DNA of 64,000 nt. It comes from Proteiniphilum propionicum. GTDB taxonomy: Bacteria; Bacteroidota; Bacteroidia; Bacteroidales; Dysgonomonadaceae. A model generated the notes under the pieces. The model saw nothing but the letters and a program-made list of their open reading frames with translations. It was not told the origin of the DNA and did no database searches. The stretch covers positions 3,514,501-3,578,500 of the forward strand of contig NZ_CP073586.1 in assembly GCF_022267555.1 (NCBI RefSeq). Direction: 5' to 3'. Both the position numbers and the translations under genes were made by a program. This document shows positions 1 to 64,000 of the stretch, piece by piece (the stretch's first letter is position 1; each line of letters starts with the position of its first letter).

Positions 1-49
1 CGGCTAAAATAAACAGCGCCGCCAGAAGAAGAATTTTACGTAAATTCAT
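1..49 (-). CDS. N-terminus of an exported protein, cut by the window edge
   Basis: An ATG at 49 opens a minus-strand frame reading MNLRKILLLAALFILA up to the window edge. This is a positively charged start followed by a hydrophobic core, as in a signal peptide. A TATCTTTGC promoter box lies about 40 bases upstream. The protein cannot be identified from 16 residues. Confidence 0.55.
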   Translation of the reverse strand, partial: MNLRKILLLAALFILA

Positions 50-88
50 GAAACAATTTTGAACTGAATGATTAAATTTTTTTGAAAG

Positions 89-97
89 GCAAAGATA
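89..97 (-). promoter_or_regulatory. Bacteroidota -7 box for the truncated left-edge gene
   Basis: The minus strand reads TATCTTTGC, a perfect match to the Bacteroidota TAnnTTTG(C) -7 element, 40 bases ahead of the ATG at 49. No clear TTTG -33 element is seen at the usual 19-20 base spacing. Confidence 0.5.
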
Positions 98-444
98 CAA
101 AAAACAAACAAATCATTGAAATAGAAATGTTAATTTCCGAAATTTCCAATCATTCCCATCATCAGTCCGTAAAAAAATTTCGATAAACCACTTAATTTAC
201 CAATTATCCGCAAAACAAACATAAACCGTTTTCCTTTCGTGACTTTACGCAGGCTCGCTTAATCTACTAATAATCCTCAAAATAAACCCGATCAAGGGAA
301 ATAAGCTTTTTTTTGCTGATTGAATAATGAAAAAGGTCTCTGGGCTTCAATCTCACAGCTTTCTTTTGTTACGTAATACAAACAATAAAATCATATATTT
401 TAATAAACAGGCAGACATATATGAATAAATAGCCTAAAAAAACG
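98..444. other. AT-rich divergent intergenic region
   Basis: The spacer between the left-edge gene (minus) and typA (plus) is AT-rich and carries promoter boxes at both ends. No RNA gene, repeat or convincing small reading frame was seen in the middle. Confidence 0.5.
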
Positions 445-453
445 TATCTTTGC
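445..453 (+). promoter_or_regulatory. Bacteroidota -7 box for typA
   Basis: TATCTTTGC matches the Bacteroidota -7 consensus and lies 22 bases upstream of the typA ATG, giving a short leader. The -33 element is not obvious. Confidence 0.55.
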
Positions 454-474
454 GGAACAAAAAGATTGTTTTAA

Positions 475-2274
475 ATGCAGAATATCCGAAATATTGCTAT
501 TATAGCCCACGTAGATCACGGCAAAACCACCTTGGTTGACAAAATGCTTATGGCCGGGAATCTCTTCAGGGATAACCAACAGACCAATGCCCTTATACTC
601 GACAACAACGACCTGGAGCGTGAGCGGGGTATCACTATTTTATCAAAAAATGTATCCATCAGATATAACAACACAAAGATAAATATTATTGATACGCCGG
701 GACATGCCGACTTTGGCGGGGAGGTAGAGCGGGTGCTCAATATGGCTGACGGATGCCTCCTTGTTGTGGATGCTTTTGAAGGGCCCATGCCGCAGACGCG
801 CTTTGTATTGCAGAAAGCACTTGAGATAGGATTAAAACCGATTCTGGTGATAAACAAAGTGGATAAACCTAACTGTCGTCCAGAAGAGGTTCAGGAGAAG
901 GTGTTCGACCTGATGTTCAGTCTCGATGGTACCGAGGAACAGCTCGATTTCCCCACTCTTTACGGATCGGCAAAGCATGGATGGATGTCGAACGACTGGA
1001 AAAAGCCATCAGACAGTATCACTCCACTTCTTGATGCGATCATAAAGCATATCCCTGCCCCGAAAGTGCTGGAGGGGACGCCTCAGATGCTTATCACCTC
1101 TCTCGATTACTCAAACTACCTGGGACGTATTGCCGTGGGGCGTGTGCACCGCGGATCCATAAGCTTTAATAAAGATTATGCGCTTTGTAAACGTGACGGA
1201 ACTGTAAAAAAGATCCGAATAAAAGAGGTGGACCTTTTTGAGGGATTGGAACGTATTAAGGTTGAAGAAGCTACCTCAGGCGATATTTGCGCGCTTGTAG
1301 GTATTGAAGGGTTCGATATTGGCGACAGTATAACCGACCTGGAAAAACCCGACCCGCTTGATCCTATAGCTATCGATGAGCCTACAATGTCGATGTTATT
1401 CACTATAAACAATTCTCCCTTCTTCGGACAGGATGGAAAGTATGTAACTTCGCGCCATATATACGACCGGCTGATGCGCGAGCTCGACAAAAATCTGGCT
1501 CTTCGTGTTGAGGAGACCGAAAACTCTGATTCATGGATTGTTTACGGACGCGGTGTACTCCATCTCTCTGTCCTTATAGAGACCATGCGCCGCGAAGGTT
1601 ATGAACTGCAGGTAGGGCAGCCACAGGTGATAATCAAGGAGATAGGAGCCGAGAAACATGAGCCTGTTGAACAACTGACAGTTAACCTCCCTGAGGAGTC
1701 GGCCAGCAAGGTCATAGACGTAATTACCCGCCGCAAGGGCGAACTACTTACCATGGAAAATAAAGGAAATCGCATGCACATGGAGTTCATTATTCCGTCG
1801 CGAGGCATTATAGGCCTGAATAATATTGTTCTCACACTCTCTTCTGGTGAAGCTATCATGGCGCACCGCTTTCTGGAATTTCAGCCCTGGAAGGGAAATA
1901 TCGAGAAGAGACAAAACGGCTCCATCATTGCCGGGGAATCGGGAAATGCGTATGCTTACGCTTTGGACAAGTTGCAGGACAGAGGAAGATTCTTTATTGA
2001 ACCTCAGACTGATGTATATGCAGGACAGGTTGTAGGGGAGAACAATAAAGAGGGCGACCTGGTAGTCAACGTAACCAAATCAAAAAAGCTGACAAACGTT
2101 CGTGCGTCGGGAACCGACGACAAGGCACAACTGGCTCCTCCCGTTATTTTCAGCTTAGAGGAAGCACTTGAATATATCAAGGAAGATGAATATGTGGAGG
2201 TAACACCCAAGCATATGCGTATCCGCAAAATCATGCTGGACGAAACCGACCGAAAGCGGGTATCAAAAAAATGA
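475..2274 (+). CDS. typA: TypA/BipA ribosome-associated translational GTPase
   Basis: TypA/BipA is an EF-G-like GTPase that binds the ribosome and supports 50S assembly and stress adaptation. The 599 residues match the family length. G1 is AHVDHGKT at about 11-18, the G2 region RGIT is at about 51-54, G3 DTPGH starts at 73 and G4 NKVD is at 127-130. EF-G-like domains II, III and V and the BipA-specific C-terminus with KMRIRK-like basic residues follow. The gene stands alone on the plus strand behind its own -7 box and converges with folE, only 6 bases from its end. Family assignment is secure. Confidence 0.97.
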   Translation: MQNIRNIAIIAHVDHGKTTLVDKMLMAGNLFRDNQQTNALILDNNDLERERGITILSKNVSIRYNNTKINIIDTPGHADFGGEVERVLNMADGCLLVVDAFEGPMPQTRFVLQKALEIGLKPILVINKVDKPNCRPEEVQEKVFDLMFSLDGTEEQLDFPTLYGSAKHGWMSNDWKKPSDSITPLLDAIIKHIPAPKVLEGTPQMLITSLDYSNYLGRIAVGRVHRGSISFNKDYALCKRDGTVKKIRIKEVDLFEGLERIKVEEATSGDICALVGIEGFDIGDSITDLEKPDPLDPIAIDEPTMSMLFTINNSPFFGQDGKYVTSRHIYDRLMRELDKNLALRVEETENSDSWIVYGRGVLHLSVLIETMRREGYELQVGQPQVIIKEIGAEKHEPVEQLTVNLPEESASKVIDVITRRKGELLTMENKGNRMHMEFIIPSRGIIGLNNIVLTLSSGEAIMAHRFLEFQPWKGNIEKRQNGSIIAGESGNAYAYALDKLQDRGRFFIEPQTDVYAGQVVGENNKEGDLVVNVTKSKKLTNVRASGTDDKAQLAPPVIFSLEEALEYIKEDEYVEVTPKHMRIRKIMLDETDRKRVSKK

Positions 2275-2280
2275 TAAAGA

Positions 2281-2853
2281 CTATTTTATCAACGCGATAA
2301 ACTCCTCTCGCGTTCTCTGTTCACGAAACACGCCGGTGAAATCGGATGTAGTGGTTACAGAATGCTGTTTTTCCACACCCCTCATCTGCATGCACATATG
2401 CTGGGCTTCAATAACTACCATCACCCCCATAGGGTTCAGTGTTTTCTGAATGCACTCTTTTATTTGAGTGGTGAGTCGCTCCTGTACCTGTAAACGACGG
2501 GAATACACCTCAACAACACGGGCTATTTTGCTCAGTCCGGTAATGTAGCCATCGGGTATATAAGCAACGTGTGCCTTTCCAAAAAATGGGAGCATATGAT
2601 GTTCACACAATGAAAACAGGTCAATGTCCTTTACTATCACCATCTGCCGATAGTTTTCCCTGAACAGGGCGGAACGCAGTATCTCCTCCGGGTCCTGCCA
2701 ATATCCTCTGGTAAGATACTGCATGGCTTTTGCAACCCTTTCGGGTGTTTTAACAAGCCCCTCGCGGCCATCATTCTCTCCTAGAAGAGAAAGAATACCT
2801 CTCATATGATCCGCTATCACGGATCTGTTTTTTTCTATTTCTTCGGAAGACAT
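2281..2853 (-). CDS. folE: GTP cyclohydrolase I, first step of folate/pterin synthesis
   Basis: FolE converts GTP to 7,8-dihydroneopterin triphosphate. The 190 residues match type I enzymes. The zinc and active-site segment [19 protein letters not shown] and the later QERLT and HMCMQMRGV motifs (second zinc cysteine region) are all present. The start is 18 bases below the SPOR-domain gene on the same strand, so the two are probably co-transcribed. The gene converges on typA. Confidence 0.96.
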
Positions 2854-2871
2854 CTCTTTTTGTTTCTACTG

Positions 2872-3405
2872 TTACTGACGATCATCACTTTCGAACGTCT
2901 TATTAATAGGAATTTTCACCTCATCCACTACAATATACATCTCTTTACCAAAAGAGGGAAACGCTCTTCTCAACTCTTTCATCATCTCTTCGGCCTGAGC
3001 CCTGTCTTCAAAATTACCGATACGTAAACGCCAAAACGGAGATTCAAACAGTACTACTGTCTCCTGACCGGGAAAAGCACTATTAATTAGCCCTTGCTTA
3101 TGGAGTGCCTCGTTTTTGGATGTACGCTGATTGTTTCCGGAAAAGGCCTGAATCTTGTAACCACGCATCTTATAATATTGAATTGAGCCATCAGCACTTG
3201 AATAGACAGTCCTGGGAGGTGCCATATGGCGTCCCAATATGTGTTTGATGCTCTCATCCTCGTAAATGGTAACACGTCCTTTACCCGGGACAATTGAATT
3301 CAACTCATTCAGTATTTCTTTCTTTTGCGAAGAATGCTGTGCCCCAGCTTCTGCAGAGAGAGATAACAACATAAAAATAGTTATTACATGAGGAAAATAG
3401 TTCAT
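2872..3405 (-). CDS. SPOR-domain exported protein
   Basis: This 177-residue protein has an N-terminal signal peptide (cleavage probably near AGAQ, residues 19-22) and a C-terminal region resembling a SPOR domain, with the segment RLRIGNFEDRAQAEEMMKEL. SPOR domains bind denuded peptidoglycan, often at the division site. The middle part (about 40-110) is low in recognisable features. It is 18 bases upstream of folE, with a possible -7 box at 3558-3566 just beyond the tpiA terminator. The cellular role is inferred from the domain only. Confidence 0.75.
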   Translation of the reverse strand: MNYFPHVITIFMLLSLSAEAGAQHSSQKKEILNELNSIVPGKGRVTIYEDESIKHILGRHMAPPRTVYSSADGSIQYYKMRGYKIQAFSGNNQRTSKNEALHKQGLINSAFPGQETVVLFESPFWRLRIGNFEDRAQAEEMMKELRRAFPSFGKEMYIVVDEVKIPINKTFESDDRQ

Positions 3406-3557
3406 ACGATTATTTTTATATAAACTCTTGATTTGGAACCTGAATCACTAATCATGAGATCTGAAATTTTTGAATTACAAATAAAGAGTGAAAAAACAAA
3501 AGTTTTTTGGTTCCATTAATAACTGAGTTTTTATTGCATCCTGTTAATTAATTTTCT

Positions 3558-3566
3558 GCAAAGGTA
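3558..3566 (-). promoter_or_regulatory. Possible -7 box for the SPOR-folE pair
   Basis: The minus strand reads TACCTTTGC, matching TAnnTTTGC, immediately after the T tract of the tpiA terminator. It would give a leader of about 150 bases to the SPOR gene. No -33 element was found at the standard distance. Confidence 0.35.
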
Positions 3567-3601
3567 AAAAAATACCACAGACCCATGAGGAATCTGTGGT
3601 A
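3564..3601 (-). terminator. Rho-independent terminator of tpiA
   Basis: On the minus strand TACCACAG pairs with CTGTGGTA around a short inner stem-loop, followed directly by seven T. It starts 17 bases after the tpiA stop codon. Confidence 0.8.
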
Positions 3602-3617
3602 AAATTCTGTTAATCGA

Positions 3618-4373
3618 TTAAAAAGCCTCAATAATAGGCAGGAATTTATTCACACCAAGTGATGCGCCGCCAATAAGTCCGCCATCAACGTCGGGATTTG
3701 AGAAAAGTTCCTTAGCATTGCCGGCATTGGCACTTCCTCCGTAAAGGATGGAGGTATTATCGGCAATTTTTTCTCCATATTTTTCTGACAGGGTTTTACG
3801 TATGAAAGCGTGCATTTCCTGAGCCTGCCCGGCAGTAGCTGTTTTACCAGTGCCTATTGCCCACACCGGTTCATATGCCAGTATAATCTTAGTAAAATCT
3901 TCCGGCGAAAGATCAAAAAGCGATGATTCAACCTGCGACTTAACTACGTCGAAATGTCTCCCCGATTCCCTCTCTTGCAGTACCTCCCCAACACAGAAAA
4001 TTGGGGTAAGGCCATTAGCTAGCGCCAACAACACTTTTTCCTTCAGTATCTCCGGCGTTTCGTGGTAGTATGCACGACGTTCGCTATGCCCCAAAATCAC
4101 ATATTTTGCACCTGTTGATGCTACCATCTCTGCAGACACCTCACCGGTATAAGCTCCGGAAGCTTTATCGGCACAATTCTGTGCGGCTACACCTATTTTA
4201 GTAGTATCTACACTGGCTACTACACTAGCAAGGTGGATAAACGGTGTTCCTATTACCACATCGCAATTCACTGTTTTACCTTTTAGTGCTTCATTCAATT
4301 CCTTTGCCAGTTCAAGGCCTTCCTGCAGGTTTTTATTCATTTTCCAGTTACCTGCCACAATGTTTTTTCTCAT
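3618..4373 (-). CDS. tpiA: Triosephosphate isomerase
   Basis: TpiA interconverts dihydroxyacetone phosphate and glyceraldehyde 3-phosphate in glycolysis. The 251 residues match the family. Visible active-site parts are NWKMN near the N-terminus (catalytic Lys), GHSERR (catalytic His) and [14 protein letters not shown] (catalytic Glu and loop 6), followed by the phosphate-binding GGSA and GGLIGGASL loops. It lies 26 bases downstream of the DoxX/MauE gene on the same strand and ends at a clear terminator. Confidence 0.97.
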
Positions 4374-4399
4374 ACAATCAATATATAATTAATAAAAAA

Positions 4400-5704
4400 T
4401 TATTCCACTTTTTTCCGGACTAACATTTTTCGATCGCCCAATTTTATCAGTAAAAGAGGTATCAAAAAAAGAAGTGCTATAATGAACAACTTCACTGTTC
4501 CCGTTGTTCCCGTATTATTCAACTCAGCTATAATGTCAGTCTGCTCAGCGACTGAGGCCATATCGCCAATTAACGGCACGCTGCTGTCGTCCCATTTATT
4601 GATAACCGTGCCCCCTTTCAACAATATTAGTCCGGGATTGGAGCGAATCATCGTCTCCAGTACCTTTTCATCGGAATGACAAAACTGAAAACCGCTTCTG
4701 TTCGACTTCTCCCAATTTTCCACAACATCGGTGCCAGATGAGGTAATCAGATAAAAAGGCCAACCGTTATCAATTGCATAGGTGCTAACCTTTTTAAACC
4801 GGTTTAAATGCTTCATATTCATCTCTTCGAGAGAAGAGGCGACCATAAGGAAAAGATATGAAGGCTCGGAAAGAATAATATCAGTGATATCGCTGCCGAT
4901 ATTCCATGAACCGGATGATTCGTCGTAATATAAAGCGTCCACTGAAAAATCCTCTATTTTAGGTTTTTCACCCTCTTTCACAAGGTGAGTCTTCATATCC
5001 ACGTATGTCCAGGTGGAGTCGTTCCACGGATAGTTCTCTTCAGTAAATTCTTGTTGTACACCGTTCTTACTATAGAGAAATATAGTTTCATAAATATCGG
5101 CTTTCTCAGGATCAACATGCATCTGTTCAGGTATATTGGCTCCTATTCGGTAAGGCCTAAAATCAAATACCGGAAGCTTATAAATATTATAGAGAGCAAA
5201 AAACAATACAAAAAGAGCTGTGAACAGAACTGCAAGGGGAGCTGTTTTCAATGAAAACAGAGTATTTATAAGCTTCCACTTTGCAATAAGCAAGACAGTA
5301 CCAGCAAGAAGAACAATATTCTTGTAAAAAGTATTCCAATTACTAATAATAAATGCATCACCGAAACACCCGCAATCTTCAACAGGGTTGGTTACGGCTA
5401 TCCACAAAGTGAGCGGAGTGAAGAACAACATGAACAGACCTGTAAAGCGGGTTGTCCACTTACTGTAAACCCCAAGCAGAAGGAGAACACCCAACAAGAA
5501 TTCTGACACAATAATTAAGAGCGCGACAGGTAAAGCAAGTGAAAAAACTTCAGTTAAATTTAACTCTATAAGGTAATCCTGTATCTTGTAGGTAAATCCC
5601 ATAGGATCGACAGCTTTCACAAAACCCGATAAAACAAACGTTGCCCCCACAATAATGCGGGACAATTCCACAAAGATATTCACTGTTTTACTGGTTGCCT
5701 TCAT
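4400..5704 (-). CDS. DoxX/MauE-type membrane protein, BT_3928-like
   Basis: This 434-residue protein has an N-terminal DoxX/MauE-like four-helix membrane module (about 1-165) containing the paired cysteines of NPVEDCGCFGD between the second and third helices. A further helix follows, then a soluble exported region (about 195-405) and a final helix. The MauE resemblance suggests a role in thiol-disulfide electron transfer across the membrane, but this is inference. Related Bacteroidales proteins are usually found next to tpiA and DUF1599 genes, as here. It is probably co-transcribed with tpiA. Confidence 0.75.
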   Translation of the reverse strand: MKATSKTVNIFVELSRIIVGATFVLSGFVKAVDPMGFTYKIQDYLIELNLTEVFSLALPVALLIIVSEFLLGVLLLLGVYSKWTTRFTGLFMLFFTPLTLWIAVTNPVEDCGCFGDAFIISNWNTFYKNIVLLAGTVLLIAKWKLINTLFSLKTAPLAVLFTALFVLFFALYNIYKLPVFDFRPYRIGANIPEQMHVDPEKADIYETIFLYSKNGVQQEFTEENYPWNDSTWTYVDMKTHLVKEGEKPKIEDFSVDALYYDESSGSWNIGSDITDIILSEPSYLFLMVASSLEEMNMKHLNRFKKVSTYAIDNGWPFYLITSSGTDVVENWEKSNRSGFQFCHSDEKVLETMIRSNPGLILLKGGTVINKWDDSSVPLIGDMASVAEQTDIIAELNNTGTTGTVKLFIIALLFLIPLLLIKLGDRKMLVRKKVE

Positions 5705-5723
5705 TCGAATTTATCTAAACTCT

Positions 5724-6275
5724 TCACTCTTTTTTACCGTCAAAATGAAGTTTAATCAAGCCAAAAACAGCATAATTAACCATATCTTTATAGTTAGCAT
5801 CTATCCCTTCGGAGATAAGTGTTTCCCCGTAATGGCTCTCTATCTTTTTTATGCGATAAATCTTCGTGAGGATAAGATCGGTATAGGAACTTACGCGCAT
5901 GCTTCTCCAAGCCTCATCGTAATCATGATTTTTAGCACTCATAAGGTTTTTCGTTTCTGCAACGTAGCCATCGTAAAGTTCTAGAGCCCTTTCTGGTGTA
6001 ATATCAACGTCATCCGAATATCCCATTTGAAGCTGGATAAGTCCGATAATACCATAATTTACAATGCCAATATATTCAGGAAAGACACCTTCATTCACCT
6101 TGTTCATTTTTTTAACTTCGAGTGTACGGATGCGGTTTGCTTTGATAAAAATCTGATCGGTAACAGACTCCGGGCGGAGTATACGCCATGATGCCCCATA
6201 ATCCTGTAATTTTTTGGCAAATATCTCTCGACATATAGCTATTACTTCGTCAAATTGTCTACTGGTTACATCCAT
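5724..6275 (-). CDS. DUF1599 protein with an internally duplicated domain
   Basis: The product is 183 residues when started at the ATG at 6275. A longer frame from 6326 is rejected because it would begin upstream of the promoter box at 6314-6321. The protein holds two copies of one unit: YGASWRILRPESVTDQIF...VNYGIIGLIQLQ and YDEAWRSMRVSSYTDLIL...VNYAVFGLIKLH. This family has been called a nucleotide-modification-associated domain, but the biochemical role is not known to me. It lies upstream of the DoxX and tpiA genes and is probably in the same transcript. Confidence 0.75.
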   Translation of the reverse strand: MDVTSRQFDEVIAICREIFAKKLQDYGASWRILRPESVTDQIFIKANRIRTLEVKKMNKVNEGVFPEYIGIVNYGIIGLIQLQMGYSDDVDITPERALELYDGYVAETKNLMSAKNHDYDEAWRSMRVSSYTDLILTKIYRIKKIESHYGETLISEGIDANYKDMVNYAVFGLIKLHFDGKKE

Positions 6276-6313
6276 TGTGAATTGTGCAAATTGTTTAACA
6301 TATAATATCCAAA

Positions 6314-6321
6314 CAAAGATA
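6314..6321 (-). promoter_or_regulatory. -7 box ahead of the DUF1599-DoxX-tpiA genes
   Basis: The minus strand reads TATCTTTG, a full match to the -7 consensus, 38 bases above the ATG at 6275. It decides the start of the DUF1599 gene. Confidence 0.5.
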
Positions 6322-6327
6322 ATCAAA

Positions 6328-6361
6328 AAAAAGGTACAAGTCAGAAATCTTGTACCTTTTT
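6328..6361 (-). terminator. Rho-independent terminator of the M23 peptidase gene
   Basis: AAAAAGGTACAAG at 6328-6340 is perfectly complementary to 6349-6361, with an 8-base loop. On the minus strand the 3' arm runs into a T tract. It lies 27 bases after the peptidase stop. Confidence 0.85.
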
Positions 6362-6387
6362 CTATAAAACCGCCAGGTCTGTAAATG

Positions 6388-7404
6388 TCAGGAAATGCGG
6401 ATTGACCTTCCTATACGTAATGTTGTCCTGGTATTCATATTATTCAACGTGCAGAGCTTATTGACAGATACACCATATTTTCTGGCAATGGCACCAAGAG
6501 TATCTCCTTTTTTAATACGGTGGTATTTAACATCTCCAGATACATATTTGTTAGGTGCATCGGCTACGGCTTTACCAGCCGGAGAGTTATTTGACACAAG
6601 AACCCTGCTGCTGTTTGATGTTTTCCGGTAACTGGAATTAGTCACCAGATATTCATCGCGGTGTGTTACCTTGTTCTGAAAATCTATAATGAAATTGGGG
6701 TTGATTGGCTTGCCAAGAAAACGTGTTTCGAAGTGAAGGTGAGATCCGAATGATCGCCCTGTATTGCCTGCCAGGCCGATAGGCTGACCAGATAGGACAA
6801 AATCATTTTCATCGACAAGAAATTTAGATAGGTGGCCATAAACAGTCTCCAAGCCATTCACATGTCTGATTACAACATAATAGCCATATCCTCCTCTTTC
6901 ATATTGCTTTACCCTTACCTTACCATCGAAAGCAGCATAAATTGTGTCACCGGTATGGGCTTTCAGGTCTATTCCATAGTGATAGCGACGACTTCCTCTT
7001 CTGCCAAAATTCGAGGTCATATGACCATCAACCGGCATTGTAAAATTTTCCAGATCCACTATGAATGTGTCGGGGGCATTTTTCAGACTTCCGTAGATAT
7101 TCACGTGTCTGTTGATCCACATGCCTTCATAAATATCATCTGCAGGAATTTCGTCGGGATTGAACTCTTCTCTGCTCTCTTCAACTTCCTCCAAAATAGA
7201 CAGATCCATCTTAAGTTTTAATCCGTCGGCAAATAATCCCGGCTGATCACTTAGGCTGGAACTGTGTAACTGTCTATAAGACACTTCCGGCCTGGATTTG
7301 CCGGAAGATTCCGAAGCAGATTGAGAGAAAGCATTCAGCGTTACGAACACCAGTGCTGCCGATAATATGCTCTTTGCTTTAATAAAAAAATGCTCTGTCT
7401 CCAT
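6388..7404 (-). CDS. Exported M23 metallopeptidase with C-terminal LysM domain
   Basis: This is a peptidoglycan endopeptidase or an LytM-like activator acting in the periplasm. The 338 residues begin with a signal peptide (hydrophobic stretch about 10-27). The M23 domain (about 125-235) shows the zinc ligand pattern HYGIDL and the HLHFE motif, with GHLSKF between them. A LysM domain at the C-terminus (from YHRIKKGDTLGAIARKYGV) would anchor it to peptidoglycan. All catalytic ligands appear intact, so it is probably active. It is followed by its own terminator. Confidence 0.9.
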   Translation of the reverse strand: METEHFFIKAKSILSAALVFVTLNAFSQSASESSGKSRPEVSYRQLHSSSLSDQPGLFADGLKLKMDLSILEEVEESREEFNPDEIPADDIYEGMWINRHVNIYGSLKNAPDTFIVDLENFTMPVDGHMTSNFGRRGSRRYHYGIDLKAHTGDTIYAAFDGKVRVKQYERGGYGYYVVIRHVNGLETVYGHLSKFLVDENDFVLSGQPIGLAGNTGRSFGSHLHFETRFLGKPINPNFIIDFQNKVTHRDEYLVTNSSYRKTSNSSRVLVSNNSPAGKAVADAPNKYVSGDVKYHRIKKGDTLGAIARKYGVSVNKLCTLNNMNTRTTLRIGRSIRIS

Positions 7405-7455
7405 TGCTACCTTACTGATTTAAAATAATTCATATCAGAATATTTAATTTCGCAA

Positions 7456-7917
7456 TTATGATTCATCGTTCGCGTAAATATACGGATCAAGAAACTGGTT
7501 GTAACTAAAAATCTCATCGTCCGAGAAAAAGCGTTTCAGTTCAGCATCTGCAGTTTCCGGTGAATCGGATGCATGCACAATATTTTCCTGTATACTATTA
7601 CAGAAATCACCTCTTATTGTGCCGGGTTGCGCCTCTCTCCCATTTGTCACACCGGTCAGTTTCCGTACTACATTTACTGCATCAACACCCTTTAGAGCCA
7701 TCACTACAACAGGGCTTGCCTGCATAGAATTTTTAATGCGGCAAAAAAACGGCTTGTCTACTAAGTGTGAATAATGTTCCCGCAATTTCTCATCGGTCAT
7801 CCGTACCATCTTCATTGCGACAATCTGAATTCCTTTCTTTTCGAAGCGTGAAATAACCTCTCCGATGATCCCGCGTTGAACTGCTGATGGTTTTAGAATT
7901 ACTAGTGTAATCTCCAT
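7456..7917 (-). CDS. ndk: Nucleoside diphosphate kinase
   Basis: Ndk transfers the gamma phosphate of ATP to nucleoside diphosphates through a phosphohistidine. The 153 residues match the family. The N-terminal TLVILKPSAVQRG and the catalytic His segment NIVHASDSPE are present (family consensus NxxHGSD, so Ala replaces Gly next to the His). It is 51 bases upstream of the M23 gene on the same strand and divergent from the DUF2723 gene. Confidence 0.96.
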   Translation of the reverse strand: MEITLVILKPSAVQRGIIGEVISRFEKKGIQIVAMKMVRMTDEKLREHYSHLVDKPFFCRIKNSMQASPVVVMALKGVDAVNVVRKLTGVTNGREAQPGTIRGDFCNSIQENIVHASDSPETADAELKRFFSDDEIFSYNQFLDPYIYANDES

Positions 7918-8442
7918 GAATAATAAACTATTACAAATAATAAACTATTACGAAAATGACCTTTTAATTATTGATTTTTTTCCTTAATCATCGTCAAAGT
8001 AAACTTTTTATTATTTCTCTTCCAAATATTTTATCCTCTTTTTTTCAAATCAAAATCATTCAATAAAAAAACAAATGTATTATTTGCCTGTATATCTGTT
8101 TGTTAACCAAATATATGTTATAAAACATATTCTCTTGATATTAAGCGCACTAAACATTAATTAACTATTGTTTAACATCTCCAATATTAGTTTTATCTTC
8201 CATGAATTGAGAACGAAATTCAAACCCTAAACCTTACCTTGAATTGCAGGGTAAGAAGTTTTGTCCTTCAAATATTGTGACCAGGAAAAATTACAAGTGC
8301 AACTTATCTCCAGATGCGTAAAAGAGTGAACAAAATAATATGCCGCGACAATGGCGTCAGGAAAAACCTACAGATTTACATATTTTAAACAATTTATCAT
8401 CAAATGCTTTTTATATACTGAATCAAAATAAATAGTTTTCAG
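7918..8442. other. Divergent intergenic region between ndk and the DUF2723 gene
   Basis: This is AT-rich sequence. A weak -7-like box (CAAAGTA on the plus strand at 7995-8001) could serve ndk. Only the DUF2723 promoter box at the right end looks convincing. No RNA gene, repeat or well supported small gene was seen; a 25-codon frame opening at 8314 has no supporting evidence. Confidence 0.4.
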
Positions 8443-8450
8443 TATCTTTG
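8443..8450 (+). promoter_or_regulatory. -7 box of the DUF2723 gene
   Basis: TATCTTTG, followed by C, matches the Bacteroidota -7 consensus and lies 57 bases ahead of the preferred ATG at 8508. Confidence 0.5.
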
Positions 8451-8507
8451 CTCAAATTTTGCAAAAGATCCGTATGATTCAGTTTGAGATCAGGAATTAA
8501 AAAATCA

Positions 8508-11500
8508 ATGAAAAGAATGAACAAATATAAGTTTATAAACAATGTCGCAGGTTGGTTGGTATTTACCGTTGCTGCTATTGTTTACCTTCTAACCATTGAA
8601 CCTACAGCAAGTTTTTGGGACTGTGGCGAATTCATTACATCGGCATACAAGCTTGAAGTGGGACACCCCCCTGGAGCACCTATTTTTATGCTAACAGCTA
8701 ATCTGTTTACTCAGCTGGCACAAGATCCTTCACAAGTAGCAAAGATGGTAAACAGCATGTCGGCGCTTTTGAGTGCATTTACAATTCTTTTCCTTTTCTG
8801 GACTATAACACATCTCACTCGCAAGCTGATAATTTCAAAGGATGAAAGAGAGCTAACCTTAGGGCAAACTATAGTTGTAATGGGAAGTGGACTGGCCGGC
8901 GCACTGGTATATACTTTTTCCGACACATTCTGGTTCTCCGCCGTGGAAGGTGAAGTTTATGCATTCTCATCTATGCTTACTGCATTAGTATTCTGGCTGA
9001 TACTCAAATGGGAGGACAATGCCGACAGGCCCAATTCAGATAAGTGGCTTGTACTGATAGCATACATCATGGGATTATCCATTGGTGTTCACCTGCTTAA
9101 TTTGTTGTGTATCCCGGCCATCGTACTAGTCTATTATTTCAAGAAAAATGACAACCCCGGTTGGAAAGGAACACTTATATCTCTTCTGATCTCATTCGGG
9201 CTTATAGCTATACTTATGTGGGGAATCATCCCCGGTTTCACAAAAGTGGGAGGATGGTTTGAACTCTTCTTTGTGAATACGCTTGGAATGTCGTACAACT
9301 CGGGAGTATTAGTTTACCTTGTCCTGTTAGTTGCAAGCATTTCATGGGCAATATACGAAACACTCTCAAAAAAAGGTAAAGAGAAACGTGCACGTACAGC
9401 TTTCTTCATAAGCCTGGGCCTTTCCGGCATTCTCTTCATTGGAGGTAAAATTTTTTTATGGATAGTGTTGATTGCTATAGGGGCATTTTTTTCATTTAAA
9501 TACAAAAAAATAAATACCAGGTTCATCCATCTGTCAATGTCTTCTCTGATGGTCATCCTAATTGGATTTTCAGCATACGCGCTAATTCCTATCCGATCGA
9601 GCGCTAATCCCCCCCTCGACCTGAACTCGCCTGAAGATGTTTTCGCTCTGGGCAGTTACCTGAACCGCGAGCAATACGGGCAGACCCCGCTTGTGCATGG
9701 CACAACCTATGCTTCACAGATAGCAAGGAATGCCAACGGTACAGCAATTATTGAAGGCGAACGCAAATCATACAATAAAATTGTAAAAACAACACCCGAT
9801 CAGAAAGACGAATATGTAAAGGTTACAACACCTGTTTACAAGTATACTAACACAATGCTGTTCCCCAGGATGCATTCAAATTCCAACAATCCCTCTTTTA
9901 GAAATCATAGTATTGGTTACGAACGGTGGGGCGGTGTGACCGAAATGAATCAAAAGCCTACAGTATTACAGAATCTGAAGTTTCTTATCAGTTACCAGAT
10001 CAACTATATGTACTGGCGCTATTTCATGTGGAACTTTTCAGGGAGACAGAACGATATCCAGGGTGATGGAGGAATTACTGCCGGAAATTGGATCACGGGT
10101 ATATCATTCATAGATAAAAATATACTGGGACTTGGGCCGCAAGACAACATTGCACCCGATATAGCCAACAATAAGGGACACAATAAATATTATATGCTTC
10201 CACTACTGCTCGGAATCATTGGTATATTGTATCAATTGAGGTTAAAAGAAAAAGGGCTGCAGAGTTTCTCCATCGTATTCATGCTTTTTTTCATGACAGG
10301 CCTTGCCATTATCCTATACCTCAATCAAACACCGTTTGAACCGAGGGAACGCGATTACGCTTATGCCGGCTCTTTTTATGCCTTCGCTATATGGGTGGGA
10401 ATGGGAGTAGCCGGTATCAGCCTCTTCCTGAGAAAATATTTGAAAAACACCACTGCAGCCGCTTCAATTGCAACTGTGGCAGCCCTTTTTGTTCCTATCC
10501 AGATGGCTTCACAGAACTGGGACGATCACGACCGTTCCGGAAGGACACTGGCACGTGACACCGGCATGAACTATCTGAGCTGCGTGGGTGAGAACGCTAT
10601 TCTCTTTACCAATGGCGACAACGACACCTATCCGCTTTGGTATGTGCAGGAGACTGAAGGATTCCGTACCGATGTGCGGGTTACCAACCTAAGCTTCCTT
10701 CAGACAGAATGGTATATCGATCAGCTGGTGCGTCCTGCATATGAATCGAAGCCTCTGCCTATAAAATGGACACGTCCGCTATATTCAGGCGAAGCCGGTA
10801 GTGCTGCCTTTATCATCTCTAGACAGGAGATAGAGAACGTGTTACGGCAAAACAAAATACCACCTGTATCTTTTGGCACCTACTATGATGTAAACGCATT
10901 CAAAGATACGCTTTCGCTCAAGCAGACAATGGAAAGCCTGAGAACCGGTAATTTTAAACCGGTAAATCCGTTCAACACCGGGAATACTCAGATCATCCCC
11001 GGGAATGTACTTGCATTAGATGTAGATACAACCTTAGTAGACTGGAAATCGATAGCAGCAAAACCTGCAGCCAGGATGTATATCAATCTGGGCGATAAAT
11101 CGGCTCTCTATCGACAGGAACTGATGATCCTGGAGATGCTCGGCAACATAAACGACGACAACTGGCAGCGCCCCATCCATTTCGCTACAACAATCACTCC
11201 TTCTCTGTATATGAACCTTCAGGATAGCAACTTCTCTCTTAATGGCCTTACCTACCAGGTGGTTCCAGGGACACCACTGTATAAAGGGGTAAACATAGAA
11301 AAGGCCTACGATAATATGGTGAATAAATTCAGATGGGGGGGGCTGGAAGAGAATCAGGACATATATCTAGATGAAACCAGCAGAAGGATGCTTTCTACCT
11401 TCCGTCTATACTTCACGCAATTAGTCGGCGCATTGATAGATGCCGGCGAAAATGATAAAGCCCTTTCCGCACTGGACAAGGTTACCACGATGATCCCCTC

Positions 11501-11987
11501 CTCTGCCGTGCACTACGGCACAGACGGGTTGTTGTTCGCCAGAGCATACTACAGTTTGGGTGAAAAGGATAAGGCTGCGGCCATCATCACTGAAATTGGC
11601 GATAGGATTAATGGGAACCTGGACTGGTTTTCACGACTGAAACCCCTTCAGATATCAAATACTATGTCCGACGTGATATACAATAATATCAACCCGATAA
11701 TTCTCATAGCAAGTATATATCAACAATATGATAAAGTGAAATACCAGATGATGGTTGATGATATGCTTCAACGGGCTCAGACCTTTTACACGCTTGGAGT
11801 TCCATACATTGGAGATACTATTTTGAAAGAGATAACCGATGGTTCGGTACGCGGTTTTTATTCTACTCCCGCAGAGGATACTCTAACAAGGAGCACCGAA
11901 GAGGAGATAATGCAAAAAGCTTTAGGTATGATGCAGCAATTCAGCCCCAGACTATTGGAGCAATACCAATCAAAAAATCAGCAATAG
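8508..11987 (+). CDS. DUF2723 polytopic membrane protein, putative glycosyltransferase
   Basis: This is a very large membrane protein of 1,159 residues from the ATG at 8508; a TTG eight codons earlier is less likely. The N-terminal half (about 1-370) is a DUF2723 module with the acidic segment FWDCGEFITSAYKLEVGHPPGAP early in the protein. More membrane helices follow near 560-680, and the last third is a soluble exported region. DUF2723 is related to the GT-C fold of protein O-mannosyltransferases and of TMEM260, so transfer of a sugar from a lipid donor is a reasonable inference but not shown. The gene is monocistronic, with its own promoter box and a very strong terminator. Confidence 0.85.
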   Translation: MKRMNKYKFINNVAGWLVFTVAAIVYLLTIEPTASFWDCGEFITSAYKLEVGHPPGAPIFMLTANLFTQLAQDPSQVAKMVNSMSALLSAFTILFLFWTITHLTRKLIISKDERELTLGQTIVVMGSGLAGALVYTFSDTFWFSAVEGEVYAFSSMLTALVFWLILKWEDNADRPNSDKWLVLIAYIMGLSIGVHLLNLLCIPAIVLVYYFKKNDNPGWKGTLISLLISFGLIAILMWGIIPGFTKVGGWFELFFVNTLGMSYNSGVLVYLVLLVASISWAIYETLSKKGKEKRARTAFFISLGLSGILFIGGKIFLWIVLIAIGAFFSFKYKKINTRFIHLSMSSLMVILIGFSAYALIPIRSSANPPLDLNSPEDVFALGSYLNREQYGQTPLVHGTTYASQIARNANGTAIIEGERKSYNKIVKTTPDQKDEYVKVTTPVYKYTNTMLFPRMHSNSNNPSFRNHSIGYERWGGVTEMNQKPTVLQNLKFLISYQINYMYWRYFMWNFSGRQNDIQGDGGITAGNWITGISFIDKNILGLGPQDNIAPDIANNKGHNKYYMLPLLLGIIGILYQLRLKEKGLQSFSIVFMLFFMTGLAIILYLNQTPFEPRERDYAYAGSFYAFAIWVGMGVAGISLFLRKYLKNTTAAASIATVAALFVPIQMASQNWDDHDRSGRTLARDTGMNYLSCVGENAILFTNGDNDTYPLWYVQETEGFRTDVRVTNLSFLQTEWYIDQLVRPAYESKPLPIKWTRPLYSGEAGSAAFIISRQEIENVLRQNKIPPVSFGTYYDVNAFKDTLSLKQTMESLRTGNFKPVNPFNTGNTQIIPGNVLALDVDTTLVDWKSIAAKPAARMYINLGDKSALYRQELMILEMLGNINDDNWQRPIHFATTITPSLYMNLQDSNFSLNGLTYQVVPGTPLYKGVNIEKAYDNMVNKFRWGGLEENQDIYLDETSRRMLSTFRLYFTQLVGALIDAGENDKALSALDKVTTMIPSSAVHYGTDGLLFARAYYSLGEKDKAAAIITEIGDRINGNLDWFSRLKPLQISNTMSDVIYNNINPIILIASIYQQYDKVKYQMMVDDMLQRAQTFYTLGVPYIGDTILKEITDGSVRGFYSTPAEDTLTRSTEEEIMQKALGMMQQFSPRLLEQYQSKNQQ

Positions 11988-11990
11988 AAT

Positions 11991-12035
11991 AATAAGATGG
12001 GGCTGTGGGGTATCTCCCCACAGCCCCATCTTATT
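11991..12035 (+). terminator. Perfect 20-bp stem terminator after the DUF2723 gene
   Basis: Bases 11991-12010 are exactly complementary to 12016-12035 with a 5-base loop (tatct), starting 4 bases after the stop codon. The core arm is GATGGGGCTGTGGGG. The lower stem is A/T, so the hairpin carries its own A-tract and T-tract and may work in both directions. Confidence 0.9.
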
Positions 12036-12062
12036 TCAATATTCACCACTACAACTATATTC

Positions 12063-12704
12063 ATGTTAATAGAACAACCACCTATTATATATAGATTACT
12101 TTATCCGAAAACGCTCTGGCGCGTGAAAGTCCCCCTGCAAAAAACTGTGTACCTAACGTTCGACGACGGTCCCATTCCTGAAATCACACCCTGGGTACTG
12201 GATGTGCTTGACACATATGATGTGAAAGCCACTTTTTTTTGTGTTGGAGATAATGTCCGCAAATATGGATACCTATTTGAAGAGATACTAGAAAGTGGCC
12301 ATTCTGTGGGCAACCATACCTTTCACCATCTGCAGGGATGGCTTAACACACCCAAAAAGTTTCTGAGTGATACCCGTGAAGCAAACAGCCTTATACGTTC
12401 AGGGCTTTTCCGCCCTCCTCACGGCCATATGATTATACCTCAACCCTTGCTGCTCAGAAAAAGCGGGTACAAGATTGTGATGTGGGATGTGGTAACACGC
12501 GATTATAATGCCAAACTCTCGCCTGAAAGGGTGCTTGAAAATGTTAAAAAATACACGCGTGACGGGTCCATCATAGTATTTCACGATTCACTGAAAGCCA
12601 AAAAAAATATGATGTACGCTATGCCACGTGCCATAGAGTGGTTGCTGGGCGAAGGATATACATTTGAACTTATTCCCGACACTGCAAGATTTACACCACT
12701 ATGA
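12063..12704 (+). CDS. Polysaccharide deacetylase (NodB/CE4 family)
   Basis: This CE4-type deacetylase removes N- or O-acetyl groups from a polysaccharide or related substrate. From the ATG at 12063 it has 213 residues. The open frame runs up to 11997, but that part lies inside the terminator hairpin, so the upstream start is rejected. Motif 1 TFDDGP (catalytic and metal Asp), motif 2 GNHTFHH (metal His pair) and motif 3 RPPHGH are all intact, as is the later FHDS motif. No signal peptide is obvious; a short hydrophobic N-terminus may act as an anchor. The substrate is unknown. Confidence 0.9.
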   Translation: MLIEQPPIIYRLLYPKTLWRVKVPLQKTVYLTFDDGPIPEITPWVLDVLDTYDVKATFFCVGDNVRKYGYLFEEILESGHSVGNHTFHHLQGWLNTPKKFLSDTREANSLIRSGLFRPPHGHMIIPQPLLLRKSGYKIVMWDVVTRDYNAKLSPERVLENVKKYTRDGSIIVFHDSLKAKKNMMYAMPRAIEWLLGEGYTFELIPDTARFTPL

Positions 12705-13134
12705 GCTTGTCACGCAGATAAGATGCCACTTATCATAGAAATATGAAATATTTGTCACCCTTTATAATTCCTTTTCTTTTATTTCATACTTCTGCTCCGC
12801 ATTATTATACGGCTGCTTTTGTATGTGCATATGTGATTATTAAATTCATTATATTTTATTGATATATAGGCTATTATGGAACAGACAGCAATCGCATCAT
12901 TTATCAACGTATCATTGGTAATAAAGCTTCGTTAAAACCTCATTTATAGCGCTGACAGTCAATAAGTTATGCCAGATCCTAAGAAGCGTCATACTCTATT
13001 GATATTCAGCGTATTATAAGAATTATTTAAATAATAATTGCCGAAGTATTCTGATAATGTAAACAAAGATTAATAATATTTACACCTTAAAACTATAAAT
13101 AATGTTAAATAGATAAATATTATAGTATTATGTA
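12705..13134. other. Long intergenic region holding a dispersed repeat copy
   Basis: This spacer between the deacetylase and the ABC efflux operon is strongly AT-rich. Its only notable content is the repeat copy at 12925-13008. No complete gene was found. Confidence 0.45.
12925..13008 (-). repeat. Dispersed repeat, copy 1 (about 85 bp)
   Basis: By eye about 83% of 85 positions match 53895-53978 upstream of leuC, in the same orientation, including CAATAAGTTATGC and TTGATATTCAGC blocks. On the minus strand both copies read as peptide-like sequence (RIWHNLL...AINEVLTK here). Many differences are transitions at codon third positions, which suggests a coding origin. This copy stops at TGA shortly after the shared part. 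Confidence 0.7.
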
Positions 13135-13165
13135 TTGCATAGTACAATGTTTTGGCATACATTTG
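13134..13165 (+). promoter_or_regulatory. Likely promoter of the efflux operon
   Basis: A TTG (in ATTG) at 13135-13137 and a TACATTTG -7 box at 13158-13165 are separated by 20 bases. Transcription from here would give a leader of about 165 bases to the ATPase gene. Confidence 0.45.
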
Positions 13166-13336
13166 TGCAGTTCTTAAAATTCAAGTAATGAAGATGAGGC
13201 CGGTATGATTATGATAATCGTTGATAATCAGTGGTTCCATCTGACAGTAGAAAGAAAATAAAAATAAAAGGATATAAATTCTGTAACCAATTCAATCATA
13301 CATATGTCTAATAAGAGACAATAAAACAGCATAAAG

Positions 13337-14059
13337 ATGATCCATATCAGGCAACTGCACAAATCATATCATACCGAAGCACTATCACTTCACGTACTCA
13401 AGGGAATCGATCTCGATATAGAGGCGGGGGAATATGTCTCCGTAATGGGAGCTTCGGGATCGGGCAAATCCACACTTCTAAACATACTGGGAATTTTAGA
13501 TGCATACGATTCTGGTGATTATCAACTTAACGGCACATTGATAAAGAATCTAACCGAGAGACAAGCAGCAAATTACCGCAACGAGATGATTGGTTTTGTC
13601 TTCCAGTCGTTCAACCTTATCAACTTCAAAAATGCTCTCGAGAATGTAGCTCTACCTCTATATTATAAAAAAGTAAGCCGTAAAAAACGCAATATCATTG
13701 CGATGGAGCATCTCGACAGAATGGGGCTGAAAGATTGGGCGCACCATCTGCCGAGCGAACTATCGGGGGGACAGAAACAACGTGTTGCAATAGCCCGAGC
13801 CCTGATATCCAATCCCAAAATAATTCTCGCGGATGAACCCACCGGCGCTTTAGACAGTAAAACTACCGTAGAGGTGATGGATGTGCTGACTGGCCTCAAC
13901 AGGCAGGGAATAACTACTATCATTGTTACGCACGAAGCTTCGGTTTCAAACTCCACTAACCGCATCATCCATCTGAAAGACGGGATGATTGAATATGAAA
14001 CACGTAAAAACAACGGGGTGCACGAATCACTCCAACCTGCAGGAACAGACACAATATGA
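13337..14059 (+). CDS. ABC transporter ATPase, MacB/LolD type
   Basis: This is the ATPase of a tripartite efflux or exporter system. The 240 residues contain Walker [11 protein letters not shown]-loop FQSFNL, signature LSGGQKQR, Walker [13 protein letters not shown] and the H-loop histidine in VTHEA. Unlike single-chain MacB, the ATPase is separate from its membrane partners. Its stop overlaps the start of the first permease (ATGA at 14056-14059), indicating translational coupling. It is the first gene of the five-gene operon. Confidence 0.93.
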
Positions 14060-15318
14060 TTGACCAGTTTCAGGAAATTATCAGCACGTTAAAGAAGAAC
14101 AAGATGCGAACGACTCTTACGGGCCTGTCCGTATCATGGGGTATCTTCATTCTCATTGTGCTGCTGGGGGCAGGCAACGGACTGAAAAACGGTGTAATGC
14201 TAAACTTCAGTTCACGGGCCGTAAACCGTATTAACCTGTGGTCGGGTACAACCTCAATGCCTTACAACGGATTGAAATCGGAACGCCGTCTGCGTTTTTC
14301 GGAAAGTGAGGTAGAACTGATCAAAAACGAGGTGGAGGAGAGCCGACTTATCACAGCAAGAATAAACACAAGACAAACAATTACTTTCGGAAGCGAATAC
14401 GGCTCATACGAGGTGAGAGGTGTGATGCCTAACTATTTAAATATTGAGAAACTGATAATCCGACCCGGGGAAGGACGGTTCATCAATCAGCTGGATATGA
14501 AAGAGGCTAACAAGGTGATTGTTTTGGATAAAAAGATTGCTGATCTTCTTTTCAGGAATGAATCACCATTAGGCAATTATGTGAAGGTAGGCCAGATTAT
14601 GTTCAAGGTAATCGGTATTAATTCCAAGAAAGAGGACTGGGGAGGCTCAAATGCCTACATCCCTTTCTCCGCGTCACAGGCAATCTTCAATCCTGACCGT
14701 AAGTTTTACCAAATCACCTTCACTGTGGACGGGCTCGACACTAAAGCTGCAAACGACAGTTTTGATGAATCACTTAGGGCATTAATGGGAAAGCAACTTA
14801 ACTTTAATCCCGAAGACAGGCAGGCATTATGGGTCAACAACGCCCAATCGGAGTACGTGGAAACAATGAAGATTTTTGGTGGAATTACTTTCTTTGTCAC
14901 CATCATCGGCATCCTTACACTTATTGCCGGAATAGTGGGGGTAAGCAATATCATGCTTGTGTCGGTGAAAGAACGTACACGCGAAATAGGTATCCGTAAA
15001 GCTATAGGTGCTACACCTCTTTCCATACTTAAAACCATTATTCTGGAGTCTATACTTATCACCACTATCTTCGGATACATAGGATTATTTATGGGGATAG
15101 GGCTCACAGAAGTGATTAATTTCTTCATGGAACAATCGGCAAACGGGCAACCTGTTACTGATGGACCGCAAATGTCGGTATTCAGCAATCCGACTGTCGA
15201 CTTGGGGTATGCCATTTTTGCGACAGCAGTTTTAATCATATCCGGGGTAATCGCCGGCTACCTGCCCGCACGTAAGGCGGTGAGTGTACAACCTATAGAA
15301 GCAATGAGGCAGGAATGA
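14056..15318 (+). CDS. MacB-like ABC permease, first copy
   Basis: This 420-residue membrane protein has the MacB/FtsX layout: helix 1 near 20-40, a large periplasmic domain (about 45-275), then three helices from about 285 with the conserved [26 protein letters not shown] segment. It very probably pairs with the second permease as a heterodimer around the ATPase dimer. MacB-like proteins couple ATP hydrolysis to conformational change in the periplasm rather than moving substrate through the membrane. Start and ATPase stop overlap by ATGA. Confidence 0.9.
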
Positions 15319-15368
15319 GGATGTGAAAATGTAAAAGAGTGAACGCTGAACGCTAAAAATATACAGTT

Positions 15369-16616
15369 ATGTTTGATTTAGACAGATGGCAGGAGATTTG
15401 GATCACCATTACGCACAACAAATCGCGCAGTGTACTCACCGCATTTGGTGTTTTTTGGGGTATGCTGATGCTGGTGCTGATGGTGGGTGCCGGGAACGCG
15501 CTTGAAAAAGGGATCTCGTCTCAGATAGAAGGATTTGCAACCAACTCCTGCTTTTTTGCAGCAGAAAATACGACGCTCCCTTACAAAGGTTTCCGTAAAG
15601 GAAGAAGATGGAACATGACCAACAGCGATTTACCCGTTATCAGACAAAGGGTAGATGAGCTGCAGTACATCTCTCCAATGCTGTTCAGCGGAGGAAACGA
15701 CAGAAATGTGGTAAGAGGTGACAAAAACGGCTCTTACCTGGTGAAAGGTTGTTATCCGGAATACGATCTGATAGAGAAAAGCAAAATACTTTACGGCAGA
15801 TATGTGAACGACATTGATATTGCCGGAAAAAGAAAGGTGTGTGTTATTGGTGAACGAATTTATGAAGTGCTCTTTCAGAAGGGCGAAGACCCCACGGGAA
15901 AGCTTATCAGGGTGAATGGGATTTATTTTCAGGTAATCGGGGTTGCCAGAAGCTCATCGGGTGTAAGCATAGGTGGTAACACTGCCGAAACGGTGGTTCT
16001 CCCCTTTTCTACTATGCAGCAAGCTTTCAACCAGGGTAATATTATCCACTTTCTGGCTGCTACGGCCAAGGATGGAGTACCGGTAAAAGTGGTTCAGAAC
16101 AAAATTCTGGAGATACTGAAACAACAACACCAGATAGCACCTGACGACAAGGATGCGTTGTTTACCATGAATATAGAGGAGCAGTTTAAAATGTTCAACT
16201 ACCTGGGAATAGGAATTGCCTCTTTGATCTGGATCGTGGGACTGGGAACACTCTTTGCCGGAGCTGTCGGCGTGAGTAACATCATGCTGGTAACAGTACG
16301 CGAACGGACTAAAGAGATCGGGATCAGGCGCGCATTGGGGGCGACACCCGGAAACATTATCGGGCAAATTCTAAGTGAAAGCGTGGTGCTAACCGTCTTG
16401 GCGGGAATACTCGGTATTGTGGTGGGTGTGGGATTGCTCAGAGCTACGGGTATAGTGCTTAGCCAGGGTGATCAGTTCTTTAAAGATCCGCAAATATCGT
16501 TCGGTATGGCAGTTATCTCCCTATTTATTCTGATAGTGATAGGTACAATGGCAGGATATGTACCCGCACAACGGGCAATGATGATTAAACCGGTAGAGGC
16601 CATCAGTGAAGAGTAA
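15369..16616 (+). CDS. MacB-like ABC permease, second copy
   Basis: This 415-residue paralog of the preceding gene has the same topology and the same signature [26 protein letters not shown] near 295-320. It lies 50 bases downstream in the same operon. The two permeases differ clearly in their periplasmic domains, so they are likely to form an asymmetric pair. Confidence 0.9.
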   Translation: MFDLDRWQEIWITITHNKSRSVLTAFGVFWGMLMLVLMVGAGNALEKGISSQIEGFATNSCFFAAENTTLPYKGFRKGRRWNMTNSDLPVIRQRVDELQYISPMLFSGGNDRNVVRGDKNGSYLVKGCYPEYDLIEKSKILYGRYVNDIDIAGKRKVCVIGERIYEVLFQKGEDPTGKLIRVNGIYFQVIGVARSSSGVSIGGNTAETVVLPFSTMQQAFNQGNIIHFLAATAKDGVPVKVVQNKILEILKQQHQIAPDDKDALFTMNIEEQFKMFNYLGIGIASLIWIVGLGTLFAGAVGVSNIMLVTVRERTKEIGIRRALGATPGNIIGQILSESVVLTVLAGILGIVVGVGLLRATGIVLSQGDQFFKDPQISFGMAVISLFILIVIGTMAGYVPAQRAMMIKPVEAISEE

Positions 16617-16701
16617 AAAAAATGGGAACTGGGACTGAAGCTGGAGACTGGAAATTACGACAATAAAACGAGAAATAAATGATCAATAATAAATAAATGG
16701 C

Positions 16702-17808
16702 ATGAAACGAGTATTAAGAATTGCAGGATTGGCTCTGTTGGGGCTTTTGGTAATATCCACCTTCGTATTTCTGTGGCAGAAATCACGCCCCAGAACAGTT
16801 ACCTACAAAATTGAGACAGCGGCAAAGGGAGATATAGAAAAAAGAACCGTAGCCACGGGAAAGGTTGAGCCACGCAACGAGATCCTTATAAAGCCACAGA
16901 TGTCTGGCATCATTTCCGAAGTTTACAAGGAGGCCGGTGATATTGTGCAGGCCGGTGATATTATTGCCAAGATTCAGGTAGTACCCGATATGGTAAATCT
17001 CAGTAGTGCCGAATCGCGTGTAGAGAGGGCGCAACTAGCTGCCAATCAAAGCCGGAGCAATTATGAAAGAGACAAGAAGCTATATGAGAACGAAGTGATC
17101 TCTAAAGAGGAGTTCGATAAGGTGGAGTTACAGTACAAAAACGATCAGGAAGAGTTGCGCGCGGCCAATGACAATCTGAGCCTTGTTAGAACGGGAATTA
17201 CCAAGAGTTCAGCAAAAACCAGCAACACTTTGGTGCGCTCCACCGTAAGTGGTACTATCCTCGATATTCCTATCAAGGTTGGTAACTCGGTAATCCAGTC
17301 CAACAACTTCAACGACGGCACAACGGTGGCATCAGTGGCAAACCTTAGCGACATGCTCTTTGTGGGGAAGATTGACGAAACGGAAGTGGGAAAACTATCG
17401 GTGGGAATGCCCATGGAAATCACTATCGGAGCTATCCAGGACAGGAAAGTGCCTGCCAGTTTGGAGTATGTATCGCCAAAAGGTGTTGAAGAAAGCGGTG
17501 CTATTCTGTTCGAGATGAAAGCTGCTATGGAACTACCTGCCGATGTATTTATCCGTGCCGGTTACAGTGCCAATGCCGATATCATTCTCGATAAACGAGC
17601 TGCAGTGGTGACTATTCCGGAAAGTTCAGTAGAGTTCAGTGGAGATTCTGCATTTGTTTACATGGTTAAAAACGAAAAACCGCAGGAGTTTGAAAGACGA
17701 CATGTAAAAATCGGCCTCTCCGACGGTATCAATATTGAGGTGACTGAAGGATTGAAAGAGAGTGACAAAATTCGCGGAACGGAAATTATAGAAGAAAAGA
17801 AATCATAA
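16702..17808 (+). CDS. Periplasmic adaptor (HlyD/MacA family)
   Basis: This 368-residue protein would link the ABC permeases to the outer-membrane channel. It has an N-terminal membrane anchor (about 7-25) and a barrel-sandwich half with VEPRNEILIKPQMSGIISEV. An alpha-hairpin segment (about 105-165) follows, then the second lipoyl half with RSTVSGTILDIPIKVG and a beta-barrel domain. It sits one base before the TolC-like gene (TAA G ATG), so the two are coupled. Confidence 0.92.
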   Translation: MKRVLRIAGLALLGLLVISTFVFLWQKSRPRTVTYKIETAAKGDIEKRTVATGKVEPRNEILIKPQMSGIISEVYKEAGDIVQAGDIIAKIQVVPDMVNLSSAESRVERAQLAANQSRSNYERDKKLYENEVISKEEFDKVELQYKNDQEELRAANDNLSLVRTGITKSSAKTSNTLVRSTVSGTILDIPIKVGNSVIQSNNFNDGTTVASVANLSDMLFVGKIDETEVGKLSVGMPMEITIGAIQDRKVPASLEYVSPKGVEESGAILFEMKAAMELPADVFIRAGYSANADIILDKRAAVVTIPESSVEFSGDSAFVYMVKNEKPQEFERRHVKIGLSDGINIEVTEGLKESDKIRGTEIIEEKKS

Positions 17809-17809
17809 G

Positions 17810-19120
17810 ATGAATATTAAAACAATACTTATCATTATAGTGATAGCAGGATCGTTGTTCCCGGTTACCGCACAGCAACAATTTACGCTGTTAGAATGTA
17901 TAGATATTGCTCTGGAAAACAACCGCAATATAAAACAGCAGGAGCTGAACAAACAACAGAGGGAGATAGCCTACAGCCAGGCACGCACCGACCTGCTTCC
18001 AAACCTGAATGCATCAGCCGGACAAAACTTTGTGTTCGGACGCTCTATCGGACTTGACAACGTTTATCAAAATACCAACTCATCACAGACAAGTTTAGGT
18101 ATCGGAGCGGACATCACCCTTTTTGACGGACTGCGCATGAAACATAATATCGATGCAAGAAAAGCCGATATGCATGCATCGGAAGCCGATCTGGAAAAGA
18201 TGCGCGATGATATTATCATGAGTGTTTCAACGGCATTTTTACAGGCATTACTCAACAGGGAGTTATTACAGATAGCCGAGAGCCAGCTTGGTATTACCAA
18301 AGCCGGACTGTCACAACGCTCCGAACTGGTTAGAAGCGGCAAAATGGCACAGGGTGAACTGTATGAACTGGAGGCACAACAGGCTAAGGAGGAATTAAAC
18401 AGGGTGCAGGCAGAAAGTAATCTCAAGCTGGCTCTGCTTGACCTGGCACAAATCATGGAGCTGGAGGAGTTCAATAATTTCGATATCACGGCACCATCAG
18501 CCGAGGACCTGATTAACGAAACCGCACTCCTTTCCTCAGAAGCAGTCTACGAGAGCGCACTGATGAACCGTCCCGAAATTCGCAGTATGCTCTACCGGCT
18601 TGAAAGTAGCCGTAAAGAGCTGCTGATGGCAAAAGCTCAATATTACCCCACACTTTCGTTCGGAGCCAATATGGGTACAGGATATTACAATATGAGCGGA
18701 AGAGATAACGACTCTTTCAGTTCGCAATTGCGTAATAACATAAGCAATTCGCTCGGTTTCAACCTTCGTATTCCAATATTCAACAGATTTCAGATCAGAA
18801 ACAGTGTTCATAATGCCGAACTGATCATTGCCAACACACGGCTGGAGATGGATAAAACGAAACTGGAACTGCGAAAAAAGATTGAACAGGCCTATTATAA
18901 TGCAATAGGAGCAAGAAGCCGGTGGAACGCTGCTCAAAAATCGGTCATAGCCAGCCGCGAAGCATACCGTTTTGCGGAACAAAAACATGAGAGTGGCAGG
19001 GCTAACTCATATGAGCTCTTCCTTGCCAAGAACAATCTCACTCAGGTTCTGGGAGAAGAAGCGCAAGCCAAATATGAATATGCTTTCCGGTTGAAAATCC
19101 TGGAGTTGTTGAAAGATTGA
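17810..19120 (+). CDS. TolC-family outer-membrane efflux channel
   Basis: The 436 residues start with a signal peptide (cleavage near TAQQ, about residue 20) and then show the two OEP repeats typical of TolC: a long coiled-coil pattern at about 80-230 and again at about 300-430, with strand segments between. It forms the trimeric outer-membrane duct for the MacAB-like complex encoded just upstream. It is the last gene of the operon. The substrate (antibiotic, peptide, siderophore or lipid) cannot be read from the sequence. Confidence 0.92.
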   Translation: MNIKTILIIIVIAGSLFPVTAQQQFTLLECIDIALENNRNIKQQELNKQQREIAYSQARTDLLPNLNASAGQNFVFGRSIGLDNVYQNTNSSQTSLGIGADITLFDGLRMKHNIDARKADMHASEADLEKMRDDIIMSVSTAFLQALLNRELLQIAESQLGITKAGLSQRSELVRSGKMAQGELYELEAQQAKEELNRVQAESNLKLALLDLAQIMELEEFNNFDITAPSAEDLINETALLSSEAVYESALMNRPEIRSMLYRLESSRKELLMAKAQYYPTLSFGANMGTGYYNMSGRDNDSFSSQLRNNISNSLGFNLRIPIFNRFQIRNSVHNAELIIANTRLEMDKTKLELRKKIEQAYYNAIGARSRWNAAQKSVIASREAYRFAEQKHESGRANSYELFLAKNNLTQVLGEEAQAKYEYAFRLKILELLKD

Positions 19121-19270
19121 ATCATTTTGATAAATAACTGGTTCCAGACAGAGTTTCAGATTCTCCTGAACCTGCTCTCGCCTGACTGTTATTTCGGCTT
19201 TACAAAAAAACAGATTTTTTTTGTAACCGTTGTAACCATTATTCAGTCAAATAAATAAAAAATAAACTAT

Positions 19271-19987
19271 ATGCGAACAACACTTACATTTACACTAATA
19301 TTATTGCTTTGCACAATCAGCAGCACTTCTTGTGCCCAACAACGCAAAGCAACGGATCAATTCGAGGTAACCGGTTTCACGGCTATCAAATCGTCGGTGG
19401 TCGCCAATATTATGATCATGCAATCCGATAAAACAAGCGTTACCGCCGAAGGAAGTGAAGAGCTGCTTAATATTCTTGAAGTGAGAATGGACGATGGCAA
19501 ACTCATTCTGGAGATGGAAAAGAGTTTTTGGAAACAGTTTAATAAAAAAGCTGACAAGCTGCTGATCTCCATCTCCACCCCTACCCTTACAAAAATCGAC
19601 TTTGATGGAGTAGGAAACATCAATATTAAGGGATCCTTCTCTTCCCCTGGACTAATTGTCAACTCTAAGGGGGTAGGTAACTTTACTGCCAGGGAGCTTG
19701 ATGGAGGACATGTTCATATCTCTTCCGAAGGAGTTGGTAACATCTCTATCGCTGGCACAGCAGACAGTGTGGAGATAAGGTCTGAAGGTGTGGGCAACAT
19801 AGATGCTGGAGAGCTGAAATCCCGAAGGGCTACCGTTTATTCACAGGGAGTGGGGAATGTAAGTTGTTTTGCATCGGAGTTTCTCAAAGCACGTTCTGGT
19901 GGCATTGGCAACATAACCTACTACGGAAAGCCAAGCGAAACAGACCTCTCCAAAGACGGCATAGGAAAAATCAGGGCGGGAAATTAA
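19271..19987 (+). CDS. DUF2807 (GIN-domain) lipoprotein
   Basis: This 238-residue protein has a signal peptide and a lipobox ending at Cys21 (SSTSC). The rest is a right-handed beta-helix-like fold, the putative auto-transporter adhesin head GIN domain. It shows at least six GVGN/GIGN turns spaced regularly from about residue 115 to 220. The function is unknown; such proteins are common in Bacteroidota and are thought to be surface or periplasmic. It is followed by a terminator. Confidence 0.85.
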   Translation: MRTTLTFTLILLLCTISSTSCAQQRKATDQFEVTGFTAIKSSVVANIMIMQSDKTSVTAEGSEELLNILEVRMDDGKLILEMEKSFWKQFNKKADKLLISISTPTLTKIDFDGVGNINIKGSFSSPGLIVNSKGVGNFTARELDGGHVHISSEGVGNISIAGTADSVEIRSEGVGNIDAGELKSRRATVYSQGVGNVSCFASEFLKARSGGIGNITYYGKPSETDLSKDGIGKIRAGN

Positions 19988-20034
19988 AACCTGCCGGTTA
20001 AAACAAATACTCTACTTCTAATTACAAAAATTCC

Positions 20035-20066
20035 GAAAATGGGGGCTTGCGAAAGCCTCCGTTTTC
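20035..20066 (+). terminator. Rho-independent terminator after the DUF2807 gene
   Basis: GAAAATGGGGGCTT at 20035-20048 pairs with AAGCCTCCGTTTTC at 20053-20066 at 12 of 14 positions, with a 4-base loop and a short T stretch in the 3' arm. Confidence 0.7.
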
Positions 20067-20196
20067 ACTACTTGTTCACTTGTTCTATCATACCCATATC
20101 ACGAAGCCAGGAGAGTCCCCTGAAAAGTAAAAATAAAGATACCGTTTTCGAATTAACTCTTTGTCAATTCGATGCTTCATTTTGCTAAATCCTCCG

Positions 20197-20204
20197 TATC
20201 TTTG
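20197..20204 (+). promoter_or_regulatory. -7 box of rlmN
   Basis: TATCTTTG matches the Bacteroidota -7 consensus and lies 23 bases before the preferred ATG at 20228. Transcription would begin close to the TTG at 20219, which favours the ATG start. Confidence 0.5.
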
Positions 20205-20227
20205 TAGTTTAATAACTATTGCAGCAA

Positions 20228-21256
20228 ATGGATCAAAAACAATATCTACTCGGCATGACACTTGCCGAAATCACGGAAAAAGTTACTGAACTGGGCCTTC
20301 CCAAATTTACCGCCAAACAGATTGCCCACTGGGTCTATCTGAAGCGAGTGAAGGACATCAATGAGATGACCAATATCTCTCTGAAGAACAGGCAGATTCT
20401 CTCAGAGAAATTCGACACGGGAAGATCAGAACCGCTCGATGTGAAAACATCTGTCGATGGAACAAGAAAAATGCTGTTCAAGACAGGTAGCGGAAAGTTT
20501 ATCGAGACTGTCACCATACCTGAATCCGACCGCCTGACTATCTGTGTCTCCTCACAAGTAGGATGCCGGATGAACTGTGATTTTTGCATGACAGGAAAAC
20601 AGGGATTCCATGACAACCTCACTGCTACGGAAATTCTTAACCAGGTATATTCGGTACCCGATTCTGAAACGATCACCAACCTGGTTTTTATGGGTATGGG
20701 AGAGCCGCTGGACAACTATAAGCAGGTAAATAAGGCTTCGGAACTGCTGATGGCTGAATACAGCCTTGCATGGAGTCCAAAACGAATCACCCTCTCTACC
20801 ATCGGACTAACGTCAAACCTGAAAAGTTTTCTCGACGAAAGCAAATGCCATCTGGCCATCAGTTTGCATAATCCTATTCCGGAACAACGACAGACCATTA
20901 TGCCGATCGAGAAATCGGCACCCATTACCTCGGTGATTGAAATGCTGCATAAATATGACTGGAGTCACCAAAGACGGTTATCTTTTGAATATATCATGTT
21001 TGACGGGGTGAACGACTCGTTGCTTTACGCACGGGAACTAACCAAACTGCTGGCAGGCCTGGACTGCCGCATTAACCTGATCAGGTTTCATGTAATCCCG
21101 ATGAGTAGCCTCAGGCCCTCAACAGAAGAGAATATGATTAGGTTTCGAGACTTTCTCTCTGCTAAAGGATTCATCAGCACCATACGTGCATCCAGAGGAG
21201 AAGATATCTTTGCAGCCTGCGGCATGTTATCAACTGCAAAACTGGAACAACACTAA
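20228..21256 (+). CDS. rlmN: Dual-specificity 23S rRNA/tRNA adenine-C2 methyltransferase
   Basis: RlmN is a radical SAM enzyme that methylates C2 of A2503 in 23S rRNA and of A37 in some tRNAs. From the ATG at 20228 it has 342 residues (a TTG lies three codons earlier). The radical SAM motif CRMNCDFC, the GMGEPL glycine motif and the late SRGEDIFAACGML segment with the second catalytic cysteine are present. It is monocistronic or leads into the DUF4837 gene 82 bases on, which has its own weak promoter box. Confidence 0.96.
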   Translation: MDQKQYLLGMTLAEITEKVTELGLPKFTAKQIAHWVYLKRVKDINEMTNISLKNRQILSEKFDTGRSEPLDVKTSVDGTRKMLFKTGSGKFIETVTIPESDRLTICVSSQVGCRMNCDFCMTGKQGFHDNLTATEILNQVYSVPDSETITNLVFMGMGEPLDNYKQVNKASELLMAEYSLAWSPKRITLSTIGLTSNLKSFLDESKCHLAISLHNPIPEQRQTIMPIEKSAPITSVIEMLHKYDWSHQRRLSFEYIMFDGVNDSLLYARELTKLLAGLDCRINLIRFHVIPMSSLRPSTEENMIRFRDFLSAKGFISTIRASRGEDIFAACGMLSTAKLEQH

Positions 21257-21304
21257 TTTTTCATAAATTAAAAGCGATGGATTTCATTTTCTCACAAATA
21301 GTTG

Positions 21305-21312
21305 TATATTTG
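21305..21312 (+). promoter_or_regulatory. Possible -7 box of the DUF4837-pdxA pair
   Basis: TATATTTG matches TAnnTTTG, 26 bases ahead of the lipoprotein ATG. The -33 region has only TTTTC. Confidence 0.35.
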
Positions 21313-21338
21313 TTAAATAATAGGCAAATAATCACCTT

Positions 21339-22331
21339 ATGAAACATTTTAGAATTTTTCTACCTTTCGTGGCCGCCATCCTCTTTTTCACATCGTGCGA
21401 CGGCGGCGGAGGATTTTTCTCCGCTTCAGGAACAACTAATGAAGTAATGGTACTGATCGATGACACTGCCTGGAAAAGTACAGCCGGAATAGCATTGTTC
21501 AATGTACTCAACTCGAATGCAAAAGCACTACCACAACCGGAACCGAATTTCAGAATACTGCAAATTGTCCCGGAAAATTTCAGTAGTACCTTTAAAATGG
21601 CACGCAATATAATTATTCCAGAAATATCGAACATTTACAGCTATCCGAAACTTACAGCCGATATCGACAAATATGCCGTGGGACAGGTAATAATGAATAT
21701 TCATGCTCCCGACACCGCCACTTTTGTGAAGTTTGTAACCGAAAACAAAGAAAGCATTGTAGATTACTTTGTCACAAAAGAGCTCGAGCGAAATGGCAAA
21801 TATCTTAAAAACCTGACGGATCCGGTAACACGTATAAATCAGGTTTTTGGAGTAAACATCCATTTTCCAAAAGGCTTATCGAATGTAACTGAGCACAAAA
21901 ACTTCTACTGGGCCACCAACAATGCGCCCCGGTCACGCCAGGACATTGTTATCTACCAGTTTCCTTATACCACGGAAGCCGTCTTCGAAAAAGATTCTCT
22001 TATAAATATCCGCAATCGCGTGCTGGGGGAGTATATCAAAGGTTCTTTCGATTCAGAGATGACTACTGCCATACATTCGTATATGCCCGACTACCGGCGT
22101 ATTGAAGTGGAAAGTATATTTCGTGCCGAACTGCGCGGATTGTGGGAGATGACTACCGATATGATGGGCGGCCCCTTCGTGATGCAGGCATTTGTAAATG
22201 AAAACAGCGGCATGGTAGTGGTTGTGGAAACATTCATCTACGCACCCGAAACAACAAAGCGCAACCTTATGCGCAATCTGGAATCCACACTTTACACCAT
22301 CAGCATACCCGAAGTAAAAAAAAGATCATAA
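21339..22331 (+). CDS. DUF4837 family lipoprotein
   Basis: This 330-residue lipoprotein has a lipobox at Cys20 (FFTSC) followed by a glycine stretch. No catalytic motif was recognised. The family is restricted to Bacteroidota as far as I know, and its role is unknown. It lies 23 bases upstream of pdxA, probably in one transcript; the meaning of that pairing is unclear. Confidence 0.8.
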   Translation: MKHFRIFLPFVAAILFFTSCDGGGGFFSASGTTNEVMVLIDDTAWKSTAGIALFNVLNSNAKALPQPEPNFRILQIVPENFSSTFKMARNIIIPEISNIYSYPKLTADIDKYAVGQVIMNIHAPDTATFVKFVTENKESIVDYFVTKELERNGKYLKNLTDPVTRINQVFGVNIHFPKGLSNVTEHKNFYWATNNAPRSRQDIVIYQFPYTTEAVFEKDSLINIRNRVLGEYIKGSFDSEMTTAIHSYMPDYRRIEVESIFRAELRGLWEMTTDMMGGPFVMQAFVNENSGMVVVVETFIYAPETTKRNLMRNLESTLYTISIPEVKKRS

Positions 22332-22354
22332 CAATAAGTCAGTCAAAAATAAAG

Positions 22355-23461
22355 ATGTCAGAATTAATAAAAATAGGTATCACACATGGTGATGTCAATG
22401 GTATTGGATATGAAATCCTGTTAAAAGCTTTTTCTGATGCGAGGATGCTTGAGTTGTTCCATCCCGTGATATACGGGTCATCTAAATCGGCCTCGTACCA
22501 TCGTAAGGCCCTGAACAGCAACTCCGTGAATTTTCATATAATTTCCAGAGTCGAGGAATCTCAGGAGGGAAAAATCAATCTTGTTAACTGTGTAAAGGAG
22601 GAGATAAAGATTGAATTGGGCAAAGCAAGCATAGAAGCCGGAGAATCAGCATACATGGCATTAGACCATGCTGTCCGTGATCTTGCAGCAAATAAAATAG
22701 ACCTGCTGATTACTCTGCCCATCAATAAAGATACAATCCAAAACGAACGTTTCCATTTTCCCGGCCATACGGAGTTTCTGCAGGAGAGGTTTTCAGGAAA
22801 TGGAGAGAAAGCCCTGATGATCATGGCAACAGAAAATTTGCGTGTGGCACTGGTAACCACCCATATACCTCTTTCAGAGGTTTCGTCAAAACTCTCAAAA
22901 GAGCTGATAATGGAGAAGCTGAAAACCCTTGATCTCTCTTTGAAACGGGATTTCAGAATAGAGAATCCACGTATCGCCGTACTGGGGCTGAATCCTCATG
23001 CCGGTGAAAACGGATTACTGGGAAAGGAAGAGTCAGAGATCATTTCACCAGTTGTGAAAGAAGCGCAAGACAACAAAATACTATGTGCGGGGCCATTTGC
23101 CTCAGACGGTTTTTTTGGAACCGGCCATTTTAAAGATTTTGATGCCATACTAGCAATGTATCATGACCAGGGTCTGATTCCTTTCAAAACGCTGTCTATG
23201 GATTCAGGAGTTAATTTCACAGCAGGATTACCCATTGTAAGGACCTCTCCCGACCACGGTACGGCTTACGATATTGCAGGAAAGAACCTGGCTTCGGATG
23301 AGTCGTTCAGGCAGGCTATATTTATGGGTATTGACATCTTCAGAAACAGAAAAGCCTATGATGAAGCGCGCAAAAACCCGCTCCGCAAAATGTTTTTCGA
23401 CAGAGGAAAGGACGATGAAAAACTTGACCTGACAAAAGAAGAAGCTGAGGAGCAGCTTTAG
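22355..23461 (+). CDS. pdxA: 4-hydroxythreonine-4-phosphate dehydrogenase (vitamin B6 synthesis)
   Basis: PdxA oxidises 4-phosphohydroxy-L-threonine in the DXP-dependent pyridoxal phosphate pathway. The 368 residues show THGDVNGIG at the start, the metal His in PGHTEFL (about 133-139), later metal ligands in YHDQGLIPFK, and GTAYDIAGK near the C-terminus. It converges with tal, leaving a gap of 27 bases with no visible terminator. Confidence 0.95.
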   Translation: MSELIKIGITHGDVNGIGYEILLKAFSDARMLELFHPVIYGSSKSASYHRKALNSNSVNFHIISRVEESQEGKINLVNCVKEEIKIELGKASIEAGESAYMALDHAVRDLAANKIDLLITLPINKDTIQNERFHFPGHTEFLQERFSGNGEKALMIMATENLRVALVTTHIPLSEVSSKLSKELIMEKLKTLDLSLKRDFRIENPRIAVLGLNPHAGENGLLGKEESEIISPVVKEAQDNKILCAGPFASDGFFGTGHFKDFDAILAMYHDQGLIPFKTLSMDSGVNFTAGLPIVRTSPDHGTAYDIAGKNLASDESFRQAIFMGIDIFRNRKAYDEARKNPLRKMFFDRGKDDEKLDLTKEEAEEQL

Positions 23462-23488
23462 TTCAGTGATATGTAGCTCAAATTCTTA

Positions 23489-24445
23489 TTACAGCTTAGC
23501 TGCAATCTGATTCTCCAGCTTCAGCAGATCTTTGGTGAAATTACGAATGCCTTCGGCCAGTTTTTCGGTAGCCATAGCATCTTCATTCATCATCCAGCGG
23601 AAAGTTTTTTCATCAAGTGATATTTTTTCCATGTTCATTTCACAGGCCGCTTTGGAGTCAAGTTTTTTTGTTAATATACCCTCAGTCTGTTCCAGCTCAT
23701 TCAAAAGCTTGGGAGAGATGGTGAGAAGATCGCATCCTGCCAGTTCGCATATCTCTCCAATATTCCTGAAACTGGCACCCATGACCTGAGTTGGATAGCC
23801 AAACTTCTTGTAATAGTTAAATATACCGGTCACCGAAAGGACACCCGGGTCTTCCTGTGCGGGTATTACTGATACGCCACGGTTCTTTAAATGCCAATCG
23901 AGAATCCTCCCCACAAACGGTGAAATCAGCCGCACCCCCGCTTCGGCACAAGCTATAGCCTGTGCTTGAGAGAAAAGAAGTGTGAGGTTACAGTGAATAC
24001 TTTCCCTTTCAAGTATTTCGGCTGCTTTAATCCCTTCCCATGTAGAGGCTACCTTTATTAATATCCTTTCGCGCGAAATACCGGCCTCTTCATAAAGAGC
24101 AATCAGTTCCCGTGCTTTTTTGACAGTAGCGGCGGTGTCGAACGAAAGGCGGGCATCCACTTCGGTAGATACACGCCCCGGAACTATTTTCAAAATCTCC
24201 AGTCCGAAATTTACGGCCAGCTTGTCCATCGCCTTCTGTAGCTGAGTGGTTTTCTCAGACGATGACTGTTTGGCAAAACCAATAGCATTTTCAATCAGGT
24301 TTTTGTATTTTTCATCTTGCGAAGCCGCATAGATTAACGATGGGTTGGTGGTTGCATCTATAGGTGTGTAAGCTTCAATAGAAGCAAAATCTCCAGTATC
24401 GGCAACCACTTTGGTGAATGTTTTCAGTTGTTCAAGTAAGTTCAT
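23489..24445 (-). CDS. tal: Transaldolase (TalB type)
   Basis: Transaldolase moves a dihydroxyacetone unit between sugar phosphates in the non-oxidative pentose phosphate pathway. The 318 residues match the TalA/TalB class. DATTNPSLI near the N-terminus and the Schiff-base lysine in [15 protein letters not shown] (about 128-142) are present. It has its own strong promoter. Its position beside the ribose locus fits pentose use, though that may be chance. Confidence 0.95.
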
Positions 24446-24482
24446 AATTTTCCGGGTTTAGATTTTTTCAAACGATTTTCAC

Positions 24483-24513
24483 CAAAGATAGGAAACAATT
24501 GCAAAAAAACAAA
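24483..24513 (-). promoter_or_regulatory. Promoter of tal
   Basis: On the minus strand TTTG (24513-24510), a 19-base spacer and TATCTTTG (24490-24483) match the Bacteroidota -33/-7 consensus fully. The -7 box is 37 bases above the ATG. Confidence 0.7.
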
Positions 24514-24554
24514 AAAGAGGCTCGGGTTTAGCATTAATAAATAAATCACAATAT

Positions 24555-24589
24555 ATTTCACTACCGAAAACGGTTTCCAGTAGTGAAAT
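24555..24589 (-). terminator. Hairpin terminator at the end of the ribose-type operon
   Basis: ATTTCACTAC at 24555-24564 pairs perfectly with GTAGTGAAAT at 24580-24589, with an inner GAAAAC/GTTTCC stem. It lies 6 bases after the sugar transporter stop codon. No long T tract follows, but its position supports a transcript end. Confidence 0.65.
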
Positions 24590-24595
24590 AGAGGA

Positions 24596-25606
24596 TTAAT
24601 TACCTCCTGAATAAATTATAAATATTAAACCTGTAACAAAAAACAAGAACATCAATGTCAACAATTGATTAACTTTTTTCGGGGCACCTCTGAATTCTTT
24701 CCAGATTAATAACCCCCAGAGTGCGGCCACCATTGGAGCAGTTTGACCCAATGCATATGAAATAGCAGCACCTGCTGTGCCCGCGGCTATATAGCTGGAT
24801 GCCGTACCTATACCCCAGATAAGGCCACCCAGGATACCCACAAAATGAGTTTCTGGATTCCCTGCAAAATATTGCTTATACGACAAAGGTTCACCTATAA
24901 AGGGTTTCTTCATGATCCAGGTATTAAAAATAAAATTACTTGCAAATATTCCGAGTGCAAAGATAAAAAATGCCGCATATGGAGTCAACATACCAGTAGC
25001 AGGGGATGCCATGTTTTCCAGATCCATTGCAGATGCCACAAACCTATAGAAGAAAGACATCAGTATACCTGCGAAAATTGCAATTATTATTCCTTTTTTC
25101 TTTGTACTGTTCTCACTTTCTCCCTTTATCATCTTACCCGAAGCAATTCCATTAAAAATAATAGCAGCAATGATAAATGCAACTCCGGCAAAGAGAATTA
25201 CAGGATCACCCTTTGGAGTACTGAAATAATTTATAAACACACCCAGTGTCAACGCCAGGCCAACCCCTATGGGGAAAGCTACTGACATACCAGCATATGA
25301 GATTGCAGAAGAGAGTAAAATATTTGATGCATTAAAGATTATTCCTCCTGTAAATGCGCTCCAGAAGTTTCTTGAATTAACTTGCATCAGATCATCAGTA
25401 AATCCTCTCCCCTGCTCCCCGATGCTTCCTAATGTGAATCCCAGAATAATTGAAAACAACAAAATCCCTATCACGTAATCCCAGTAAAAAAGCTCGTACC
25501 TCCAGGTTTTTGCCGCCAGTTTTTGTGTGTTCCCCCAGGAACCCCAACAAAGCATTGTCACAAAGCAAAGGACAACTGCCAATAAATAGCTGTTTACGAT
25601 AAACAT
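24596..25606 (-). CDS. GRP/ureide-permease-like sugar transporter, candidate ribose permease
   Basis: This 336-residue inner-membrane protein has about ten predicted helices. It belongs to the drug/metabolite superfamily and resembles glucose/ribose porters (GRP) and ureide permeases, with the N-terminal CWGSWGNTQKLA motif. It starts one base after the ribokinase stop codon, so the pair is tightly linked. By context it probably brings ribose (or a ribose-containing compound) into the cytoplasm for the kinase. Specificity is inferred, not visible. Confidence 0.75.
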   Translation of the reverse strand: MFIVNSYLLAVVLCFVTMLCWGSWGNTQKLAAKTWRYELFYWDYVIGILLFSIILGFTLGSIGEQGRGFTDDLMQVNSRNFWSAFTGGIIFNASNILLSSAISYAGMSVAFPIGVGLALTLGVFINYFSTPKGDPVILFAGVAFIIAAIIFNGIASGKMIKGESENSTKKKGIIIAIFAGILMSFFYRFVASAMDLENMASPATGMLTPYAAFFIFALGIFASNFIFNTWIMKKPFIGEPLSYKQYFAGNPETHFVGILGGLIWGIGTASSYIAAGTAGAAISYALGQTAPMVAALWGLLIWKEFRGAPKKVNQLLTLMFLFFVTGLIFIIYSGGN

Positions 25607-25607
25607 A

Positions 25608-26543
25608 TTAGTTATTTTTATATAATTTGTTGTTATTTAAAAAATTACGCACTTCTGATTCGGTCGGAATTGAGGGTTGTGCACCCATTCTTGTGACACA
25701 AATAGCTGAAGCGGCAGTCGCAAATGTAAGAGCATCTTCCCAATTGTTTTCTCTTGCTAACTCAGCAGCAAATGCACCACAAAATGTATCACCTGCTGCA
25801 GTAGTATCAACAGTATTAACTCTATATGCCGGTATATGCTTATAAACATTGCCATTTTTTAAAATGGACCCTCTGTCTCCCAGAGTCATGATCACATTTT
25901 TTACACCCATATTCAACAATTTATCCAGAACGATTTCAATATTTTCTCCATCAACCTTTATACCCGATATAGTTTCTGCCTCAACTTCATTTACTACCAG
26001 AATATCTATTTTATCAATAATATTTCGATCTAGCGACCTTGCAGGAGCAACATTCAGTATAATTTTTTTCCCATGTTTAAATGCAACTTCACATATAGTT
26101 TTAACAGTTTCATATGGAATTTCCATTTGCAATAATACTATATCTACCTTTCTGATAGCAGTCTCAATATCTGGCTTGAAAACCAGTTCAGATGTAAACA
26201 TCCTATTTGCCCCGGGATTAATTACAATACAGTTTTCCCCATTTTTGTTTACCCAGATCATTGCACTACCTGTTGGTGTACCTTCGGCAATCATTGGAAC
26301 TACTTTTAAGCTTTGCTCCTTATAATATTTCAATAAATTTTTTCCTGCTGAATCGGATCCCAGCGATGTTACAAATATTACATCCCCGCCCAGTTTATGT
26401 GCTGCTAAAGCCTGATTCGCACCCTTGCCCCCCATTGCCTGCATGAACGCTGAAGCTTCAACAGTCTCTCCCGGTACAGGGAACTCATTCATCTTCAATA
26501 TGTAATCAATATTAGCACTCCCTATAATCATTATTTTCTTCAT
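25608..26543 (-). CDS. rbsK: Ribokinase (PfkB family)
   Basis: Ribokinase phosphorylates D-ribose at O5 with ATP. The 311 residues show the PfkB N-terminal signature GGKGANQALAAHKLGG (about 38-53) and the C-terminal signature DTTAAGDTFCGAF with the catalytic Asp. The usual DTTGAGD has Ala for Gly at one position, which should be tolerated. The leader upstream (26545-26633) is a diverged copy of the leader ahead of the isomerase gene. It is coupled to the transporter downstream. PfkB substrate calls are uncertain, but ribose is favoured by the neighbours. Confidence 0.85.
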   Translation of the reverse strand: MKKIMIIGSANIDYILKMNEFPVPGETVEASAFMQAMGGKGANQALAAHKLGGDVIFVTSLGSDSAGKNLLKYYKEQSLKVVPMIAEGTPTGSAMIWVNKNGENCIVINPGANRMFTSELVFKPDIETAIRKVDIVLLQMEIPYETVKTICEVAFKHGKKIILNVAPARSLDRNIIDKIDILVVNEVEAETISGIKVDGENIEIVLDKLLNMGVKNVIMTLGDRGSILKNGNVYKHIPAYRVNTVDTTAAGDTFCGAFAAELARENNWEDALTFATAASAICVTRMGAQPSIPTESEVRNFLNNNKLYKNN

Positions 26544-26544
26544 A

Positions 26545-26633
26545 CCATTATTTTATTTTTCATTTATGGTGCATGAAACTCGCAATAATCATTTACTTGA
26601 ACGCAACTGATTTTCATGATCGTTTCATAATTA
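26545..26633 (-). repeat. Duplicated leader element, copy B (upstream of rbsK)
   Basis: Read on the minus strand, this aligns with 29155-29243. An ATGAAACG start, about 65 bases with roughly 70% identity by eye, a TAA, then a nearly identical tail GAAAAATAAAATAAT end just before the next gene's ATG. In this copy the embedded frame is broken after four codons. Confidence 0.65.
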
Positions 26634-26653
26634 TTTGCGATATCATAGACAGC

Positions 26654-28237
26654 CTAATAATACACTTTTACCTGTGGTTCTTTACAAGAATATATAATAA
26701 GGTTTAAAACATCTATGTGATAATTGCCAGGTATATTCCGGCTTTTTAAAGTAATATTATGATCTCCTTCCAGAAGATTATAATTCCACGCTACCTCAGT
26801 ACGCTTCAACAGTGTTTGTGTTGGCATCTTTATAGTCTCAATTAGGTTATCATCGATATAAAGATCAACCTCCAAAACTTCATCACCATGTCCGTTTTCT
26901 GCAAAAGCATATCCGGTTAAAACAAACCCGGAACCGTTGAAACTAACAGTAGCCTCTTTTTCTTTTTCACTTATTCTTTTGTTCACACTTCTGCGCTCTG
27001 ATGGGAATAATCCTTCAAAACTAGCTTCCATTGGAACTGTCTGTGGAACCTGGTATTTAATAACCAGTGAATCGTCATTCTCCCTTCCTCCATTTCTCCT
27101 GATCATATCAACGGCATGCTGAAAACCTATATCATATACTTTTTTTAGAGACATTTCAGTATACTGGAAATTAATTTTTTCAACCTTCTCAAGACCTTGT
27201 TTCCAATAATCAGGTATATTGCTGTACCCTATCATAGTCCCCAGTATTCCGGCGGCATTCGCAGGATTACAATCCGAGTCGTAGCCGCACCTTGTGCTGA
27301 TATCTATTGTTGCACCATAATTACCTTTCCCGTAAAGTAATCCGATTACAATATATGCAGCGTTGATTTTTGCATCAATATTAAGAGGCGCAAATACTCC
27401 GTCGGGACAACCTTTATCATGGGTCCATTTTTTCTGCGCTTCAAACCAGGCATACTTCCAATCGTCCGGCTTTTGTTTGTACCTTTGAATAACATCGGAG
27501 ATACAGTGAAAGAAGTCGCTCTCTTCGGGGATAACCTTCAAAGCTTCTTCAACAATAAACTCAATATCATTATATACAAAAGCCAAAGAATACATTGATG
27601 CTACAAACATTCCTCCAAACAATCCATCTCCATAATTCATAATCCGCCCGATTTTGTTACATATTTCAACAGCTGAATTAATCATTCCCGGCGACATTAA
27701 TCCTGCAAAGTCGGCTTCAATCTGAAAGTCGATATCATCTGCATGTGGATTATTTTTCCAATAACCCGAAGCTGGAGGCATTATGCCGTTAAGGATATTA
27801 TAACGTGCCGCCTGATTGGCATGCCATAGCGGATATTCAGCATTTGCAAATGCAATTGCATGCAGTGAGTCAGGTGCATCTAAACCATGTTTTTGGAAAA
27901 CATCAACAAAAGTCAAGTCCATGTATATATCGTCATATAAACCAGGAAAATTTTCAAAATACCACAACATACGCATATCATCCCATGGGATTGGCACATG
28001 GTCGTCTATCATAGTACCATTCCATATAAATTCGGTAGGCCCTCCGTACGTACATCCTATTACTTGTCCTGCCCATCCTCCTTTTATTTTGTCAAACAAA
28101 TCAGCCTTGCTAATTGCCGATTCATTCAACTTAAGATTATCGTTTTTCTTCGAATCACAGCCAGCTGACATGCAGAATAAAACAAAGGCTACTACTCCTG
28201 TGAAACCGGCTATGACTAGCTTGTAAAATTGTTGCAT
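26654..28237 (-). CDS. ADP-ribosylglycohydrolase-family lipoprotein with C-terminal beta domain
   Basis: This is an exported enzyme of the ADP-ribosylglycohydrolase fold, 527 residues from the ATG at 28237. A GTG at 28288 overlaps the preceding stop codon, but it would add 17 residues ahead of a normal lipoprotein signal (MSAGC, Cys27). The core (about 35-385) has metal-binding acidic motifs, IDDHVPIPWDD early and GYDSDCNPANAAGILG late. A C-terminal beta-rich domain (about 400-525) may bind sugar. It probably hydrolyses an N- or O-riboside outside the cytoplasm and feeds ribose to the transporter and kinase. The exact substrate is unknown. Confidence 0.8.
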   Translation of the reverse strand: MQQFYKLVIAGFTGVVAFVLFCMSAGCDSKKNDNLKLNESAISKADLFDKIKGGWAGQVIGCTYGGPTEFIWNGTMIDDHVPIPWDDMRMLWYFENFPGLYDDIYMDLTFVDVFQKHGLDAPDSLHAIAFANAEYPLWHANQAARYNILNGIMPPASGYWKNNPHADDIDFQIEADFAGLMSPGMINSAVEICNKIGRIMNYGDGLFGGMFVASMYSLAFVYNDIEFIVEEALKVIPEESDFFHCISDVIQRYKQKPDDWKYAWFEAQKKWTHDKGCPDGVFAPLNIDAKINAAYIVIGLLYGKGNYGATIDISTRCGYDSDCNPANAAGILGTMIGYSNIPDYWKQGLEKVEKINFQYTEMSLKKVYDIGFQHAVDMIRRNGGRENDDSLVIKYQVPQTVPMEASFEGLFPSERRSVNKRISEKEKEATVSFNGSGFVLTGYAFAENGHGDEVLEVDLYIDDNLIETIKMPTQTLLKRTEVAWNYNLLEGDHNITLKSRNIPGNYHIDVLNLIIYSCKEPQVKVYY

Positions 28238-28284
28238 AATAATATTATTTAGTTTACTGATAAATAATCGAATATATTTTATCT

Positions 28285-29152
28285 TCACTGTAATATCTCT
28301 TCGGCTATTTCATTAAAATAATCAATCGATTCTTTTATCTCGGGCAGGTTATTTTCCCAGTTAGCCTCGTACTCTATGGTGAAGTATCCCTTGAAATTTT
28401 GTCGTTTGAGCTCCTCCATCATTGCTTTCACGTTCAGGATCCCGGTTCCCCAGACAACATCTTCAAGCGTGCCCTCTGCACCTTGTGGGGCTATATCTTT
28501 GAAATGCATGGCAACAAGCCTCCCCTGCAGTTCCCGTAAAGCAGGTACCGGCTCAATCCCCATTCGCTTGAAGTGGCCAACATCGGCGCTCGATCCCAGC
28601 AATCCATCCCTTTGCCCGATGTACTCCAGCAGTATTTCCGGCTTCCAGTATGAAGCCTCGTTTGGATGGTTGTGGCAGGCTACCTTTATCCCCTGCTTTT
28701 TTGCCAGGCTCTCCACTATATCCCAGTCCTCACGCGCCGGCTCGGCACTGATAAACTCCATCTCCATGCCTTTTGCGAACTCGAACACCTTTTCCCATTC
28801 GTCGCGTGCGGGTGTCCATACCCCCGAAGATACAATTTTCACCCCTTTCTCCTTTGCCAGCTCTTTCAGCCGGTCTTGCTCAACGGTTGTCAGGTTATAA
28901 CCGAAAACGGCGTCCCCGAAGCCCTCTCCCATCTTTTTGCCCGGGATAGATCTCAATATAATGCAATCCCAGTTCTTTCGTCTTGTCGAGTGATTCCGTT
29001 ACCGAAAACAGATGAAAGGTATAGGATTGCATTGATAGTTTCCATCCCTGTTTTTCGGCTTTTGTTTCGGGTTGCGCTTTTGTTTTCATTGAACCGGTGC
29101 AGGCCAGCAGCCCGCAAGTGAAAAGAAGAAACAGTAGTCTATTGATTTTCAT
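28285..29152 (-). pseudogene. Exported sugar phosphate isomerase/epimerase-like gene, split by a frameshift
   Basis: Two frames form one AP-endonuclease-2-fold protein of about 289 residues. The first (from 29152) carries a lipoprotein signal (LLAC, Cys18) and the start of the TIM barrel up to LHYIEIYPG. The second (ending at 28285) continues with KKMGEGFGDAVFGYNL and runs to the normal C-terminus. A single extra base in CCCGGG at 28940-28945 explains the break: CCC GGC AAA AAG restores one frame. The cause may be mutation or a sequencing error. Such proteins often accompany Gfo/Idh enzymes, as here. The end overlaps a GTG of the next gene. Confidence 0.8.
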
Positions 29153-29154
29153 GT

Positions 29155-29243
29155 GATTATTTTATTTTTCTTTTATGATGTATGTAGCTCGCATGTTATC
29201 ATGTTCTTGAGTGGAAACGATTCACATGCCCGTTTCATACGAT
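29155..29243 (-). repeat. Duplicated leader element, copy A (upstream of the isomerase gene)
   Basis: This is the partner of 26545-26633. The embedded frame is intact here: 21 codons from ATG at 29238 to TAA at 29173, ending 20 bases before the lipoprotein ATG. A GAAACG...CGTTTC inverted repeat lies at its 5' end. Function is unknown; it could be a leader peptide, an operator region or simply a duplication. Confidence 0.65.
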
Positions 29244-29311
29244 TATTTTTATTTTCAAAGTAAAACAGGGGGGCCGGGTTTTCAGCCCCTCCCCCTTGAA
29301 TTGGTCCGGAT

Positions 29312-30829
29312 TTAAATTTCAGGCATCAGTGGCAGCGTGAAGCCGTTTTGGTATGTATGCCTTATCCACTCGTTTGCCATCTCCAGGGCGTTGAATTCGG
29401 CAAACCGGCGGTCGAACTTCGGATCCCCGTCTATCACCGCGTACTCATCCACCGTTACAATCTTTATCTTGTCCGTAGGGGAAATGTTTGTGAACTTCAT
29501 ATTTTCACCGTCCCACTTTAATTCCCGGTGCAACCCGTGTAATCCGGAGAGCCTGGTTGCCAGGACACCCATCACTACCATCTCGTTGAAAGGTCCCGAG
29601 AACTGGAAGTTGGACGAAGACTCCCTCCTGCTATTGGCGGGCTCCTTGCATGCCCTTATCCAGTCCTGTTCGTGGGCATCGGTAGCCCAAATATTTCCGT
29701 TTCCCCCCTTGACCCTGGGAATAGTGGGCTCGGGCTGTTTAAAGTCTGCCATCAGGGATGTGGGCAGGAGCGTCGGATTCATACCGTAACATCCTGTCAT
29801 TATTTTCCCCTTTGTTCCCACTAAGATGATACCTCCGTTTTCATCCCCCATCATTTCGCCATCTTTCAATTCTTCCGGACGGTCGGGAACCAACCCGCCA
29901 TCGTACCAGTAAACAGTTAATTCGGGCATTTCTACTTTTCCCTTAGGTGGCCGTGCCGGGAACTTATAAGTGACTTTTTGAGCCTGTGGCGGTGAATAAA
30001 GGTTTGAGAGTGTTGAGCTGGCCTCAACGCTAACTGGATACTTCAAATCCAATGCCCAGTATAGCGGGTCCATGATGTGACAGGCCATATCACCCAGGGC
30101 GCCTGTACCGAAATCCCAGAAACCGCGCCAGTTCCATGGCGTGTATGCCGGGTCGTAAGGCCGTTTTGCGGCCGGCCCGATGAACAAATCCCAGTCGAGG
30201 GTCGCAGGAACGGGAACACCCCCCTTTGGTTCGGCCAGCCCTTGCGGCCATATTGGGCGGTCTGTCCAGCAGTGAGCCTCGTAGACGTCGCCAATGACGC
30301 CCGACTCGACCCACTCTGCCACTTGCCGGCACCAGTCGAACGAGTTGCCCTGGTTACCCATCTGGGTGGCAACCTTGTGCTTTTTTGCCAGCCTGGTAAG
30401 CAGCCTGGATTCATACACGCTGTGTGTCAGCGGTTTTTGCACGTAGGTGTGTTTCCCTGAAGTGATGGCATGAGCAGCCACTCCCGCGTGTGTGTGATCG
30501 GGCGTTGCCACCATGATTGCATCTATGGTGTTACCCATTTTGTCGAACATCTCCCGCCAGTCTTTAAACTGCCTGGCCTTGGGATAATCGCTGAATGTCT
30601 TTGCGGCATATTTCCAGTCCACGTCGCAAAGGGCAACGATGTTCTCCGTCTTCATGTTCGCCAGGTTGCGGCGTCCCATCCCGCCAACGCCAACGCCCGC
30701 GATGTTGAGCTTGTCGCTGGGAGCCATATGCCCGAATGATTTACCTAATATGCTGTTAGGTACGATAGTCAGCCCGGCGGCGCCTGCCGCAGCTGTTTTT
30801 AAAAATTTTCTTCGTGAATAGATTGTCAT
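29312..30829 (-). CDS. Gfo/Idh/MocA-family oxidoreductase with Tat signal
   Basis: This 505-residue NAD(P)-dependent oxidoreductase begins with a twin-arginine signal (SRRKFLKTAAAGAAGLTIVP), so it should be exported folded with its cofactor. The Rossmann domain follows (GVGVGGMGRRNL, about 45-57), then VATPDHTHA and the catalytic-region segment EKP-like VQKPLTHSV. Exported Gfo/Idh proteins in Bacteroidota are often tied to oxidation of sugars to keto-sugars, together with isomerase-like partners, as in this pair. The stretch is visibly richer in G+C than the ribokinase side. An IS element ends 35 bases upstream of the start. Confidence 0.85.
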   Translation of the reverse strand: MTIYSRRKFLKTAAAGAAGLTIVPNSILGKSFGHMAPSDKLNIAGVGVGGMGRRNLANMKTENIVALCDVDWKYAAKTFSDYPKARQFKDWREMFDKMGNTIDAIMVATPDHTHAGVAAHAITSGKHTYVQKPLTHSVYESRLLTRLAKKHKVATQMGNQGNSFDWCRQVAEWVESGVIGDVYEAHCWTDRPIWPQGLAEPKGGVPVPATLDWDLFIGPAAKRPYDPAYTPWNWRGFWDFGTGALGDMACHIMDPLYWALDLKYPVSVEASSTLSNLYSPPQAQKVTYKFPARPPKGKVEMPELTVYWYDGGLVPDRPEELKDGEMMGDENGGIILVGTKGKIMTGCYGMNPTLLPTSLMADFKQPEPTIPRVKGGNGNIWATDAHEQDWIRACKEPANSRRESSSNFQFSGPFNEMVVMGVLATRLSGLHGLHRELKWDGENMKFTNISPTDKIKIVTVDEYAVIDGDPKFDRRFAEFNALEMANEWIRHTYQNGFTLPLMPEI

Positions 30830-30857
30830 AGGATATCTGTTAATTATTTAACTTTCA

Positions 30858-30864
30858 AATGTAT
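30858..30864. repeat. Left target-site duplication of the IS element
   Basis: AATGTAT directly precedes the left terminal inverted repeat and is repeated at 32753-32759. Confidence 0.85.
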
Positions 30865-32752
30865 GAGTCTGCTCTGAAAACCCCATTTTTTCAAATTGCT
30901 GAAAAATGAAGTTTAACCGGACAAATGTGATTGTTTTTATTAATTGAAAGTATGTTTACAATAATATACATATTGAAACATAAATTAATTATATATTGTG
31001 GCAGTTTTTGCCAAAAAAGCGCTCTTTGACTTATTCGCGTCATATAATTCACTATCCTGACGAAGTTTATCCACAACGAGCGGGAGTATGCCCATAGTTT
31101 GTGCTTGGCAAGTGACCTGTAACGGCTCTTGTCATTCGGGTAATGGTATCCTAACTGGAAAATGCTTGCTTCGACATTGTTCCTGATATTTTTTTCATCT
31201 ATCGGGATATCGTCCAATTTCTTCCTCAGAGCGGCAGCCCTGAGGTTATCCTCATCGAAGTAGCGGTATTTTCCTTCTTCAGTCTTGATCCTCCATTTCC
31301 TCTGTGTTTTGTCTTTGCGGAGTTTTACCCGTTGTGCCTGTATTGTTGTTCCTGTTTTGTTGTCGGTTACTATTAAATTGATTTCATTCTGTTCGTCCAA
31401 ACGGATGTCATATCTCGGTGCGGGGCCTTGCATGCCTGTGAGTATCAGCTCGATGCCATTTTTTATCGCTTTGGCAATACTCCTGATTATCAGCACTGTG
31501 GTAAGCCCCGTCGGCATATACTTTCTCTATTTTGTCGGATATTATTTCCTGTGTCCGATCCAGGGCTTGTTCAAGGAAGCCGTTGTCCGGAGCCGATGCC
31601 ACCGTTACCTCGGTATCGGTTATCAGGTTCAATGCCGTATCTTTGTCATCTCCCGGTTGGTCGCATGTCTCGGTGACGTTCACCGAATACCCTTTGACCT
31701 TGTTGCCGTCTTTGTCACGGTAATGGCAGTCGGTGTCATGGGGTGACTGTATGGATTTGGCGCTGACTTTCTCCTTTTCCAGAGGAACGACAGTTTTGTC
31801 CCTGCCAACCGAGTATTGTTGTTCGAAAACCGCTTTAAGGGTCTGGTAATGACCATAGTCATGCTTCTTGAAGAGCCCTATAAAACGGTACATCAGTTTG
31901 CCCAGTTCAACGAACCTGGCATCAACCTCGGCCTTTGTACTGCGGTACACCACCTTGTTGCCCGTTTCACCCTGTATGCTTTCGATAAGGGAAAACATCT
32001 CTTTGGACAGGCTCTTATTGAAGATATGTTCCTCCCTTTCATTGATAAACAGACGCAGGGTTTCATGAATCAACTCGTAACGGGAGTACCAGGCGATATT
32101 GCTGCCGACCAGTTTACTGTCCATGCGCACCTGCTTGCCGCTCACCTCAAACTCCAATAGCTGGTCACGGGTGATTTGCCCCTGGCACTTTTTGAACAGG
32201 TCTTCGCCGTGTTCCCTTGCATAGTCAACCAGATTGCGACGGAAAAGGTAGTAAGTGGATGAAACAGGCTCAGCGTCCTCTAACGACATCAGACCCAGAG
32301 CACTGCGAACAAGTAAATTGTATGCGCAGTTCTCAAACAATTGTGCGTCGCTCCATCCCTGGCCTTCCTTGAGGATCATCATACCGACCAAAATACGGAT
32401 AGAGGCATTAGGAGCCCCCGTTCCATTAGAATAAAGTGGTCTGAAAATAGACTCATCCACACGCATTACAACATGGTTTCGGAACCGGTTATGCCAGGAG
32501 TCATTTTTTAGGTATTCTTTCTTCTTAGAGTCTCTGAAGTACTCCGTCGGTGATGAAAAAATGCCCAATTGAGGGTTTTCGTCCGATTTTTTGAACATAT
32601 TATACAGTTTTAAGCCCTACTAAGGTAGTGAATAATAGCTATATACGCAAATATTTCAAAGAACTTTTCAGGTGAAATTTACCTGATTTATAAAATTTAT
32701 TGTACAAAAAATTTTAAACTAAATTATCACTCCGACTTTTCGGAGCGGACTC
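30865..32752 (-). mobile_element. IS1182-like insertion sequence, 1,888 bp, with 7-bp target duplication
   Basis: The ends are imperfect inverted repeats: GAGTCTGCTCTGAAAA inward from 30865 and GAGTCCGCTCCGAAAA inward from 32752 match at 14 of 16 positions. Both ends are flanked by AATGTAT. The only gene inside is a DDE transposase of the IS1182 type, which carries a frameshift. Insertion lies between the surface glycan-binding protein gene and the Gfo/Idh gene. The untouched duplication suggests a fairly recent insertion. Confidence 0.9.
30891..32598 (-). pseudogene. IS1182-family transposase, frameshifted
   Basis: The first frame (from 32598) has the N-terminal DUF772-like region PNASIRILVGMMILKE...PVSSTYYLFRRNLVD, the catalytic-core start MDSKLVGSNIAW and the second Asp region VYADGAYHSADNQEY. 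The second frame (ending at 30891) continues from KNGIELILTGMQGPAPRYD to the C-terminus. A run of six T at 31459-31464 (A on the coding strand) explains the break: five would give DKNGIEL in one frame. Together they encode about 569 residues, normal for the family. The shift needed is +1, so it is not a simple -1 programmed slip. The copy is probably inactive unless the extra base is a sequence error. Confidence 0.85.
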
Positions 32753-32759
32753 AATGTAT
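32753..32759. repeat. Right target-site duplication of the IS element
   Basis: AATGTAT directly follows the right terminal inverted repeat, matching 30858-30864 exactly. Confidence 0.85.
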
Positions 32760-32806
32760 TGTAATAACAACTAAATCTTGAGACCACAAACAAATTAAGA
32801 ATAAAA

Positions 32807-33940
32807 TTAATCACCCTTTTTAAATACGCGAATATTATCAAAAGAAAAATTACGAGCAATATTCGGATCAATCTCTAGACGCATATTAAAAGAATGGTAG
32901 TAATAGTTGTCCTTGTATGTACTCGACCGGTTTACAACAAAAGGTAAGGTAATGGTTTCCCATCTATTGAAGTTTTGAATAGTGAAATCTGTAGGCTTCC
33001 ATTCCATTGGAGCTGCGTCCCAGAACAGATAGCTGAGAATTCTGATTCTACCTTCAATAAACTGGTTAGCTGTTCTGAATTCACATTTTATCACATAATT
33101 CTGATAATTGTCAAGCATATCATCAGTGTAAGGTACACCACCCTTCTCTGCAATATACCACCAGCCCGAGTATGCTGAAGTATGGTCAATGCGCAGAAAA
33201 TTTCCACTCAAACGTTGTTTATCTGCCGGATCAGTAACAACATTAACTGGATTGCTTGGCATTAATTCATCAAAATCCATTATCATACACTCCCTGTCAT
33301 AATAACGTCCCGGGCAAACAGCCTCAACATTATACTTCAGACCTTTAACTTTTACTTTAATGTTCTTATCCACATCTTTAGGTACCTGAGCTGTTAAATA
33401 ATTATTGGCTGAAGAAATTACCTTACTTGTTTTTCCATTAAAATCCACAACAGCGTTTATTGAATTAATCTCATACAAAGAGAAGAAATCACCGTAAATC
33501 ATAATTGTATCACCAGGCTTTGTATATTCATTGAACATACGGTCTAGTTTAAGATCAGGCGCAAGTGCCTGAAACGGAATCTCCTGAATACCCAACTTAT
33601 TGTAGACATAGATTTTATTTGTTTCAATTACAGGAAGTTTTACCGGAATTTTCATATAAAGTATGTCATTTTCAGTATATACTTCCAGCATATCTACTCT
33701 CACGTCATTAATCAAAATTGAATCAATGTTATCTATGTCAAGGCCTGTACCATGAATCGCAATAAAATCGCCTAATGCAGCCTTTGTGATAGTAGTACTT
33801 AAATCTTTTATCGTGGTTATCTTTGATAATGAAATTAAATCTACTTTTTCGCTATCAACTGAGCAAGAGGCAATTGTTAAAACAGATAATAATGCTCCAA
33901 TTAACCATGATAAACTCTTGGCGTAAATATTTTTTTTCAT
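32807..33940 (-). CDS. Surface glycan-binding lipoprotein with IPT/TIG-like domains
   Basis: This 377-residue lipoprotein (lipobox IASC, Cys26) follows SusD. Two immunoglobulin-like IPT/TIG segments are suggested at about 40-120 and 122-205. A C-terminal beta-sandwich (about 215-375), similar to the binding domain of SGBP-B proteins, has many aromatic residues (SGWWYIAEKGG, YLFWDAAPMEWKP). It most likely binds the target ligand on the cell surface and passes it to SusC/SusD. It lies 31 bases after susD. Ligand identity is not visible. Confidence 0.8.
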   Translation of the reverse strand: MKKNIYAKSLSWLIGALLSVLTIASCSVDSEKVDLISLSKITTIKDLSTTITKAALGDFIAIHGTGLDIDNIDSILINDVRVDMLEVYTENDILYMKIPVKLPVIETNKIYVYNKLGIQEIPFQALAPDLKLDRMFNEYTKPGDTIMIYGDFFSLYEINSINAVVDFNGKTSKVISSANNYLTAQVPKDVDKNIKVKVKGLKYNVEAVCPGRYYDRECMIMDFDELMPSNPVNVVTDPADKQRLSGNFLRIDHTSAYSGWWYIAEKGGVPYTDDMLDNYQNYVIKCEFRTANQFIEGRIRILSYLFWDAAPMEWKPTDFTIQNFNRWETITLPFVVNRSSTYKDNYYYHSFNMRLEIDPNIARNFSFDNIRVFKKGD

Positions 33941-33971
33941 AACTATTCGCTTTTGTCGTTAATAAATATAA

Positions 33972-35678
33972 TCACCATCCCGGATTATTGGTTTCGATAT
34001 AAGGATTTGCGTTTACCTCATTTGGTGGTAACGGAATCAACAGATGTTTCTGTTCACGCCTCTTGATAACTCCATTTTCGTCGGTTGTTCCAATAGCATT
34101 CATAACCTGCAAGTAGATACCCCAACGTATAAGGTCTGTTCTGCGATGGCCTTCGGCAGCTAACTCCTTTGCCCGTTCTTCCAGTATATAGGAACGAAAA
34201 GATTCCAGAGTAAATGGTTGTTTTTTATTCCTGTCGATAACTGTTGAACTATTATTACGTGTGTTTAATTGACTTATTATATTCAAAGCCTCTGCAGAAG
34301 GGCCGTTATTTACTTCATTATCTGCTTCGGCAAAGATTAGCAATGTTTCAGCGTAACGCATATATGGCCAGTTGAAATCTGTTCTATTACCATCGATAGG
34401 GGTAGTTACAGCCGTAAACTTCCTCAGTTTTGATCCATACAGATGTGCATCGTACCGCACAATATCGGTAGGGCTATATCCTTTTTCACCTTTTTTTACG
34501 TACACGCTATCTCGCTCAGGATAAAAGCAATATGTCATTTTCCCGGTCTCCTGGTTATATGAAAGAGGGACACGGTGCATGATTCCCCAGTTAATACGGT
34601 CATCATCCCAGTCATCAAAAGTTTGCAACCAATGATCTCTCTGAATATAATATCCACTACTCCAAACATTATTTTCATTTGCTCTCGGGTATCCCCAATA
34701 ATCTGATGTTATGTAATTATAATAGAGTGTCCCTTCTTTAATAGTTTGCAGACAGAATTGAAATTCAGGGCCATTTTTATATTCAGGACTCCATAATTGA
34801 CTTTGTGAAACTGCCAGCTGGAACTCATTATCGTTAATAACTTCCAATGCTTTCTCTCTCGCCAAACGATAATACTCTTTGGAGTCAAAAACTTCATATC
34901 CTGAAACCAGGTCTTTCTTGTGTGTAATAGCTTGTGGCATAAGACGAGACTTAGTTCCATCAGGATTGGTTACTGAACCAGGCCCTCCTTTCACAATAAT
35001 ATTACCGCTTTTCATTGAAGCAGAACCTATGGTTGCATAAACTTTGGCTAATAATGCTTTAGCTGTACCGCGACACACATGTCCTTTTTTATATTCAGAA
35101 TCAGTGCGAGGGATCAAAAGAGTCTCAGCCTCTTTTAAAGTTTCGATAATGTGTTCATAAACCTCTTTAACCGAAGACCTGGGTAGTTCAGGTACATTAC
35201 CTTCTCCAATAGATGTTTTAAACAGTGGTATTGGCCCATAAAACTGAACCAGTTGAAATTGTGACCATGCCTTTAAAAAACGGAGCTCACCCAAAGCATT
35301 GTTTTTTGTTTTTTCAGGAATGCCATTTATAAGGCTTACCAAATAATAATGATAATTAGCTCGGTGAATAGATTGACTGTAGTATTTGAAAAAATTATTG
35401 GCAGAGCCTGAATCATAAAAGTTCCCGGCACCAATCTCACCAAATGCCCAAGTAGGGCCTGTTTGGTAATCACAATCAAAGTTAACCAAATTATGGTAAT
35501 TACCCCATTCGAAAGGAAAGTCCAAAGTGAGGTAAGCTCCCGCAACCAATTGATCATAGCTACGTGCAGCTGCAACATCTTCACCTGAAACAAAAGTAAA
35601 GGTCTTTTCATCTAAGGAACACGCCCCTAATATAAATAAACTTATAGCATATACAGCTAATAATTTTGAGAGTTTCAT
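33972..35678 (-). CDS. SusD/RagB-family outer-membrane nutrient-binding lipoprotein
   Basis: The 568-residue protein has a lipoprotein signal (ILGAC, Cys20). It shows the alpha-helical SusD fold with TPR-like segments (YHYYLVSLINGIPE, LGELRFLKAWSQFQLVQFYGPIPL) and the typical C-terminal RRTDLIRWG...LLIPLPPNEVNANPYIETNNPGW. It caps the SusC barrel on the cell surface. The gene is 11 bases downstream of susC. Confidence 0.95.
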   Translation of the reverse strand: MKLSKLLAVYAISLFILGACSLDEKTFTFVSGEDVAAARSYDQLVAGAYLTLDFPFEWGNYHNLVNFDCDYQTGPTWAFGEIGAGNFYDSGSANNFFKYYSQSIHRANYHYYLVSLINGIPEKTKNNALGELRFLKAWSQFQLVQFYGPIPLFKTSIGEGNVPELPRSSVKEVYEHIIETLKEAETLLIPRTDSEYKKGHVCRGTAKALLAKVYATIGSASMKSGNIIVKGGPGSVTNPDGTKSRLMPQAITHKKDLVSGYEVFDSKEYYRLAREKALEVINDNEFQLAVSQSQLWSPEYKNGPEFQFCLQTIKEGTLYYNYITSDYWGYPRANENNVWSSGYYIQRDHWLQTFDDWDDDRINWGIMHRVPLSYNQETGKMTYCFYPERDSVYVKKGEKGYSPTDIVRYDAHLYGSKLRKFTAVTTPIDGNRTDFNWPYMRYAETLLIFAEADNEVNNGPSAEALNIISQLNTRNNSSTVIDRNKKQPFTLESFRSYILEERAKELAAEGHRRTDLIRWGIYLQVMNAIGTTDENGVIKRREQKHLLIPLPPNEVNANPYIETNNPGW

Positions 35679-35689
35679 ATTTTTACTTT

Positions 35690-38600
35690 TTAAAATGCTA
35701 ATTGAATACCAAAATTAAATGTGCGTGCACTTGGGTAGGATGCCAGGTCCACTCCTCTGCGTGACGCATCACTGCCGAAAGTGTTAACATCAGGATCATA
35801 CCAATCATATGAACTGATAGTAAACAAATTTGTTACACTGGAAACAAAGTTAATGGATTCAATATATTTGAAGGGAGGCGTCCACCTGTAACTTAGGCTG
35901 ACATTCTTACACCTCAAGTAAGAACCGTCTACCACATAGCGGTCAGAAGGCTTCATTGATCGCGTATAGGTTCCGTCTGAACGTGGCCACAAAGCATTTG
36001 CTCTGTTATCTGCTGTCCAGCGATTATCCCAAACAAACTTCGGCATATTATTACTGCCTGCCATCTCAAAACTCTTTAAATTAACATTAAGGATATCATT
36101 CCCATGTGTCCCTTGTAAAAAGAAGCTAAAAGTAAAATCTTTATAAATTAAAGTATTGGTTATACCGTATTGGTAGTCAGGATTGGTGTTTCCAATAATT
36201 GTCTTATCACGATCATCGATAACGGGATCATCATCCATGTTTTTGTATTTGACCTGTCCAACCATACTTTTAACTTTCGATGCACTTTCATTAGTATAAT
36301 ATCTGTCGGCTCTCACTTCTGCTTCATTATCATAGAAGCCATCTTCAACATAACCATACAGTGTTCCAATAGGATATCCATTCCTTCTTAAAAACATGCT
36401 TTCAATACCCCAGGCAACATCAGAGAACTGATCTGCATTTAATCCCTCTACCCTATTTTTGTTAAAAGAGATATTTGCATCAAATCTCCAAATAAAATCT
36501 TTTGTTTTTACCGGAATGAAATTTCCGCTTATTTCCAACCCTTTATTAATTACTGAACCGTAGTTGGAAGCAATTTCCGCGAATCCTGAACTCATTGGGA
36601 TCAACTTGTACTGTAACAGATCCGAAGTCTTTTTGTAATAAACATCAAAGACCAGATTTACACGGTTATTAAAAAAAGCAGCGTCTAAACCTAAATCATA
36701 CTGTATTGTCGTCTCCCACTTCAAATCGGGTGCAGCAGGGCCTCCCCAGCGATCTTCAGCCATGCCGCTTGTAAAAGTGCCATCAAATGGATAGTTAGAG
36801 GATACGAATCGAGAACGGGTTGCATATGCGTTTACGCCCTGATTACCGGTCTGTCCCGCACTAAACCGTAATTTCAAGTTATCAAAAAAGTTCAGTGATT
36901 TAATGAGCTCTTCGTCCGACAAACGCCATGCAATGGCCCCAGAATAGAAGTTGTTCCAGCGATTTAGTGAAGAAAGTCGGCTGGAGCCGTCACGACGCAT
37001 TGAAAATGTCAACAAATACCGATCCATGAGATTATAATTTGTACGGAACAGATAAGACATCAACTGAGATTGTCCTTTTCCACTACTGATCTCTTTTGCT
37101 CCGATAGCTGCATTAATGTCGTTATCTTCAGTATCATCAGAAGGAAAGTTCTTAGCATTCATAGATTTATTTTTCCACATAACTTTTTCATAAGTCAAAC
37201 CTAAAACAGCATTTACAGCATGAATACCAAATTTTTTATCGTAATTAAGTAAAGATTCGGTCGTTAAACTTTCGTATGCATTATCTGATTTAACTCCATA
37301 GCCGTTTGTTGGATATTGTCCCGAACCTGTCCAGCGATTATAGTACTGATTACGTTCATTAAAGCTATAACTATAACCAAAATTTTGACGGAACTTCAAC
37401 CAATCAGTAAATGTAAGCTCACCAAATCCTGAAGTAAAAGCAGAAACAGATTCCAGTAAGTTCTTTTCGGTATGGACAGTAAGGTACGGATTAGCCAATC
37501 CCGACGAGAAATCTTCAGAAAATCCGGAGTCCTTGCTTGGGTCAAATACCGGACGTGTTGGATTGAAAGATATTGCAGAAGCAATTACACCATAATTCTC
37601 ACTGTTTGTTCGTGCCAACCTGTTATCGGAACTTGTGAAACTAATGTTAGCTCCAATTTCCAGTAAATCGTTGACCTTACGAGTATTATTTGCACGTACT
37701 GAATAACGCTTGTAATATGAATTTACAATAACGCCCTGATTGTCCAAGTATCCACCTGAATACATGTAAGAGCCGTTTTTGTCACCTCCGGATACAGTAA
37801 GATTGTACTCTTTACTTATAGCTGTATGGAATATTTCATCTTGCCAGTTGGTCCCGTAAAACATCTGATCGTTAAGCAGAAAACCTGTTCTGAAATCATC
37901 AGGACTTGGTAAATATTCTCTTTTAACAACCACTTCTTCTCCCGTTTCGGGATCTTTCTCTATTGTTTCACTCCAGCGGCCAGGAAGAGGATAAGGCAAC
38001 TGAGAGGGATCCACGTACTCTTTTCCATCATACATATATCCATTAGTTACCAGCTCATTACGAAACTCAGCATATTCTGCCGCACTTAAAACGTCAATTG
38101 TTTTAACCGGATTAGATATACTTAAGTTTGAACTGAACTGTACTCTTGCTTTCCCCTCTTTCCCTGATTTGGTAGTAATAATAACTACTCCATTTGCTGC
38201 ACGTGAACCATAAATGGCTGTGGCTGATGCATCTTTTAAGACCTCAATAGATTGTATATCCTGTGGGCTGATCATGCTTAAAGGGTTGTTTTTCTGTTTC
38301 GTACCATAGTCAGTTGCCGGTGCTTCCCCAACAGAGAATGGCATTCCGTCAATAATATACAACGGCTCCGTGCTTGTTGTAAATGAGTTAGCTCCGCGAA
38401 TTTGAATATTGATCCCTGCTCCCGGTGCTCCATCAGCCTGAGAAACATTGACACCGGCCAGCTTTCCCTGTAAACCCTGATTAACACTTACCGGATTGGT
38501 TTTTAACAGGGCATCACCTGCCAGAGAAGATACAGCACCAGTCAAGTCCCTCTTTCTAACACTGCCATATCCAATTACGACCATCTCCTCAAGCAATTGA

Positions 38601-38932
38601 GTGTCTTCCTGCATAATAACATTAATAATGCTTCTATTTCTTACTAAAATCTCTTGAGTTCTGTAACCAACAAAAGAAAAAACCAAAGTAGCGTTCTCAT
38701 TCGCGTTAATTGAGTAATGCCCCTTGACATCTGTAACAGTACCCAAATTCATGTTTTTCACACGTACTGTTACACCGGTCATAGGCTCGCCCAATTCATC
38801 CATTACAATTCCTTCGATTCTGCCAGACTGAAACTGCTCCATATTTTCAGCCAGCAAATTATTAGGAATAGTCATTGATACTATTAGCAGTATCATTACG
38901 ACTCCTGACAAATAATTACACAATCTTTTCAT
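35690..38932 (-). CDS. SusC/RagA-family TonB-dependent outer-membrane transporter
   Basis: The 1,080-residue protein has a signal peptide and then a carboxypeptidase-regulatory-like domain (about 38-115, GRIEGIVMDELGEPMTGVTVRVKN). A plug domain comes next (LTGAVSSLAGDALLKTNPVSVNQGLQGKLAGVNV..., about 134-250), and then the 22-strand barrel ending in an aromatic residue (QLAF). It imports the ligand captured by SusD and the binding protein, powered by TonB/ExbBD. No N-terminal signalling extension is present, so the regulator is expected to sense another way. Confidence 0.95.
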   Translation of the reverse strand: MKRLCNYLSGVVMILLIVSMTIPNNLLAENMEQFQSGRIEGIVMDELGEPMTGVTVRVKNMNLGTVTDVKGHYSINANENATLVFSFVGYRTQEILVRNRSIINVIMQEDTQLLEEMVVIGYGSVRKRDLTGAVSSLAGDALLKTNPVSVNQGLQGKLAGVNVSQADGAPGAGINIQIRGANSFTTSTEPLYIIDGMPFSVGEAPATDYGTKQKNNPLSMISPQDIQSIEVLKDASATAIYGSRAANGVVIITTKSGKEGKARVQFSSNLSISNPVKTIDVLSAAEYAEFRNELVTNGYMYDGKEYVDPSQLPYPLPGRWSETIEKDPETGEEVVVKREYLPSPDDFRTGFLLNDQMFYGTNWQDEIFHTAISKEYNLTVSGGDKNGSYMYSGGYLDNQGVIVNSYYKRYSVRANNTRKVNDLLEIGANISFTSSDNRLARTNSENYGVIASAISFNPTRPVFDPSKDSGFSEDFSSGLANPYLTVHTEKNLLESVSAFTSGFGELTFTDWLKFRQNFGYSYSFNERNQYYNRWTGSGQYPTNGYGVKSDNAYESLTTESLLNYDKKFGIHAVNAVLGLTYEKVMWKNKSMNAKNFPSDDTEDNDINAAIGAKEISSGKGQSQLMSYLFRTNYNLMDRYLLTFSMRRDGSSRLSSLNRWNNFYSGAIAWRLSDEELIKSLNFFDNLKLRFSAGQTGNQGVNAYATRSRFVSSNYPFDGTFTSGMAEDRWGGPAAPDLKWETTIQYDLGLDAAFFNNRVNLVFDVYYKKTSDLLQYKLIPMSSGFAEIASNYGSVINKGLEISGNFIPVKTKDFIWRFDANISFNKNRVEGLNADQFSDVAWGIESMFLRRNGYPIGTLYGYVEDGFYDNEAEVRADRYYTNESASKVKSMVGQVKYKNMDDDPVIDDRDKTIIGNTNPDYQYGITNTLIYKDFTFSFFLQGTHGNDILNVNLKSFEMAGSNNMPKFVWDNRWTADNRANALWPRSDGTYTRSMKPSDRYVVDGSYLRCKNVSLSYRWTPPFKYIESINFVSSVTNLFTISSYDWYDPDVNTFGSDASRRGVDLASYPSARTFNFGIQLAF

Positions 38933-39041
38933 AAATTAATTTTTCAATAGATATATTTAAATATTTTACTCGCAAAAACAGATCCCTATCAATGCCGTAA
39001 CAGTCAGAAATCTTTTCCAGACTGCACTTTACTCCGATTTT

Positions 39042-41234
39042 TTACTTCAACTCTGCTTTCGTTTTCTCAGACTCCTCACCCATAACGTTGTAAGCTGAAA
39101 TTTCATACACATTATTTACACTACCGTCCTTATCTGAAAAATTTGTTTGAAATTTACCATTACGCAACTGAAGCTTATATATAAGTATTCCATCTTTATA
39201 TATATTATATCCGTCTGTTGCAGCAAAACCCTGAGGTGCCCATTTAATTTCAGTTCCAGTCGGGGATTTGGTGATGCTTGCATTTATAACCTTTTTAGGA
39301 AGAGGTATCTTAGGTAACTCTCCTGTTTTACAGTACTGCAAATAGAGATCATGATATTCTTTATTTACTACAAAAGGACTATTATAATGACTATACGCAA
39401 AACAGATAATATTGCCTACATATCCGTTTACAATCTCCAATTGTTTTTGGACACGAGCCATAGGAGCGCTTGTCCAAAAACGCTGATCAAACGTTTCAAC
39501 ATTTCCCCAGAATTTTAATCCAGGTTTGCTGTTGACAGCCTGTTTCAACTTTGAAAACCATTCTCGTAAATTATCCAAAGTAAGCCCTCCTGCACCAATA
39601 CAATCTTGAGGAGCAAAAATATCTCCTATTCTGAAATGAGTTTGGGCAAAAACATTCTCCCACATTACGGCATATTCCTGAGCATTTCCCCCGACCCGAT
39701 AATTCATGAACGGAGACATCATAAATGGCATGTCAGGAGTAATTTCAGTTAGGTGATCAAGGTTAATATTCAATGCCTTGGCAAGAGCATCCTGACATTC
39801 GGATGTCATACAGTTCAGGTTATCAACCTCCCAAACCCAATACCAGCCATACATGGTTCTGTTATATTTCTCTTTGTACAAAGCAACTAATTCATCTGCA
39901 ACTTTATTGCCGGCCTCCATCTGATTAAACAGCCATTCAGAGTCATAATCGGTTTTCCACCATCTTTCATTAAAATTAATCCCGATGAATACTTTTATAC
40001 CATACTTTTGAGCACTACGTAAACATCTCTCAATCCTGTCTTTTTGCGCATTTTTCTTTACTAAAGGAGAAGGATAGTAAGCGGTTGCTCTTCCTTTCTC
40101 GTTTGTCAAAAGAGCTGGTGCATATATTAAATATGTGATGCCCGCTTCATTCAGCATTGCCATTTCCTGATCCCAACGTTCGTCATTCCACCCGGCAACT
40201 AAGAACTCTTGAATAAAAGTCCCGTTGAAACGAGGCGTATTGGAACCTTTATTCTTCTGTTCAAACTTATAATGGAAATAAGTTCCATTTAAATCTCTTG
40301 TATAGGTGTCAAAACCAGCCTCATCTTCATATAAATTAATTATACGCACACCTCTGTCAAGTGTTTCGTTGTAGGCGGAAGGATATCCCGTTTTACGACC
40401 GTAAGCAAGGGCTATATTGCCATCCAGATCAATCATGTAATCGTTATTATGATCATGCCCTGCAAAAACACCTATAACATCTCTTTTTTCAATGAACGAT
40501 GAAAAAAGGCCCGTATTCAACCCGGGAGCGCAAACTCCTTCCTGCCTCTCACCGAATTCACGGCACACCCATCTTGCCGTTTCATATTCGGGCAAAGGAA
40601 TATGAAAGAATGCCAGCGAAGGTAATTTTCGTTTATTATGAGCAGTAAAATAATCACTGCTATTCCTGTACCAATCAATTTGATCATGTTTAATCCAATC
40701 GTAATAACCAAAAGAGCGATCGTCAGTTATATTATGAGAGTCAAATAAATACAAAATCCATTTTTCTGTTGTCCCGTCTGAGGATAAAACAGGGAGAGTA
40801 CAGTTTCCAACACCTGGCAGGGTGCCTTTCCGGGCATCATAAGTAAGGTTATACGGGTTAGTTCGCAAATATTCCAGAATTTCGGTTTTACTAACATCTG
40901 TCTCCCCATCATGGTTACCAAAAGCAACAGCAAATGGCGTTTTTTCTTCAGAGAACAGCCCAGACAGTTTTTCCCACCCAGAAAGGGCTGGAATTCCAAC
41001 TACAATATCACCTGTAAGTACAACCAGGTCGGGATGCTCTATATGAATCATTTCACGAATCAAATTATAAGTACTATCATTCGCTGATTTATAGCGCTCA
41101 CCCTCTATCCAATGGGTATCGGTTATTTGCAAAATTTTAAACTCACCACCACTGAATCTTAAATTTTCCACCTGTGATAAAGAGCATAAAGAGACAATCA
41201 AACAGAATAAAAGTATTAAGAAGTATCTTTTCAT
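39042..41234 (-). CDS. Exported calcineurin-like phosphoesterase fused to a DUF4434 TIM-barrel domain
   Basis: A 730-residue protein with a signal peptide (about 1-20). Residues about 30-320 are a metallophosphoesterase with ITDTHW (Asp39, His41), GDIVVG (75-80), GNHDG (106-110) and AGHDHNND as metal ligands, all intact. Residues about 335-640 resemble DUF4434, a glycoside-hydrolase-like barrel (WNDERWDQEMAMLNEAGITYLIYAPALL...). The last 80 residues look like a fibronectin III-type domain. The fusion suggests that one exported protein removes a phosphate and acts on a sugar bond. It leads the SusC/SusD gene series, 109 bases upstream of susC. Confidence 0.8.
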   Translation of the reverse strand: MKRYFLILLFCLIVSLCSLSQVENLRFSGGEFKILQITDTHWIEGERYKSANDSTYNLIREMIHIEHPDLVVLTGDIVVGIPALSGWEKLSGLFSEEKTPFAVAFGNHDGETDVSKTEILEYLRTNPYNLTYDARKGTLPGVGNCTLPVLSSDGTTEKWILYLFDSHNITDDRSFGYYDWIKHDQIDWYRNSSDYFTAHNKRKLPSLAFFHIPLPEYETARWVCREFGERQEGVCAPGLNTGLFSSFIEKRDVIGVFAGHDHNNDYMIDLDGNIALAYGRKTGYPSAYNETLDRGVRIINLYEDEAGFDTYTRDLNGTYFHYKFEQKNKGSNTPRFNGTFIQEFLVAGWNDERWDQEMAMLNEAGITYLIYAPALLTNEKGRATAYYPSPLVKKNAQKDRIERCLRSAQKYGIKVFIGINFNERWWKTDYDSEWLFNQMEAGNKVADELVALYKEKYNRTMYGWYWVWEVDNLNCMTSECQDALAKALNINLDHLTEITPDMPFMMSPFMNYRVGGNAQEYAVMWENVFAQTHFRIGDIFAPQDCIGAGGLTLDNLREWFSKLKQAVNSKPGLKFWGNVETFDQRFWTSAPMARVQKQLEIVNGYVGNIICFAYSHYNSPFVVNKEYHDLYLQYCKTGELPKIPLPKKVINASITKSPTGTEIKWAPQGFAATDGYNIYKDGILIYKLQLRNGKFQTNFSDKDGSVNNVYEISAYNVMGEESEKTKAELK

Positions 41235-41635
41235 GTGATTATTTTTTTGAACATATTTGAAAAAGTCATTTTCCTACGAAACAGCTATTGATATGAGTAT
41301 ATTAAGCATCCAAAAACTCTGATTTCAGACATTTTTAAATGGGATTCATGAATTTAAATTTAAATTATAGTCAATAACCCAAAAATCCCATTCAACTTTT
41401 TAACAGCTGGTGAAAATTATTCTTATTCAACTTCAATAATTTAAAAAACCTTCGCTATATTGCACCTTGCTGTTAACATTCGTTTCCGGCAGTTCCAACA
41501 TATTTGGCCAATAGAAAAAATAATCTTTTGTTGAGATTTTGTTTCCATCAACATATTTATAAATATTATTCATTAATACAATTATTAAATATGTTTTACA
41601 TCAATAAACTGTAAATGTAGATAAAAACTACAAAA

Positions 41636-41651
41636 GCGCAATCGTTTGCGC
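41636..41651. promoter_or_regulatory. Candidate LacI-family operator palindrome
   Basis: GCGCAATCGTTTGCGC is a 16-base palindrome around a central CG with one mismatched pair. It has the GCAAnCGnTTGC pattern typical of LacI/PurR-type operators. It lies in the divergent region beside the LacI-type gene. Its TTTG could also serve as a -33 element 17 bases above an AAACTTTG. Confidence 0.6.
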
Positions 41652-41937
41652 GTTTTATTATTGTTAAACTTTGTTACTTTTTTAAAATTGGTTTCTTTTA
41701 AGTCTCGTTTGTAATAGCTTTGTTTTAACTTTATATTGAACTTATGTATGTATCAATTCGATTCGTATAAACTAAATATAAGATGCTTCGATGTTTCACG
41801 GGGTAACTGTTGCAAGCGAAGGGCGTTAAAAGAAAGGGACATGTTTAAACTTTTGCATTAAACAATGGCATTGTAAATTATTTTGCTATGCCGGCTGGAG
41901 GAAAAACATTTTGCTTTTACAAATGCAATAATTCTTT

Positions 41938-41945
41938 TAGCTTTG
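41938..41945 (+). promoter_or_regulatory. Possible -7 box of the LacI-type regulator gene
   Basis: TAGCTTTG followed by C matches TAnnTTTGC, 71 bases ahead of the preferred ATG. TTTG lies 24 bases upstream, a little further than usual. Confidence 0.4.
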
Positions 41946-42016
41946 CTGTTTATGACCGGTAATTCTAATTGCTAACATAGGAAATAGTTTCATTGAAAAA
42001 AAATAGCTTATATAGT

Positions 42017-43036
42017 ATGATACAAAAGATTAATATTGCCGATATTGCAAGAATAACAGGCTACTCAACCTCAACCGTTTCCAGAGTATTAAACGGAAAA
42101 GCAGATAACTATAGAATTTCAAAAGCTACACAAGAGAAAATTAAATCAACTGCCGATGAATATAACTACACGCCAAATGAATTTGCAAGAAATCTCAGAA
42201 AAGGATCAGGTCGGACAATTGCCTTAATCGTACCCTCATTAAAAAATCCTTTTTTCGCGGAAATGGCGAGCGCTATAAACTTAGAAGCAAGCAAGGCAAA
42301 TTATATAACACTTATTGGCGACAGCGATGATAATATTACAATAGAACGGGAAACTGTTAAACAATTGACATCAAGGAGTATAGACGGAATGATTATTGTG
42401 CCTTGCAGTAATGTTTCAGACCATCTGTTGCAATTAAAAAAAAGGGGGATGCCACTCATTTGTATCGACAGGTATTTTGAAAATCAGGATTTGAGTTTTG
42501 TAACCTCCGATAATTATAACGGCGCATATTTGGCCGCAAAATATCTAATTGAACTCGGTCACACCAACATAGCCTGTATTCAAGGCGTAAAAGACTCTAC
42601 ACCAAATACACAGCGTGTAAAAGGTTTTAAAGATGCCATGTCGGACCATGGCATTAATACATACTCGGTAACCGGTGATTCTTTCAGTGAACAAAACGGA
42701 TATCTGGAAACCAAACTGTTGCTCCAAACAGAAAACAGGCCTACTGCAATATTTGCCTTCAGCAATACAATAGCAATGGGTTCTTTGAAAGCTATAAGAG
42801 AAGAAGAATTAAAAATACCAGATGAGATTTCCCTTATTACATTTGACAATAATCCATATCTTGATTATATTGATCCACCTTTAACATGTGTTTCACAACC
42901 AATTGAAGAGATTTGCAAGATGGCTATAAGAATTTTATTTACAAAAATAAACGATAAAGAGAATACAACGAAACGTGTTTTTCTAAAAACCAGATTAATG
43001 ATTAAAGAATCAGCGAAAAGTATCATACAAAAATAA
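42017..43036 (+). CDS. LacI-family transcriptional regulator
   Basis: The product is 339 residues from the ATG at 42017; a TTG eight codons earlier is possible. The helix-turn-helix opens the protein (INIADIARITGYSTSTVSRVLNGK), followed by the hinge helix region and a periplasmic-binding-protein-like sensor domain (about 60-335). LacI proteins bind a sugar or nucleoside effector and usually repress neighbouring genes. The palindrome at 41636-41651 is a good candidate operator, both for itself and for the divergent uptake operon. It converges on ilvC. Confidence 0.92.
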   Translation: MIQKINIADIARITGYSTSTVSRVLNGKADNYRISKATQEKIKSTADEYNYTPNEFARNLRKGSGRTIALIVPSLKNPFFAEMASAINLEASKANYITLIGDSDDNITIERETVKQLTSRSIDGMIIVPCSNVSDHLLQLKKRGMPLICIDRYFENQDLSFVTSDNYNGAYLAAKYLIELGHTNIACIQGVKDSTPNTQRVKGFKDAMSDHGINTYSVTGDSFSEQNGYLETKLLLQTENRPTAIFAFSNTIAMGSLKAIREEELKIPDEISLITFDNNPYLDYIDPPLTCVSQPIEEICKMAIRILFTKINDKENTTKRVFLKTRLMIKESAKSIIQK

Positions 43037-43124
43037 GACATTGTTAATACACGGCGATTAAAATTCAGTATGTAATAATTGAGCTGGAATTTTCACCTGG
43101 TTAATTGCATTGCACAGCGCATCA

Positions 43125-43161
43125 AAAAAGAGACTCGGGTTTTTAAGCCTGTGTCTCTTTT
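43125..43161. terminator. Bidirectional terminator between the LacI-type gene and ilvC
   Basis: AAAAGAGACTCGGG at 43126-43139 pairs with CCTGTGTCTCTTTT at 43148-43161 at 12 of 14 positions. A tracts on one side and T tracts on the other fit termination from both directions. Confidence 0.75.
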
Positions 43162-43248
43162 ATAAATGTAAATGCTGTATCGGTTTTTTATTTGATCTTT
43201 CAGTCAATGAAAAACATTGTTTACAAACAACAAACCAATTAAAAGAGT

Positions 43249-44295
43249 TCAATTGTTCTCAGGACGCAGTTTCCTGACTACTGCTCCGGCCTGCCACATC
43301 TCGCTTTCACGAAGGGCTTTAAGTTCAACCTCCAGCTTTTGGCGATAATCGGGTTGCGAGTTACTGTCAATAGAGCGCTGTGCTTCGTTGCCGCTTGCCA
43401 CCTCCTTATATAGTTTTTCGAAAACAGGTTTGGTAGCATCATGGAACGGCCCCATCCAGTCCAAAGCGCCACGTTGAGCTGTAGTGGAGCAGTTAGCATA
43501 CATCCAGTCCATCCCGTTTTCCGCAAATAAAGGCATAAGCGACTGGGTAAGCTCTTCCACTGTTTCGTTAAATGCTTCAGAAGGGGTATGCCCGTTCTCG
43601 CGCAACACTTCATATTGAGCCAGCAACAGTCCCTGGATAGCACCCATAAGCGTACCACGCTCGCCTGTAAGGTCGGAATATACCTCACGCTTGAAGTCGG
43701 TTTCAAACAGGTATCCTGATCCCACGCCAATACCGAGAGCTACCACGCGCTCATAAGCTTTTCCAGTGGCATCCTGAAAGATAGCATAGCTTGAGTTCAG
43801 TCCCCTGCCTTCAAGAAACATTTTTCGAAGGCTTGTACCCGAGCCTTTAGGTGCTACCAGTATTACATCAACATCGGGAGGAGGGACAATGCCAGTACGC
43901 TCTTTATAGGTAATGCCAAAACCATGTGAAAAATAGAGTGCTTTACCAGGTGTAAGATGCTTTTTTACTGTGCTCCAAAGCGTAATCTGTGCCGCATCTG
44001 ACAAGAGGTACTGGATAATTGTGCCGCGTTTGCATGCCTCCTCTATCTCAAAAAGGGTTTCTCCCGGAACCCATCCGTCGGCCACAGCCTTATCCCAGGT
44101 CTTGCTGTTCTTCCGTTGACCCACAATCACGTTAAACCCGTTATCACGCAGGTTGAGAGACTGTCCCGGCCCTTGTACTCCGTAACCGATTACTGCTATT
44201 GTTTCATTCTTCAACACTTCCTGAGCTTTGCTCAATGGAAACTCGTCGCGGGTAACTACATTTTCCTCTACCCTACCAAAATTCATTTTTGCCAT
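43249..44295 (-). CDS. ilvC: Ketol-acid reductoisomerase
   Basis: IlvC converts acetolactate or acetohydroxybutyrate to the dihydroxy acid using NAD(P)H and Mg2+, in valine, leucine and isoleucine synthesis. The ATG at 44295 gives MAKMNFGRVEENVV, the usual Bacteroidota start, and 348 residues; a GTG at 44325 is less likely. The Rossmann motif is VIGYGVQGPGQ, followed by QRKNSKTW in the cofactor-specificity loop. Metal-binding EVYSDLTGERGTLMG and late E residues are visible. It is the last gene of the cluster. Confidence 0.96.
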   Translation of the reverse strand: MAKMNFGRVEENVVTRDEFPLSKAQEVLKNETIAVIGYGVQGPGQSLNLRDNGFNVIVGQRKNSKTWDKAVADGWVPGETLFEIEEACKRGTIIQYLLSDAAQITLWSTVKKHLTPGKALYFSHGFGITYKERTGIVPPPDVDVILVAPKGSGTSLRKMFLEGRGLNSSYAIFQDATGKAYERVVALGIGVGSGYLFETDFKREVYSDLTGERGTLMGAIQGLLLAQYEVLRENGHTPSEAFNETVEELTQSLMPLFAENGMDWMYANCSTTAQRGALDWMGPFHDATKPVFEKLYKEVASGNEAQRSIDSNSQPDYRQKLEVELKALRESEMWQAGAVVRKLRPENN

Positions 44296-44442
44296 ATTTT
44301 TTTGACTATTTGAGTCAAGAGTCACAACTTAAACATTATATATGAGCAGTCTTTCAGATATCAAAAATCTTGATCACTGAGCTTTGTGACTGATTAAAAT
44401 GTGAGGTGTGTACTCATCGACCATTATTATAATATAATTAAT

Positions 44443-44544
44443 TTATCCTTTTATAAATCTCCTGCTAAAATTCTCTTTTACTGCAGAGGGACCAAAATAC
44501 ATAGTGATATTCAATGTATTAAAATAATCATTTTTGATATTCAT
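44443..44544 (-). CDS. Small open reading frame upstream of ilvC (33 codons)
   Basis: The frame runs from ATG at 44544 to TAA at 44443, in the 270-bp gap between ilvN and ilvC. Its core MYFGPSAVKENFSRR matches MYFGPIAIKETFSRR in the frame upstream of leuC, with LNI just before in both. Conservation at the peptide level suggests either a small protein or an element of coding origin. No function is known. In some Bacteroidales, as I recall, an acyl-ACP thioesterase gene occupies this gap. Confidence 0.4.
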   Translation of the reverse strand: MNIKNDYFNTLNITMYFGPSAVKENFSRRFIKG

Positions 44545-44564
44545 GGTTCCCGGAGCAGTCTCAT

Positions 44565-45131
44565 TTATTCATTCTCAACAATCCCGTTGAGTACTTGTTC
44601 ATGCTTTGCCAGCATATCGCTCAGCCGCTCCAATTTAGATTTCGTGATTGCAATCCTGCCGGAACGGACAAACTGCAAAACACCTATAGTTGAGGCCAGC
44701 TCATCAAAAAGCCCCTGTGTCTCGGCATAATGACCTGCTTTAAGAAACACAACACAATCTTTGGACACCTCCAGTATGCGGATGTTGTACTTCCTCACCA
44801 GATACTCTATGGAACCGTGTTCCAGCACCTTCTCGGTTGAGAGTTTGTAAAGCGCCAGCTCCTGGTGCACAAGATCTTCGTTGGTATTATAATAAGCCTT
44901 CAGAATATCCACACGTTTATCAATAAGCCGCACCAACTTCTTCATCACCTCCTCATCATCGGAAAAGGTGGTTATGGTAAACTTGTGAATCCCTTTTATT
45001 GCCGATGGCGAAACAGACAGTGTTTCTATATTCAACTGCCGACGGGTGAAAATAGTAGTGATCTGATTGAGTACGCCTACAGTATTTTCTGAAAATACTG
45101 TGATGGTATATAATGTTTTATTCTCATTCAT
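44565..45131 (-). CDS. ilvN: Acetolactate synthase, regulatory subunit
   Basis: IlvN is the small subunit of acetohydroxyacid synthase and mediates feedback inhibition by valine. The 188 residues contain an N-terminal ACT domain (YTITVFSENTVGVLNQITTIFTRRQLNIETLSVSPS) and a second ACT-like C-terminal half. It lies 33 bases downstream of ilvB. Confidence 0.93.
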   Translation of the reverse strand: MNENKTLYTITVFSENTVGVLNQITTIFTRRQLNIETLSVSPSAIKGIHKFTITTFSDDEEVMKKLVRLIDKRVDILKAYYNTNEDLVHQELALYKLSTEKVLEHGSIEYLVRKYNIRILEVSKDCVVFLKAGHYAETQGLFDELASTIGVLQFVRSGRIAITKSKLERLSDMLAKHEQVLNGIVENE

Positions 45132-45164
45132 AGTTCAGTTTTTATTAATTGTTTTCACTCACTT

Positions 45165-46925
45165 TTAAAGCTTGTGCCCGTTTCCGAGTAAAATGTCGGT
45201 AACGGTACCACCGGCGGGCACCATGGGATAAACCATCCCCTTTGTTTCCACTTTCACCTCCAGCAGATATGCCCCGTTATGCTCCAGCATCTCATTAATG
45301 GCTTCATCCAGCTCTTCACGCTTTGTCACCTTACGTCCTTTGATGTTGTAGGCATCAGCAATCTTGACGAAGTCCGGGTTTTTCAAGTGTGTTTCGGAAT
45401 ATCGCTCATCAAAAAACAATTCCTGCCATTGGCGCACCATCCCCAGATAACTATTGTTCAGAAGAATGATCTTTACATTCAAATTATATTCCATAATGGT
45501 TCCAAACTCCTGAATGGTCATCTGCAACCCTCCATCGCCCACAAAGATACAAACTGTTCTGTCAGGTGCACCGTATTTGGCACCAATTCCGGCAGGCAAC
45601 CCGAAACCCATCGTCCCCAGCCCGCCTGATGTGACTATGCTACGGGTTTTATTAAATCTGAAATAACGCGTTGCCATCATCTGATGTTGTCCCACATCGG
45701 TCACACATATAGCATTATTATGTGTCGCCTCGGTGATTTTGTTAACCACCTCGCCCATTTTTATTTCTCCATTTTCTGGATACAGTTCATTTCTGATAAT
45801 GCAATCATACTCTTTCTGTTCATAGGGTTGAAACTCAGCCAGCCACTTTGTATGCGATCGATTTTCCAGCAGGGCGGTAACTAAAGGAAGTGTTTTTTTT
45901 GCATCACCACGAACTTTGGCAGATGTCTTTACATTCTTATCTAGTTCAGCGGGATCGATATCGAAATGTATTACCTTTGCCTGTCTGGCATATGTCTTCA
46001 GATTTCCCGTCACACGATCGTCGAACCTCATCCCTATAGCGATCAACACATCACAACTGTTGGTCATCATGTTAGGCGCCACATTCCCATGCATCCCCAG
46101 CATTCCATGATTCAAATGGTGACCGGAGGGCATGGCTGACAATCCCAGTATGGTGGAACCGAACGGAATATCTCCTTTTTCCAGGAATGCACGCAACTCC
46201 TCCTCCGCATTTCCCAGAATAACACCCTGCCCTACCAGCGCAAAAGGTTTTTGGGCACTGTTTATAATGGCTGCCGCCTTCCGTATCTGATCAGTATCAG
46301 GCTCAGGAAAGGGTATATAACTCCGTAGGAAGGTAGTCTTCTGATAGAAATATTCGCATCTGTTTGTCTGCGCATCTTTGGCTATATCAAGCACTACAGG
46401 TCCGGGACGACCGCTAGATGCAATGTAAAATGCCCTGGAAACGGCCCATGCAATATCTTCCGTTCGCCTTATCTGGTAAGCCCATTTAGTTATGGGCTGT
46501 GTTACTCCAATTACATCGGCTTCCTGAAAAGCATCCGAGCCCAGCAAACCTGAAGCTACCTGTCCTGAGATGACTACCAGGGGAGTGCTATCCATCATTG
46601 CATCAGTGATACCGGTGATGGTGTTAGTTGCTCCGGGGCCCGACGTAACAAGTGCTACACCCACTTTTTCAGATACACGTGCATAACCCTGCGCAGCATG
46701 TACAGCACCCTGTTCGTGGCGCACCAGAATATGTTTTATCTTATCTTTATGATCGTACAAAGCATCGAACACGGGCATAATAGCTCCACCCGGGTACCCG
46801 AACATAGTATCCACTCCTTCCGCGATAAGCGAACGGATAAGGATCTCACTGCCCTGAATAGTCCCGGCTTCTTCCGAAGGGGACATCACTGTTTGGGTCT
46901 GTTTCTCTCTATTCATAATATTCAT
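45165..46925 (-). CDS. ilvB: Acetolactate synthase, catalytic subunit
   Basis: IlvB condenses pyruvate with pyruvate or 2-oxobutyrate using thiamine diphosphate. The 586 residues show the catalytic Glu region FGYPGGAIMP...HEQGAVHAAQGYAR (about 42-86) and the ThDP motif GDGGLQMTIQEFGTIMEYNL...NN (about 475-505). FAD-binding and central domains lie between. Two possible ATG starts lie three codons apart. It is in the cluster with ilvN immediately downstream. Confidence 0.96.
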   Translation of the reverse strand: MNIMNREKQTQTVMSPSEEAGTIQGSEILIRSLIAEGVDTMFGYPGGAIMPVFDALYDHKDKIKHILVRHEQGAVHAAQGYARVSEKVGVALVTSGPGATNTITGITDAMMDSTPLVVISGQVASGLLGSDAFQEADVIGVTQPITKWAYQIRRTEDIAWAVSRAFYIASSGRPGPVVLDIAKDAQTNRCEYFYQKTTFLRSYIPFPEPDTDQIRKAAAIINSAQKPFALVGQGVILGNAEEELRAFLEKGDIPFGSTILGLSAMPSGHHLNHGMLGMHGNVAPNMMTNSCDVLIAIGMRFDDRVTGNLKTYARQAKVIHFDIDPAELDKNVKTSAKVRGDAKKTLPLVTALLENRSHTKWLAEFQPYEQKEYDCIIRNELYPENGEIKMGEVVNKITEATHNNAICVTDVGQHQMMATRYFRFNKTRSIVTSGGLGTMGFGLPAGIGAKYGAPDRTVCIFVGDGGLQMTIQEFGTIMEYNLNVKIILLNNSYLGMVRQWQELFFDERYSETHLKNPDFVKIADAYNIKGRKVTKREELDEAINEMLEHNGAYLLEVKVETKGMVYPMVPAGGTVTDILLGNGHKL

Positions 46926-47029
46926 TGTTGATTGTTATAAAAAAGTACCGTTACGGGTAACTTTACACAATTAATTATGGACCTTATAACCCTAATCTAT
47001 AAAACTTAAGTGCTGAATTTAAAAAATAT

Positions 47030-48901
47030 CTAAATGATTCTCACTGCACCCAGATCGGCAGAACTGACAAAAGCAGCATAAGCCCTCAAAGCTTTGGACA
47101 CTTTCCTTTCCCGTATGGGACGGAAAGCCTCTTCTCCCCTGGCCTCCTCCGTCCGTCTTCTTTCGGCAAGCTCTTCGTCACTGACTTTCAAATTAATGGA
47201 TCGCCCGGGAATATCTATCTCAATAATATCTCCGTCACGTACCAGCCCTATATTACCACCGGCAGCAGCTTCAGGTGAGATGTGCCCTATGGAGAGTCCC
47301 GAGGTACCACCGGAGAAACGCCCGTCAGTAATAAGGGCACACTCTTTTCCCAGATGTTTTGCTTTGATGTAGGATGTGGGATATAGCATCTCCTGCATTC
47401 CCGGTCCCCCTTTAGGGCCTTCATAGATAATAACAACCACATCTCCTGCCCTGACATCTCCATTAAGGATAGCGCTACAAGCGTCTTCCTGTGAGTGATA
47501 CACTTTAGCTTTTCCATTAAACTTCCAGACACCCTCGTCCACGCCCGCTGTCTTCACCACACAGCCGTTGCGGGCAATATTACCCTTCAGGATAGCCAGT
47601 CCCCCATCTTTTGTATAAGCATGCTCCACACTACGGATGCAGCCATTTGCCCTGTCTGTATCGAGCTCTTTGAACCTCGCATTCTGCGATCCCATTACAA
47701 TATTATACCGGTTCCCGGGTGCGGACGAAAAGATTGTTACAGCCTCTTCCGAAGAATTGCCTGAAGTTATATCATATTTTCCAATGGCTTCCCCCAAAGT
47801 AAGGCCATCAGCACGGTGTACCGAGGTATTAACCAGTCCCGCCTTTGCCAGTTCGTTCATTATGCCCATAATTCCCCCAGCACGGTTCACATCCTGGATA
47901 TGGTACTTTTTTGTGTTGGGTGCCACCTTGCAGATACATGGGACGCGCCTCGAAAGCGCATCTATATCTTCGAGTGTGAAGTCGATCTCCCCTTCATGTG
48001 CGATAGCGAGCGTATGGAGTATTGTATTGGTAGAACCTCCCATGGCAATATCAAGCGTCATGGCGTTCAGGAACGCTTCACGGGTAGCGATATTTCTGGG
48101 AAGTACCGTTTCGTCGCCATCAAAATAGTATCGGTAAGCATTCTCCACTATCTGCCGTGCAGCTTTCACAAACAGTTCTTTCCTGTTGACATGAGTAGCC
48201 AGAACGGTTCCATTGCCTGGCAGTGCTAGTCCTATTGCCTCATTGAGACAGTTCATGGAGTTTGCGGTAAACATCCCGGAACAGGAGCCACAGGTGGGAC
48301 AGGCCAGCTGTTCCAATTGAGCTACACGTTCGCTGGAAACAGCCTCATCAGCCGACTCAATCATCGCGTCGATAAGGTCGATCTGTTCATCACCAATTAT
48401 TCCTGCTTCCATCGGCCCTCCCGAAACAAAAATAGCAGGTATATTCAACCGCATTGCAGCTATAAGCATCCCCGGAGTAATCTTGTCACAATTGCTTATG
48501 CAGACCATAGCATCTGCCTTATGGGCATTGACCATATATTCCACCGAATCGGCAATCAGGTCTCTCGACGGCAGGGAATACAACATACCGTCATGCCCCA
48601 TGGCAATGCCGTCGTCAATGGCGATAGTGTTAAACTCAGCTGCGAAACAGCCCAGCTTCTCAACCTCTTTTTTCACCAGCTGTCCTATTTCGTGCAGATG
48701 CACATGCCCCGGTACAAACTGAGTGAAGGAGTTAACTATAGCTATAATGGGTTTGCCCAACTGTTCGCGTGTCATACCATTGGCATGCCAGAGGGCCCTT
48801 GCCCCTGCCATACGGCGACCCCTGGTGCTCGTCGCACTACGTAGGCTACCCTTGCCTTCCGCAGTCATTTTTACGACTTCTTTATTATTGCCTATGTCCA
48901 T
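47030..48901 (-). CDS. ilvD: Dihydroxy-acid dehydratase
   Basis: IlvD dehydrates 2,3-dihydroxy acids to 2-keto acids in Val/Ile/Leu synthesis using an Fe-S cluster. From the ATG at 48901 it has 623 residues. The leuB stop and this start share a base (TAATG), so translation is coupled; the longer frame from 48934 is rejected. Cluster-binding cysteines lie in CISNCDK and [19 protein letters not shown], and the Mg2+/substrate residues in GGSTNT and GRFSGGTSG. Confidence 0.96.
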
Positions 48902-49974
48902 TATTTCTTTTCCTTTATATATCCAGCAATCCATTCTCCAACCTCACAGGTCTTATATGCTTTTCCTCCGTCTGCAATATCTTCTGTAACGACACCTGCT
49001 TCGAGGCTCGCATTTACAGCTTCTCTAATAATAGCTCCCTCGTCCATTAGGTTAAAGCCATACTCGAACATAAGTGCAGCAGAAAGAATCATTGCAATTG
49101 GATTAGCAATATTTTTACCTGCAGCCTGTGGATAGGATCCATGAATAGGCTCAAACAATGATGTATGCAGTCCGATGGACGCCGAAGGCAGCAGTCCCAG
49201 AGAGCCGGTAATCACAGAGGCCTCATCGGTTAGAATATCTCCGAACAGGTTCTCGGTAACCAGCACATCAAAACTTTTGGGCCATTGGATAATACGCATA
49301 GCCGCATTGTCGACGAAGAGATAGTTGGTCTCAATATCGGGGTACTGAAGAGAAAGCTCCCGTGCAATCTGCCGCCACAACCGCGAAGTAGCAAGCACAT
49401 TAGCTTTGTCCACTACCGTCACCTTTTTACGTCTCTGCCCGGCAAACCTGTATGCAAGATGCAAAACACGCTCCACCTCTTCACGGGTATATTGACATGT
49501 GTCGTACGCTGTATTGCCATCCTCGCTCCTACCCTGCGGGCGACCGAAATACATACCTCCGGTGAGCTCCCTAATGCATACAAAGTCGGTCCCTTCAACC
49601 AGTTCTGCGCGCAGCGGCGACTTATGAACAAGAGAGGGAAAGGTTACCACGGGACGGATATTCCCATACAGCCCCAGTTGTTTTCGCATTCTTAGCAATC
49701 CCTGTTCGGGGCGCACACTGGCATTAGGATTATTGTCATACTCCGGATCGCCAATGGCGCCAAAAAGTACTGCGTCACTCTTCATGCAAAGATTGTGTGT
49801 TTCAGCAGGATAAGGATCTTCCACGGCATCAATGGCGCATGCTCCCACAATACCTACACTGTAGGTTAATACATGTTCGAATTTTTCACAAACGGCTTTC
49901 GTAACTTCCAGCGCTTGAGTCATAATCTCCGGGCCTATTCCATCACCCGGCAATACAGCTATATTCAGTTTCAT
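48901..49974 (-). CDS. leuB: 3-isopropylmalate dehydrogenase
   Basis: LeuB oxidatively decarboxylates 3-isopropylmalate in leucine synthesis. The 357 residues show GDGIGPEI at the start, the substrate-binding [12 protein letters not shown], the metal and NAD region [15 protein letters not shown], and [20 protein letters not shown]. The stop codon overlaps the ilvD start. It may also act on methylmalate for the citramalate route to isoleucine. Confidence 0.96.
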
Positions 49975-50049
49975 TTTTTTTCTGATAATACTTTATACTT
50001 ATACTTGGCACCTATTCCATATTAAAGGTTCTGAAATCTGATGCTACCG

Positions 50050-51609
50050 TTACGGTAACTGCAGATAATTTATATTGGGAATACTCCCGCTTTCAATCAT
50101 GTTCAACATCTTCATTGTAGCCTTGATAGCCGCGACGGTCTGGTCTATGTCGAGTGCACGGGTTTTAAACACCTTGCCCTCATACTTCCATGTAATTACT
50201 GTCTGCACATATGCGTTTGTTTTCCCTCCCGGAGGGATAACCACCTCATAGTCGATCAACTCAGGTACAGGTTTGTTGAGCCTCCTGTAAATTTTGTACA
50301 TCGCCTTTGAGAATGCGTGATACTGCCCCTCTCCTGCTGCCGTCTCCTGGTATACTTCTCCTTTAATCGATATCTTCACCGTAGCCGTTGGCCGAAGCCC
50401 ATCGGTGAGCGTAAGTGAATAGTTAAGCATCAGGATATCCTTGTTATCAAGACCATTTTTCAACACATCGGAGACAATGTAAGGAAGCTCATCGAGATTT
50501 ACGATCTCTTTTTTATCGCCCAACTCAATAATGCGGGCTGTCACTTTCCTCGTTGCTTCGTCGTCAAGCTGAATACCTAGAGCCTCCAGATTCTTGGTAA
50601 TATTGGACCGACCTGAATTTTTCCCCAATGCATATTCACGATAGCGGCCGAAACGTTCAGGCATCAAATCGTTGAAATAGAGATTTTTCTTTTTGTCCCC
50701 ATCAGCATGAATGCCTGCCACCTGTGTAAATACATTGTCGCCTATGATAGGTTTATTTTTGGGAATACGTATCCCCGAATAGCTTTCAACAACCTTGCTC
50801 ACATTATAAAGATTAGACTCGTCAACATTGGTCCGCAGGCCCATATGGTCGTGTATCAGCGCAATCACGCTTGTGAGTGGAGCATTGCCCGCACGCTCTC
50901 CAAGCCCGTTCACGGTTACATGCACCCCCTGGGCACCTGCTTTTACAGCTTCATAAACATTGGCAACTGCCAGATCATAGTCGTTATGTGCATGAAAATC
51001 GAAATGAATTCCAGGATAACGTCCAATCATTTCGGAACAGAATTGTCTGGTTTCATCGGGGTTGAGCACTCCAAGCGTATCAGGAAGCATAAAACGCTTA
51101 ACAGGCTCATCTTTAAGTCCGTCCATCATATGGAACACATAATCTTTAGAATTGCGCATCCCGTTGGACCAATCCTCAAGGTATATATTGACAGTCAATC
51201 CCATCTCCTTTGCCGTAGAAATACTTTTCCTAACATCAGCCAGATGCTCTCCGGGGGTCTTGCTAAGCTGATAGGTGCAGTGCTCCAACGAACCTTTAAT
51301 AAGCAGGTTTATCACCTTGCACCCGGTATTGGCTATCCATTCCAGCGAAGAGGTTCCGTCAACAAATCCCAGCACCTCCAACCTTTCGATATAACCATGT
51401 GCTTGTGCCCATTGGGCTATCTTCTGAACTGAACGGAATTCACCCTCTGATACCCGGGCGGAGGCGATCTCCACCCTGTCTACTTTCAGCTCTTCCAGCA
51501 AAAGGCTCACAATACTCACCTTCTCCTGAGCCGCAAAGGATACCCCTGATGTCTGTTCACCATCACGCAGAGTAGTATCCATGATCTCTATCTTTCTTAC
51601 TTCTCCCAA
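50050..51609 (-). CDS. cimA: LeuA-family synthase, probably (R)-citramalate synthase
   Basis: This 519-residue protein has an HMGL-like TIM barrel ([16 protein letters not shown]..., FHAHNDYDLAVAN, NGLGERAGNAPL) and a C-terminal LeuA-type regulatory domain (about 390-510). It is a distant paralog of the LeuA encoded at 54112-55599, so the two probably make different products. Citramalate from pyruvate and acetyl-CoA would give a threonine-independent entry into isoleucine. No threonine dehydratase gene is in the cluster. The start is TTG at 51609: the first ATG (51582) would cut off the first barrel strand ([14 protein letters not shown]). Assignment as CimA is inference. Confidence 0.7.
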   Translation of the reverse strand: MGEVRKIEIMDTTLRDGEQTSGVSFAAQEKVSIVSLLLEELKVDRVEIASARVSEGEFRSVQKIAQWAQAHGYIERLEVLGFVDGTSSLEWIANTGCKVINLLIKGSLEHCTYQLSKTPGEHLADVRKSISTAKEMGLTVNIYLEDWSNGMRNSKDYVFHMMDGLKDEPVKRFMLPDTLGVLNPDETRQFCSEMIGRYPGIHFDFHAHNDYDLAVANVYEAVKAGAQGVHVTVNGLGERAGNAPLTSVIALIHDHMGLRTNVDESNLYNVSKVVESYSGIRIPKNKPIIGDNVFTQVAGIHADGDKKKNLYFNDLMPERFGRYREYALGKNSGRSNITKNLEALGIQLDDEATRKVTARIIELGDKKEIVNLDELPYIVSDVLKNGLDNKDILMLNYSLTLTDGLRPTATVKISIKGEVYQETAAGEGQYHAFSKAMYKIYRRLNKPVPELIDYEVVIPPGGKTNAYVQTVITWKYEGKVFKTRALDIDQTVAAIKATMKMLNMIESGSIPNINYLQLP

Positions 51610-51696
51610 AACAATCTATATTTACCGGTTTAGTTTGAAATGATCGTATAAGTAAATTGCCTTCAGCAGATGACCTTGCGGCAATTACACAAACAA

Positions 51697-52293
51697 TTAA
51701 TATACATAAGTACGACGTTTCTCATATTCTTCTATCTTCTCTCTGTTCGACAGCAGAAAATCAATATCATCCAATCCTTTCAGCAGGCACTCTTTCTTAT
51801 ATGGATTGATTTCAAACGATTCAATTTTACCCGTTTCATTATTAGATATTGTTTGCTCCTCTAAGTTTACCGTAACGGTAGCCTTCGCATTGCTGTCTGA
51901 TGCTGCAAACAGTCCACTTAGAAACTCTTCGCTTACAACAACCGGCAGGATACCGTTGTTGAGTGCATTATTGCGAAAGATATCGGCAAAAAAGCTCGAC
52001 ACCACCACCTTGAATCCATACCCTGCAATTGCCCAGGCAGCATGTTCCCGGCTACTTCCGCTCCCGAAATTCTTACCTGCCACTAATACCTGGCCTGTGT
52101 AGGCGGGATTATTGAGCACGAAACCGCTTCTTGGCCTGCCCTCCTTGTCATATCGCCAGTCGGCAAAAAGGTTGTTGCCAAATCCTTCCCGGGTGGTTGC
52201 TTTCAGAAAACGGGCCGGTATAATCTGGTCGGTATCCACATTTTCAATGGGAAGCGGAACATATGTTGATGTGATTGTTTGAAATTTTTCCAT
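51697..52293 (-). CDS. leuD: 3-isopropylmalate dehydratase, small subunit
   Basis: LeuD forms the swivelling domain of isopropylmalate isomerase with LeuC. The 198 residues show NVDTDQIIPARFLK (about 19-32) and NFGSGSSREHAAWA (about 75-88), which contact substrate. It lies 62 bases after leuC. Confidence 0.95.
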   Translation of the reverse strand: MEKFQTITSTYVPLPIENVDTDQIIPARFLKATTREGFGNNLFADWRYDKEGRPRSGFVLNNPAYTGQVLVAGKNFGSGSSREHAAWAIAGYGFKVVVSSFFADIFRNNALNNGILPVVVSEEFLSGLFAASDSNAKATVTVNLEEQTISNNETGKIESFEINPYKKECLLKGLDDIDFLLSNREKIEEYEKRRTYVY

Positions 52294-52355
52294 TTTTTAT
52301 TTTTTCTATCATTTACTATTTTTGTCGAATATCCGGGGACATTAGCCGCCTGAAG

Positions 52356-53738
52356 TTAGGGTTGGGTTATTTTTCCGTTTACAGCCGCCGCAGCCGCCAC
52401 CAGCGGACCCGCCAATATGGTCCTTGAACCGGGACCCTGGCGACCTTCGAAGTTGCGGTTAGATGTAGATACAGCATACTTCCCTGTAGGAACCTTATCA
52501 TCGTTCATAGCCAGACATGCAGAGCACCCTGGCTGCCGGAGTTCAAAACCTGCCTCTTTGAGGATCATGTCCAACCCTTCCGCCTCAATCTGCTTGCGTA
52601 CCTGCCAGCTGCCGGGTACCAACCAGGCCGTTACATTATCGGCTTTCTTTTTCCCTTTAACATAGTTGGCGAACACCCTGAAGTCCTCAATACGCCCGTT
52701 GGTACAACTACCAAGAAAGACATAATCTATCTGTTTCCCTTCAAGTTTCTCTCCTGGAACAAATCCCATGTAATTCAGTGATTTTTTGAATGATATTTTT
52801 CCTGTCTCATCGATATCTTCCAATAGCGGTATGTTGCCATCGACGGGCATTCCCATTCCCGGATTGGTTCCATAGGTAATCATCGGACGAATCTGTGATA
52901 CATCAATCGTAATCTCTTTATCGAAAATAGCTCCTTCATCAGTCTTCAACGTTTTCCAATAATCCACTGCCTTGTTCCATTTCTCTCCCTTTGGAGCAAA
53001 CTTGCGTCCCTTAACATAACTAAACGTTATTTCATCGGGAGCGATAAGCCCTCCTCGTGCACCCATTTCAATACTCATGTTACAAAGTGTCATCCGTTGC
53101 TCCATTGTTAAATGGCGAACAGCCTCGCCGGCATATTCTACAAAATATCCCGTGGCACCTCCGGTTGTTAGCTGTGAGATCATATAAAGCGCCATATCTT
53201 TGGCACTCACATTATCATTCAACTTACCTTCAAAATTGATGCGCATGGTCCCGGGCCGTGACTGCAGGATACATTGAGACGCCAGCACCATTTCTACCTC
53301 GCTGGTACCAATACCAAAAGCGATGGCTCCAAAGGCTCCGTGTGTAGAGGTGTGACTGTCTCCGCACACGATGGTCATTCCCGGCTGAGTATAACCATTT
53401 TCCGGGCCTATAACATGTACAATACCGTTCCCGGGATCGTTGAGCCCATAATAGGTCAATCCGAAATCCCTGGCGTTTTTTGCGAGGGTGTCTACCTGAA
53501 AACGTGAAATCTGATCACGGATTGGCTTATCCTGCCCGATGGTAGGAATGTTGTGATCAGCCGTAAGGGTGGTCTGGTCAGGCCGGAATACTTGCAGCCC
53601 TCGTGCACGAAGGCCTGCAAATGCTTGGGGACTTGTCACCTCGTGACATAAATGTCTGTCTATATACAATTGAGTGGGGCCATCTTTCACTGTGGTAACC
53701 ACGTGAGCATCCCATATCTTGTCAAAAAGAGTTTTCAT
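52356..53738 (-). CDS. leuC: 3-isopropylmalate dehydratase, large subunit
   Basis: LeuC is the aconitase-like Fe-S subunit that isomerises 2- to 3-isopropylmalate. The 460 residues match the family. Cluster cysteines are in FLGSCTNGR and GCSACLAMN, with [23 protein letters not shown] near 125-147. A small frame with unknown role ends 28 bases upstream. It may work with both isopropylmalate and citramalate. Confidence 0.95.
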
Positions 53739-53766
53739 TATTTAATTCATTCTAAAAATTTAATTC

Positions 53767-53886
53767 TTATTTAAGATCTCCCCGCACCACTGAATATAAA
53801 TTCTTTTTTTTGTTTTCAACTTTGAGTCGCCTGCTAAAAGTCTCCTTAATTGCAATCGGACCAAAATACATATTAATATTTAACAT
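53767..53886 (-). CDS. Small open reading frame upstream of leuC (39 codons)
   Basis: The frame opens at ATG 53886 (or 53871) and ends at TAA 53767, 28 bases before leuC. Its core MYFGPIAIKETFSRR is shared with the small frame upstream of ilvC. The frame extends upstream without an ATG through the repeat at 53895-53978 (INEDLTKHYN) to a TAG. It could be a leader peptide, a small protein or a remnant of a mobile gene. Confidence 0.4.
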   Translation of the reverse strand: MLNINMYFGPIAIKETFSRRLKVENKKKNLYSVVRGDLK

Positions 53887-53894
53887 ATTATAGT

Positions 53895-53978
53895 GCTTCG
53901 TTAAATCTTCATTTATAACACTAACAGCCAATAAGTTATGCTAGATCCTCAAAGATGCCATACTCTGTTGATATTCAG
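53895..53978 (-). repeat. Dispersed repeat, copy 2 (about 85 bp)
   Basis: By eye about 83% identical over 85 positions to 12925-13008, same orientation. It adjoins the small frame upstream of leuC and reads in phase with it. Confidence 0.7.
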
Positions 53979-54111
53979 CAAATTAAAAAAATCCACCGAA
54001 GTATTGTTACAAACAATCTTTTTAGATATTCAGCGCTTTCGGAACAGATTTGACTATCAAGCTGACTTAAATTCTATTTAATCACCAGGAGTAATTAGCA
54101 GCTTTTCTCTT

Positions 54112-55599
54112 CTATTCAACAAACTTATTCACCGCATCGATAAACGCTTCTACCGAGGCTGCCACGATATCGGTATTTGCAGCGAAGCCGTAATACAACA
54201 TATCGTTGTGTTCAACCTGCATATGAACTTTGCCAACGTCATCACTACCATGATCGATTGCCTGGATGAGAAACTCCTGAATTCTTATTTTTCTTCGAAT
54301 AATATTTTTGACTGCCCTGATAGCTGCATCAACCGGGCCATTACCGGTTGCAGTAGCCTCGAAACGTTCGCCGGCAATATTCAAGCCGATACTTGCCACA
54401 TCGCGGACTCCTATTCCGCATACTACCTGCAGATATTCCACTTTTATCCTGTGCAAACGTGCCTCTTTACCCACAAGCATAAGTATATCATCGTCGTTCA
54501 CACTCTTTTTCCTGTCTGCCAGCTCCAGAAAGTTCTGGTAGACCTTATCCAGTTCTTCGCCATCGAGCTTTACTCCAAGGAGCGACAAACGGTTTTTCAG
54601 TGCGGCACGTCCGCTGCGGGCGGTCAGCACAATAGCATTATCATCGATACCAACATCCCTGGGATTAATTATCTCATAAGTTTCTACATTTTTCAATACC
54701 CCATCCTGATGTATTCCGGAAGAGTGTGCAAACGCGTTTCTTCCCACGATCGCCTTGTTGGGCTGTACCGGCATATTCATCAAGCTTGACACCAGACGGC
54801 TTGTAGAGTAGATATGATGTGTATTGATATTGGTTTCGAATCCCCTGTCTTTATGGCTTTTGAGTGCCATCACCACCTCTTCGAGAGAGGTATTGCCGGC
54901 CCTCTCGCCAATACCGTTAACCGTTACCTCTATCTGCCTAGCTCCGTTGATAACCCCGGCAATTGTATTGGCGGTAGCCATTCCCAGATCCTGGTGACAG
55001 TGTGTTGATAATATCGCGTTTTTTAAATCAACGTTCTCAACAAGGTATCTTATTTTCGCTCCAAACTCATCGGGGAAACAATAACCGGTAGTATCGGGGA
55101 TATTTACAACAGTAGCACCCGCATTCACCACTGCCTGTACTACGCGGGCAAGGTACTCATTGCATGTACGGCCCGCATCCTCGGCATAGAACTCAACATC
55201 GTCGACAAAACGCCGGGCATACTTCACCGCACTCACCGCCCGCTCAATGATATCTTCCCTATTAGAATTGAATTTGTGCCTAATGTGATAATCTGAAGTA
55301 CCGATCCCTGTGTGAATACGTTTGCGTTTTGCATATTTCAGGGCTTCGGCAGCTACTTCTATGTCTTTCTCCACGGCACGGGTAAGTGCACAAATAACCG
55401 GCCAGGTCACAGCCTTGGCGATCTCAACTACCGAGTTGAAATCGCCGGGACTTGAGACCGGGAAACCGGCTTCAATCACGTCTACCCCCAACAGTTCGAG
55501 AGCCTGGGCAATCTGAATCTTCTCTATTGTGTTCAACTGGCAGCCGGGGACCTGTTCGCCATCTCTCAACGTTGTGTCAAATACATAAATTCGCTCCAT
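54112..55599 (-). CDS. leuA: 2-isopropylmalate synthase
   Basis: LeuA condenses 2-oxoisovalerate with acetyl-CoA, the first committed step of leucine synthesis. The 495 residues show [13 protein letters not shown] (about 9-21), [26 protein letters not shown] and the LeuA dimer/regulatory domain at about 370-495, the site of leucine inhibition. It is the first gene of the cluster and sits behind a promoter and an attenuator-like leader. Confidence 0.96.
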
Positions 55600-55632
55600 G
55601 TTGTAAACTAAATATTTCTCTGTTTATATAAT

Positions 55633-55665
55633 AAAAAAAAACCTTTCCCACGTGGTGAGAAAAGT
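55633..55665 (-). terminator. Attenuator terminator in the leuA leader
   Basis: On the minus strand ACTTTTC (55665-55659) pairs with GAAAGGT, and CC pairs with GG around an ACGT loop, with TCA bulged. Nine T follow directly. It lies before the leuA ATG, inside the leader, so it must be conditional. Its 5' arm contains TCTCACC (55660-55654), complementary to GGTGAGA at 55715-55709. Confidence 0.75.
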
Positions 55666-55708
55666 TATCTGTATTTTTACTGTCTTTGTAAATGTATCGA
55701 TATGCCAG

Positions 55709-55715
55709 TCTCACC
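55709..55715 (-). promoter_or_regulatory. Antiterminator half overlapping the leader peptide stop codon
   Basis: GGTGAGA on the minus strand is perfectly complementary to TCTCACC in the terminator 5' arm. It contains the UGA stop of the leader peptide. A ribosome at the stop would cover it and let the terminator form; a ribosome stalled upstream at Ile/Leu/Val codons would leave it free. Confidence 0.65.
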
Positions 55716-55773
55716 CTCCGAAGTTTTCCAGAAGTAGAATAGAAATGACTAGAATATCTATTTGATTATACAC
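55711..55773 (-). CDS. Ile/Leu/Val-rich leader peptide of the leu-ilv cluster
   Basis: A 20-codon frame from GTG at 55773 to TGA at 55711, about 30 bases after the predicted transcription start. The core IDILVISILLL contains nine branched-chain codons (four Ile, four Leu, one Val) among eleven residues. This composition, its place before the biosynthetic genes and the terminator downstream match transcription attenuation leaders. No ATG is available in frame, so GTG initiation is inferred. It is too short for standard gene callers. Confidence 0.75.
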   Translation of the reverse strand: MYNQIDILVISILLLENFGG

Positions 55774-55811
55774 TTTACTTACAGTTTGAATGATTTTCTT
55801 GCTTAATGGTT

Positions 55812-55843
55812 GCAAAGTAAAAGCAAAAATCTATATCTGCAAA
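55812..55843 (-). promoter_or_regulatory. Promoter of the leu-ilv cluster
   Basis: The minus strand has TTTG (55843-55840), a 19-base spacer and TTACTTTGC (55820-55812). This matches the -33/-7 consensus with one mismatch (T for A). The predicted start gives a leader of about 200 bases holding the peptide and terminator. Confidence 0.6.
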
Positions 55844-56262
55844 ATTTTTTCACAATTTTCTTTGAAAAAAATTGATCTTGTACAATAAAAAATATTTTTT
55901 TCACCATTTAACCACGTCTTCCTTGCACAGCACAAGTAAAAAATATTATCGTGAAACAGTAAATCATATTTCAGCAAACACCTTTAAAACATAGTAAAAA
56001 TGGTATTTAAAAGAATTTGTCCGGGTCAATTTTTAAAGCATTAAACCCGGACAAATATATTCTTAGCTTAGAAAAAGATTGGAGATTCCCTCTTCTTTAA
56101 TTTTAAAACAGTTCGTTAGAAAAGTCTCAATATATTTGAATGCCAATATTGTCAACGGAATAAATCTCATCGAGATTCTATATCCATACAAGCTACTATC
56201 TGTGGTTAAATTGGATATCTACCGGATAATTGATAATAAAACATCCGGAATAAATTGACCAA
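55844..56262. other. Spacer between nqrF and the leu-ilv promoter
   Basis: This is AT-rich sequence with two inverted repeats: a strong one at 56015-56056, and a weaker CCGGAT/ATCCGG pair near 56222-56247, just after nqrF. No gene was seen. Confidence 0.5.
56015..56056 (-). terminator. 12-bp perfect inverted repeat, possible nqr operon terminator
   Basis: ATTTGTCCGGGT at 56015-56026 is exactly complementary to ACCCGGACAAAT at 56045-56056, with an 18-base loop. On the minus strand TTCTTTT follows. It lies about 210 bases after nqrF, so it could end the nqr transcript or be an unrelated structure. Confidence 0.5.
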
Positions 56263-57537
56263 TTAGCCAAAATCATCGAACATAATCATTTCGAGCGGAA
56301 CACCCAGGCTGTCGAGCATTCGTTTAACTGCATTTGCCATAGGACCAGGGCCGCACATGTAATACTCAATATCCTCCGGGGCCTCGTGATCTTTCAGATA
56401 GGTGTCAAAAATTACCTGATGTACAAAGCCGGGAGTATACTTCACGCCTGCGGCATCAGCTGCCGGATCGGGCCTGTCGAGTGCCAGATGGAATGAGAAA
56501 TTTGAAAATTCGCGCTCCAGTTCGTAGAAATCTTCAAGATAGAATGCCTCAACCAAGGCTCTTGCTCCATAGAAATACGACATCTTGCGATCGGTTGTTT
56601 TCAATGTCTTGGTCATATGCATAATTTGCGAGCGCAGAGGAGCCATACCGGCACCACCGCCTACCCAGAGCATTTCGCGTTTACTGTCTAAAACGGGATG
56701 GAAATCTCCGAACGGGCCTGACATCATCACCTTGTCTCCTGGTTGCAGATTGAATATATATGATGATACTACACCTGGATTCACATTCATCCAGGTACCC
56801 TTGGCTCTGTCGAAAGGAGGTGTTGCCACACGCACGTTAAGTGTGATGATATTACCTTCGGCAGGATAGTTGGCCATTGAATAGGCACGTACAGTATCTT
56901 CTTCGTTGGTGGCTGCAAGGTCCCACATTTTAAGCTTGTCCCACTCACCTTTGTACTTATCGTCAATATGAAAATCGGAATATTTTATCTTGTCAAATTT
57001 AGGGACCCTGATCTGGCTGTATGAACCCGGTTTAAAATCGAGCTTTTCTCCTTCGGGCAACTTAACAACAAACTCCTTGATAAACGATGCCACGTTACGG
57101 TTTGAAATCACCTCGCACTCCCATTCTTTAATTCCAAATACCTCCTCAGGAATAATAATGGACATATCTTCCTTCACTTTCACCTGACAGCTCAAACGCC
57201 AGTTATTCAACTGCTCTTTACGGTTGAAATGCCCCTTTTCAGTAGGCAGGATATCACCGCCACCATCTACAACTCGGCAACGGCACTGGCCACATGTACC
57301 CCCGCCGCCGCAGGCAGATGAAAGGAAAATATTCTGCGACTGCAATGTGTTCAACAACGTGCTTCCCATCGGCACGCTCAGTTCTTTCTCATCGTTTACA
57401 GTAATTTTCACATTGCCTGACGGCATCAATTTCGCTTTAGCTATAAGAATGATTAAAACAAGGATAAGAATGATAAGCAGGAACACAATAACACTCGTCC
57501 ATATCGTTAATCCGGCCACGCTCAATAATACGCTCAT
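56263..57537 (-). CDS. nqrF: Na+-translocating NADH:quinone reductase subunit F
   Basis: NqrF is the NADH-oxidising entry subunit with FAD and a [2Fe-2S] cluster. The 424 residues begin with a membrane helix (about 8-32). The ferredoxin domain follows with cysteines in SSACGGGGTCGQC and RLSC (about 74-116). The FAD domain contains RAYSMANYP (about 237-245). The NADH domain contains GGGAGMAPLRSQ and ends at YMCGPGPM...MIMFDDFG. It is the last gene of the operon. Confidence 0.96.
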   Translation of the reverse strand: MSVLLSVAGLTIWTSVIVFLLIILILVLIILIAKAKLMPSGNVKITVNDEKELSVPMGSTLLNTLQSQNIFLSSACGGGGTCGQCRCRVVDGGGDILPTEKGHFNRKEQLNNWRLSCQVKVKEDMSIIIPEEVFGIKEWECEVISNRNVASFIKEFVVKLPEGEKLDFKPGSYSQIRVPKFDKIKYSDFHIDDKYKGEWDKLKMWDLAATNEEDTVRAYSMANYPAEGNIITLNVRVATPPFDRAKGTWMNVNPGVVSSYIFNLQPGDKVMMSGPFGDFHPVLDSKREMLWVGGGAGMAPLRSQIMHMTKTLKTTDRKMSYFYGARALVEAFYLEDFYELEREFSNFSFHLALDRPDPAADAAGVKYTPGFVHQVIFDTYLKDHEAPEDIEYYMCGPGPMANAVKRMLDSLGVPLEMIMFDDFG

Positions 57538-57585
57538 ACTTATGTGCTTAAATAATTATATTGTATATTTAAAAGTCTTATTCAA

Positions 57586-58200
57586 TTAAATGTTGATTCC
57601 TGAGAAACTCATGAAACCGATAGCCATTAATGCAGTAATAATAAATGTGATACCTAATCCCTTCAGAGCTTTAGGCACGTTGGAGTATTCCAGCTTTTCC
57701 CTAATAGCAGCCATACCTACTATAGCCAGCAACCAGCCGATACCTGAACCGAATGCATAAGAGGTAGCCAAGCCTAAATTGGCGAATTCACGTTGTTGCA
57801 TGAACAAAGAACCTCCAAGAATAGCACAGTTTACGGCTATGAGGGGAAGAAAAATACCAAGTGAATTATAAAGTGCGGGGCTGAATCGTTCAATAATCAT
57901 CTCCACCAACTGTGTAAAGGATGCGATTACCGCGATGAATATAAGCAAACTGAAAACACTTAAATCTACATCTGCAAATTCTTCACCCAGCCATACTAAT
58001 GCCCCCGCTTTGAGAACATAGTTTTCAAGCAGATAATTAAGAGGGAGTGTAATAACAAGCACGAAGGTTACGGCAATGCCCAGTCCCAGTGCTGTTTTTA
58101 CATTTTTCGATACCGCCAGGAATGAGCACATCCCCAAGAAGTAAGCGAAAATCATATTATCAACAAAGATCGATCGTACAATTAAATTAATTGCGTCCAT
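57586..58200 (-). CDS. nqrE: Na+-translocating NADH:quinone reductase subunit E
   Basis: This 204-residue membrane protein has six helices, related to NqrD/RnfA. It has the conserved cysteine in [13 protein letters not shown] (about 22-34) and another in VNCAILGG, which ligate the intramembrane iron cluster with NqrD. It lies 31 bases after nqrD. Confidence 0.95.
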
Positions 58201-58231
58201 ATACTATATATTGTAATAAACTATTTTTTTA

Positions 58232-58864
58232 TCAATTGGTCTCTTCCTGCAGTTCCTTGTTCTTCGACCGGTGAATCCAAATAATACAAGCTACCAGTAA
58301 TATTGCCATCGGGGCAAGCATCATAAGCCCGTTGTTTTCGTAACCTGCGTTGTAGAACGACTGTGGAATGACATGGTAACCATAGAGAGTGCCTGAGCCC
58401 AGAAGTTCTCGGAAGAAACCCACAACTACCAGTATCCACCCGTACCCCAGACCATTCCCTATGCCATCGAGAAAAGAAGGCCAGGGCCCGTTGCCCAGTG
58501 CAAATGCTTCCAGGCGGCCCATAAGGATACAGTTGGTAACAATCAAACCGACAAAAACTGACAGCTGTTTATTAACATCATACGCGAAAGCTTTCAACAC
58601 CTCGCTAACAATTGTCACCAATGCGGCTACAACAACAAGTTGCACGATTATACGAATACGGTTGGGAATGGTTTTGCGCAACAAAGATATTATTACATTG
58701 CCGAAAGCTGTTACAATTGTTACGGCTATAGCCATCACAATAGCGGGCTCAAGTTTTGATGTTACTGCCAGAGCTGAGCAGATACCCAGAACCTGAACAA
58801 TAATGGGGTTATTTTTATTCAGCGGTCCTAATAAAACCGCCTTTGTTTTACTTGATAATGCCAT
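58232..58864 (-). CDS. nqrD: Na+-translocating NADH:quinone reductase subunit D
   Basis: This 210-residue membrane protein has six helices and pairs with NqrE in inverted topology. Conserved cysteines lie in QVLGICSALAVTSK (about 24-37) and IVTNCILMGR (about 108-117). It is 27 bases after nqrC. Confidence 0.95.
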   Translation of the reverse strand: MALSSKTKAVLLGPLNKNNPIIVQVLGICSALAVTSKLEPAIVMAIAVTIVTAFGNVIISLLRKTIPNRIRIIVQLVVVAALVTIVSEVLKAFAYDVNKQLSVFVGLIVTNCILMGRLEAFALGNGPWPSFLDGIGNGLGYGWILVVVGFFRELLGSGTLYGYHVIPQSFYNAGYENNGLMMLAPMAILLVACIIWIHRSKNKELQEETN

Positions 58865-58891
58865 TTTATTTCTGTTTTAATTAAACTGTCC

Positions 58892-59602
58892 TTAATTGGC
58901 AGCATTCAAATTCATTAAAAAACTCTTATATTTTCCAACACTGGTTAGCAACATGTGATCAACACCCTTACTAGTAATGGTACCACCTGATATGCCATCA
59001 ACATAATCTCTACCAGCTACAGATTGACCGGGTTTTACCACTGCAATGGACATGAACACTCCGCTTTTTAACAATTCTCTCCCTTTAAACTGGTTACGGA
59101 ATGCTGGACTCACTATCTCGGCTCCCAGCCCGGGAGTCTCTCCAGCATGCCCGAATTCGGAACCGTAAACAGTACTTCCGTCCGCCTCTACTGAAAGATA
59201 TCCCCATATTGGTCCCCAAAGTCCGGCGCCACTCATTGGAATAATATATCTGACTGCTCCGTCAATTTCTGCTTCGTAAACTGGCAAAACCTCTGCATTC
59301 TCATCGCTCAGTTCGGCAGTGAAAGCAGGATCGAAAGGAGAAGTACCCTCCGTACCTTCCACTTTAACACCTTCAATGTTTATGAGATAGGCATTTTTCA
59401 CCAGATCATTGTATTTCTCCTCTGCTTCGGCAGGTTTTGCATCGATGTTGAGCGAACGCAAGATCTGCTGCATTTTATCGATGTTCACGTTTGCTGTCTG
59501 CCGGTCGCTAAGTACCTGGTGTGTAAAGGCCAGTCCAAGAGCAACAATAATTACCATTACCGATGCATATATGATTGTATATCCACTATTTTCTCTGTTC
59601 AT
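58892..59602 (-). CDS. nqrC: Na+-translocating NADH:quinone reductase subunit C
   Basis: This 236-residue protein has an N-terminal helix (about 8-28) and a periplasmic FMN-binding domain. The covalent FMN site is the Thr in DGISGGTIT (about 204-212), which fits the ApbE flavinylation motif even though many enterobacterial and Vibrio homologs have SGAT. It is 15 bases after nqrB. Confidence 0.95.
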   Translation of the reverse strand: MNRENSGYTIIYASVMVIIVALGLAFTHQVLSDRQTANVNIDKMQQILRSLNIDAKPAEAEEKYNDLVKNAYLINIEGVKVEGTEGTSPFDPAFTAELSDENAEVLPVYEAEIDGAVRYIIPMSGAGLWGPIWGYLSVEADGSTVYGSEFGHAGETPGLGAEIVSPAFRNQFKGRELLKSGVFMSIAVVKPGQSVAGRDYVDGISGGTITSKGVDHMLLTSVGKYKSFLMNLNAAN

Positions 59603-59617
59603 AGCTCTTCTCTATTT

Positions 59618-60841
59618 TTATTGTTGTACCCTCTTTGCAGTTACTGTTGCTCTTTTCATCCGCCGTTTAACATTCGCATCAACTACATAGAAATCGATAA
59701 GCGGTGCAAACGCATTCATAAACAGTATTGCGAGCATCATACCTTCAGGATACCCTGGATTAAACACGCGAATAGCAATCGCAAGCAAACCTATTAGAAA
59801 ACCGTAAATCCATTTTCCTTTTTCTGTTCTGGAAGAGGTCACCGGATCGGTTGCCATAAATACTGCACCGAAAGCAAATCCTCCCAGTAAGAAGTGATAA
59901 TATGCCGGCATTTCCATAATGGCATTATTTGCAAACAAGTTCACCAGCAACACACCTGTCAAGCCTCCGATAAATACTGATAGCATTGTCTTCCAACTCC
60001 CTACACCAGTCGCAATCAACAGAATAGCCCCCAATAAAATTGCAAATGTAGATACCTCTCCGACCGATCCGGGGATAAATCCAAAAAACATATCACTTAT
60101 TGAGAGGGGCTGCCCTGTAATACCCTGGAAAGTGAACTCTCCGAAACCAACTGCATCGGTTGTCGACAACTGTCCCAGCGGAGTTGCTCCGGAAAAACCG
60201 TCAACGACTGTCCCCTGTCCCATTCCGAAAGTATTTCCGGTACGCACCCAAACCTGGTCGCCCGACATTTTAGAGGGATAAGAGAAAAACAGGAAAGCAC
60301 GTGTAATCAATGCCACGTTGAAAATATTATATCCGGTGCCACCAAACACCTCTTTGGCAAAAATCACCGCAAAGGCGGTCGCCACAGCGATCATCCATAA
60401 TGGTGTATCTACCGGCACAATCATCGGGATAAGGATACCAGTTACCAGAAATCCTTCGGCAACCTCCTCTTTCTTAACCTGTGCTGCGGCAAACTCGATA
60501 CCCAATCCAACCACATATGAAACAACAAGCTGAGGCAGAACGGCCAGAAATCCGAATATAAACTTTGTGAGAAATGATACATCCTGCCCGATTGCCATAT
60601 AATGTTGCAGGCCCACGTTATACATACCTGCAAGAAATGCAGGTATAAGTGCAATAATCACAATGACCATCGTACGTTTAGAGTCACGCGCATCATGAAT
60701 GTGCACCCCCGATTTCGATGTAGTACCAGGTACAAAAAGGAATGTCTCAAATGCATCGTATGTTGAATGAAGCCAATGCAGTTTACCACCTTCCTCGAAA
60801 TTAGGTTTTATCTTATCAAGATACTTTCTTAACGCTTTCAA
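59618..60841 (-). CDS. nqrB: Na+-translocating NADH:quinone reductase subunit B
   Basis: NqrB is the largest membrane subunit and carries covalent FMN, riboflavin and part of the Na+ path. The 407 residues form about ten helices. The FMN-threonine motif is DGFSGATPLGQL. The C-terminal region has the ATDPVTS segment shared with RnfD. It is 44 bases after nqrA. Confidence 0.95.
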   Translation of the reverse strand: MKALRKYLDKIKPNFEEGGKLHWLHSTYDAFETFLFVPGTTSKSGVHIHDARDSKRTMVIVIIALIPAFLAGMYNVGLQHYMAIGQDVSFLTKFIFGFLAVLPQLVVSYVVGLGIEFAAAQVKKEEVAEGFLVTGILIPMIVPVDTPLWMIAVATAFAVIFAKEVFGGTGYNIFNVALITRAFLFFSYPSKMSGDQVWVRTGNTFGMGQGTVVDGFSGATPLGQLSTTDAVGFGEFTFQGITGQPLSISDMFFGFIPGSVGEVSTFAILLGAILLIATGVGSWKTMLSVFIGGLTGVLLVNLFANNAIMEMPAYYHFLLGGFAFGAVFMATDPVTSSRTEKGKWIYGFLIGLLAIAIRVFNPGYPEGMMLAILFMNAFAPLIDFYVVDANVKRRMKRATVTAKRVQQ

Positions 60842-60885
60842 AGTCCTATATTTTATATATTTGTTATTACTATTTATTTATACGG

Positions 60886-62232
60886 CTACTCCATCTCCTT
60901 GCGAAGCAGGTCAAGCCCCGTGCGGACAATATGCTGCAGTTCAAGTTTGGAAGTGTCTACAAATTCGCAAAGTGCAAAATCTTCAGGAGCCACCTCGTAT
61001 ATGCCGAGTTGCTCCATCTTGTCTATATTGAATGCAATAATAGCTTTTATGAGCTGCTCAGGATAAATATCCATCGGAAACACCTTATCATATTCGTTGG
61101 AGACGATAATTGCCCTGGGCCCACCCATCAGGCGAGCATCAAGACGGTATTTTTTGTTATATTTTGGATATGTACCACCTGAACTGTAGCGTCCGGGAGA
61201 AAAAGATGCCCAGCCAAAAGCCTCGTGCACATCGTCACCCTCGGGAATAACAGTCACCTGTGAATCGTATGCCCTTAGCACACCCTCCTTCTCTATCTTG
61301 CGCCCGGTAAGCGGGTTACCGCTGATATATCTTAATGAAGCACCTTCTGTTACGTTGTTCTCGAATAGTGACTTTAACTCAGTACCTATGAGCATCTTGT
61401 AATACCCTGTCTGCTTTATTTCTGATCCAGTGAGTGCTATTGTACGTGTAAGATCTGTAACACCTTTATTGAACAGGCGGCCTATTACAGCTACATCCAG
61501 CGCGTTCAGTGTCCAAACCACTTCACCACGGTTCACCGGTTTAAGCCGGTTAATATGCACACCAACGTTTCCTGCCGGGTGTGGTCCATCAAACTCAGTG
61601 ACAATAACATTTTTTGCTTCACGCAATGACTTGCTTGTTGTCTTTGTACTAATTGAAAGATAAACATCCCCTTCTGTCAGCTTTGCCAGCGCATCCAGTC
61701 CTGTCTGCAGATCTTCTTCATGGCCGTTCAAGAGAAAGTCGTAGGAGGGCGCCAGGGGGGCCGAATCGAAGCCGGTGACAAAAATATCACGTGGTTGTTT
61801 ATCCGGCATCGCAACGATATCATAAGGCCTTTGTTTTATCAAGAACCAGATCCCAGCATCGAGAATAGACTGTCTTATCTCTTCAGGGGAGAGTGGAGTG
61901 ATCTCTTTCTTACCGAAGACTTTATACTCTACAGTACTATCAGCCTTCACAACTATGTTAAGAATACGGCGTTTTTCACCGCGCTCAATCTCTGTAACAA
62001 TACCGCTTGCAGGTGAAGCAAAAAGCATCTCCGGATGATTCTTTTCGTAGAAAAGTGCTGATCCGGCTTTCACAGCATCATTCACCCTGACGGCTAACTT
62101 GGGAGTGACACCTTGAAAATCTTCCGGACAAATTTTCACAAATTCGCTCGTCACCGTACCTCTTAGTGTCTCTTCCGATTCACCAATCAACGGAATCTGC
62201 AAGCCTTTCTTAATTTTGATTCGATTAGCCAT
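60886..62232 (-). CDS. nqrA: Na+-translocating NADH:quinone reductase subunit A
   Basis: NqrA is a peripheral cytoplasmic subunit near the quinone site. The 448 residues match the family. It begins with the IKIKKGLQIPLIGES segment and contains the barrel-sandwich part VRVNDAVKAGSALFYEK...PASGIVTEIERGEKR. It lacks the cofactors of RnfC. It is first in the operon, behind a -7 box at 62343-62351. Confidence 0.95.
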   Translation of the reverse strand: MANRIKIKKGLQIPLIGESEETLRGTVTSEFVKICPEDFQGVTPKLAVRVNDAVKAGSALFYEKNHPEMLFASPASGIVTEIERGEKRRILNIVVKADSTVEYKVFGKKEITPLSPEEIRQSILDAGIWFLIKQRPYDIVAMPDKQPRDIFVTGFDSAPLAPSYDFLLNGHEEDLQTGLDALAKLTEGDVYLSISTKTTSKSLREAKNVIVTEFDGPHPAGNVGVHINRLKPVNRGEVVWTLNALDVAVIGRLFNKGVTDLTRTIALTGSEIKQTGYYKMLIGTELKSLFENNVTEGASLRYISGNPLTGRKIEKEGVLRAYDSQVTVIPEGDDVHEAFGWASFSPGRYSSGGTYPKYNKKYRLDARLMGGPRAIIVSNEYDKVFPMDIYPEQLIKAIIAFNIDKMEQLGIYEVAPEDFALCEFVDTSKLELQHIVRTGLDLLRKEME

Positions 62233-62342
62233 ATATGTTATAATAAGTAATCTTGCTTGAAATCATTTTGATCAACCATTATAATCAAAAGGTTTTTTTT
62301 AGTAAGAAGTGTATGAAAAACGAAGTATCTTTCTCTGAGAGC

Positions 62343-62351
62343 GCAAAGATA
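62343..62351 (-). promoter_or_regulatory. -7 box of the nqr operon
   Basis: The minus strand reads TATCTTTGC, a full match to the Bacteroidota consensus, 110 bases above the nqrA start. A -33 element at the usual spacing was not found. Confidence 0.5.
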
Positions 62352-62460
62352 CACCTTTTCCATCCAAAAAAAGAAAATTTTAAAACAAAATAGAGAAATA
62401 ATTCTCTATTTAAATTCTGACCGGTATTCTTTTTTTTGTTATTCCTAACAGATAATAATG

Positions 62461-63228
62461 TTATTTCTCGGTGATACCTGCCATCTCAGGATCTATCATT
62501 ATCCGGCCGCAATACTCGCACACAATGATTTTCTTTCCAAGTTTGATATCCATCTGTTTCTGAGGTGGTATTTTGTTAAAACATCCGCCACAGGCACCAC
62601 GTTGAATGGGTACTACTCCCAAGCCGTTCCTGGCATTTTTACGAATACGTTTAAAAGCCGCCAGCAGGCGCGGGTCAATGGAGGTCTCGGTTTTTTTAGC
62701 CTTTTCACGAATTTTCTCTTCCTGTGCTTTCGTTTCAGAGACTATATCGTCAAGCTCCCTTTTTTTGTGTTCCAGGTCGGAAGTTTTTTCCTCCAACAAT
62801 TCACCGGCTGCTTTAATCTGCTCTTTAATCATCGCAGACTCCTGCGCGTACTCTCGGATATGTTTTTCGGAAAGCTCTATCTCCAGTGTTTCAAACTCTA
62901 TCTCCTTGGAAAGATGGTCATACTCCTTACTGTTGCGTACGTTGTCAAGCTGCTTTGTATACTTCTCTATCTTCACCTTGCTGGTCTCTATCTTTCCCTT
63001 CTGCAACTTCGTGTTATCATCTAACTGTTTCAGCTCAAGTTCAAAATTGTTAATACGGGTACCTAACCCTGCAATCTCATCATCGAGGTCTGCAACCTCA
63101 AGGGGAAGCTCCCCACGCAGGGTTTTTATGCGGTCTATTTCCGACAGATAGGATTGAAGCTTGAAAAGAGATTTCAATTTATCTTCAACCGATACTTCCA
63201 GTTCTACATTTTTTTTTCTAGTTGCCAT
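62461..63228 (-). CDS. Coiled-coil protein with C4 zinc ribbon (DUF164-like)
   Basis: The 255 residues form a long antiparallel coiled coil (about 12-190, heptad-rich in E, K and L) followed by a zinc ribbon with CGGC and CEYCGR (about 214-243). Proteins of this type are widespread and structurally related to flagellar and type III chaperone-like CdsZ. In Bacteroidota the role is not settled; nucleic-acid or protein binding is possible. It is separated from nqrA by about 230 bases and the nqr promoter box. Confidence 0.85.
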   Translation of the reverse strand: MATRKKNVELEVSVEDKLKSLFKLQSYLSEIDRIKTLRGELPLEVADLDDEIAGLGTRINNFELELKQLDDNTKLQKGKIETSKVKIEKYTKQLDNVRNSKEYDHLSKEIEFETLEIELSEKHIREYAQESAMIKEQIKAAGELLEEKTSDLEHKKRELDDIVSETKAQEEKIREKAKKTETSIDPRLLAAFKRIRKNARNGLGVVPIQRGACGGCFNKIPPQKQMDIKLGKKIIVCEYCGRIMIDPEMAGITEK

Positions 63229-63389
63229 GATGTTATATGTTTATTGATTTATATTTTATTTCAGAAATGAACCACACGTACCTGTTAGAAGGGATCTGTT
63301 CTCAACAAAAAATGCAGTAATCAAACGAAAATATAATCGTTTCATTACCACATTTTTCCGTAACTGCGGGAACAAGTCGGACCGCTCTT

Positions 63390-64000
63390 TTACAGATATT
63401 TCACGGGATTCGAATCGAACGCCGATTTATACAGTGCAAAGGTAGGAAATTTTCTCGAAATCAGATCAAAAAAAATCTCTTTTGTGCAAATTTCCGATTC
63501 ATAATGTCCCACTACTGCAAGCAACAAACGTCCCTCAACATCATAGAAGTCGTTATATTTCGCCTCTCCCGTCACAAAAGCATCGGCGCCGTAAGCAATG
63601 GCTCTGGGAATGAGAAAGGCTCCTGCCCCTCCGCACACTGCCACATCCCTGATCTCCTTCCTCTCAATTTTTGAATGTCGTATAGTGGGCAGGTTAAAAA
63701 TATCCTTCAGCATATATAGAAACTCCTGTCCCGGCATAGTTTCGGGGAGTACACCCACTATCCCGCCTCCGTTCTGCTCCCATTCGTTGTTTATAGGGTA
63801 AAGGTCGAACACAGGCTCTTCATACGGATGAACCGCCAATAATGCACGCAACACCTCTTCTTTTTTCATGACAGGTATCACTGTTTCTATTCTTACTTCC
63901 GGTTCAAAATGCAGTTGATTAATTTCTCCGATATTGGGATTGGCTCCCGGCCTTGCTCTGAATGTACCTTCACCAGATAAGTTGTAGCTGCAGCTGTCAT
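63390..64000 (-). CDS. Nif3-like dinuclear metal-centre protein, C-terminal part (cut by window edge)
   Basis: The frame is open to the window edge and contains SYNLSGEGTFRARPGANPNIGE and LHFEPEVRIETVIP before the ATG at 63878, so that ATG is internal. These segments and the later GGAGAFLIPRAIAYGADAFVTGEAKYNDFYD and GHYESE (metal ligands) are typical of the Nif3/YbgI family, including the PII-like insert found in long members. Often called GTP cyclohydrolase I type 2, its real role is uncertain. It lies upstream of the zinc-ribbon gene on the same strand, a pairing common in many bacteria. Confidence 0.88.
   Translation of the reverse strand, partial: DSCSYNLSGEGTFRARPGANPNIGEINQLHFEPEVRIETVIPVMKKEEVLRALLAVHPYEEPVFDLYPINNEWEQNGGGIVGVLPETMPGQEFLYMLKDIFNLPTIRHSKIERKEIRDVAVCGGAGAFLIPRAIAYGADAFVTGEAKYNDFYDVEGRLLLAVVGHYESEICTKEIFFDLISRKFPTFALYKSAFDSNPVKYL

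Follow-up and report, generated by a model that had tools for sequence, protein, structure and literature searches.

The 64,000-nucleotide stretch of the Proteiniphilum propionicum genome analysed here (the window) carries a leu-ilv gene cluster on its minus strand. The region ahead of its first gene, leuA, raises the question of whether a short reading frame and a terminator found there act together as an amino-acid attenuator. Our comparison of this region with its relatives indicates that leuA is very probably controlled by a leader-peptide transcription attenuator located here, whose control probably extends to the leu-ilv cluster. The region comprises the following features (window coordinates).

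55813-55844, minus strand: predicted promoter of the Bacteroidota type, read from the sequence, with boxes conserved in 36 genus leaders
55844-55840, minus strand: -33 box TTTTG, conserved across the genus
55819-55813, minus strand: -7 box TACTTTG, conserved across the genus
55711-55773, minus strand: leader peptide frame MYNQIDILVISILLLENFGG, 20 codons, from GTG at 55773 to the stop TGA at 55711, kept in 36/36 genus leaders
55729-55755, minus strand: control codons ATT CTA GTC ATT TCT ATT CTA CTT CTG (I L V I S I L L L)
55752-55750 and 55737-55735, minus strand: the two CTA codons of this leader
55747-55758, minus strand: 5' arm of the protector stem, GATATTCTAGTC, from leader codons 6-9 (predicted fold and alignment of 36 leaders)
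55699-55710, minus strand: 3' arm of the protector stem, GACTGGCATATC, sharing 2 nt with the antiterminator (predicted fold and alignment)
55715-55734, minus strand: inner hairpin CTTCTGGA / TTCGGAGG, enclosed by the protector stem (alignment of 36 leaders)
55709-55715, minus strand: antiterminator segment GGTGAGA with the leader stop TGA inside, invariant in 36 genus leaders and covarying across families
55654-55660, minus strand: TCTCACC, the terminator 5' arm plus the first loop base, complement of GGTGAGA
55633-55666, minus strand: predicted intrinsic terminator, a 12-bp stem (55666-55640) followed by nine T (55641-55633)
54112-55599, minus strand: leuA, 2-isopropylmalate synthase, first gene after the leader (NCBIfam NF002086 and TIGR00973 above cut-off)

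Architecture of the leader

The original prediction had placed a promoter, a short frame, GGTGAGA and a terminator on this strand, and all four are present where it placed them. It overlooked the protector (1:2) hairpin. The promoter spacing from TTG to TAC is 20 nt; a sigma-70 promoter scan was set aside as uninformative for Bacteroidota. The terminator is the best intrinsic-terminator match of the region in a terminator scan. A 34-codon frame from TTG at 55815 was rejected, and GTG at 55773 is preferred because the homologous start in relatives lies at this position. That start is ATG in 35/35 relatives (shifted by one codon in L034 and L035), which supports the GTG-started frame of 20 codons proposed originally.

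Taken by itself, the Ile/Leu/Val-rich frame is no more than suggestive, because 17 of 2000 dinucleotide shuffles of this leader (~1%) also give a short frame with at least 8/10 Ile/Leu/Val. That such frames are not rare favours an alternative in which the terminator is constitutive or controlled by a factor and the short frame either arises by chance or encodes a separate small protein. Terminators in the 5' leaders of Bacteroides do serve other uses, for example in the UpxY-controlled capsule operons (PMC7819879). Folding of the whole leader gave z-scores of -3.15 and -3.79 against shuffles. The pattern GGTGAGA-N35-60-TCTCACC occurs at a single site in the 3.9-Mb genome, which is a single contig, and this site is the leuA leader (read on both strands); a control pattern had zero occurrences in the same genome.

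Conservation within Proteiniphilum

We recovered 36 leuA leaders from Proteiniphilum, including the one described here. All 36 keep the start codon, the frame, the core DILVISILLL or a near variant, the TGA within GGTGAGA, the pairing and the terminator. Leaders that retain the terminator and have lost the frame or the pairing were sought among these relatives, and none was found. Leader length is 20, 21 or 22 codons and indels comprise whole codons only (L003, L020, L025, L028, L032, and L033); the spacer between stop and terminator varies in length in all three phases. The mean minor-base fraction is 0.36 in the spacer past the frame versus 0.06-0.15 within the frame.

Retention of frame and stop with whole-codon indels in all these leaders argues against a chance frame next to an unrelated terminator. 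Within the frame, codons 2-5 vary freely and codons 7-15 are nearly invariant, third bases included. An N terminus that varies freely, combined with control codons fixed to the third base, is unlike a functional protein and argues against a separate small protein. At the level of sequence, the conservation in relatives removes the doubt left by the chance tests. The strong structure and the third-base conservation of the core would also favour a different alternative, in which the leader RNA senses the amino acid or a tRNA directly, in the manner of a riboswitch or T-box, with translation incidental.

The helices of the 36 leaders are closely maintained, with 94-100% of cells paired per helix, compared with 38-51% overall when the partners were slid by 1-3 columns. 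The protector stem is paired in 97.6-99.1% of cells (about half in the slid controls) and the terminator stem in 99.8%. In the inner hairpin, one pair is altered on both sides, from G-C to A-U, in 2 sequences, and a GU/AU exchange is present in 16/36 leaders. The pair formed by TCTCACC and the stop-containing GGTGAGA is invariant in all 36. Because of this invariance, covariation of the antiterminator rests on comparison across families.

Comparison across Bacteroidales

In an order sample filtered by leuA similarity and containing many draft genomes, a frame with at least 7/10 Ile/Leu/Val was identified in 57/101 leuA upstream regions outside the genus versus 6% of shuffles. Approximately 40% of the sampled leuA genes outside the genus are without a clear leader, some of them because leuA is internal to an operon. 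Most named Bacteroidales loci carry an Ile/Leu/Val frame; the leader peptide reads MNQSFIHILLCGIIILLAKVGGSECRA in Bacteroides fragilis, where an in-frame TTG also exists farther upstream, and MERNIQNSLIISLSIILLWERDGK in Parabacteroides. The covariance model built from the genus leader matches 88/101 genomes of the family. Carriers of the leu leader include gut Bacteroides, Parabacteroides, Dysgonomonas and Proteiniphilum.

For 120 distinct leaders with a terminator, we determined the best helix that the segment following the core can form with the 5' arm and loop of the terminator. These leaders were picked by Ile/Leu/Val content, a choice that leaves the pairing test unbiased and biases frequency counts. 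The mean helix score was 20.7 with a leader's own partner, 15.0 with the partner of a dissimilar species and 13.8 with a shuffled partner, and a score of at least 18 was reached by 82%, 16% and 8%, respectively. The arm pairs differ among lineages and match within each, as in GGTGAGA/TCTCACC, GGAAGTGAG/CTCACTTCC and GAGAATGGT/GCCATTCTC; further lineage-specific matching pairs are GAAGCGAG/CTCGCTTC and GGTAGTGAGA/TCTTGCTACC. The predicted antiterminator and terminator arms therefore change together across families. These are the compensatory changes that had been expected from an alignment of relatives, and they fall between families. With the parts kept in 36/36 genus leaders and the arms covarying across the order, the classic geometry of amino-acid attenuation proposed for this locus is supported.

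Covariation of the arms across families also speaks against a chance frame beside an unrelated terminator. The core remains Leu/Ile-rich in other families despite a changed nucleotide sequence, and this retention of coding while nucleotides change argues against direct sensing by the RNA. Also against it, no Rfam family, T-box included, matches the window at gathering score, and the leader locus L219 is without an Rfam match at E up to 1. Direct sensing is thus extremely unlikely.

Residues and codons

The original prediction named Ile, Leu and Val codons as the sensed set. In 105 Bacteroidales leu leaders from outside the genus, the 805 Ile/Leu/Val codons comprise 404 Leu, 384 Ile and 17 Val. 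Leu and Ile are thus retained and Val is not: the residues sensed by the leu leader would be Leu and Ile, with Val nearly absent order-wide. Proteiniphilum, with its conserved Val codon, is the exception to this scarcity.

The choice of codons is also skewed. In the genus, the rare codon CTA encodes 50% of the leucines in leaders versus 4% in eleven neighbouring genes; in other families it encodes 35% versus 2% in leuA bodies. ATT and GTC are likewise enriched in leaders over gene usage. Base pairing may account for the presence of the GTC and the first CTA, both of which fall inside the protector stem. The second CTA is outside this stem, so tuning of the leader by a minor leucine tRNA would be a fair reading, with the skew hinting at the identity of the sensed tRNA.

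Leaders at other amino-acid operons

Other amino-acid operons of the same genome are preceded by leaders with different peptides. The peptide MTNLLINGYWWRYLLLKMS, with a WW pair, lies before trpB and is followed by a terminator (G000:C1:803660-803722, minus strand; locus L242). This leader is of the known Bacteroid-trp type, and the RF01692 matches themselves, at gathering score, come from the trpB leaders of L236 and L237. Relatives' trpB leaders encode WW peptides such as MNISFTNGYWWRNLQLIQS. A histidine leader, MKANMFHHHHFHTCNRAS, with HHHH, lies before hisG (L220:1325-1381, plus strand), precedes the terminator GACCCGTCTG..CAGACGGGTTTTTT and matches Rfam His_leader weakly, at 33 bits, below gathering. 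The covariance model of the leu leader also matches sites outside leuA, before ilvD and before trpB. In L234, where ilvD is apart from leuA, ilvD has its own Leu/Ile/Val leader, MTNCFLHILLVIDILLVGQNK, with a terminator, and the leader of L241 is near-identical; both loci (genus g26) are probably from Dysgonomonas.

The content of these predicted peptides follows the product of the operon, as classical attenuation predicts and the alternatives do not. This tracking leaves very little room for a chance frame or a separate small protein beside a constitutive or factor-controlled terminator, which we regard as very unlikely.

Folding and proposed mechanism

When the part covered by a ribosome was removed before folding, the leader of P. 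propionicum formed the antiterminator in the stalled state and the terminator both in the stop state and as free RNA. This leader switches at equilibrium (0.11 versus 0.97). In relatives with a stalled ribosome, the terminator has a mean equilibrium probability of 0.72 in the genus and 0.86 elsewhere. For most relatives, equilibrium folding of complete leaders does not tell a stalled ribosome from one that has finished, as the terminator is the more stable structure. Since the terminator is favoured in every state at equilibrium in most relatives, the modelled switch must be kinetic, decided as the RNA emerges, as in known systems.

We replaced the equilibrium test with folding of the leader before the terminator 3' arm exists. 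In this setting, TCTCACC of P. propionicum is held with a probability of 1.00 in the stalled state and 0.02 at the stop. Folding of this kind lends weak support, because the shuffled-segment control is high (0.63 in the genus), and we place weight on the contrast within the P. propionicum leader and on the cross-family helix test.

Based on this, we propose the following course of events for a leader-peptide attenuator. Transcription would start ~35 nt ahead of the leader frame. When charging of Leu- or Ile-tRNA falls short, a ribosome would stall in the run from ATT to CTA CTT CTG and open the protector stem, freeing GGTGAGA. GGTGAGA is located 22, 19 and 16 nt downstream of CTA13, CTT14 and CTG15, respectively, and most likely lies at or past the edge of a ribosome stalled at these codons. 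The freed segment would capture TCTCACC on its emergence, which would prevent the terminator from forming and allow transcription of leuA. With charged tRNAs, the ribosome would reach the TGA in GGTGAGA and cover this segment; TCTCACC would then pair with its terminator partner and transcription would stop. If the leader is left untranslated, the protector hairpin would sequester the antiterminator region, giving termination by default. Promoter use, translation of the frame, stalling, termination or read-through, and ribosome-polymerase coupling are inferred steps of this scheme.

The frame could instead act on leuA through translation, by reinitiation or mRNA stability, and leader frames have been proposed to raise translation by short-distance reinitiation (PMC4833913); there is hardly any likelihood of this here, as the leader stop is ~110 nt from leuA versus the 11-14 nt spacing reported for Bacteroidetes (PMC4833913), with a conserved T-run intrinsic terminator in between.

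Relation to known systems

The leader combines the elements that define leader-peptide attenuators, as judged from its sequence: a predicted translated frame matched to the operon, a terminator, a mutually exclusive antiterminator and a protector hairpin. No Rfam family matches it at gathering score or at E up to 1. Within the phylum, the closest system already catalogued is Bacteroid-trp (RF01692), the Bacteroidetes tryptophan peptide leader (PMC2864571). Both have a peptide carrying the operon's amino acid and a terminator before a biosynthetic operon; Bacteroid-trp has Trp codons and precedes trp genes, whereas the leu leader has no Trp codon and is not matched by that family.

The enterobacterial leuL (Rfam Leu_leader, RF00512) and ilvL leaders similarly place Leu/Ile codons ahead of the operon and alternate between antiterminator and terminator. 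Rare CUA codons are present in enterobacterial leuL. In contrast to these leaders, which have no covariance-model similarity to ours (Leu_leader matches neither the window at gathering nor L219 at E up to 1), the protector stem here draws on some of the control codons for its own pairing. Little use of Shine-Dalgarno sequences is expected in Bacteroidota, unlike in enterobacterial leaders. Attenuators outside Proteobacteria, perhaps in Bacteroidetes too, were reportedly predicted by Vitreschak et al. in 2004 and Lopatovskaya et al. in 2010.

Within the same phylum, 'strong clues' for leader-peptide attenuation before amino-acid operons were described in Flavobacterium psychrophilum, a member of a different class, in a passage that names neither leuA nor a sequence (PMC9723704). 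Long leaders of B. thetaiotaomicron hold frames 'reminiscent of leader peptides' (PMC7366714). The attenuator of ilvBNC in Corynebacterium glutamicum, characterised by mutation, likewise governs branched-chain amino acid genes, although that system belongs to Actinobacteria and to ilv genes (PMC11857589).

Our literature search, which covered mostly papers available without subscription, found no publication on a Bacteroidales leu leader. The mechanism is a long-known textbook principle, and its widespread leu version in Bacteroidales seems to be uncatalogued. Bacteroidota thereby gain a leucine-type leader-peptide attenuator that is absent from Rfam and too short for gene callers. More broadly, we consider it reasonably likely that Bacteroidales, whose translation initiation mostly dispenses with Shine-Dalgarno pairing, run ribosome-coupled attenuators order-wide (leu, ilv, trp, and his), with the CTA skew reflecting a response to a minor leucine tRNA. 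Because attenuation needs a ribosome close behind the polymerase, the leu leaders could serve as natural reporters of transcription-translation coupling in a phylum where coupling has been little tested.

Downstream genes and probable reach of control

The genes following leuA on the minus strand are as follows.

43249-53738, minus strand: leuC, leuD, a citramalate synthase-like gene, leuB, ilvD, ilvB, probable ilvN and probable ilvC
44565-45131, minus strand: probable ilvN, from reading of the translation
43249-44325, minus strand: probable ilvC, from reading of the translation

The genes from leuC through ilvB were identified by NCBIfam. The gap between leuA and leuC is unusually long, at 373 nt (53739-54111), and no terminator-like site was found on its minus strand. 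It is plausible that the attenuator governs the whole leu-ilv cluster beyond leuA. A TATTTTG inside the gap resembles the -7 box, and an internal promoter is possible there.

The cluster also contains a second LeuA-like gene (50050-51609), which is closest to the Leptospira-type citramalate synthase (CimA), below the family cut-off. Its presence suggests a route to isoleucine through citramalate.
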